Shown in pieces: positions 1 through 35,447 of a stretch of DNA of 35,447 nucleotides (the first letter of the stretch is position 1; every line of letters begins with the position of its first letter). The DNA comes from Halobacteriales archaeon QH_6_64_20 (lineage in GTDB: Archaea; Halobacteriota; Halobacteria; Halobacteriales; Halococcaceae): positions 1-35,447 of the forward strand of contig PXQR01000146.1 of the NCBI GenBank assembly GCA_003021235.1, read 5' to 3'. The notes beneath the pieces are model-generated. The model was not told the origin of the DNA and did no database searches. It saw nothing but the letters and a program-made list of their open reading frames with translations. A program made the translations under genes and the position numbers.

Positions 1-237
1 CTGTATAACCTCTCGCCGCAACCGGTGCGGCCGACCCTCGATAGCGGCGAGACGATCGATCTCGAACCGGAAAGTGCGGAGTTCTTCGGCGAATCCTTCC
101 AGGCCGAAGGCGTCTCCGAGGACGCGACACACCGGCTGGTGACCGACGGCGAGGACGACCCGTTGTTGATCGCCCGGGAGTCAGCCGACGGCTGGGACGT
201 GCTCGGGGAGGTCACGGCTGTCGAAGCCATTGAATGA
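1..237 (+). CDS. C-terminal end of an unknown acidic protein (cut by window edge)
   Basis: The frame is open from the first base of the window and ends at a TGA at 235-237, so only the last 78 residues or so are seen. A GTG at 25 could be a start, but the frame is open before it, so I treat this as the tail of a longer gene. The piece is rich in Asp and Glu, as expected for a haloarchaeal cytoplasmic protein, and has no membrane segment or cysteine motif. I do not recognise the family. It ends about 110 bases from the stop of the convergent gene at 351-1383. Confidence 0.6.
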   Translation: MYNLSPQPVRPTLDSGETIDLEPESAEFFGESFQAEGVSEDATHRLVTDGEDDPLLIARESADGWDVLGEVTAVEAIE

Positions 238-350
238 GCTGAATGTGGTCTTCTCCAACGTGAATTGCGGTCATCTTGATACAGTGCCAGTGATTTCGGG
301 CGGCAATACTGAGCTATTCTGAATGATTTCCCCAGTGCTTTTTATATCGA

Positions 351-1383
351 TTAAACGAGTAGCCGCGCTACTACTGGTGCATGGTCACTGACATCGAGGC
401 CATTGACTGACGTCCCTCTACCGTTCAAGATCTCACAAGATTGTACGCCGAACTGGTTCGAGACGAGGATATGATCTAATCGTTTCTGCGGAGGTGTTGC
501 ATTGTGAACTATGTGTGTAAAGTCCGTATCACTTGACTCGTGTCGGCTCCCTTCGGCAGCCCAATAAGCGTCCCTCATGTCCCATCCGCCCACATTCGAA
601 TCGAAGATCCGAGCCTCGGCTAATCGCCACCGTTGGTCGAACCTGAACTCGTTCATTTCGCTGGTCGGATTCCGAAGATAGTATGGATCACCATAGAACG
701 GGTGGTTCGTGTACTGCCCTGCGTTCTCACCGTGTGGAACGATATCTCCATCTGCCGTTTCAGATTGCGGTGCGTTGAAGTCACCACCTAGAAGGACAGG
801 AATGTCCGTACTTGCTGTCTGTATGATGGACCCGCGCGTATACGGTTTCGAGCATATTGGTTTTCTCCTCGCCCCAGTTAGCTCCATTGATAATACCCAC
901 GTTCCAGAGTTCCAGTTCGTTGGCAGCGATTGCATCGCTGCGAGAGAGATCGGTCCCGGCGACTAGCATCTTATCCGGGAAGTGCGAATAGTAATAATCG
1001 AGCTTTCGCGGTTTCCTGTCGCCATGATTTCGGAGCGTCAGTGGTCGGCGCTCGATCGGCCATCGACTAGCGATGAGATTACAGCGGTTGTGCGGGGCAT
1101 CAATGTTTGCGTGAGGCTGAACACTTGATTCTGCGAGCTCTCGTGCCCAGTCACCAGTGTGTACGACATGGTAGTCGTGAGCCGAGAAATAGTCGAGAAA
1201 TACACCGAGTTGCCCTTCTCGATTACCCGCTGATCCTTTCTCATAGTTCACGGCTTGGAACGAGAAGAAATCGATATCAGTAGTATGGTCGTCAAGGAAC
1301 CGGAGTTGACGTTGCATTCGGTCGTCGCTGATGCTGATCTCGCCTCGAACGTTCCAAGACATCGCGGTGATGTCGCCGGTCAT
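351..1383 (-). pseudogene. Broken endonuclease/exonuclease/phosphatase (EEP) family gene
   Basis: Two overlapping minus-strand frames make one EEP-fold protein of about 344 residues. The first starts at ATG 1383 with the family opening MSWNVRG and contains SRWPI. The second carries the metal/catalytic motif GGDFNAP, a KRLDHILVS segment and the closing SDHAPVV. The frame changes near 831-833, where one extra base in a run of three C (plus strand) would explain it; removing it joins the halves smoothly. The metal-binding Glu, normally in a Leu-Gln-Glu motif, is replaced: the protein reads FQAV. Loss of both frame and catalytic residue points to decay rather than a single sequencing error. The gene is visibly AT-richer than its neighbours and lies on the 3' side of tRNA-Leu, which suggests acquired DNA. 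The family cleaves phosphodiester or phosphomonoester bonds; the substrate cannot be told. Confidence 0.8.
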
Positions 1384-1408
1384 AGCAACCTATTCGGTAG
1401 ACCCGGGG

Positions 1409-1418
1409 CTAATATGTG
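1409..1418 (-). promoter_or_regulatory. TATA box of the EEP-family gene
   Basis: On the minus strand the bases read CACATATTAG, centred about 30 bases before the ATG at 1383. This spacing fits a leaderless haloarchaeal transcript. Confidence 0.45.
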
Positions 1419-1555
1419 ATCGCGCTGACGAGGGTCGAAACGATAGATAGGGTTATTAGCGAAACGGTCCAGCCGTGTGGCTCTAGTTTCGGTTAGACGA
1501 GTGAACGACCCCCGTAGTTTTCCGATCGTTGTACTCGCTACACTCCTTGCTTACA

Positions 1556-1580
1556 GGTTCACTACGCTCACCTGTGAACC
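1556..1580. repeat. Short inverted repeat near tRNA-Leu
   Basis: GGTTCAC at 1556-1562 pairs with GTGAACC at 1574-1580 around an 11-base spacer. A second, weaker pair, GAGTTC 1609-1614 with GAACTC 1626-1631, follows. Both lie in the gene-free stretch 1384-1758 between the EEP pseudogene and tRNA-Leu. Confidence 0.5.
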
Positions 1581-1631
1581 ACGGTCGTAGCAAGCTGCTC
1601 TCTGATTCGAGTTCTCGCTGCGCTCGAACTC

Positions 1632-1683
1632 CGAACCCTTGGACCACGAAGACTCTACAGGAACGGATTTCGAGTCCGTCGCC
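1632..1683 (-). other. Degenerate partial copy of tRNA-Leu
   Basis: Three blocks match the intact tRNA-Leu downstream in the same order and strand: part of the T arm plus variable-arm end (1632-1645), the variable arm plus 3' anticodon stem (1653-1668) and the 5' anticodon stem (1672-1683). The anticodon loop reads CTCGAAA, so the anticodon would be CGA (a Ser codon reader) in a Leu-type body. The D arm and acceptor stem are absent or replaced, and there is a short insertion in the variable arm. Smaller echoes of the tRNA appear at about 1698-1707 and 1714-1723. I read this as a non-functional remnant, possibly from recombination or integration at the tRNA. Confidence 0.6.
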
Positions 1684-1720
1684 ACCGCTACTCCGTTGCG
1701 TTCTACAGGAGTTTGCGAGG

Positions 1721-1741
1721 GGAAGATCGTCCTGATCTTCC
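1721..1741. repeat. Perfect 8-bp hairpin with 5-base loop
   Basis: GGAAGATC (1721-1728) and GATCTTCC (1734-1741) are perfect complements around the loop GTCCT. The design, 7-9 bp arms and a 5-base loop, is the same as the hairpins inside the acyl-CoA ligase gene at 16388-16474. It sits just beyond the 3' end of tRNA-Leu, so it could also act in tRNA 3' processing or termination. Confidence 0.6.
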
Positions 1742-1758
1742 GCGCACTATGTTACTAG

Positions 1759-1843
1759 TGCGAGGGAAGGGATTCGAACCCTTGGACCTCTACAGGAACG
1801 GATCTTGAGTCCGTCGCCGTTGGCCAGGCTTGGCTACCCTCGC
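1759..1843 (-). tRNA. tRNA-Leu (anticodon CAA)
   Basis: The minus strand folds as a class II tRNA. The acceptor stem GCGAGGG pairs with CCCTCGC, followed by discriminator A. The anticodon stem ACGGA/TCCGT holds the loop CTCAAGA, giving anticodon CAA, which reads UUG. There is a long variable arm, and the T arm is AAGGG-TTCGAAT-CCCTT. Length is about 85 bases, with no intron. The 5' end is at 1843; the 3' boundary may be off by one or two bases. It is the likely target of past recombination, since partial copies lie on its 3' side. Confidence 0.93.
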
Positions 1844-1871
1844 ACGTATGCATCCGATCGTTTGCGCAGGG

Positions 1872-1882
1872 ACGAATAAAGC
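1872..1882 (-). promoter_or_regulatory. TATA box for tRNA-Leu
   Basis: The minus strand reads CGCTTTATTC about 30-38 bases before the mature 5' end at 1843. This is a reasonable archaeal TATA box with a short 5' leader. Confidence 0.4.
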
Positions 1883-1996
1883 GTTGCGGACCGGCGCGAT
1901 CATAGGACCGTACTGCCGCTCGCTCACATGCGACCCCGCCGCGCTCGGCATCCCCATCGTCGGTGCCGTTAGGAACTCGGAGAGCGAAGACCCGCT

Positions 1997-2479
1997 ATGG
2001 ACGACCATACCCGCGATCCGAGCGTCGCCCCGCCGCTCGGGGACCCGACCGGGTGGCGCTCCGACGAACGGATCTGGGAACACGCCACCTGCCGCCGAGC
2101 GGTCGAACACGGCGTTCGGCTCTACAATTCGGGCCACTATCACGAATCGCACGACTGCTTCGAGGACGAGTGGTACAACTACGGCCGAGGGAACACGGAA
2201 AGCAAGTTCCTCCACGGGATGGTCCAGGTCGCCGCCGGCGCGTACAAACACACCGACTTCGCCGACGACGCCGGGATGCGCTCGTTGTTCGAAACGGCAC
2301 TGCAGTACCTCGCAGACGTCCCGTATGATTTCTACGGCGTGGACGTCCTCGACGTTCGTACCGTACTCACGAACGCGCTCTCGGAACCCGCCGAGATAGA
2401 GGGCTGGCGGATCACCCTCGACGGCGAGCGACCGACCGCCTACGAAGCCGACTTCGCGTACGCCGAGCGCCTCGACTGA
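1997..2479 (+). CDS. DUF309 family protein
   Basis: 160 residues. The DUF309 signature is clear at about residues 43-90: a G-x-Y-H-E-S-H-D-x-F-E-x-x-W helix, then [11 protein letters not shown] and AYKH. Proteins of this family are small all-helical domains with conserved His and Glu on one helix pair; their biochemical role is not established. The start ATG at 1997 gives a short acidic lead of about 30 residues before the domain. It stands alone: tRNA-Leu lies upstream on the other strand, and the next gene begins about 130 bases downstream with its own promoter. Confidence 0.85.
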
Positions 2480-2564
2480 TCGAGCCGAGATTACAGTAAA
2501 CCGATCCGAGTGATTCACACGCGGCGAGCCGAAGCGAGGTCGTCAGCGAGTATCCCCGAAGGGA

Positions 2565-2574
2565 AGTATCTAAA
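2565..2574 (+). promoter_or_regulatory. TATA box of the AstE/AspA-like gene
   Basis: AGTATCTAAA lies about 35 bases before the ATG at 2607, so transcription would start a few bases upstream of that codon. This supports 2607 over the in-frame TTG at 2580 as the start. Confidence 0.4.
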
Positions 2575-2606
2575 GCGACTTGAAGGGCCGGACCGTAGCT
2601 CTCTCA

Positions 2607-3440
2607 ATGCGAGTCGAGCGGTTGGGAGACGGTGACGACGAGCCGGAACTAGCAGTTATGGCGGCGGTTCACGGCGACGAGCCCTGTGGTGTGCGCGCGA
2701 TCGAACGCCTGGTGGACGAACGACCGGCCGTCGAGCGACCGGTCAAACTGATCGTTGCGAACGAACGCGCGGTTGAACGGAACGTCCGTTACACCGAGGC
2801 CGACCTCAACCGGGTCTTCCCGGGCGACCCCGACGCGCCGGAGTACGAACGACGCCTCGCGCCCGAACTCCTCCGGGAGGTGCGTGGCTGTACGACCCTC
2901 TCGTTGCACTCGACCCAGTCGTTCGACCGACCGTTCGCCGTCGTCGAGGCCGACGATCCGCTCGCGGCGGCGATCTGTCCGTACCTCTCGATCGAGGCGG
3001 CCGTCGACGTCGGCGGGTTCGGCGAGGGACGGCTCATCGACTACGCCGACGTGATCGAAGTCGAGTGTGGCCTCCAGAACTCCGAAGGGGCCGCCGAGAA
3101 CGCCTACGAACTGATCGGCGAGTTCCTCACCGCCGTCGGCGCGCTGCCGGGCGAGCGGCCCGACGCGCGCCGGGTGCCGATCTACCAGCTAAAACGACGT
3201 ATCCCGAAGGACCCGGCCGAGGAGTACGGGGTGTTGGTCGAGAACTTCGAGCGCGTGGCCGCCGGGACGACCTTCGCGACGGCCGGCGAGCACGAACTGG
3301 TCGCCGACGAGCCCTTTTACCCGGTGCTTCTGTCCTCGTATGGCTACCAGGAGGAGTTCGGCTACGCCGCCGAGCGGATCGGGGACTTCGATCGGAACCC
3401 GGTCGAGACCGGACGTGGCTCCCACGCTGGCGCTCAGTGA
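2607..3440 (+). CDS. Succinylglutamate desuccinylase/aspartoacylase-like zinc hydrolase
   Basis: 277 residues from ATG 2607. The AstE/AspA (M14-like) zinc site is visible: H22-G-D-E25 gives the first two metal ligands, DLNRVFPG is the substrate-binding Asn-Arg motif, and SLHST holds the third metal ligand. Family members remove acyl groups from N-acyl amino acids or related amides; the exact substrate is not predictable. The C-terminal third is a beta-rich domain, as in the family, and the protein is full length. It converges on UPF0179, with about 50 bases between the stops. No amino-acid catabolic partners are adjacent, so a role in the classical arginine succinyltransferase pathway is not supported. 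Confidence 0.82.
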   Translation: MRVERLGDGDDEPELAVMAAVHGDEPCGVRAIERLVDERPAVERPVKLIVANERAVERNVRYTEADLNRVFPGDPDAPEYERRLAPELLREVRGCTTLSLHSTQSFDRPFAVVEADDPLAAAICPYLSIEAAVDVGGFGEGRLIDYADVIEVECGLQNSEGAAENAYELIGEFLTAVGALPGERPDARRVPIYQLKRRIPKDPAEEYGVLVENFERVAAGTTFATAGEHELVADEPFYPVLLSSYGYQEEFGYAAERIGDFDRNPVETGRGSHAGAQ

Positions 3441-3490
3441 CCAACCGACGGGGTCGTTGCGGTCGTCCGGATCGCCTGCTCGAACGCTCG

Positions 3491-3940
3491 TCACTCCTCC
3501 GTTGGCGGGGCGAACTCGACGAGCGTGAGATCGCGGTCGAGCATGCAGTAGTCGTGTGGCGGATCGCCGGTTACCTCGCTGATCCGGTAGTCCCGATCGA
3601 ACTCCGCGCCCGCCGGCTCACAGTAGGGATGGCTCGGACACTCGGTGTACGGACACGGCCCTTCGAGGCGCGCCGTACTGCCCTTGTAGGCCCCTCGGGA
3701 GGCGACGTTCGCTCGTATCGGGGTGGGTTCGACCTCGACGGCGGTGACGCCGGTGTCGTGCATCGCACATTCGAGCGGACCGGTGTCGCGAACGTCGGTG
3801 ATCCGGTATTTGGTGCCTTCCTCCAGGTTGAGACACTGCCCTCGGTACGGACAGCCCTCACAGCCGGGCGCTTCCCCACGGTAGACGAACTCGGTACCCG
3901 TGTCGGCGAGTCGAGTCCCGATGAGCGTGACTTCGGACAT
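3491..3940 (-). CDS. UPF0179 family cysteine-rich protein
   Basis: 149 residues. It shows the UPF0179 pattern, with two cysteine groups of four: C-x2-C-x5-C near residue 30 plus a later LEC, then CPYTEC, HPYC and DYC in the C-terminal half. The eight cysteines suggest bound metal or an Fe-S cluster, but no function has been established for this archaeal family. Start ATG is at 3940. It lies downstream of the small gene at 4037-4438 on the same strand, about 100 bases away, so the two may be co-transcribed, although an AT-rich stretch at 3945-3972 could give it its own promoter. Confidence 0.85.
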   Translation of the reverse strand: MSEVTLIGTRLADTGTEFVYRGEAPGCEGCPYRGQCLNLEEGTKYRITDVRDTGPLECAMHDTGVTAVEVEPTPIRANVASRGAYKGSTARLEGPCPYTECPSHPYCEPAGAEFDRDYRISEVTGDPPHDYCMLDRDLTLVEFAPPTEE

Positions 3941-4036
3941 AGTCTTTTTAATTCGTCGTTCCGGTTAAGATCCTCGTCCACGATTTCGGTCGGTCGCCTC
4001 GCCGCTGTGGTGCTCGTCTCGCTTTGCTCGCTCCGG

Positions 4037-4438
4037 TTACCCGTCCCCTCCGGCCCGTCCGGTTAGCTCGTCGAGCCGGTCGAGGTAGACCTCCCGAGGT
4101 ACCTGGTACAGCCCTCGATAGTCGAGGTCGCCGCGTGCGAACCGGTCGCTCAGGTCGCGGGCCGCGGCGATCGCCGCCGGTCGGTCCTCGCGGATCTCCG
4201 CGTCGCGTTCGACCTCGGGTTCGAGGAAGAGAGTGACGTACCACTGCTCGCCCGGCCGCGATCGCAGGTCGGTGCCGGGCCGTCGCTCCCGGCGACCATG
4301 GGTGACGTAGATCGTCGGCAGACACGCTGCAGGGAACTCCCCGGCGTCGAAGACGTCCGGACGATAGACGAGCACGACCTTTGCCTCGCCGTCGCTCCAG
4401 AGCTCCCAGCCCGCCGGGAGGTCGTCGAGACCGGTCAT
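4037..4438 (-). CDS. Conserved haloarchaeal protein (DUF5820-like)
   Basis: 133 residues from ATG 4438. A longer frame exists upstream, but that part is Arg/Ala-rich and lies above the promoter, so I reject it. The protein has a compact conserved core (WELWSDGEAKVVLVYRPDVF, then CLPTIYVTHG and WYVTLFLEPEV) typical of a small protein family restricted to haloarchaea that I believe is DUF5820. There is no signal peptide or membrane segment. The function is unknown. UPF0179 follows on the same strand. Confidence 0.65.
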   Translation of the reverse strand: MTGLDDLPAGWELWSDGEAKVVLVYRPDVFDAGEFPAACLPTIYVTHGRRERRPGTDLRSRPGEQWYVTLFLEPEVERDAEIREDRPAAIAAARDLSDRFARGDLDYRGLYQVPREVYLDRLDELTGRAGGDG

Positions 4439-4460
4439 CGATGCCCATAGGTTCCGACTC

Positions 4461-4470
4461 GGCAAGTATC
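4461..4470 (-). promoter_or_regulatory. TATA box of the DUF5820-like gene
   Basis: The minus strand reads GATACTTGCC, centred 27-29 bases before the ATG at 4438. The same ten bases stand before the amidase start at 25868. Confidence 0.5.
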
Positions 4471-4698
4471 GACCGGTCGGCTCGTTCCTGCCTGCTCTCG
4501 TTTGCTCGCACCCGCTCTCACCCGCCTCCGCCCGCTTTCCGCTCGCTTGCCGGACCTCTTCCCTCCGGTTGGCCCTGTGCAAGCATCGAACACTTAAACC
4601 TTGGACCACGAGGCTCGATCACACAAAGTGGCATACGAGAGCGCTATCGTATAATTTTCAACTCGAACCGAGCTACGAAATGACGGCGCCGGAGCAAT

Positions 4699-4709
4699 CT
4701 TTATATATG
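4699..4709 (+). promoter_or_regulatory. Strong TATA box upstream of prkA
   Basis: CTTTATATATG is the best TATA box between the DUF5820-like gene and prkA. No TATA-like sequence lies 25-30 bases before the prkA ATG at 5127, so this box, or the one at 4648-4658, is the most likely operon promoter. Confidence 0.5.
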
Positions 4710-4926
4710 TGTAGCTCTGACACGGTAAATAGTATCGGTGGTCTCGTCCACTCGTACTGTCACGCCGTCCCCATGCCCCGCATCCGACCCGTCGCCGCCC
4801 TGACGCCGGTTTCGTCGTACCCGTGGGACGGTGCCTGTGAGCATGATACACAACAGCGCACGTCAGCCCCATCCCGGGCATCGCGTCGCGGTTGCTCGCC
4901 AGTACCCTCGTAGAGCGGACGGTGCG

Positions 4927-4942
4927 ACCGATCTCGATCGGT
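4927..4942. promoter_or_regulatory. 16-base near-palindrome in the prkA leader
   Basis: ACCGATC and GATCGGT flank a 2-base centre. The site lies about 185 bases before the prkA ATG and could be an operator for a dimeric regulator or a small RNA stem in the leader. No second copy was noticed. Confidence 0.3.
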
Positions 4943-5126
4943 TCGAAGGGTGGTCGTCGACGCTCGTGAGCGGCGCTCGACGTCACGTCCCGAGTCCGGG
5001 TTTCGAGTCGGCTTCCGGTCCCCCCGTCCGGCTCGAACGGTGCGTTCACGCTCGACCCAGCCCCGAACCACGATCGTTCGGCGCTCGACGCGGCGTCGAG
5101 TCGCTCGAACCACAACCCGTGATACC

Positions 5127-7199
5127 ATGACAAGCAACATCGAATCCCTCGAGACGCTGAGCCAGGAGTACCAGGCGTCGATCCCGACGGACCTCAGGGA
5201 GAGCCAATCGTTCGACTGGTACCTACAGCAGGTCACGACCGAGCCCGAGATCGCCCGCAACGCCCACCAGCGCGTCGCGGACATGTTCGATTACTACGGC
5301 ACCGAGTACGACGAGGAAGCCGGCGTCGTCGAGTACCGCCTCGCGAGCGAGGATCCGCTCTACGACGGCGAGAACACCTTTTACGGGCGCGAGATCCACG
5401 AAGCGATCCACGAGTTCGTCAACAAGGTCAAGTCAGGTGCTCGCGGACTGGGGCCCGAAAAGCGGATCAAGCTCTTTTTGGGTCCCGTGGGGTCGGGCAA
5501 ATCCGATTTCGACCGCCAGCTCCGGCGGTACTTCGAGGACTATACGACCCGGGAGGAGGGCCGGATGTACCCCTTCCGGTGGACGAACCTCTGTGACGTC
5601 CTCCCCGACCAGGACCCGACCGACGACGTCGTCCGATCGCCGATGGCACAGGATCCACTGGTTCTGGTCCCGCTCTCCCAGCGCGGTCGCGTCATCGAGG
5701 CGATCAACGAGACCTTGGACGCTCCCTATACCATCCGCAACGAGCAGGCGCTCGACCCTGCCAGCGAGTTCTACCTCGATCGCCTGCTCGGGTACTACGA
5801 CGACGACCTCCAGCAGGTGCTGGAGAACCACATCGAGATCGTTCGTCTGGTCGCCGACGAGAACAAGCGCCAGTGTGTCGAGACCTTCGAACCCAAGGAC
5901 AAGAAAAACCAGGACGAGACCGAACTCACCGGTGACGTCAACTACTCGAAGATCGCCGTCTACGGCGAGTCCGATCCTCGTGCGTTCGATTACTCAGGGG
6001 CGTTTTGTAACGCGAACCGGGGCCTCTTTTCGGGGGAGGAACTGCTCAAACTCCAGCGCGAGTTCCTCTATGACTTCCTGCACGCCACCCAGGAACAGAC
6101 GATCAAACCGAAGAACAACCCCCGGATGGACATCGACCAGGTGATCGTCGGCCGAACGAACATGCCCGAATACAAAGACAAGAAGGGCGACGAGAAGATG
6201 GAGGCGTTCAACGATCGCACGAAGCGGATCGATTTCCCCTACGTGCTCCAGTACGAGGAGGAATCGGAGATCTACCGCAAGATGTTGCGAAACGCCGACG
6301 TCCCGGACATCCACGTCGAGCCCCACACCCTGGAGATGGCCGGCCTCTTCGGCGTACTGACCCGGATCGAAGAGCCCTCCGGCGGGCAGGTCGACCTGAT
6401 ACAGAAGGCCAAAGCGTACAACGGCGAGATCGACGAGGCCGACGACGTCGACGTGAAGAAACTGCGCGAGGAAGCCACCGAGACCGCCGAGATCGGCGAG
6501 GGAATGGAGGGCGTCTCTCCGCGCTTCATCGGCGACGAGATCGCCGAGGCTATCATGGACTCGATGCACCGAAGTAGGGAGTTCCTCTCGCCGCTGACGA
6601 CGTTCAACCACCTGGAAGGCAATTTAGAGAATCACGGCTCGATCCCGGAGGATCGCTTCGAGACCTACTATCGCTACCTCGAACTCGTCCGCGAGGAGTA
6701 CAAGGCCCGGGCCATCGAGGACGTCCGTCACGCGCTCGCCTACGATCTCGACGAGATCCAGCGCCAGGGCGAAAAATACATGGATCACGTCATGGCCTAT
6801 ATCGACGACGACACCGTCGAGGACGAGATCACTGGCCGCGAGCAGGGTCCCGACGAGACCTTCCTCCGCTCGGTCGAGAAACGCCTCGACGTCCCCGAGG
6901 ACCGGAAGGACGACTTCCGCCAGGAGGTAAGCAACTGGGTCTCCCGACGCGCACGGGAGGGTCAGGCGTTCGATCCCCAGGACAACGACCGTCTCCGGCG
7001 AGCGCTCGAACGCAAGCTCTGGGAGGACAAGAAACACAACATCAACTTCTCGGCACTGGTCTCCTCCGGTGAGATGGACGACGACGAGCGAAACGCCTGG
7101 GTCAACGCCCTGATCGAACAGGGCTATTCCCGCGAGGGCGCAAAGGAGGTACTGGAGTTCGCCGGTGCCGAGGTGGCGAGAGCGGAGATCGAGACCTGA
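5127..7199 (+). CDS. prkA: PrkA family AAA+ protein (YeaG-like), first copy
   Basis: 690 residues from ATG 5127; in-frame codons upstream encode an Arg-rich stretch unlike a real protein, so I do not extend the start. The N-terminal half is the PrkA AAA+ domain. Walker A is GPVGSGKS at residues 119-126, and a family block (RGLFSGEELL, then ATQEQ, GRTNMPE and NDRTKRIDFPYVLQ) covers the sensor region. The C-terminal half is the helical PrkA domain once compared with a kinase. Bacterial relatives (YeaG, PrkA) are called serine protein kinases, but their true activity is debated and a AAA+ protease role has been reported for the Bacillus protein. It is the first gene of a four-gene block; the next start is only 4 bases after its stop. 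Bacterial equivalents act in starvation or stationary phase with YeaH and SpoVR/YcgB. Confidence 0.93.
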   Translation: MTSNIESLETLSQEYQASIPTDLRESQSFDWYLQQVTTEPEIARNAHQRVADMFDYYGTEYDEEAGVVEYRLASEDPLYDGENTFYGREIHEAIHEFVNKVKSGARGLGPEKRIKLFLGPVGSGKSDFDRQLRRYFEDYTTREEGRMYPFRWTNLCDVLPDQDPTDDVVRSPMAQDPLVLVPLSQRGRVIEAINETLDAPYTIRNEQALDPASEFYLDRLLGYYDDDLQQVLENHIEIVRLVADENKRQCVETFEPKDKKNQDETELTGDVNYSKIAVYGESDPRAFDYSGAFCNANRGLFSGEELLKLQREFLYDFLHATQEQTIKPKNNPRMDIDQVIVGRTNMPEYKDKKGDEKMEAFNDRTKRIDFPYVLQYEEESEIYRKMLRNADVPDIHVEPHTLEMAGLFGVLTRIEEPSGGQVDLIQKAKAYNGEIDEADDVDVKKLREEATETAEIGEGMEGVSPRFIGDEIAEAIMDSMHRSREFLSPLTTFNHLEGNLENHGSIPEDRFETYYRYLELVREEYKARAIEDVRHALAYDLDEIQRQGEKYMDHVMAYIDDDTVEDEITGREQGPDETFLRSVEKRLDVPEDRKDDFRQEVSNWVSRRAREGQAFDPQDNDRLRRALERKLWEDKKHNINFSALVSSGEMDDDERNAWVNALIEQGYSREGAKEVLEFAGAEVARAEIET

Positions 7200-7203
7200 G
7201 ACC

Positions 7204-9615
7204 ATGTCCCGACCGGACCACGAATCGGAGAGCGACTTCGAAACCGACCGAGACCGGAACCGAGACCGTGACCGAGAACTCCCCTGCGACGGGAGGACCG
7301 GAGCGGACGGGGGCTCGGCTCCGACGCCCATGCCCAAGAGCGGCGGCGAGTACGTCACGGCCGCCGACCGGGAACTCGAAGCTACCTACGAGGAACCGAT
7401 CACGCTCGCCGACTACGTCGATCGCGTCTTCGAGGAGCCACACATCGCCTCCCATGCCTCGAAGTACCTCTTAGAGGCGATCGAAGCCGCCGGTACCAGG
7501 GAGGTAATCGAGGAAGGCGAGGCAAAACAGCGCTTCGAGTTCTTCGACGACCCGCACAACGACGGCGAACACGCCATCCTCGGCAACACCGACGTCCTGA
7601 ATCGGTTCGTCGACGACCTGCGCTCGATCGCGGCTCGGCGCGGCAAGGAGGAGAAGATCGTCTGGCTCGAAGGCCCGACCGCCACCGGCAAGAGCGAACT
7701 CAAACGGTGTCTCATCAACGGCCTGCGCGAGTACTCGAAGACCGACGAAGGCCGGCGGTACACCGTCGAGTGGAACGTCTCCGGTGCGTCCTCGTCGAGC
7801 GGGCTCACGTATGGCACCGAACGCGTCGCCGACGAGGACGACTGGTACGAGAGTCCAGTGCAATCGCACCCGCTCACCGTGTTCCCGCCGGACGTGCGAA
7901 GCGAGTTACTGCAAGCGCTCAACGCCGATATCGACGATCACATCGACACCGTCGTCGAGGGCCGACTCGACCCCTTCTGCCGGGAGGCCTACGATCACCT
8001 CGAAGAGCAGTACCGCCGGCAAGGCGTCGAACGGCTGTTCTCGACGGTTGCGGACCCCGAACACCTCCGGGTCAAGAACTTCGTCGTCGACGTGGGCCAA
8101 GGAATCGGCGTGCTCCACTCCGAAGACGACGGCACGCCCAAGGAACGCCTCGTCGGATCGTGGATGGCCGGCATGCTGCGGGAACTCGACTCCCGGGGTC
8201 GGAAGAACCCCCAGGCGTTTTCGTACGACGGCGTACTCAGCCAGGGCAACGGCCTGCTCACGATCGTCGAGGACGCCGCCCAGCACGCCGATCTGCTACA
8301 GAAGTTACTGAACGTGCCCGACGAGGGGTCGGTAAAGCTCGATAAGGGGATCGGGATGGACGTCGACACCCAACTCGTCATCATTTCCAATCCCGACCTC
8401 GAAGCGCGGCTCAATCAACACGCCGACCGGCGCGGACAAGATCCCCTGAAGGCCTTGAAACGCCGACTCGACAAACACGAGTTCGGCTACCTCACCAATC
8501 TCTCGCTCGAAACCGAACTCATCCGCCGGGAACTCACGAACGAAACCGAGATCTGGCGTCCCGAGTCGACCGCGGATCTCGAAGCGCTGATCGGGGGGTC
8601 GCTCACCATTCCCGTCCGGGATTCCGAATACGACGTCGCCGACCGGGAACTGGCCCCCCACGCCGTCGAGAGCGCAGCGCTTTTCGCGGTCGTCACCAGG
8701 CTCGACGCCGAAGACGTTCCTCCCGGTCTGGATCTCGTCGACAAGGCCTTGCTGTTCGACCGGGGCTACCTCCAGGATGGCGACGAACGCCTCGAGACCG
8801 AGGATTTCGACTTCGACGACAACGCCGCCGAGGGCGAAGGCGGGATACCCGTTACCTACACGCGTGACGTCATCGCCGACCTGCTCAACGCGAACACCGA
8901 CCGCCACCACCCCGACCTGGACGTCGAGAACGTAGTCATGCCCCGCGACGTCCTGAACGAGATGGCAGCAGGGCTCGCGGACGCCCCGGTCTTTTCGGGT
9001 GCGGAGCGTTCGGAGTTCGAGAACCGCGTGGTACCCGTGAAGAACTACATCTACCAACAACAGGAGACCGACGTCCTCGAAGCGATGATGCGCGAGAAAC
9101 GGGTCGACGAGGAAACCGTCGAGGAGTACATCACCCACGTCTACGCGTGGGCCAACGACGAGCAGGTGGAGAACGACCGGGGCGAGTTAGAGGAGCCCAG
9201 TCCGCTCAAGATGAAGGTCTTCGAGATCGAACACCTCGGGCGATTCAGCACCGAGAGCTACGACGGCAACGAGCCCTCGTCGGCCGTCCGTCAGTTCCGC
9301 ACGGACAAGATCATCACGGCCTTGAATCGTCACGCCTGGCGCAATCGTGACGAGGACTTCACCGTCGCCGACGTGCAGGTAAAGGAGATCCCGGTTATCA
9401 AGTCGGTGCTCGGCAGTCACGACTGGGACGACGTCCGACGCACGTTCGAGGACTTCGATCCGCGACGCTGGGACGATCCTCCTTCAGGAACTCAGACCGC
9501 GACCGTGAAGGAACGAACCATAGAGAACATGCTCGATATGTTCGAGTACACCGAAGCGTCGGCGGAGCTGACGAGCCGACACGTCATGAGCCAGGTGAGC
9601 TACCGATGGGACTGA
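7204..9615 (+). CDS. PrkA family AAA+ protein, second divergent copy
   Basis: 803 residues from ATG 7204. Walker A is GPTATGKS at residues 157-164. The central block keeps the PrkA layout ([10 protein letters not shown], a LLNVPDEG segment, [12 protein letters not shown]), and a long C-terminal helical part follows. It differs greatly from the upstream copy, so this is an old duplication, not a recent tandem one. The first 45 residues or so are a hydrophilic tail with a Asp-Arg repeat ([11 protein letters not shown]) encoded by near-repeats of six bases at about 7243-7278; the true start could lie a little further in. Its last 10 bases overlap the start of the DUF444 gene, which implies translational coupling. 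Bacteria usually have one PrkA per operon; the pairing suggests a hetero-complex or division of labour, which is inference. Confidence 0.9.
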
Positions 9616-10943
9616 GAGAGGACCTCGAACGGTATCGAGCCGTCGGCGAACAGCGCCGTCAGGACTTGGCGGACTTCATCCAGTACGGCGATCTGGGCCA
9701 GTCGCTTCCCGGCGAGGTCAAGATCCCGATCAAGATCGTCTCCCTACCGGAGTTCGAGTACGACCAGCGCGATCGTGGCGGCGTCGGCCAGGGCCAGGAC
9801 GGTACGCCCGACGTCGGCGACCCGGTAGGCCAACCCCAACCGCAGCCCGGCGACGACGGCGACGAGGGCGACCCCGGCGAGGAAGGCGGCGACCACGAGT
9901 ACTACCAGATGGACCCCGAGGAGTTCGCCGCCGAACTCGACGAGGAGTTGGGGCTCGACCTCGAACCGAAGGGCAAGAAGGTCGTCGAGGAGACCGAAGG
10001 CGACTTCACCGACGTAACGCGTACCGGACCGACGAGCACGCTTGACTTCGAGGAACTGTTCAAGAAGGGACTCAAGCGCAAGCTCGCGATGGACTTCGAC
10101 CGGGAGTTCGTCCGCGAGGCGCTGAAAGTCGAGGGCATGGGGCCAGCCGCCGTCTTCGAGTGGGCGCGCGGGGAGTCGATCCCCGTCTCGCGGGCGTGGC
10201 TCGACGACGCCTACGAGGACCTTTCGACTACGGAGCGGACGACCTGGGAGAGCTTCGAGGCAATGGAGCGAAACACCGATCGATCCTCGACCGCCGATCG
10301 CATCCGTCGCGACGGGATCGATCACGTCCCCTTCCGACGCGAGGACGAGCGTTACCGGTACCCCGAGATCATCGAGGAGAAGGAAAAGAACGTCGTCGTA
10401 GTGAATATCCGGGACGTCTCGGGGTCGATGCGCGAGAAGAAACGCGAACTCGTCGAGCGCACTTTTACTCCCCTGGACTGGTATCTCACCGGGAAGTACG
10501 ATCACGCCGAGTTCGTCTACATCGCTCACGACGCCGAAGCCTGGCGCGTCGAACGCGAGGACTTCTTCGGCATCAGGTCCGGCGGTGGCACCAAGATATC
10601 GAGCGCGTACGAGCTCGCAAAGGAGATCTTGGAAGAAGAGTACCCCTGGAACGATTGGAACAGATACGTCTTCGCCGCGGGGGATTCGGAGAACTCGAGC
10701 AATGACACCGAAGAACGCGTCGTGCCGCTGATGGAGGGAATTCCGGCGAACCTGCACGCCTACGTCGAGACCCAACCCTCCGGCAACGCGATCAACGCGA
10801 CCCACGCCGAGGAGGTCGAACGTCACTTCCGAGGCACCGATAACGTTGCCGTCGCCTACGTGAGCGGCCCCGAGGACGTCGTCGACGCGATCTACACCGT
10901 GTTGAGCACCGAGGACGCGGCGGACGAGGAGATACCAGCATGA
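9606..10943 (+). CDS. yeaH: YeaH/DUF444 family protein with von Willebrand A-like domain
   Basis: 445 residues. The C-terminal half has a vWA-like metal site, D270-x-S-x-S (DVSGSM), followed by [10 protein letters not shown] and a late Rossmann-type strand, as in YeaH. The N-terminal half is the DUF444-specific part, with a strongly acidic Gly/Pro/Gln linker at about residues 58-100. DUF444 proteins are always found with PrkA and SpoVR; vWA domains often serve as metal-dependent adaptors for AAA+ partners, so it may connect the PrkA proteins to targets (inference). The start overlaps the previous gene by 10 bases and has a ribosome binding site, AGGTGA, at 9593-9598. Its stop overlaps the SpoVR start as ATGA. 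Confidence 0.92.
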
Positions 10944-12946
10944 GCAAAGTACATCGCGATTCCGACCGTATCGACGCCAAACGCCAGGCCGACGCGCTCG
11001 AAGAACCCGTCAGGGAGGCGAACGCGCTCGCCGCGAAGTTAGGGCTCGATCCGTATTCGGTCAACTACTGGATCGTCGATTACGACGAGATGAACGAGCT
11101 GATCGCGTACGGGGGCTTTCAGGAACGATATCCCCACTGGCGCTGGGGGATGGCCTACGATCGCCAGCAGAAACAGAACCAGTTCCTGGGGGGGAAGGCC
11201 TTCGAGATCGTCAACAACGACGACCCAGCGCACGCCTTCCTCCAGGAGTCGAACGACGTAGCCGATCAGAAAGCGGTCATCACCCACGTCGAGGCCCACG
11301 CCGATTTCTTCGCGAACAACGAGTGGTTCGGGATGTTCGCCGACCGTCCGGAAGCCGCCGCGATGTTGGCTCGGCACGCCGAACGTATCGACGAGTACAT
11401 GACCGATCCCGACATCAGCCGGGCGGACGTCGAGAAGTGGATCGATCACGTGCTCTGTCTAGAGGACAACGTCGACCAGCACACCGCCTTCGGCGAGTCG
11501 AGCGTCGGCGAGGAGGGTGAGCAAGTCGAAGCCGAAGCCATCGCTGACCGACTGGGCGATCTCGAACTCTCCGAGGACGTCGTTCGGGAGGTCTTCGACG
11601 AGGAGTGGCTCGACGCCCAAGACGGGGAGGGTGAACCGGTTTCGTTCCCGGTCGAACCCGAAAAGGACCTGTTGGGGTTCCTCTGGCGACACGGGATGGC
11701 CTACGACGACGACGCGGAGAAAGCGACCGAGTACGAGAGCTGGCAGCGCGACGTGCTCGAACTCCTCCGACGGGAGGCGTATTACTTCGCCCCGCAGAAG
11801 ATGACGAAGGTCATGAACGAGGGGTGGGCCGCCTACTGGGAATCGATGATGATGGGCGAGGAGAACTTCGCAGGGCAGAACGAGTTCCTCCATTACGCCG
11901 ATCACCAGGCCCGCGTGCTCGCCTCCTCGGGGCTGAATCCCTACAAACTTGGCAAGGAGCTCTGGGAGTACGTCGAGAACAGCGCCAATCGCCGGGAGGT
12001 CTTCGAGCACCTACTTCGTGTCGAGGGGATCACTTGGCGCAACTGCAAGGAGGTCGTCGACTTCGACGTCGTGTTAGAAAGCCTCGAAGCCGCTCCGGAG
12101 ATCGATTCGATCTCTTCGGAGACGGTTGCCGACCTCGACCCCGAGGACCCACGGATCGACGCCAACGCCCTAGAACGGGCGAAGGAAGGCGAGATCGACG
12201 TCGACGCCTACCCCTGGAAGGTGCTTTCGTACGCGGGGCTCGCCGAACGCCACTACTCGCTGGCGAAACCCCAGAACCGCGCCTTTTTAGCCCGAACGAG
12301 CCTCGACGAGATCGAGCGCATCGCACGATACCTCTTCGACGACGCACTGTACCCGGACGTCGAGACGGCGCTCGCCGACGTCGACCACGCCGCCGGGTGG
12401 AAGCGCATGACCGAGATCAGAGAGAGTCACAACGACGTGACCTTTCTCGACGAGTTCCTCAGCCAGGAGTTCATCGAGGACAACGACTACTTCACCTACG
12501 AGTACACCCGCGCGACCGGCGATTATCGGGTAACGAGTTCCGAGTACGAGGACGTCAAGAAGAAGCTGATGTTACAGTTCACGAACTTCGGGAAACCCAC
12601 CATCGCGGTCTACGACGGCAACTACAACAATCGCAACGAGTTGCTGTTGGGCCACCGGTACAACGGCGTCGCGCTCGACCTCGGGCAGGCTCGTGAGACC
12701 TTGAAACGGGTGTTTTCGCTCTGGGGCCGACCGGTCAACCTCATGACGATCGTCAAGGAGGTCAACGAACACGACATCGAGGTCGCCAAGCGTCGTAATC
12801 GCGAGCCCGAGCCCGAAGAACGCGGCAAACTAATCCGGTACGACGGCGAGGAGACGACGATCGAGGACCTCGCATGGGAGGAAGTCGAGGACATCGCCGC
12901 CACCGACGTCGATTACGACACCAAACCGGACGAGTGGCTCGCCTGA
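10940..12946 (+). CDS. spoVR: SpoVR/YcgB family protein
   Basis: 668 residues, about 150 longer than Escherichia coli YcgB. The SpoVR core is clear: [28 protein letters not shown], a [13 protein letters not shown] motif with His residues that look like metal ligands, and [10 protein letters not shown] near the middle. The long C-terminal part includes [17 protein letters not shown]. SpoVR proteins are needed for spore cortex formation in Bacillus, but in non-spore-formers they belong to the PrkA-YeaH starvation module; no enzyme activity is established. The start ATG overlaps the upstream stop by 4 bases and has an AGGAGA site at 10927-10932, so it is translationally coupled. It is the last gene of the operon. 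Confidence 0.93.
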
Positions 12947-13049
12947 GCGACGGAACGAACTCGCAGGAGCACGCCTATCGCTCTCGATCCGGGCGCTTCT
13001 CCACGGAAGCGAGGGGGTTCGTACGCCGAACCACGGCGGACGAACACGG

Positions 13050-13066
13050 TTTAACCTTCGGTTAAA
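13050..13066. repeat. Inverted repeat after spoVR
   Basis: TTTAACC and GGTTAAA are perfect complements around TTC, about 100 bases after the spoVR stop. It could be a processing or termination hairpin or a regulator site. The remaining gap 12947-13328 holds no gene that I can see, apart from AT-rich boxes near its right end. Confidence 0.45.
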
Positions 13067-13249
13067 GCAGTAGCGTCGTACCGATCGTAAGCCCGTGGCG
13101 CTACGACTCGCTCGGTTTCCCGGTTCGTTGACGGTGCATCCAGCCTGCGAGGTCGCAGTCAGTTCGCGGTCGTTTCCGGCCGGTTTCCGGCGCGTCACGG
13201 GGACACGGCGCTTCCTACGGTTCGCCGGGAGCGAATAACCGCCCACTAA

Positions 13250-13259
13250 ATTTTTATAG
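13250..13259 (+). promoter_or_regulatory. AT-rich promoter region of the winged-helix gene
   Basis: ATTTTTATAG lies about 75 bases before ATG 13329, and a second candidate, ACGTATACT, at 13283-13291 lies about 40 bases before it. Which is used cannot be told; either gives a short leader. Confidence 0.35.
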
Positions 13260-13328
13260 CTATACTTACCTACGTGTTAGTAACGTATACTCGATGTCGA
13301 TCACACAACGGGCTCGCCGGGGAACCCT

Positions 13329-13898
13329 ATGACCACGGAGGGTACTCTCGACGAAGGGGAGGTTCACGACGTCCTTCGCAACGAACGCCGCCGTCTCACG
13401 CTCGAAGAGCTGCGGGACAACGGGGACTCCCTCAGCGTTCGAGAGCTCTCCGAACAGGTGGCCGCGCTCGAAACCGGCGAGTCCCCGCCGCCGAGGAACA
13501 TCCGTCAGAGCGTCTACGTCTCCTTACACCAAACCCACCTCCCGAAGCTCGACGACCTGGGTATCGTCGAGTACGATGCCGACGCCAAGCGGGTCACGCT
13601 CACCGACCGGGTCCGGGAGGTCGAAGCGTACATGCGACTCACGACCGGCGGCGAGTCCGGTTCGGAACCCGAGCCCGAACTCGGGCCGGGGTGGACGCGG
13701 TATTACCTCGGGCTCTCCGTGGTCGGCCTGTGCGCGATGGCCGCTGTCGCGCTCGGAGTGCCGGTACTCGGGGCCATCGGCGCGCCGGCCGTCGGGAGCG
13801 TCCTCTTCGTCGCGCTGTTCGTCCTCGCGGTCGGTCAGTCGCGATCGGGCCGCGAGCACGGGTCCGACCGCGAGGACGCCGACCGCCCCGAGCACTGA
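13329..13898 (+). CDS. DUF7344-type winged-helix protein with two membrane helices
   Basis: 189 residues. Residues 10-95 match the haloarchaeal winged-helix domain now called DUF7344: VHDVLRNERRR, ELSEQVAALE and VYVSLHQTHLPKLDDLGIVEYD. After an acidic linker come two hydrophobic segments at about residues 120-170 and a charged tail. The family is presumed to be membrane-anchored or membrane-sensing transcription regulators, and targets are unknown. Its gene is alone, between the prkA operon and the cryptochrome gene, in the same direction as both. Confidence 0.82.
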   Translation: MTTEGTLDEGEVHDVLRNERRRLTLEELRDNGDSLSVRELSEQVAALETGESPPPRNIRQSVYVSLHQTHLPKLDDLGIVEYDADAKRVTLTDRVREVEAYMRLTTGGESGSEPEPELGPGWTRYYLGLSVVGLCAMAAVALGVPVLGAIGAPAVGSVLFVALFVLAVGQSRSGREHGSDREDADRPEH

Positions 13899-14046
13899 GT
13901 TCCCGGTTGTCTCGATCCCGTCGCCGGGGCCGCCGGCTCTATCACCTCGCGTAGTGTCCGTGGTCCCGGCCGGTTCCCGGGGAGCCATGTGTCTCGGGCG
14001 TTTGTGTTTACTCGTTCGGCCGCGTCGTTGCGGTCGCGTACTCATC

Positions 14047-15489
14047 ATGTCGGACAACGCTACGGACACGACGCTCGTCTGGTTTCGCGAGGACCTGCGC
14101 GTCCACGACAACGAAGCGCTCGTCGATGCCGTCGAAGCGGGCGAAGAGATCCTTCCGGTCTACTCCTTCGACCCGCGGGAGTTCGACACCGGCATGTTCG
14201 ACCTCCCGAAGACCGGTCCCTATCGGACGCGATTCGTCGCCGAAAGCGTCGCCGATCTGCGCGAGTCGTTGCGCGAGCGCGGCGGCGATCTCCTCGTCAG
14301 ACGGGGCGAACCCGAAGAGATCGTTCCCGCCCTCGCCGCCGAGTACGACGTCGAAACGGTCTTTTACCATACGTTCCCTGCGACCGAAGAGCAGGCCGTC
14401 GAAAGCGCCGTTACCGACGCGCTCGACGCCGAGGGGGTCGAGTCGCGCTCTCGCTGGGGCAAGACCCTCTATCACGTCGAGGACCTGCCGACGTCAGTAC
14501 ACGGGATCGACGATACGTTCACGCCCTGGCGGAAATCCGTCGAGCGCAACGCCACCATCCGCGATCAGCTTTCGACGCCCGATACTATCTCGACGCCGGA
14601 CGCCGATCCCGGCGAGATCCCGTCTCCTGCCGACCTCGGCGTCGAGCCTCAAGAGACGGACGACCGCGGCGTGCTTTCATTCGAGGGCGGCGAACACGCG
14701 GGGACCGAACGCGTCGCGCGGTACCTCTTCGAGGAGGATCGCCTGCGCGAGTACAAACAAACCCGTAACGGACTGCTGGGATCGGGCTATTCCTCGAAGC
14801 TCTCGGCGTGGCTGACTCACGGGTGTCTGTCGCCGCGATACGTCTTCGACGAGGTGAAACGCTACGAATCAGAACGCGTCTCGAACGAATCGACGTACTG
14901 GTTGCTCTTCGAACTCATGTGGCGCGATTTCAACACGTTCCAGCTACTGAAGTACGGTGACGACTTCTTCGCGTCCGGCGGTATTCAGGGCAAAGCGGTC
15001 GACTGGCGCGACGACCGCGAGGACTTCGAGCGGTGGGCACAGGGCGAAACGGGGGTGCCCTTTGTCGACGCGAACATGCGCGAACTCAACGAGACGGGCT
15101 ACATGTCCAATCGCGGCCGGCAGAACGTCGCCTCGTTTCTCGCCGACTGGCTCGAAATCGACTGGCGCATGGGTGCGGCGTACTTCGAGGCCAAACTCGT
15201 CGATTACGACGTCTGTTCGAACTGGGGCAACTGGGCGTATCAGGCCGGCGTCGGCAACGACTCGCGAAACCGATATTTCAACGTCGTCAAGCAGGCGAAA
15301 CGCTACGATTCGGACGGCGAGTACGTCCGTCACTGGGTGCCCGAACTCGCCGACCTGGGCGAGAGGATCCACGAACCCTGGACGCTCCGCGACGACGCAC
15401 AGGCGACGCTCGACGGCGGTCCCGACGAGGGCTACCCGCGGCCGATGATCGATATGGACGCCGCGCACGAACGGCTTCGGAACCGATAG
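14047..15489 (+). CDS. DASH-type cryptochrome/photolyase
   Basis: 480 residues from ATG 14047; the open frame runs further upstream but that part is antisense-like. The N-terminal alpha/beta photolyase domain starts with LVWFREDLRVHDNEAL. The FAD-binding C-terminal half contains GSGYSSKLSAWLTHGCLSPR, then GVPFVDANMRELNETGYMSN, RGRQNVASFL and NWGNWAYQAG, followed by GNDSRNRYFN, which is typical of the DASH clade. These proteins bind FAD and an antenna pterin and repair cyclobutane pyrimidine dimers, mainly in single-stranded DNA, using blue light; some act as light sensors. It is a single gene with a weak AT-rich box at about 14005-14015. Confidence 0.93.
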   Translation: MSDNATDTTLVWFREDLRVHDNEALVDAVEAGEEILPVYSFDPREFDTGMFDLPKTGPYRTRFVAESVADLRESLRERGGDLLVRRGEPEEIVPALAAEYDVETVFYHTFPATEEQAVESAVTDALDAEGVESRSRWGKTLYHVEDLPTSVHGIDDTFTPWRKSVERNATIRDQLSTPDTISTPDADPGEIPSPADLGVEPQETDDRGVLSFEGGEHAGTERVARYLFEEDRLREYKQTRNGLLGSGYSSKLSAWLTHGCLSPRYVFDEVKRYESERVSNESTYWLLFELMWRDFNTFQLLKYGDDFFASGGIQGKAVDWRDDREDFERWAQGETGVPFVDANMRELNETGYMSNRGRQNVASFLADWLEIDWRMGAAYFEAKLVDYDVCSNWGNWAYQAGVGNDSRNRYFNVVKQAKRYDSDGEYVRHWVPELADLGERIHEPWTLRDDAQATLDGGPDEGYPRPMIDMDAAHERLRNR

Positions 15490-15595
15490 CCGCCGAACCC
15501 AGCGACCGGCCGAAAACTGCTCGCCGACCCCTCGCTTACGTGTGAAGTCGAGAGAGATCGGCGAACGAGCGGCGAGCACGCTCGTCGTGCGGAGA

Positions 15596-15620
15596 GGGGA
15601 GGGGAAGGGGGGGAGGGGGG
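15596..15620 (+). other. G-quadruplex motif
   Basis: Four G runs of 4, 4, 7 and 6 bases are separated by one or two A (15596-15599, 15601-15604, 15607-15613, 15615-15620). Short loops and long runs make it a textbook quadruplex-forming sequence on the plus strand. It lies in the gap 15490-15880 between two genes whose 3' ends face each other, so it may affect transcription ends there. Confidence 0.75.
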
Positions 15621-15708
15621 AGCGTGAGCGGGGAAATAGGTCCCACGAGGTCGCGCCGAAGCGCGCTGGCCGATCGGCGTGCGCCGGTCGGCGACTCGCT
15701 CACGCTCC
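15619..15708. repeat. 12-bp inverted repeat with 66-base spacer
   Basis: The arm at 15619-15630 (GGAGCGTGAGCG) is the exact complement of 15697-15708. The left arm starts in the last G run of the quadruplex motif. Downstream, 15740-15775 is an AT-rich island (GTAATATAATG and AATATACT) with promoter-like content but no gene that follows it on the plus strand. Confidence 0.6.
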
Positions 15709-15880
15709 GTTTCCGGCTTGGATTAACACGAGATAAGTCTTATGTTCTGTTAGTAATATAATGAAATATACTCTCGGGAGACGCCGAACATCCCTTTGCC
15801 GCGATTTCAAGAGCGTCCTGGTCGCTTATCGGTCATGTTCGGGTTGCGGTCGAGCGACGGTTTCGATGCCGTCGGTCGGT

Positions 15881-18088
15881 TCACTCGGCCTGCGTCGATT
15901 CGCGCTCGTAGATCGACTCGATGCGGTCGGTGAACGCCGCGGTGAGGTTTCGACGTTTCTTCTTCATCGATGGGGTCAACAGGTCGTTTTCGGGCGTCCA
16001 CTCGGTCGGAACGAGTTCGAAGCGCTTGATGCGTTCGTGGCTCGCGAGCGCCGCGTTCGCGCGTGTCACCTCGGTTCTGACCCACTCGCGGGCGCGCTCG
16101 TCCCGGCAGATCGCCTCGCGGTCGGTCGGCAGGTCGATTCCTTCCTCGGCGGCCCAGGCCCGAAGCGCCGCGAAGTTCGGGACGATCAACGCCGCGACGA
16201 ATTTGCGCTCGTCGCCGATCACCATACACTGATCGACCCGCCGGCTCGTCGCGAAACGGCCTTCGATGGGTTCGGGGGCGACGTTCTTGCCCGTCGAGAG
16301 CACGAGCAATTGCTTGAGTCGGTCCCGGTAGACGAGATAACCATCCGAGCGGCGTTCGATGAGGTCGCCGGTCCGGAACCATCTTTTGGAAGAGCCTCGC
16401 TCTTCCGAACTCTCACTCGTGGTTCGAGACGGCGAAACCGTCTCGTCATCACGAGAGGCGTTCTGCGCCTCTCGAACGACTTCGCTCGCGAGAGCCTCTT
16501 TTGTGAACGCACGCCCGGTTTCGTCCGGTCGATTCCAGTACCCCAAAGAAACGTTCGGTCCCCGGACGAGCAGTTCGCCGATGTCATCGGGATCGACGCC
16601 GTTTTTCACGGTGTTCGTGCCGCTCCCGTTGCCCACGAGGACGCCCGAGTCGTCGTCGCTAACCTCGCTGACTGCCGTTTCGTCGGATATCGTTGCATCG
16701 AGGGCCGCGTCGTCGAGTCGCGTGTCGTCGAGCGCGACGTCGACGTTGTCGAGCGGCGGGCCGATCGTGCCCGGTCGAGGGGCTTCGGGCGGGTTCACCG
16801 ACACCACAGGTGCGGTTTCGGTTAGGCCATACCCTTCGAAGATCGGCAGGCCCATGCCCGCGAACAGCTCGGCGAGGTCCGGCGAGAGGGTACCTCCACC
16901 GCTAATGAAGAAGTCGATCCGTCCCCCCAAATTCTCCCGTACCTGTTCGAACACCAGCCGATCGGCGACAGCGTGACGTATGCGAAGCGAGCGGTCGGGA
17001 TCGTCGGCACGCTGATACGCCCGGCCGACGTCGAGCGCCCAATCGAAGACGGTCCCTCCGAGTCCATCGCCGGCTTCCTCGACCATCGAGTCGAAGATCC
17101 GTTCGTAGACCCGTGGAACGCTCGTCGCGGTCGTCGGACGGACGAGTGCGATGTCCTCCGCGATCGTGTCGGCGCTTTCGGCGTACGCGACGGTCGCGCC
17201 CGAAGCGAACATGACGAAATGGCCCGACGTCCGCTCGAAGACGTGGGCGAGCGGGAGGAACGAAAGGCTCCGCGCCGTCTCGTCGAGCACCGCCATGCCT
17301 TTCGTTTTGTCCGGCCGCGGGCCGAACCGGCGGCGGATCCCGTTGATGTTCGCCCGAAAGTTACGATGGGTGAGTCGTACGCCTTTGGGCTGGCCGGTCG
17401 TTCCCGAGGTATAGATGAGACTCGCGAGGTCGTCCGGGTCACGATCGTCGAGCCAGCGCTCGTAGCTCCCGCGATCGAACGCGGACGCGCCGCGGTCGTA
17501 AACCGTTTCGAGCGTATGGACCGGAACGGCCGTCTCACTCTCGGCCCTGGCGAAGCGTCCCTCCTCGAAATCGTCCATGACGACGACGAACTCGATAGCG
17601 AGGTCGCCCGCTTCCACGGCGTCGAGCACTCGATCGGCGAGCGCGGCGTTCCCACAGACGACGGCGCTCGCTTCGGGATCGCCGAGGAGATACTCGACCT
17701 GCTCGGTCGACGAATCGGTATAGACCGTCGTCACGACCGCGCCGGAAGCGAGCAGTGCCAGATCGCACTGTGCCCACTCCATCCGCGTGTCGGCGTAGAT
17801 CGCGACCCGGTCGTCCGCCTCGACTCCGAGGTCGCGAAACCCCGCCGCGAGATGGCGGACGATCTCGTGTAGTCGTCGGTAGGGAAGCGTCCGGTACTCG
17901 TCGGGGGGCGCTCTCTCGACTACCGACCCGGCCAGCGACCGGTCGTAGACGCCGCCCTTGTAGCCCTGTGCGATCCGATCGGCGTGTCGTTCAGCGCTTT
18001 CGGCGAACAGCCGCGAGAGCGTGCCGTCGCCGATGACCGGGTCCGTATATCGACGCTCGGCGCGTTGCCAGTCGGTGGTCGGCTCCAT
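15881..18088 (-). CDS. Long-chain fatty acid--CoA ligase (AMP-forming)
   Basis: 735 residues. It is an ANL-superfamily enzyme of the FadD/ACSL long-chain type: YTSGTTGQPKGV at about 226-237, SFLPLAHVFERT, GYGLTETAPVV, then RTGDLIERRSDGYL and the late lysine region. It activates fatty acids with ATP and CoA for beta-oxidation or lipid synthesis. It is longer than usual because of two inserts. One is at about 449-495, acidic and Ser/Thr-rich. The other is at about 530-568, between GYWNRPDETGRAFT and WFRTGD, and is encoded almost entirely by short perfect hairpins (see the repeat at 16388-16492). Both are placed in surface loops of the family and leave the motifs intact. The start ATG 18088 lies 25 bases after a TATA box. 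Confidence 0.9.
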   Translation of the reverse strand: MEPTTDWQRAERRYTDPVIGDGTLSRLFAESAERHADRIAQGYKGGVYDRSLAGSVVERAPPDEYRTLPYRRLHEIVRHLAAGFRDLGVEADDRVAIYADTRMEWAQCDLALLASGAVVTTVYTDSSTEQVEYLLGDPEASAVVCGNAALADRVLDAVEAGDLAIEFVVVMDDFEEGRFARAESETAVPVHTLETVYDRGASAFDRGSYERWLDDRDPDDLASLIYTSGTTGQPKGVRLTHRNFRANINGIRRRFGPRPDKTKGMAVLDETARSLSFLPLAHVFERTSGHFVMFASGATVAYAESADTIAEDIALVRPTTATSVPRVYERIFDSMVEEAGDGLGGTVFDWALDVGRAYQRADDPDRSLRIRHAVADRLVFEQVRENLGGRIDFFISGGGTLSPDLAELFAGMGLPIFEGYGLTETAPVVSVNPPEAPRPGTIGPPLDNVDVALDDTRLDDAALDATISDETAVSEVSDDDSGVLVGNGSGTNTVKNGVDPDDIGELLVRGPNVSLGYWNRPDETGRAFTKEALASEVVREAQNASRDDETVSPSRTTSESSEERGSSKRWFRTGDLIERRSDGYLVYRDRLKQLLVLSTGKNVAPEPIEGRFATSRRVDQCMVIGDERKFVAALIVPNFAALRAWAAEEGIDLPTDREAICRDERAREWVRTEVTRANAALASHERIKRFELVPTEWTPENDLLTPSMKKKRRNLTAAFTDRIESIYERESTQAE
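16388..16492. repeat. Cluster of short perfect hairpins inside the acyl-CoA ligase gene
   Basis: Three hairpins with 5-base loops follow one another: arms 16388-16394/16400-16406 (7 bp), 16425-16432/16438-16445 (8 bp) and 16452-16460/16466-16474 (9 bp). They are followed by the palindrome CTCGCGAG at 16485-16492. Together they cover nearly the whole of the extra 40-residue segment of the protein, keep the reading frame, and contain no stop codon in it. Confidence 0.8.
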
Positions 18089-18110
18089 GGCAGTTCTCGA
18101 TTTCGGAGGA

Positions 18111-18118
18111 GTATACGT
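18111..18118 (-). promoter_or_regulatory. TATA box of the long-chain acyl-CoA ligase
   Basis: The minus strand reads CGTATACTCC around here, about 25 bases before ATG 18088, consistent with a leaderless transcript. Confidence 0.5.
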
Positions 18119-18215
18119 CCACCGACGAACTCGATCCGATCGACCGGATCGAACCCGTAGCGATCGACGGCTGACGGTCCGACAGCCGACCGGGGAAAGG
18201 TTCGTCGTATTCGCG

Positions 18216-18616
18216 TTAGGATCGGGAGTCGGTGTTCTCCCTCGTTCGACGCGCCCAGCGGACGAGACATGCGTACAACCCGTGGACGGCTCGACGTAGG
18301 CGCTGGGAGACCGCCGATCGCGGACGGTGTGCGTGCCGATGCGGGGACCACCGGGCGAGCACTCGACAGTCGTATCCGCTCTGCTCGGCTTGCTGGACGA
18401 ACTCGCGAACCGTTTCGTTCGGTTGAAGACGATAGTACTCGCTCAGGTGTTCGTTTCCGTCGGCGTCTTCGAGCAGGACGTCGATCCGGTGACGGCGACG
18501 GTCGTAGTAGCTCGGGTAGCCGTCGATCAGTCCGACGAGCCGTTTACGACCGTCGCGAAGCGACCGGGAGAATTCGTCGAGGGAGGGTTTCGTTTACTCG
18601 TCACTGTGGGGCTCAT
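18216..18616 (-). pseudogene. Unrecognised gene broken near its start
   Basis: A minus-strand frame of about 125 codons with typical haloarchaeal codon use ends at a TAA at 18216-18218. It contains YPSYYDRRRHRIDVLLEDAD, a LSEYYRLQPNETVREFVQQA stretch and a basic, Arg-rich tail. It has no usable start codon: a TAA lies just before its first residues. The start ATG at 18616 is in another frame (MSPTVTSKRN), and one lost base in the CCCTCCC stretch near 18585-18591 would join the two. A TATA-like TTTATGTGC lies near 18650-18659. I do not recognise the family. The opposite-strand frame over the same bases is Val-rich and looks like an antisense shadow. Confidence 0.45.
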
Positions 18617-18847
18617 CTCGCGTTGTTCTCGTTGATCCGAACTGGGATACAGCACATAAACGTTACTGCCGTTCACGACGGTGAGTTCGAGACCGGCGAT
18701 GGATCATGTGGCGTCGGTTGGTACTCGCCAGCGACTCGCTACCCGATCTGAAGCCGTGGACGGACCCGCTCGCTAACGCCGATTCCCGAGTTCGGAGTTC
18801 GTTTGTCGTGTATGTTCGCTTGTACGTTCCGCGTGGTCGAGAACTAC
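18617..18847. other. Gap between a broken gene and tRNA-Glu
   Basis: About 230 bases. Apart from the possible TATA box for the broken gene on the left, I see no gene, repeat or clear terminator. Confidence 0.4.
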
Positions 18848-18922
18848 TGCTCGGTCAGGGATTCGAACCCTGGTCGCAGGCTCGAAAGGCCCGCATGATT
18901 GGCCGGACTACACCAACCGAGC
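18848..18922 (-). tRNA. tRNA-Glu (anticodon UUC)
   Basis: The minus strand folds as a 75-base class I tRNA with acceptor stem GCTCGGT pairing with ACCGAGC, then discriminator A. The anticodon stem CGGGC/GCCTG holds the loop CTTTCGA, giving TTC, which reads GAA and GAG. The T arm includes GGTTCGAATCC. There is no intron. Confidence 0.95.
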
Positions 18923-18945
18923 GACACCTATCCGTCCGCGGTATC

Positions 18946-18955
18946 GACACATAAG
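18946..18955 (-). promoter_or_regulatory. TATA box for tRNA-Glu
   Basis: The minus strand reads CTTATGTGTC about 28 bases upstream of the mature tRNA 5' end at 18922. Confidence 0.4.
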
Positions 18956-19093
18956 CGCTGTCCTTCGCGGTCGAGCTAACGCACTGTACTCGTTCGTCGT
19001 TGCTTCGGTGGTTCGGTTTCGGCATCGAACCCGAGACTGATCGAGACCTTCCTATCCGGCGAAACGTGCCTCGATACGCTCGGATCGGCCAGC

Positions 19094-19444
19094 TTAGACG
19101 TAGCCGAACTCGAAGACGACGGCCAGTCCCGCGAGCACGAACGCGCCGTACAGAAGCAAGTTCGCCCGGATCAGCCCCAGTGCTCCCGTCACGCTCGCCT
19201 GCTCGCGGCCCCGTTTCCGGGCGTCGGCGACGCGACGATGGAGGGTCACGTGGGCAACGACGTACCCGCACATTGCGAGCGCAAAGAGCCCGACCGTCGC
19301 TACCACGATGATCGCAACGCCGAGGGCGACGCCGGCCGCGACGGTGACGACGGCCAGTACCAGCGTGAGGTTCATCCCGATCGTCAGGTACTGGGCGGTC
19401 TGTAGATCGGAATCGACGCTCCCCGATCGCGTCTCGCTCGACAT
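19094..19444 (-). CDS. Small membrane protein, function unknown
   Basis: 116 residues from ATG 19444. After a polar N-terminus of about 20 residues come two long hydrophobic helices (about 22-65), a basic loop (HRRVADARKRGREQ) and a third helix near the C-terminus, so three membrane spans are likely. By the positive-inside rule the basic loop faces the cytoplasm. There are no recognised motifs. A TATA-like TAGCTTAG lies about 27 bases upstream. It stands between tRNA-Glu and the beta-oxidation fusion gene, all on the minus strand; a functional link is not evident. Confidence 0.7.
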   Translation of the reverse strand: MSSETRSGSVDSDLQTAQYLTIGMNLTLVLAVVTVAAGVALGVAIIVVATVGLFALAMCGYVVAHVTLHRRVADARKRGREQASVTGALGLIRANLLLYGAFVLAGLAVVFEFGYV

Positions 19445-19560
19445 ACGCGTCCGTAAGTGACTAAGCTAGAAAGCATCTCCGGACTCGTCTCGGGCGAGTG
19501 CGAATGCGATAACGGCGCTTCGATCGCTCAGCAAAGGCCCCGCTCCGGCCAACTAACGGA

Positions 19561-21540
19561 CTACTTCCCTTCGAACTCCGGGTCACGATCGCTCGCGAAC
19601 GCGTCGATACCTTCCATTAGGTCCTCGGTGTGCATCAGGTGTCCGAACGCTTGAGACTCGATCTCCAGGCCGGCGTCGGTGTCCTCACGCCCGCGCACCA
19701 TCGCGCGCTTGATGAACCCCTGGGCGATCGGCGGCCCCGAAGCGAGGTCAGTCGCCAGTTCGTGGGCACGCTCCGCGAGGTCGTCGTTTTCGACCACCCG
19801 GTTTACGAACCCGAACTCGGCTATCTCCTTCGCACCGTAGCGCTCGCCGGTGAGGAGGATCTCTCTCGCACGGCCCGCACCGACGACGTGCTGGAGGCGC
19901 TGGGTGCCGCCCCACCCCGGCAGGAGCCCGAGGTTCACCTCCGGCTGGCCGAACGCCGAGCGCTCGGTCGCAATGCGGAGATCCGCACACGTCGCGAGTT
20001 CCATCCCGCCGCCGAGACAGTAGCCGTCGATCGCCGCCACGACCGGCGTCCGACAGGTCTCGATTCTCCCGAACGTCTCCTGACCTGTCCGTGAGAGATC
20101 GATCCCGTCGATCGGACTCGCGCTCGCGGCCATCCCTTGCACGTCTGCCCCCGCCGAAAAGGCCCGGTCACCCGCGCCACGGAGCAGAATACATCGGATC
20201 TCCTCGTCGCCGTCCAGTCGCTCGATCGCCGTCTCCAGTTCGTCGAGCATCGTAGGGTTTACCGTGTTCATCCGCTGGGGCCGATCGAGTTCGATCGTCC
20301 CTACTCGATCCCCGGGATACTCGACACGGATCGTCTCGAAGGACGGTTGGCTACCTCCGTCACTGTCCTCACCGTCTCGATCGTGAAACCCATGTTCTCC
20401 GGCACGTTCTTCGAGGTATTCGGCCGGTTCGTAACGCAGTGCGCCGGTTTCCTCCTGAAGTTCTTCTAGCGTCTCGCGAAGGGTATCGAGACCGGCTTCG
20501 TCGGCCATCTTCGCCGGACCTTCCGGAAAGCCCGCGCCGAGCAGAACGGCCTGATCGACGTCGTTCGCGGGCGCGATGTCCTCACCGACCAGTTTCGCGA
20601 CCTCGTTCGCCATCACCGCGAGCAATCGGTGCTCGATTTCCTCGCTTCCCTCGTCGGTCGGGATCGAGACCCCGTCCTCGTCGTAGTCGTAGAACCCCTC
20701 GCCGCTCTTTTTACCCAACTGTCCGTTTTCGACCGTTCGTTCGAGGAGGGGACAGGGCTCGTACGCCTCGCCCAGTGTCTCGTTGAGGTATTCGAGGACG
20801 TCCAACGTCACGTCGTTCCCCACCTGGTCGGCGAGTTCGAACGCGCCCATCGGCAGGCCCATGCCGAACTTCGTGGTGCTATCGATCTCGGCGATCGTCG
20901 CCGCGTCGGTCTCGACGATCCATGCCGCCTCGTTGAGAAGCGGCACGAGGACTCGGTTGACGATGAAGCCCGGACTGTCCTTGCGGACGCGAACCGGGGT
21001 CTTCTCGATGTCCTCGGCGAGCGCCTCTGCGGTGTCGAGCGTCTCCTCTGTGGTGTGTGCCCCGGTAATCACCTCGACGAGGGGCATCCTGACGGCGGGA
21101 TTGAAGAAGTGCATTCCACAGAACTGCTCGGGACGCTCGGTCGCCTCCGAGAGGTCGGTGATCGACAGCGAGGAGGTGTTCGAAGCGATGATCGCCTCCT
21201 CGGGGAGGTGTGCTTCGAGGTCGGCGTAGACCTCGCGTTTTATATCCATACGTTCGGGAACCGCCTCGATGACGAAGTCGGCGTCCGAGACGGCTTCGCT
21301 CATGTCGACGAGCGGCGTGACCCGCTCTGCGGCCGCATCGGCTTCTTCCTGCGAAAGTTGGCCGCTGTCGGCGAGTTTTTCGAGGCTCCACTCGATGTCC
21401 TCGTAACCGCTTTCGACCACGTCCGCTTCGATGTCGCGCATGGAGACCTCGTAGCCCGCCAGCGCGGCGACCTCGGCGATTCCATGCCCCATGTTGCCCG
21501 CGCCGAGCACCGCTATCGTCTCGATGTCGTCGAGTTCCAT
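19561..21540 (-). CDS. 3-hydroxyacyl-CoA dehydrogenase/enoyl-CoA hydratase fusion
   Basis: 659 residues from ATG 21540, chosen because the NAD-binding fold begins at once. Residues 1 to about 285 form the hydroxyacyl-CoA dehydrogenase: GAGNMGHGIAEVAALAGYEV binds NAD, and SNTSSL plus GMHFFNP give the catalytic Ser/His region. A second dehydrogenase C-terminal segment and an acidic linker follow, and residues from about 400 to 659 form a crotonase domain with oxyanion-hole motif AFSAGADV. Both catalytic Glu residues are present (GGGMELA and QPEVNLG). The enzyme hydrates enoyl-CoA and oxidises the resulting hydroxyacyl-CoA in beta-oxidation. The domain order is the reverse of bacterial FadB. The start has a close GGAGTGAT. 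Thiolase and acyl-CoA dehydrogenase are not in the window. Confidence 0.93.
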   Translation of the reverse strand: MELDDIETIAVLGAGNMGHGIAEVAALAGYEVSMRDIEADVVESGYEDIEWSLEKLADSGQLSQEEADAAAERVTPLVDMSEAVSDADFVIEAVPERMDIKREVYADLEAHLPEEAIIASNTSSLSITDLSEATERPEQFCGMHFFNPAVRMPLVEVITGAHTTEETLDTAEALAEDIEKTPVRVRKDSPGFIVNRVLVPLLNEAAWIVETDAATIAEIDSTTKFGMGLPMGAFELADQVGNDVTLDVLEYLNETLGEAYEPCPLLERTVENGQLGKKSGEGFYDYDEDGVSIPTDEGSEEIEHRLLAVMANEVAKLVGEDIAPANDVDQAVLLGAGFPEGPAKMADEAGLDTLRETLEELQEETGALRYEPAEYLEERAGEHGFHDRDGEDSDGGSQPSFETIRVEYPGDRVGTIELDRPQRMNTVNPTMLDELETAIERLDGDEEIRCILLRGAGDRAFSAGADVQGMAASASPIDGIDLSRTGQETFGRIETCRTPVVAAIDGYCLGGGMELATCADLRIATERSAFGQPEVNLGLLPGWGGTQRLQHVVGAGRAREILLTGERYGAKEIAEFGFVNRVVENDDLAERAHELATDLASGPPIAQGFIKRAMVRGREDTDAGLEIESQAFGHLMHTEDLMEGIDAFASDRDPEFEGK

Positions 21541-21707
21541 ATCACTCCTATAGTCCGTCCCCGTTGCTTTCAAGGGTTCGATACCGACGGTTCGGTGTTC
21601 TGTCCCCGTTTTCGATGGCGCGCCCGTTGCGGTCGTTCTCGCGCCGGCTACGGGCTGATTCACGCTCGGTTCACTGCCTTCGATTCGTCGGGGTCGACGG
21701 TCGGTCT

Positions 21708-22787
21708 TCAGTCGTCGCTCGCTGCCTCGCCGCTGGCGGCACCGCCGGCGCTTCCGTTGTGAACGCGCGCCCGCGTGCGGAGGTCCTCGCCGATCCCCGG
21801 TACGTTCTCTTTACCTACTTCGCCGCCTGCCTGCTCGATTTCGTCGAGGGACATCGGATATTTCCGGAGATCGTAGTGGATCGCGATACCGGCTTTCGCG
21901 CCCTGGCCCATCGCGACGGGGATCTGATTGTGGCCGGGCACGAGGTCGCCGACCGCATACACGCCATCGACCGACGTCCGGCCGTGGTCGTCGACCGCTA
22001 CGGTACCGTCGTCGGTCAGCTCACAGCCGAGCGATTCGGGCAACTCGTTGTTGTAATTCGACCCGTACATCGGGAATCCGCCCCTGTATTCGCGCCGAGA
22101 GCCGTCCTCGAAGGTCATGGCTTCGAGCCAGCCATCGTCGCCGCGCTCGATGCCCGAGACCTCCTCGCTCACGACCTCGATCGGGTGGGCACGGAGCTGT
22201 TCGTCGGTCTCGTCGGACCACTCGATCTCCTGTCCTCGGGTCAGCACGTCGACCTCGGGCGTGAAGTTGAGCATGATCATCGCGACCTGAGCGGTCGCCT
22301 CGCCCGTGCCCATCACGAATACCGGCTCGTCGACGAACATGTATGCATCACAGTGTAGACACCAGTGTAAGCCCCGACCGGTGCGGGGGAGCGGCGGGTC
22401 CGGGCGCACGTCCGAAAAGCCAGTGGCGAAGACGACCTGCTTTGCGAGGACTTCGGTGTCGCCAGCCGTCACGTGAAAGCGGTCGTCGCCGTCGCCGTCT
22501 CCGTTCTCCCCGTCGCTTTCGACGCGCTCGACCGATTCGACCTTGCCACGCTCGTAGTCCGCGCCGTAACTCTTGATCTGTTCGATTGCGGTCGAGAGGA
22601 ACTCGTTCCCCGAGACGTCCTCGGTGACGCCGATGACGTTGTGGGTATCTAACATCATCGCCGCGCGGCCGCCGCCGCGATTGATAACTTTCGTGCTGTG
22701 ACCTAATCGTGTGGTATAGAGCGCCGCGGTCAAGCCGGCCGGTCCGCCGCCGACGATGGTTACGTCGTACTCCGGAACCTCGTCCAT
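21708..22787 (-). CDS. Thioredoxin-reductase-like FAD/NAD(P) oxidoreductase
   Basis: 359 residues from ATG 22787. The FAD-binding motif VGGGPAGLTAALY is at the N-terminus. A redox-type CxxC appears as WCLHCDAY at about residue 155, where thioredoxin reductases have CATC, and the second nucleotide-binding site reads GTGEATAQVA. The FAD-binding VDGVYAVGDL closes the fold. The acidic, Gly-rich insert DGENGDGDGDD is typical of a halophile. It probably passes electrons from NAD(P)H to a thioredoxin-like partner, but the changed CxxC and the Ala/Gly-rich tail mean the partner may differ. A TATA box lies about 28 bases upstream, and the promoter region is shared with the divergent amidohydrolase pseudogene. 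Confidence 0.85.
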   Translation of the reverse strand: MDEVPEYDVTIVGGGPAGLTAALYTTRLGHSTKVINRGGGRAAMMLDTHNVIGVTEDVSGNEFLSTAIEQIKSYGADYERGKVESVERVESDGENGDGDGDDRFHVTAGDTEVLAKQVVFATGFSDVRPDPPLPRTGRGLHWCLHCDAYMFVDEPVFVMGTGEATAQVAMIMLNFTPEVDVLTRGQEIEWSDETDEQLRAHPIEVVSEEVSGIERGDDGWLEAMTFEDGSRREYRGGFPMYGSNYNNELPESLGCELTDDGTVAVDDHGRTSVDGVYAVGDLVPGHNQIPVAMGQGAKAGIAIHYDLRKYPMSLDEIEQAGGEVGKENVPGIGEDLRTRARVHNGSAGGAASGEAASDD

Positions 22788-22810
22788 AATCGATCTAGAG
22801 TACGGCGGCG

Positions 22811-22820
22811 AGGAATATAA
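22811..22820 (-). promoter_or_regulatory. TATA box in a divergent promoter region
   Basis: The minus strand reads TTATATTCCT, 24-33 bases before the flavoprotein ATG at 22787. The same AT-rich core, read on the plus strand, could serve the divergent gene that starts at 22865 or 22904. Confidence 0.5.
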
Positions 22821-22903
22821 CGGCCAGGTCCGTTCCGCGCGGCGAGCGCACGACCGCCACCGGTGTGTTTTTCTCACGACACGTCGAACCCCGCTCGAAC
22901 ACC

Positions 22904-24265
22904 GTGTCGCCCGACCTCGTCGTCCAGGACACGACGGTCGTCTCGCCCGATCGGCCCGAAACCGTGACCGAGAACGCGGTGATCGCCGTCACGGACGGGA
23001 CCATCACCGCGCTCGAACCGGACGACCGGGTTCCCGACGCCGAGACCGTCATCGACGGAACCGACACGGTCCTCGTTCCGGGACTGGTGAACGCCCACGC
23101 TCATCTCGAACTCAGCCCGTTGCTCGGACTCTTCTCGGACTTCGAGGGACTGAACCTGTTCGCAGTCGCCGCGCGGTTGTTCTTCGAACTCGACGACGCC
23201 GAGTGGCGACAGCTCTCACGGGCCGGGGGACGGCTGGCCGCTCTATCGATGCTGTCGAGCGGTATCACGACGGTGAACTCGATGGACCGCACGCCGACGG
23301 CCTTCGTGGATGCGCTCGGGGAGAGCGGGATGCGGGCCGTGCTCGGACCGATGATCTCCGACGTGTTCCTGCCGGAGTCCCGACCCGTATCCAGTTCGAC
23401 CGCGCCGAATCGTTCAGTACTGCGCGCCGGAAACGTGGGATCGGATCGCCGACCTCGCGAGTGCTCATCCCGAAATCCGTCTCCACACGCACGCGTTAGA
23501 GCATCCGTTGTCGGAGATGGCGGGACGAACCGGTGGCGTGGCCGATAGCATCGATATCCTCGCCTCCCGCGGTCTGCTCACCGACCGGACGCTGATCGCC
23601 CACCTCATCCACGGGCGACGGAAGGACGCCGAGCGCATCGCCGACGCGGGTGCACACGTCCTGCACTGTCCCAGCGCCATCACGTACTTTCACGAGGGCG
23701 ATCCGGCTTGGCCGCCGATGGCCCGTCTCGCGGACCGGGGCGCGAACGTCGCGCTCGGCCTCGACGATGCCTGCTGGATCGACTCGTGGGACTCCTTCGA
23801 GAGGCGAAGCAGGGACTGATGACCAAACGACTGCTGTTCGGCGAGGACACGAGCACTCCCCACGAGTTCTTCCGAGCCCTCACGCGAAACGGTGCGATGG
23901 CACTCGGATTCGACGACGTCGGCCTCGTTCGCGGGGACAAAGCGGCGGATTTCGTCCTCTTCGACGTTTCGGGTCCACGATTCGTCCCGGGAAGACCTGC
24001 GGGCGACGTCCGTGACGTGGTGGTGGCGGGTGAACCGGTCGTTCGAAACGGCGTCGTTCGAACGCTGGACGAAGCGACCGTGCTCGCCGAGGCCAGGGAG
24101 GCGGCGGAGACGGTGCTCGATCACTTACAGTGGGACGTCACCGGCGCGGAAGCCGGCACCCCCGACAGGAACCCGGTCGCCCTCGCGTCGCGTGCACCGA
24201 TCGGACGCATCGGCTCGTGGGCGCTCCGCCTCGGCCGACAGTATCTCCGTGACCGTCTCCCTTGA
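22904..24265 (+). pseudogene. Broken amidohydrolase (ATZ/TRZ, cytosine-deaminase-like)
   Basis: Three frames together make one metal-dependent amidohydrolase. Frame A (from GTG 22904, or GTG 22865) has the beta-sandwich lead and metal motif VNAHAHLELSP, and runs to about 23390. A short piece in a second frame (RIQFDRAESF) follows, then frame C from about 23412 with VQYCAPETWDRIADL, the metal motif LHTHALEHPLSEM and GLDDACWIDSWDSF. Near 23803 one missing base shifts back to the first frame, which carries EFFRALTRNGAMALGF, the domain ADFVLFDV and the end at 24265. Part of the protein near 23400 is also deleted. The family deaminates or dechlorinates heterocycles (S-adenosylhomocysteine, guanine or triazine relatives). 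At least three lesions make function unlikely. Confidence 0.85.
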
Positions 24266-24410
24266 CCGGCGGGGGACGTACAGTCCTGCCCGCTCCGTTC
24301 CGGAGGGCGGACACACGATCGCCTTCGAACCGCCACCAATCAGCGAGCGTGCTCGTCGGATGTCGGCGATAAGAGGACGGAACAGTTATCAGATATCCGA
24401 TGGGTACTTC

Positions 24411-25868
24411 TCAGTCGCCCAGTTCGGGGTACGTATCGGCCCAAGGTCGCGCTTCTTCGAGCGTCGCGGCGACCGAAAGCGCCGAGCGCTCGTCGTACCG
24501 TCGGGCGACGATCTGTATGCCGACCGGCAGGCCATCGGCGATTCCCGCCGGGACGGTGACGACCGGATGGCCGGTCATGTTGAAGAGCCAGGAGAGCGCC
24601 CAGTCCATCGGGAGCCCCGAGACCGATTCGCCGTCGATCTCGGTCGGGAGGGGTTCGTCGTGAGTCAGCGGCAGGGTCGCGAGCGCCGGACAGATCAGCG
24701 CGTCGTATCCCTCCAAGGCTTCTTCCACTGCGTCGTAGAGACGCGTCCGGACGGTGTCGAGCGTCGTATAGTCGAGAGCGTCGTGGCCCCGACCCATTCT
24801 GACGGTCTCGACGAACGAGTCGGCGAGGTCGTCGGCGTGATCGTTGAGCAGATCCATCCCGAACTCGTCGTTCATCTCGCGGACGTTCGTAGCGAACAGC
24901 ACCGTCGCCTGCGTCCCGTAAGCGTGGGCCAGCTCGCTCTTCTCGGGACCACCCACCGCGACACGATCGACGGCAGTCCCGGCACTCGCGAGGTCGTCGA
25001 CCGCGTCGCCGACCGTCTCGCGGACGACGGGTTCGACCGCGAAGCGATCGAGATCGGGACTGTAGCCGACGTCGAGGTCGTCCGCCGAACGGTCGGTCAC
25101 TCCGGTGTAACTCCCCTCGTCCGATCGCGGAACGCTGTAGGGGTCGGCGTCGTCCGGGCCGGCGAGCACGTCGAGGGCGAGCGCGAGGTCCCCTACTGTG
25201 CGAGCCATCGGGCCGAGCACGCCGAATGGGGTATGCGCGCGGAAGGCGTCGGGCCGAGCGTCGCGCGGGATCAGCCCGAAGGACGGCTTGAGCGAGGCGA
25301 CGCCACAGCAGGCGGCGGGCGTCCGGAGCGACCCCCCGACGTCAGAGCCGGTGGCAAGGGTACAGAGACCGTCGGCGAGGGCGGCGGCCGATCCGCCTGA
25401 CGAACCCCCAGCATTGCGCTCGGGGTCGAAGGGCGTCGCCGTCGGGCCGACGAGTTCGTTGTACGTCCGGACGGTGTGGCCGAGCGCGGGCGTGTTCGTC
25501 GTCCCGAGCACGACCGCGCCGGCGTTCTCCAATCGCTCGACGGCGACGGTAGTGCGGTCGGCGACGTTCTCGGCGAACGGTCGCATGCCGTAGGTCAGGC
25601 GGACGCCGGCCTTCGCGTATCCGAGGTCCTTGATAGCGATCGGGACGCCACAGAGCCGGCCGGGGTCCTCGCCGCGCTCGACGGCCGCTTCTACCTCCCG
25701 AGCGCGCTCGCTGGCCTCGTCGGCGAGCACGGTAATGAAGGAATTCGTCCGGTCGCCGCGGCGGTCGATGCGATCGAGGTGGGTTTCGAGGAGCTCGACC
25801 GGTGAGCGCTCGCCGGCACGGACTGCGGCTGCGAGGTCGGTCGCCGACGCGAAGGTACTACCTGCCAT
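24411..25868 (-). CDS. Amidase signature family enzyme
   Basis: 485 residues. The Ser-cisSer-Lys triad is in place: Lys in PIAIKDLG (about residue 80), cis-Ser in GGSSGGSAAALADG (about 155-162) and the nucleophile in GSDVGGSLRTPA (about 175-180). It hydrolyses amides to acid and ammonia. It resembles GatA, but there are no GatB or GatC genes here, so it is best called a general amidase of unknown substrate. It is intact although the genes on both sides are broken. The start ATG at 25868 lies 25-27 bases after the TATA-like GATACTTGCC. It is divergent from the HAD pseudogene. Confidence 0.9.
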   Translation of the reverse strand: MAGSTFASATDLAAAVRAGERSPVELLETHLDRIDRRGDRTNSFITVLADEASERAREVEAAVERGEDPGRLCGVPIAIKDLGYAKAGVRLTYGMRPFAENVADRTTVAVERLENAGAVVLGTTNTPALGHTVRTYNELVGPTATPFDPERNAGGSSGGSAAALADGLCTLATGSDVGGSLRTPAACCGVASLKPSFGLIPRDARPDAFRAHTPFGVLGPMARTVGDLALALDVLAGPDDADPYSVPRSDEGSYTGVTDRSADDLDVGYSPDLDRFAVEPVVRETVGDAVDDLASAGTAVDRVAVGGPEKSELAHAYGTQATVLFATNVREMNDEFGMDLLNDHADDLADSFVETVRMGRGHDALDYTTLDTVRTRLYDAVEEALEGYDALICPALATLPLTHDEPLPTEIDGESVSGLPMDWALSWLFNMTGHPVVTVPAGIADGLPVGIQIVARRYDERSALSVAATLEEARPWADTYPELGD

Positions 25869-25889
25869 GCCGGCCGGTCGGACGGGCGT

Positions 25890-25899
25890 GGCAAGTATC
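25890..25899 (-). promoter_or_regulatory. TATA box of the amidase gene
   Basis: The minus strand reads GATACTTGCC, the same ten bases as before the DUF5820-like gene, with nearly the same distance to the start. Confidence 0.45.
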
Positions 25900-26069
25900 C
25901 CAGGGTCGGACGGACAGTCGCGGCGACGGCGGACCCGAAAGCGACGGCGGCGACCGGGTAGTCACGACGACGGTGGCGAGCGTGGGGTGACAGCGGAGCC
26001 GACCGGCATGGAAGGCGTCGGGATCGCCGCCGTCCCGGGAGCTAAACCGTCGTCGACCGAGCGACAGGT

Positions 26070-26791
26070 ATGTCCTCGCCGACCGACGTCGAAGCGCTCT
26101 GTTTCGACATGTACTGTACGACGCACGACACCCACAGCGTGACGGCGGCACTCCGCGAGGCGACCGACCGGCCCGACGAGGTGATCGATGAGGTGTTCCA
26201 CCTCTGGCGGGAGACGAAGATCGATCCCTCGCGGAAGATCGCGCTGATGGACGAAACGAGTGGTTCGGAACGGGAGAACTACGTGACCTGGTGGGAACTC
26301 ATGACCCGTGCGCTCGACTATGCCCTCGAATACTACGGAATCGACCTCGACGAGGAAACCCGCGAGGAAGTGATCGACGCGTACGATCACCTCGATCCAT
26401 ACGAGCCGAGTTGGGAGTCGTTCGAGCGACTGCAGGAGGCCGGCTACGAGCTATATATCCTCTCCATGGCAACTACGACATGCTCGACCGGCTGGCAGGC
26501 AATACCGGCTAGGACGAGTATCTGGACGGGCTGATTAGCGGCAAGGAGGCACGAGCGTTCAAGCCCCACCCCGCGATCTACGAGACGGCGATCGATACCC
26601 TCGATCGCGATCCCGAGGAACTCCTGATGGTGGCGTCGCACTCCTGGGATACCGCGGGGGCGGCGAACGTCGGTATACACACGGCCTTCGTCAACCGCCG
26701 GCACCTGCCGGTCGAACCGCTCGGCGTCGAGAACACGGCCTTCGATCTCACCGTCGAGTCCTTCGAAGAACTGGCCGACGAACTCGAATGA
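26070..26791 (+). pseudogene. Broken HAD-family haloacid dehalogenase (type II)
   Basis: The gene starts at ATG 26070, about 26 bases after a TATA-like GCTAAACC. The N-terminal part holds the nucleophile motif (CFDMYCTTHD) and the helical cap of type II dehalogenases, up to GYELYILS. A one-base loss near 26464-26467 (TCCAATGGC would be expected, TCCATGGC is found) shifts the frame. The other frame continues with GNYDMLDRLAG, then an in-frame TAG at 26510-26512, then ISGKEARAFKPHPAIYETA (the motif III Lys region) and MVASHSWDTAGA (the motif IV Asp region), ending at 26791. With a shift and a stop, an active enzyme is not expected. The family hydrolyses 2-haloacids or related phosphates. Confidence 0.88.
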
Positions 26792-26865
26792 TCGGGACGG
26801 ACCGCACTGAGTTCAGGCCGTAGCTGCTGCGACCGTCCGAAACCGCGTTCGGTGTTCAGTCCGTC

Positions 26866-28737
26866 TCAGAGCCGGAGCCCCAGCAGGTTCCAGTAGTACA
26901 GCATCCGGAGTAGTACCGCGGCCGCACAGACGACGGCGGTGTAATGAACTCGAACCGGGAGCCTCCAGTACGCCTCCCACCACGACCGGACGGCATACAC
27001 CCCGGCCCAGACGGTTGCGACGGCGCTCGCGATCGGCAGGACGAACACCAGATCGAGCCATGGCGGCGGACGATTGAGCGCCCCCACTACGACGAGGACG
27101 ACGGCAGAGGCGACGAACGCGAGGAGACAACCGGGCACGGCACCGGCGACTCATCGGGCTCGTCGTGGCCCGCCCGAGAGCGACGGTCCGCCACGGTACC
27201 ACCGCCGGACGGTCCCGAGCGGCCAGCCGACGGCTCCCGAGAGCACCACGAGCGCGGTGATAGCCGCGAGTCGGGCCTGAATACCCATCGTCTCGTACCA
27301 GGAAACCGGCTCGAACGCAGTGACGGACCCCTCCCGGAACAGGTGGGTGATCGTTCCGTCGTCCTCGCGGAACGCGAGCGGTTCGACCTTGACCCACCGA
27401 TCCGCGTTGCCACCCGTATCGGTAACGAGAGTGCCGTCCGCCTCGAACCGAACGTCGATGGGTCTCGTACTGAACAACGCCCACGGGAGTTTCCCGTACG
27501 TCGGTCTTTCAGTCACTTTGATGGACCGATACTGGCCTTCGATAGCGTCGGCGCGAGCGGGACGGCCGTCGGGCACCAGGTGCGGCTCGTCCACCGGCGC
27601 GTAGCGGTCGAGGAAGGCGTCAACGAACGCCGCTTTCGCGTCGAACGCATTGCCATTGTGACACGAGACGAACAGCCCGAGACCGAGTTCCGGGACGAGC
27701 AACAGATCACTGGCAAAGCGAGGCACGCCGCCGCTGTGCCGGAGAACGAGTACGTCGTCTCGCCTCTGGCGCTGGAGCCCGAACGCCATGCCATCGAGCT
27801 GTTCGTGTAGCGTGAACCACTGACGGTGCATCGCATCGACGGCCTCCGACGAGAGGATGCGATTCCCGTCGACCGCACCACCGTTCAGGTGTGCGAGCAT
27901 GAACTGTGCCATGTCCGTCGCGGTCGCGCTCATGCCCGACGCCGGCGGAACTTAAGAGTACCAGTTCACTTCATCAGTGTGCGATTCGCTCGCGCCGCCG
28001 ACCAGACCGTCCGGCAGCGGCGCGAACGTGCTCCGGTTCATCCCGAGCGGCTCGAACAGCTCGCTCTCGACGTACGTCCCGAAGGACGTGCCCGCTGCGT
28101 CGGCGACGAGCTGTCCGGCGAGTGTGGCGGCGTAGTTCGTGTAGTTCGGAATTTCACCAGGTAACTGGAATCGAATCGGTTCGTTCTCACGGAGGTTCGC
28201 CGCAAGCGGCCGAATCCGGTCGATGTCGGTCGCTACGTTGCCACCCGAACGCTGGATGAAGCCCGGCGTATGCGTTGCGAGGTGAGCAAGGGTGATCGGC
28301 TCGTCGTAGGTCCGAGGGATCGACACCGATTCGAGCGCCTCTCCGGCCGGTGCGTGTGGGTCGACTACCCCTCGATCGACGAGTTCCGTCGCTGCTGTCC
28401 ACGTGATCGCCTTCGAGATCGAGGCGATTCGAAAGAGCGTCTCGTCGGCGACGACCGGTTCGCTCTCGCTGCAGAACACGTGTCCGTATCCCTTAGCGAG
28501 GGCGACCTCGCCGTCGTGGACGACCGATACCGTTGCACCGCCGATGTCGTGTTCGTCGAGCCCCGTCTCCATTATCCGATCGACGAACGCTTCGAGGTCG
28601 CCGAGGTTTTCGGATCCTCGGCGGTCGTCGCCGGCCAGTGTGGCTCGCGTGCGGCTCGGAGCACCGCCGGTGGCGGCTGCGACACAGGCAGCACCCGTTC
28701 CTGCGAGGAACCGGCGGCGTGAGACGTGCTGGGGCAT
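26866..28737 (-). pseudogene. Serine hydrolase (beta-lactamase class C type) with two in-frame stops
   Basis: One reading frame of 624 codons runs from ATG 28737 to 26866 and is interrupted only by TAA at 27952-27954 and TGA at 27151-27153. The N-terminus is a twin-arginine signal (SRRRFLAGTG). The penicillin-binding-type triad motifs are all present: SISK at about residues 106-109, YTN at about 199-201, and HSG in LRHSGGVPRFA after the first stop. A C-terminal region with several membrane helices extends past the second stop. Family members are exported esterases, peptidases or beta-lactamase-like hydrolases. Since the frame never shifts, simple substitution mutations explain both lesions. 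The truncated first product of 261 residues would lack the HSG motif. Confidence 0.85.
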
Positions 28738-28864
28738 CTATCGGCGTCAGTATAACGGACGTTTATGATGTTATTCAAACTACCGGACTGTCGGGCGATC
28801 GTCTTCCGTTCGACTTGCTGTGGACGACCCAAACGGTAATGATCGATCCGGGAGAGCCCCACCC

Positions 28865-30541
28865 ATGGCCATCGACTACGACGACGCGATCGACTCCTTC
28901 GAGTGGGACGTCCCCGACGACTACGACCTTCCATCAGTTATCGAGTCACACGCCGCGGGGTTCGGCGATCGGGTCGCGATCAAGTTCTTAGGAGCGACCG
29001 GCGGGCGCAACGAGCGCACCTACGCCGATCTGCGCGACGACGCGAACCGATTCGCGAACGCGCTGACCGACCTGGGCGTCGAGGAGGGCGACCGGGTGAT
29101 GCATCTCCTTCCCCGGCACCCGGACGTCTTCGGAATCCAGGTGGGCGCGCTCGCCGCCGGTGCGGTGCTCGTCCCCTGCTCGGCGATGCTCACCGCCGGC
29201 GACATCACCTTCCGGGCGGAGGACTGTGAGGCGACGACGATCGTCTGTCACGACTCGCTCGCCGGGATGGTCGAACCCGTGCTCGAGGACTCCCCGCTCG
29301 AACGAGTGATCGTACTGGGCGGGGCGCGCCGATCGCCGGAAAACCGCCCCGACAGCGTGACCGAACGCGCGGATACCGACCCCGGAGACTGGTACTCCTA
29401 TTCGGATCTCGTCGCGGACCGATCTACGGAGTTTTCGGGGCCCGATCTCGACGCCGAGACGTACATGACGATTAATTATACCAGCGGCACGACCGGCAAC
29501 CCCAAACCCGTTGCCCACCGTCACCGCTGGATGTACTGTTTCAATCGCGTGAACGGCCCCTACTGGTGGGGCATCGACGAGGAAACCGATCTCGACTCCG
29601 AACTCCTGTGGGCGACGACGGGCACCGGGTGGGCCAAGTGGTTCTGGAGCCCCGTCGGGGTGGCGCTCACCTCCGGAGCCACGCAACTGCTCTACGACGG
29701 CGAGTTCGAACCCGATCGCTTTCTCACCCTCTTGGAGCAGGAAGAAGTCACGAAGCTGTGTGCCGTGCCGACCCAGTACCGGATGTTCGCCCAGGCCGAC
29801 CTCTCGGCGTACGACCTCTCGCTCACCGACATGCTCTCGGCGGGCGAACCCCTCAACCGCGAGCCGATCGACGCCATGGAGGAAGCCTTCGACCTCACCC
29901 CGCGGGACGGTTACGGCCAGACCGAGACCGTCGCTTTGGTGACCAATTATCCGGGCATCGACGTGAAACCGGGCAGTATGGGCCGGCCCGCGCCGGGGAT
30001 GGGTACGACGATCGTCGACGACGAGGGCGCGGAAGTAGAGGACGAGGAGATCGGCGAGATCGCCGTGCCGGTCGAGTGCCCAGGTCTGTTCGACGGTTAC
30101 TATGAGCGCCCGGAGTTGGACGAAGAGACCTTTGCCGAGGAGTTCTATCGCACCGGCGACCTCGCCTCCCGGGACGCCGAAGGGTTTTATTTCTTCGAGG
30201 GCCGGGCGGACGACATCATCGTCTCGGCGGGCTACCGGATCGGCCCCTTCGAGGTCGAAGACACCCTCGTCGATCACGAAGCCGTCGCCGAAGCCGCGGC
30301 GGTCGCGAGTCCCGAGGAGGAACGCGGCCAGGTCGTGAAAGCCTATATCGTCCTCGCGGATGGGTACGAGGGTTCGGCGGAACTGACCGAGGAGATTCAA
30401 GAGTTCGCGACGGAACGGACGGCTCCGTACAAGTACCCTCGCCGGATCGAGTACCTCGAGGAGCTACCGACGACATCGAGCGGGAAGATCCGCCGGATCG
30501 AACTGCGCGAGCGCGAAGAACAGCAGTACGGCGACGCCTGA
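28865..30541 (+). CDS. Acyl-CoA synthetase (ACSM-like, medium-chain type)
   Basis: 558 residues from ATG 28865; a GTG at 28820 is in frame, but the family starts near MAIDYDDAIDSFEW. It has all ANL motifs: NYTSGTTGNPK, the GWAKWFWSPVGVAL segment typical of acetyl/medium-chain synthetases, DGYGQTET, YRTGDLASRD, SAGYRIGPFEVE and the catalytic Lys region TTSSGKIRR at the end. It forms acyl-CoA from a short or medium-chain acid, ATP and CoA. With the long-chain ligase and the dehydrogenase/hydratase fusion elsewhere in the window, it supports active fatty-acid use. It is divergent from the broken serine hydrolase gene. Confidence 0.9.
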   Translation: MAIDYDDAIDSFEWDVPDDYDLPSVIESHAAGFGDRVAIKFLGATGGRNERTYADLRDDANRFANALTDLGVEEGDRVMHLLPRHPDVFGIQVGALAAGAVLVPCSAMLTAGDITFRAEDCEATTIVCHDSLAGMVEPVLEDSPLERVIVLGGARRSPENRPDSVTERADTDPGDWYSYSDLVADRSTEFSGPDLDAETYMTINYTSGTTGNPKPVAHRHRWMYCFNRVNGPYWWGIDEETDLDSELLWATTGTGWAKWFWSPVGVALTSGATQLLYDGEFEPDRFLTLLEQEEVTKLCAVPTQYRMFAQADLSAYDLSLTDMLSAGEPLNREPIDAMEEAFDLTPRDGYGQTETVALVTNYPGIDVKPGSMGRPAPGMGTTIVDDEGAEVEDEEIGEIAVPVECPGLFDGYYERPELDEETFAEEFYRTGDLASRDAEGFYFFEGRADDIIVSAGYRIGPFEVEDTLVDHEAVAEAAAVASPEEERGQVVKAYIVLADGYEGSAELTEEIQEFATERTAPYKYPRRIEYLEELPTTSSGKIRRIELREREEQQYGDA

Positions 30542-30695
30542 GCCGGGGTGCGAAACGACCGAGGCAAGCAAGCAGGACACGATCCGAAGCGGAGAGTACG
30601 GAGACGGGCAATGGGAATTCGACCGTGCGATTCGATTCGCGCGTCGGCCGAACGTCCAAATACCGAAGCGAGCGGCCTCCGTTCGGGCAACAGCA

Positions 30696-30932
30696 GTGAC
30701 TGAACGTTGCAGGTGGCTTCGACGCACACGAACACCGCCACGGGCTCAAACTGCTCGAACAGGACGGGCGGACGATGCACTTAACGAGCCGTCACGACTT
30801 GCTCTGTCCGGCCTGTAGGGAACCGTTCGAACGACTGTTCGTCTCGGAGAAACAGCACAACACGTTCGGTACCCCATCGAGCCGGTTTGTCTCGCCCGAA
30901 CCGACGAACACCGCCTCGTCTCGACACACTGA
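30696..30932 (+). pseudogene. Small Cys-containing protein of the haloarchaeal 'flagella cluster' (DUF7385-like) type, frameshifted
   Basis: Three joined frames give a protein of about 78 residues. It opens at GTG 30696 (VTER). An extra base before 30712 moves to the frame GGFDAHEHRHGLKLLEQDGR, followed by TMHLTSRHDLLCPACREPFE, RLFVSEKQHNTFG. A second shift near 30878-30882 returns to the first frame with PVCLARTDEHRLVSTH and TGA 30930-30932. This order of blocks (DAHEHRH, CPAC-x-EPF, a final CLART and TH) matches a small zinc-finger-like family seen only in haloarchaea. The two shifts cancel, so only the middle is out of frame. Without them the product would be lost. Confidence 0.55.
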
Positions 30933-30997
30933 CCCACCGACCCGCAAGCCCGCCGGTCCGCTAGTCCACGCTCGATCGGCGAGTCGTGTCGTTTCGG

Positions 30998-31711
30998 TTA
31001 GCCGCCGCTGGTCTCGGTTTCGGTTCCCATCGTCGTCCCCGTTGTGGTCCCGTTCGTACCGGCGCTCGCGTTCCCGCCTTCGCTTTCGTTCTCGCTCGCG
31101 TTCGCTTCGCCGCCGATACCGACCGGCTCGTCCACGACGACGATCGCGCCCCGGCCGGTCTGCTGGCGGTGTGGCGTACAGACGTAGCGGTAGATACCCG
31201 CCTCCTCGAAGGTGTATCTAAATGTGATGTTGTTGCCCTGCTGGGGCTCGCCGCTGTCGAAGGCCGCTTCCTCCGTCCCGGTCTGGGCGATCTGGACGAC
31301 GTTGTGGGGCTTGTCGGCGCTCGCCCACTCCCAGGTGATCTCGGTGCCCGTCGAGATCTTGACCGCCGCGGGATCGAAGCCGGTGTTGGCCTCGCCGGCA
31401 CCGACCCCGACGTACGGGATCCCGACGACCATGTTGCCGTCGTAAAACGGGTTCTGATCGAGAAGCCACTGATCGACCGTCTCCGGTGCCGGCTGGAGGT
31501 ACGAACTCGACCCCTCCGATGCGGTCGTGGACGCCGGCGTCTCCGTTTCGGCATCGAAGGGAACCGCCGTCGTCGTCTCGGCTTCGGTGCTGGCCGACTC
31601 GTTGCCCTCGCTTCCCGATCCCCCGCCGGCACAGCCGGCGAGCGTTCCCATGGTCGCGGCCACACCGGCGTAACGCAGGACCCGTCGTCGCGAACGCGTC
31701 TCGTCGGTCAT
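30998..31711 (-). CDS. Halocyanin-like cupredoxin lipoprotein
   Basis: 237 residues from ATG 31711. It has a twin-arginine motif (RRRVLRYAG) and a lipobox (TLAGC), so it is exported folded and anchored by lipid. A Ser/Thr/Glu-rich linker leads to a cupredoxin domain from about residue 80: copper ligands His136 (KPHNV), Cys178 and His181 (YVCTPH) are present. The fourth, axial Met is not: where halocyanins have GM, this reads TG (RQQTGRG). A C-terminal tail rich in Gly, Thr and Glu has several N-glycosylation sequons (NAS, NES, NGT). Halocyanins carry electrons at the cell surface. The start is 124 bases from the divergent photolyase gene. Confidence 0.85.
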   Translation of the reverse strand: MTDETRSRRRVLRYAGVAATMGTLAGCAGGGSGSEGNESASTEAETTTAVPFDAETETPASTTASEGSSSYLQPAPETVDQWLLDQNPFYDGNMVVGIPYVGVGAGEANTGFDPAAVKISTGTEITWEWASADKPHNVVQIAQTGTEEAAFDSGEPQQGNNITFRYTFEEAGIYRYVCTPHRQQTGRGAIVVVDEPVGIGGEANASENESEGGNASAGTNGTTTGTTMGTETETSGG

Positions 31712-31834
31712 TCGTCCATCAGTAGTTCCGACCAACGGATAGGCCGCCGGCTTGAATATCCGTTCTCCGGTCTCGAACCGGCAAGGGAGGCGCGAACCCG
31801 GCTCCTTTGGTTCGACCGCTACCCAGGAAAAGCA

Positions 31835-33367
31835 ATGGCTATCTGGGTTCTCGGCGACCAGCTCACGACCGCGGTCGGCCCCCTCTCGCGTGCCGACACC
31901 GACGAGCGCGTGCTGATGATCGAAGCGCACGACTTCGCGCGCCGCCACGCCTACCATCCCCACAAGCTCGCGCTCGTCTTCAGCGCGATGCGTCACTTCC
32001 GCGATGACCTCCGCGAGGCCGGCTACGACGTCTCCTACCACGAGGCCGAGAGCTTCGACGACGCTTTGAAGAGCTACTTCGAGGAGTGCCCGGGCGACGA
32101 GCTTACTGTCATGAAACCGGCGAGCTACGGAGCGGCCGATCGACTGACCGACCTCGTCGAAGGTCACGGCGGCTCGTTAGAGGTCGTGACGAACGAGACC
32201 TACCTGTGTTCGGAGGAACGCTTCGACGAGTTCGCGGAGGGAAACGAGGAGTTCGATCACGAGTCGTTTTACCGGATGATGCGCCGCGAGACGGGCTATC
32301 TGATGGACGGCGAAGAGCCGATCGGCGGGGAGTGGAACTTGGACGATCAGAACCAGAAGTTTCCGGGCACCGAATACGAATCGCCCGACCCCACGCGATT
32401 CGAACCCGATGGAATCACCGAGGAAGTGATCGAGTGGGTCGCAGAGGAGTTCGACGGAAGCTACGAGGAGTACCCCTACGGCGGCGCGTGGGCCGACTCT
32501 GAAGAGTTCTTCTGGCCGGTGACCGGCGACGAGGCGGAAGTTGCGCTCGAATCGTTCGTCGACGATCGCCTCCCGGAGTTCGGTCCCTACCAGGACGCGA
32601 TGCTCGACGAGGAGTGGTCGCTCAACCACGCGCTGCTTTCCTCGTCGATCAACCTCGGCCTTCTGCACCCCGCACGCGTGGTCGAACGCGTGCTCGATGC
32701 GTACGTCGAACGCGACCTGCCCTTGAATAGCGTCGAGGGGTTCGTTCGCCAGGTGATCGGCTGGCGCGAGTTCATGCGCCACGTCTACCGCTACGATATG
32801 CCGGACCTCGCGGACGCCAACCAGTTAGAGGCGAGCGAGGACCTGCCGGAGTTTTACTGGACCGGCGAGACCGACATGGCCTGTCTTTCCGACGTCGTAG
32901 AAAGCGTCCGCGAGCGGGGGTACTCCCATCACATCGAGCGACTGATGATCCTGTCCAACTTCGCGCTGACCTACGGCGTCGAGCCACGACAGCTCAACGA
33001 GTGGTTCCATGCGGCGTACGTCGACGCCTATCACTGGGTGACGACGCCGAACGTGATCGAGATGGGGATGTACGGCTCGGGCGTCTTCGCCTCGAAGCCG
33101 TATGCCTCCTCGGCGAACTACATCGACAAGATGAGCGATCACTGTTCGGGGTGTGAGTACGCGAAGACGAAGACCGTGGGTGAGAACGCCTGTCCGTTCA
33201 ACGCGCTCTACTGGGACTTTCTGGGGCGCAACGAGGAGCGACTGCGCGATAACTACCGTATGAGCCTCGTCTACGGCCACTGGGACGACAAGGACACCGA
33301 GGAACGCGAGGAGATCGCAGAACGCGCGGGCGAGATCCGCGACCTGGCCGCAAGCGGGGACCTCTGA
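31835..33367 (+). CDS. Fe-S bacterial cryptochrome/photolyase (PhrB-like, (6-4) type)
   Basis: 510 residues from ATG 31835. The N-terminus MAIWVLGDQLT and the whole layout match the PhrB/FeS-BCP class. Four cysteines fall at 350, 437, 440 and 453 (DMACLSD, HCSGCEY, ENACPFN), almost exactly where the well-studied Agrobacterium PhrB holds its [4Fe-4S] cluster. The FAD-binding helices contain GWREFMRHVYRYDMP and NFALTYGVEPRQLNEWFH. The class repairs (6-4) photoproducts with blue light. The protein is complete, with a longer acidic C-terminal helix. This is the second photolyase-superfamily protein in the window, next to the DASH cryptochrome at 14047. Confidence 0.93.
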   Translation: MAIWVLGDQLTTAVGPLSRADTDERVLMIEAHDFARRHAYHPHKLALVFSAMRHFRDDLREAGYDVSYHEAESFDDALKSYFEECPGDELTVMKPASYGAADRLTDLVEGHGGSLEVVTNETYLCSEERFDEFAEGNEEFDHESFYRMMRRETGYLMDGEEPIGGEWNLDDQNQKFPGTEYESPDPTRFEPDGITEEVIEWVAEEFDGSYEEYPYGGAWADSEEFFWPVTGDEAEVALESFVDDRLPEFGPYQDAMLDEEWSLNHALLSSSINLGLLHPARVVERVLDAYVERDLPLNSVEGFVRQVIGWREFMRHVYRYDMPDLADANQLEASEDLPEFYWTGETDMACLSDVVESVRERGYSHHIERLMILSNFALTYGVEPRQLNEWFHAAYVDAYHWVTTPNVIEMGMYGSGVFASKPYASSANYIDKMSDHCSGCEYAKTKTVGENACPFNALYWDFLGRNEERLRDNYRMSLVYGHWDDKDTEEREEIAERAGEIRDLAASGDL

Positions 33368-33588
33368 AACGACTCCGTTCGTTCGTCTCGCTCCGATAGC
33401 CCGGCTCGTGGCCGCTCGGTACCCCGGGAGCCGCTCGTCGTCGAGGCTCGGCTTTCCGGTTCGTCGAGCGCGCCGGGAGGTGACCGATGCGAGACGACCG
33501 CCGAGAGCGACACGGCGACGGGGTGGTTCCCGCTCGCCACAACGGTTAGATAGCTACGAAACGAAATTGCGAGCGCTCGAAGGTATCC

Positions 33589-34767
33589 ATGAACCCCGAC
33601 CGGGCGACACCGACCCACGGCGACGCTCCCCCGAACGGCGAGACCGTCGATAGCGACGTCAACGACCGGTACGAGAGCGACGGTGGCGGCGACCGATGGT
33701 TGATCCTCAATCCGGCGAGCGGGGACGGCGGCCACGGCGATCGCGTCCACCGCCTCGCCGCCGATCGGGGGATCCGCGTACTGGAGACCGAAGGGGAGGG
33801 CGACGCCGCGGCGTTCGCACGGCGGGCAGTCGCGGAAAACGTCCGCGAACTAGCCGTCTGTGGCGGCGACGGGACGCTCCAGGAGGTCCTCTCGGGACTG
33901 CACGCGACCGGCGCGATCCGCTCGGGAACCGAGACGGCGATCGAGCGCATGCACGCGGTTCACGGGGCGACAGACGGGACGGAAACCACCGACGACGCGG
34001 TCGAGACCCTTGCACCGAACGAAACGGGCGGAGCGAACGGAACGAGCGGGACCGACGAAGCGAACGGCGAGCTTTCCGAAGGCAGTTCGGTCACCGATCC
34101 GCCGGTGCTCTGTGTGATCCCGGCCGGGACAGCGAACATCTTCGCGACGGACATGGGGATCACCGACATCGACGGGGGGTTTTCGGTGCTCGACGGCGGC
34201 GAGGTACGCCGGCTCGACGTCGGGCTCGCGGACGACGAGCCGTTCATGAAGTCGTGTATTGCGGGGCTGACCGCCGATACGAGTTCGGCCACGTCCGACG
34301 AACTCAAGGAACGCTTCGGCTCGCTCGCCTTCGTCATCACGGGCGTCAAGCGCGCGGCGGATTTCGACCCGCTCGACGTCGAGGTAGACGCTCGGGGAGC
34401 CGAGGGCGAGTGGTCCTGGAACGGTGAAGCGCTGTGTATCGTCGTCGGGAACGCCCGCCGGTACGCCGGCGAGGTCGGCCAGGCGAACATCGAGGACGGC
34501 CTGCTCGACGTCACGATCGTCGAGGAGATGCCCCCCGGAGACGTGGTCGCCGAAGCCATCGAGCGCCAGTTGCTCGGCCGCGAGACCGAGAACGTCACCG
34601 GGCTCCGAGCCCGCCGGATCGAGATCGACGCGACCGGCGAGGGCCCGATCGAGTTCAGCCTCGACGGCGAGATCGCGTCCCACGAACGCCTTACCCTCAC
34701 CGTCCGCGAGCGGGCCGTCCCGGTTCGCGTCGGTCCGACGTACGACCCTGACCCGAGCGACGCCTGA
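33589..34767 (+). CDS. Diacylglycerol kinase-like (YegS/BmrU) lipid kinase
   Basis: 392 residues from ATG 33589. Kinase motifs are in order: LNPASGDGGHGD, GGDGT at residues 92-96, then PAGTANIFATDMG at about 178. A C-terminal beta-sandwich with GLLDVTIVEEMP and FSLDGE follows. The family phosphorylates diacylglycerol or related lipids such as sphingoid or archaeal glycerol lipids. The spacing between GGDGT and PAGTAN is about 80 residues, roughly 50 more than usual, due to an Asp/Glu/Thr-rich insert at about 115-170. The first 35 residues are a disordered acidic tail. It follows the Fe-S photolyase after a 220-base gap without a visible gene. Confidence 0.85.
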   Translation: MNPDRATPTHGDAPPNGETVDSDVNDRYESDGGGDRWLILNPASGDGGHGDRVHRLAADRGIRVLETEGEGDAAAFARRAVAENVRELAVCGGDGTLQEVLSGLHATGAIRSGTETAIERMHAVHGATDGTETTDDAVETLAPNETGGANGTSGTDEANGELSEGSSVTDPPVLCVIPAGTANIFATDMGITDIDGGFSVLDGGEVRRLDVGLADDEPFMKSCIAGLTADTSSATSDELKERFGSLAFVITGVKRAADFDPLDVEVDARGAEGEWSWNGEALCIVVGNARRYAGEVGQANIEDGLLDVTIVEEMPPGDVVAEAIERQLLGRETENVTGLRARRIEIDATGEGPIEFSLDGEIASHERLTLTVRERAVPVRVGPTYDPDPSDA

Positions 34768-34912
34768 TCGGACCAATAGACCCCTCACGGCGTCGATGCC
34801 TCGGATATGGCCCGAGCTTCGCCGGGTCGTCTCCCCGAGACCTCGTTCGACGTCGCACCGCGACGGCGATAGTAGCTCTTCGGTTGCCCCCCGTCGATCG
34901 CCTCCAGTCGAC

Positions 34913-34922
34913 CTCTTATACA
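34913..34922 (+). promoter_or_regulatory. TATA box of the last gene
   Basis: CTCTTATACA lies about 30 bases before the ATG at 34948, giving a leaderless transcript. Confidence 0.5.
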
Positions 34923-34947
34923 CGCTGTTCGCGTAGCGACCTTGATT

Positions 34948-35447
34948 ATGACCGAGGTCGAAGACGTCGTCATCGAGACGGTTATCGATCGCAGTCGGAA
35001 CCTGCTGTTGACCGAGCTGGTAGGACTGATCGAGCGCGAGCACCGAACGGAATCGCCGGGAATCGCTCGTGGGACGCTGGGGACGTACGCGGACGCGTTG
35101 GCCGACCAGCCGAACCTCCAGTTCGATCCCGAGCAGTTCGCGGACGCGATCGAGGACGCACGGATCGGCACTCGGACCTGGGTCGACGACGACGCCCTCT
35201 ACGACCTCGGCGACGATCGGCTCAGCGTCTACCCGCAGGCGTGGCACGACCGCCTCGGCGGCGAGACCGACGTTCGCGAGTACATCGAATACCTACAGAG
35301 CGACGAGTCCGGCTTCGCCGACGGAACGCCCCGCGGCGGCCGTGGCGACGGCATCGATCAACCGACGCTCGTCGACGTCGTCTCGGTGCTCGGGGACGTC
35401 GATCGCAACGCGGTCCAAGCGCAGATCGAAGACCGGCGGGCCGAAGG
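34948..35447 (+). CDS. Unknown acidic protein (cut by window edge)
   Basis: The frame opens at ATG 34948 and stays open to the end of the window, for at least 166 residues. It starts with MTEVEDVVIETVIDRSRNLL and contains WVDDDALYDLGDDRLSVYPQ. It is acidic and helical, with no signal peptide, membrane segment or cysteine. I do not recognise the family. A TATA box 30 bases upstream supports the start. Confidence 0.75.
   Translation, partial: MTEVEDVVIETVIDRSRNLLLTELVGLIEREHRTESPGIARGTLGTYADALADQPNLQFDPEQFADAIEDARIGTRTWVDDDALYDLGDDRLSVYPQAWHDRLGGETDVREYIEYLQSDESGFADGTPRGGRGDGIDQPTLVDVVSVLGDVDRNAVQAQIEDRRAE

Follow-up and report, generated by a model that had tools for sequence, protein, structure and literature searches.

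A family of short palindromic repeats in haloarchaea, one copy of which lies in frame within an acyl-CoA ligase gene

In the genome of Halobacteriales archaeon QH_6_64_20, the gene for a long-chain acyl-CoA ligase contains a cluster of perfect hairpins between two conserved protein motifs. The cluster lies on contig PXQR01000146.1, within the 35,447-nt stretch of DNA analyzed here (the window). A first-pass annotation of the window described it as an array inserted in frame and likened it to the palindromic elements of Rickettsia (RPEs), which insert into genes without breaking the reading frame. The question raised by this locus is what kind of sequence can enter a conserved enzyme in this manner, and whether it moves as DNA, functions as RNA, grew in place or belongs to the protein family itself.

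The insert in the acyl-CoA ligase gene

All of the hairpins described in the first-pass annotation, together with an accompanying palindrome, were found at their places. The stems of 8 and 9 bp with 5-base loops hold as described; the first hairpin is formed by 8 bp around a 3-nt loop, which is equivalent to the 7 bp and 5-nt loop originally given. The ligase frame was open throughout the insert, which lies between the AFT and WFRTGD motifs, as had been claimed. A codon-level DNA alignment identified an empty site in three congeners, against which the gene has gained a net 111 bp (37 codons). The insert is slightly longer than had been drawn (121 nt, Table 1). In the AlphaFold model of the ligase, the insert (residues 534-566) had pLDDT values below 50, with folded sequence on either side. 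At the nucleic acid level, the fold of the insert region was much better than in dinucleotide shuffles (z = -3.7 when folded as DNA, -4.0 when folded as RNA), and none of 200 shuffles folded as well. Each edge of the insert carries one copy of TCTTTT, and this pair is a candidate target duplication that is possible but unproven, because collapsing the repeat fails to give back the 10-nt congener site.

A second loop of the ligase with pLDDT below 50 was observed at residues about 460-500 (window 16590-16710). It is long, differs between congeners (glycine-rich in G002, acidic in G001) and is missing in distant homologues.

Table 1 Features of the ligase gene, its insert and the repeat unit, in window coordinates
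Feature	Position	Strand	Basis and details
Long-chain acyl-CoA ligase (AMP-binding), 735 aa, host gene	15881..18088	-	ORF; PF00501 (E 5.6e-72) and PF23562; homologues in all relatives searched
Whole insert, 121 nt in place of 10 nt in congeners	16382..16502	.	Codon-level DNA alignment, three congeners
TCTTTT, left copy of 6-bp direct repeat at insert edge	16382..16387	.	Sequence
Extra flanking hairpin GGAAGAGC-CTC-GCTCTTCC, outside the core	16388..16406	.	Inverted repeat I4; arms 16388-16395/16399-16406; similar hairpin at another copy in this genome (L011)
Core repeat unit, 62 bp, GTGGTT-HP1-TCATCA-HP2-AACGAC	16419..16480	+	Exact pattern 27 times in own genome; covariance model R1, 83.2 bits here
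Outer linker GTGGTT, fixed	16419..16424	+	93 copies: first base 88% G, others 99-100%
Hairpin 1, CGAGACGG/CCGTCTCG, loop CGAAA	16425..16445	+	Inverted repeat I8; arms 16425-16432/16438-16445 (8 bp, 5-nt loop); both-side changes at 6/9 pairs
Middle linker TCATCA, fixed	16446..16451	+	100% conserved in 93 copies
Hairpin 2, CGAGAGGCG/CGCCTCTCG, loop TTCTG	16452..16474	+	Inverted repeat I6; arms 16452-16460/16466-16474 (9 bp, 5-nt loop); both-side changes at 9/10 pairs
Outer linker AACGAC, fixed	16475..16480	+	99-100% conserved; pairs with GTGGTT save one G-G mismatch
Flanking palindrome CTCGCGAG	16485..16492	.	Sequence; flank resembles TTCGCTCACGAGAAC adjoining other copies
TCTTTT, right copy of 6-bp direct repeat at insert edge	16497..16502	.	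Sequence

Architecture and distribution of the 62-bp unit

At the center of the insert lies a 62-bp unit in which two hairpins are joined and bounded by three linkers. When the linkers were fixed and the stems left free, 27 exact copies were found in the 3.6-Mb genome and none with a reversed-pattern control, so the hairpin array is not a product of chance. A BLAST search of the same genome with the insert returned 48 matches, nearly all centered on query positions 41-118. The further genomic copies anticipated by the first-pass annotation thus exist, here and across the order, and are mostly intergenic; what recurs is the 62-bp core with its linkers, not the 5-base loops as such. The ends of the unit, considered as possible MITE-type terminal inverted repeats, form a 6-bp imperfect inverted repeat (5/6 pairs), with outer tags that read GTGGTT and GTCGTT, and a CGTC is found at the foot of hairpin 1 rather than at a terminus. 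Paired hairpins inside conserved inverted tags (GTGGTT...AACGAC) are also a feature by which REP and REPIN elements are recognized.

A covariance model of the unit was used to assess its distribution among relatives, in a phylum-wide sample of 197 genomes and in named genomes. Of the 60 relatives, 49 gave matches, among them every one of the 41 good-quality genomes. In the phylum-wide sample, matches were obtained in 33 of the 35 genomes of the same order, compared to 0 of the 162 outside it. All ten named haloarchaeal genomes matched, with linkers identical or nearly so in most top copies, and the genera represented include Natronolimnohabitans, Haloglomus, Halogranum, Haloprofundus, Natrialba and Natronorubrum. 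The model gave at least 84 matches in the genome of origin; since the unit is nearly palindromic, a single place often scores on both strands and such counts are not copy numbers. Matches were also present in 15 haloarchaeal plasmid records, none under an annotated gene in the (incomplete) PLSDB gene table, while a search of IMG/VR for viral carriage gave no exact match. Several units sit at the extreme ends of contigs (G000:C151:1-64, G023:C3:5-66 and G023:C15:4-65), which suggests that they break haloarchaeal draft assemblies and are hence under-counted.

Copies within and between genes

For 117 distinct copies, codon usage was scored to the left and to the right of the unit, and coding sequence was identified on both sides of four (about 3%). 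The host genes are the ligase of the window (L001) and three from related species, which encode a dihydroorotase/amidohydrolase (L172), a Rieske protein (L260) and a PhaC polymerase (L274). The reading frame runs on across each of these units. Genic copies are able to survive in part because five of the six frames of the unit are mostly free of stops, being open in 78-95% of copies where shuffles give about 48%; TGATGA closes the remaining frame. Two further candidates proposed by a rough gene finder (L120 and L132) were rejected, as the codon usage of their flanks gave no support, and a search for additional family loci by way of the encoded peptide gave no new genic copy.

As for the ligase, orthologues of the dihydroorotase, Rieske protein and PhaC in relatives are without inserts. 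The cleanest comparison is provided by the Rieske gene, which differs from its 94% identical orthologue in G013 by a stretch of exactly 60 bp that is in essence just the unit, and no target-site duplication was detected between the two. Residues flanking the Rieske insert are also missing in more distant relatives; this loop probably grew in two stages, unless the unit has been lost from G013. The dihydroorotases of two relatives have additional residues resembling the flanks at the position of the insert, with the unit absent, and the unit appears to enter, or to persist in, loops already tolerant of change. The PhaC insert is bordered on both sides by GGCGG[T/C]GAGC, a candidate target duplication that is doubtful because the insert is itself rich in GGCGAGC.

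At the unit-free Rieske site in G013 (L335), the sequence GTGGCG-CAACG-CGCCAC forms a small, perfectly paired hairpin, as though a hairpin were either the target of the unit or what remains after it has gone.

One form of hairpin 2, with the stem GAGAGRCG, was present in all four genic copies but in only 7 of the 117 copies overall, a pattern seen post hoc. In the main frame this stem replaces K with E and F with S, which raises the acidity of the encoded peptide and lowers its hydrophobicity, and hints at either a subfamily or an adaptation after insertion that suits acidic halophilic proteins.

Between genes, the same gene finder placed 59 copies in tandem, 27 in convergent and 22 in divergent gaps, compared to 182, 61 and 114 background gaps above 100 bp. 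Convergent gaps thus hold 25% of copies against 17% of the background, and divergent gaps 20% against 32%. The slight deficit near promoters is suggestive of repeats that are tolerated, not of a regulatory site at a set position. Comparison with the congener G003 at two intergenic places revealed repeat-rich blocks or a hairpin module here that are absent there.

Maintenance, movement and related elements

Stem covariation was assessed in two alignments. In 93 copies from many genera, fitted to the structure model, 99.0% of stem positions were paired and 15 of 19 pairs had changed on both sides, which was equaled by 0 of 500 shuffles. In 19 copies aligned by MAFFT, independently of structure, 98.3% of stem cells paired and 11 of 20 pairs had changed on both sides, again exceeding all 500 shuffles. 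Each hairpin occurred as about 20 stem types among the 93 copies, with linkers almost invariant. Changes on one side of a pair produced 14 G-U and 13 A-C combinations; as selection on RNA from one strand is expected to leave an excess of G-U, these near-equal counts reveal no bias towards an RNA strand. To judge from sequence alone, this points to a unit that is maintained at the DNA level, or on both strands equally, and is also compatible with RNA from either strand or with templated correction of palindromes.

The first alternative to be weighed is a structural RNA, in which the unit is transcribed and acts as a small RNA, terminator or mRNA stabilizer and its presence in genes is incidental. 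The strong covariation of both stems is what this would produce, and the lean of intergenic copies towards 3' ends is in keeping with it. We nevertheless consider it unlikely: the half-changes favor neither RNA strand (although an RNA from either strand is still allowed), the best Rfam match had an E of 0.85 and fell far under the gathering score, position relative to genes varies, and copies occur in both orientations and within coding sequence. Specific RNAs prompted by UGAUGA on the reverse strand, namely a hammerhead ribozyme or C/D box RNA, were rejected, as position C3 is a G and the linkers are without CUGA; an Rfam scan of the region likewise gave no hammerhead or C/D box match.

We consider it probable that the ligase array represents a single copy, accompanied by flanking hairpin modules, of a family of short, non-autonomous, palindromic mobile DNA elements that is spread through this haloarchaeal order. 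In the mechanism we propose, the unit would spread as DNA, moved by an enzyme supplied in trans that most likely reads hairpin geometry together with the fixed linkers, so that stem sequences may drift as long as they remain paired. Most copies would settle between genes, and a genic copy would persist only if it alters the gene by a net multiple of three nucleotides, within a loop able to accommodate additional residues. In the ligase, 37 residues would have been added to a disordered loop just ahead of WFRTGD, presumably with no effect on the enzyme. Movement is read here from presence and absence comparisons only, and the Rieske unit may equally have been excised from the relative. Templated correction between palindrome arms could also generate the stem covariation with no shape-reading enzyme, and because intergenic copies sit in mosaic arrays, recombination between repeats could be behind part of the gain and loss of units. 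That order-wide fixed linkers, free stems, a putative non-Y1 (HUH) geometry-reading enzyme and repeated in-frame protein insertions together define a previously unrecognized class of mobile DNA in haloarchaea is a tentative proposal about which we are more doubtful than hopeful.

An identity for the mobilizing enzyme is offered by REPIN/PATE-type elements, which would rely on an IS200/IS605 (Y1) transposase or RAYT to move. The unit is REPIN-like in build, with two hairpins and inverted outer tags GTGGTT and AACGAC, and IS605-related PATEs exist in haloarchaea (PMC3119063). However, PF01797 was found in 0 of 4 genomes of the genus (77-90% complete), all of which are rich in the unit, and in just 25 of 60 relatives, some of them poor in it, while positive controls including E. 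coli and Haloferax volcanii gave matches. This origin is therefore improbable.

Local growth, in which arrays expand within a gene by template switching or slippage and resemble each other through convergence of GC-rich palindromes, is very improbable. Perfect pairing that is kept despite sequence change would be expected under quasi-palindrome correction, and further hairpins and direct-repeat motifs do occur in the flanks. Yet such growth cannot yield three 6-nt linkers and a spacing common to copies across the order, the reversed-pattern control gave zero matches, and the 60 bp by which two close orthologues differ amount in essence to one unit; the shared linkers by themselves have largely refuted it. 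Finally, an old loop or domain of the ligase family with palindromes by happenstance would fit the variable length before WFRTGD among homologues, but is refuted, as the inserted sequence is absent from the three congeners and, even as protein, from 11 more distant homologues, where the first-pass annotation had reasoned that an old loop should appear, and the same DNA unit is found between genes and in three unrelated proteins.

Among known systems, the mobile-element reading is best compared to RPEs, which are short, present in many copies and found in frame in unrelated protein genes (PMC10969869; PMC3733652). The haloarchaeal unit shares two of their defining traits, being a multi-copy palindromic repeat in frame in unrelated genes and absent from orthologues. 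The likeness proposed in the first-pass annotation therefore holds for behavior, copies and empty sites, and is one of behavior rather than of demonstrated common ancestry. RPEs are bacterial, measure about 150 bp, fall into several families and carry a CGTC tag at one end, and nearly half of those in R. conorii are genic (PMC10969869). In contrast, the unit described here is 62 bp long, consists of two hairpins and three fixed linkers, and is genic in about 3% of the copies examined. REP, REPIN and BIME elements, of which intragenic REP copies are known (PMC3733652), resemble it in their paired hairpins with inverted tags, mostly intergenic location and mosaic arrays; the unit differs in that it lacks a GTAG tag as such, and in that a search of the genus genomes gave no Y1/RAYT transposase.

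Two haloarchaeal groups are also relevant. PATEs are transposase-free, carry palindromes near their ends, produce no target duplication, are related to IS605-type elements and have no terminal inverted repeats (PMC3119063). The unit is likewise haloarchaeal, palindromic and without a transposase, but consists almost wholly of its two hairpins, and an IS200-type Y1 transposase was not found in the genus. SMR-A and SMR-B of Haloquadratum walsbyi are described, in the part of the account available to us, as transposase-free elements of 80-110 bp with inverted ends and no target duplication that insert into palindromes and into other mobile elements (PMC3119063). They share with the unit a haloarchaeal host and short length, and the Rieske site of the relative is itself a small hairpin; in-frame protein insertions do not figure in that part of the account, and the comparison is by description, not by the sequences of HqIRS42, HqIRS43 and HqIRS55. 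By analogy, SMRs would be the closest of the haloarchaeal elements, and RPEs and intragenic REPs the closest in behavior. No published description of the motif, or of an archaeal RPE equivalent, was found in the open-access literature (supplements excluded).

Insertion of palindromic repeats in frame has been known chiefly from Rickettsia and from certain bacterial REPs, and is here extended to archaea with clean empty sites. As read from the genomes, a parasitic-looking repeat may have supplied new protein stretches in four unrelated genes, one of them a ligase that appears to be working. The fixed linkers and freely covarying stems provide a defined substrate with which to seek a mobilizing enzyme, and genetically tractable haloarchaea make repeat movement and its tolerance in proteins directly testable.

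Two further arrangements were observed. At L014/L025 (contig C123 of the genome of origin, about 266-396), another hairpin module sits in the middle linker of a unit, here read as TGATGA, and appears to have been inserted as a module within a module. At L027 (around 1400-1700), a larger intergenic repeat that recurs in the genus has ends resembling GGGACTGAAAGGGGC...GGGGGCTTTC, which may be terminal inverted repeats, and its orthologous copy in G003 is without the hairpin module.
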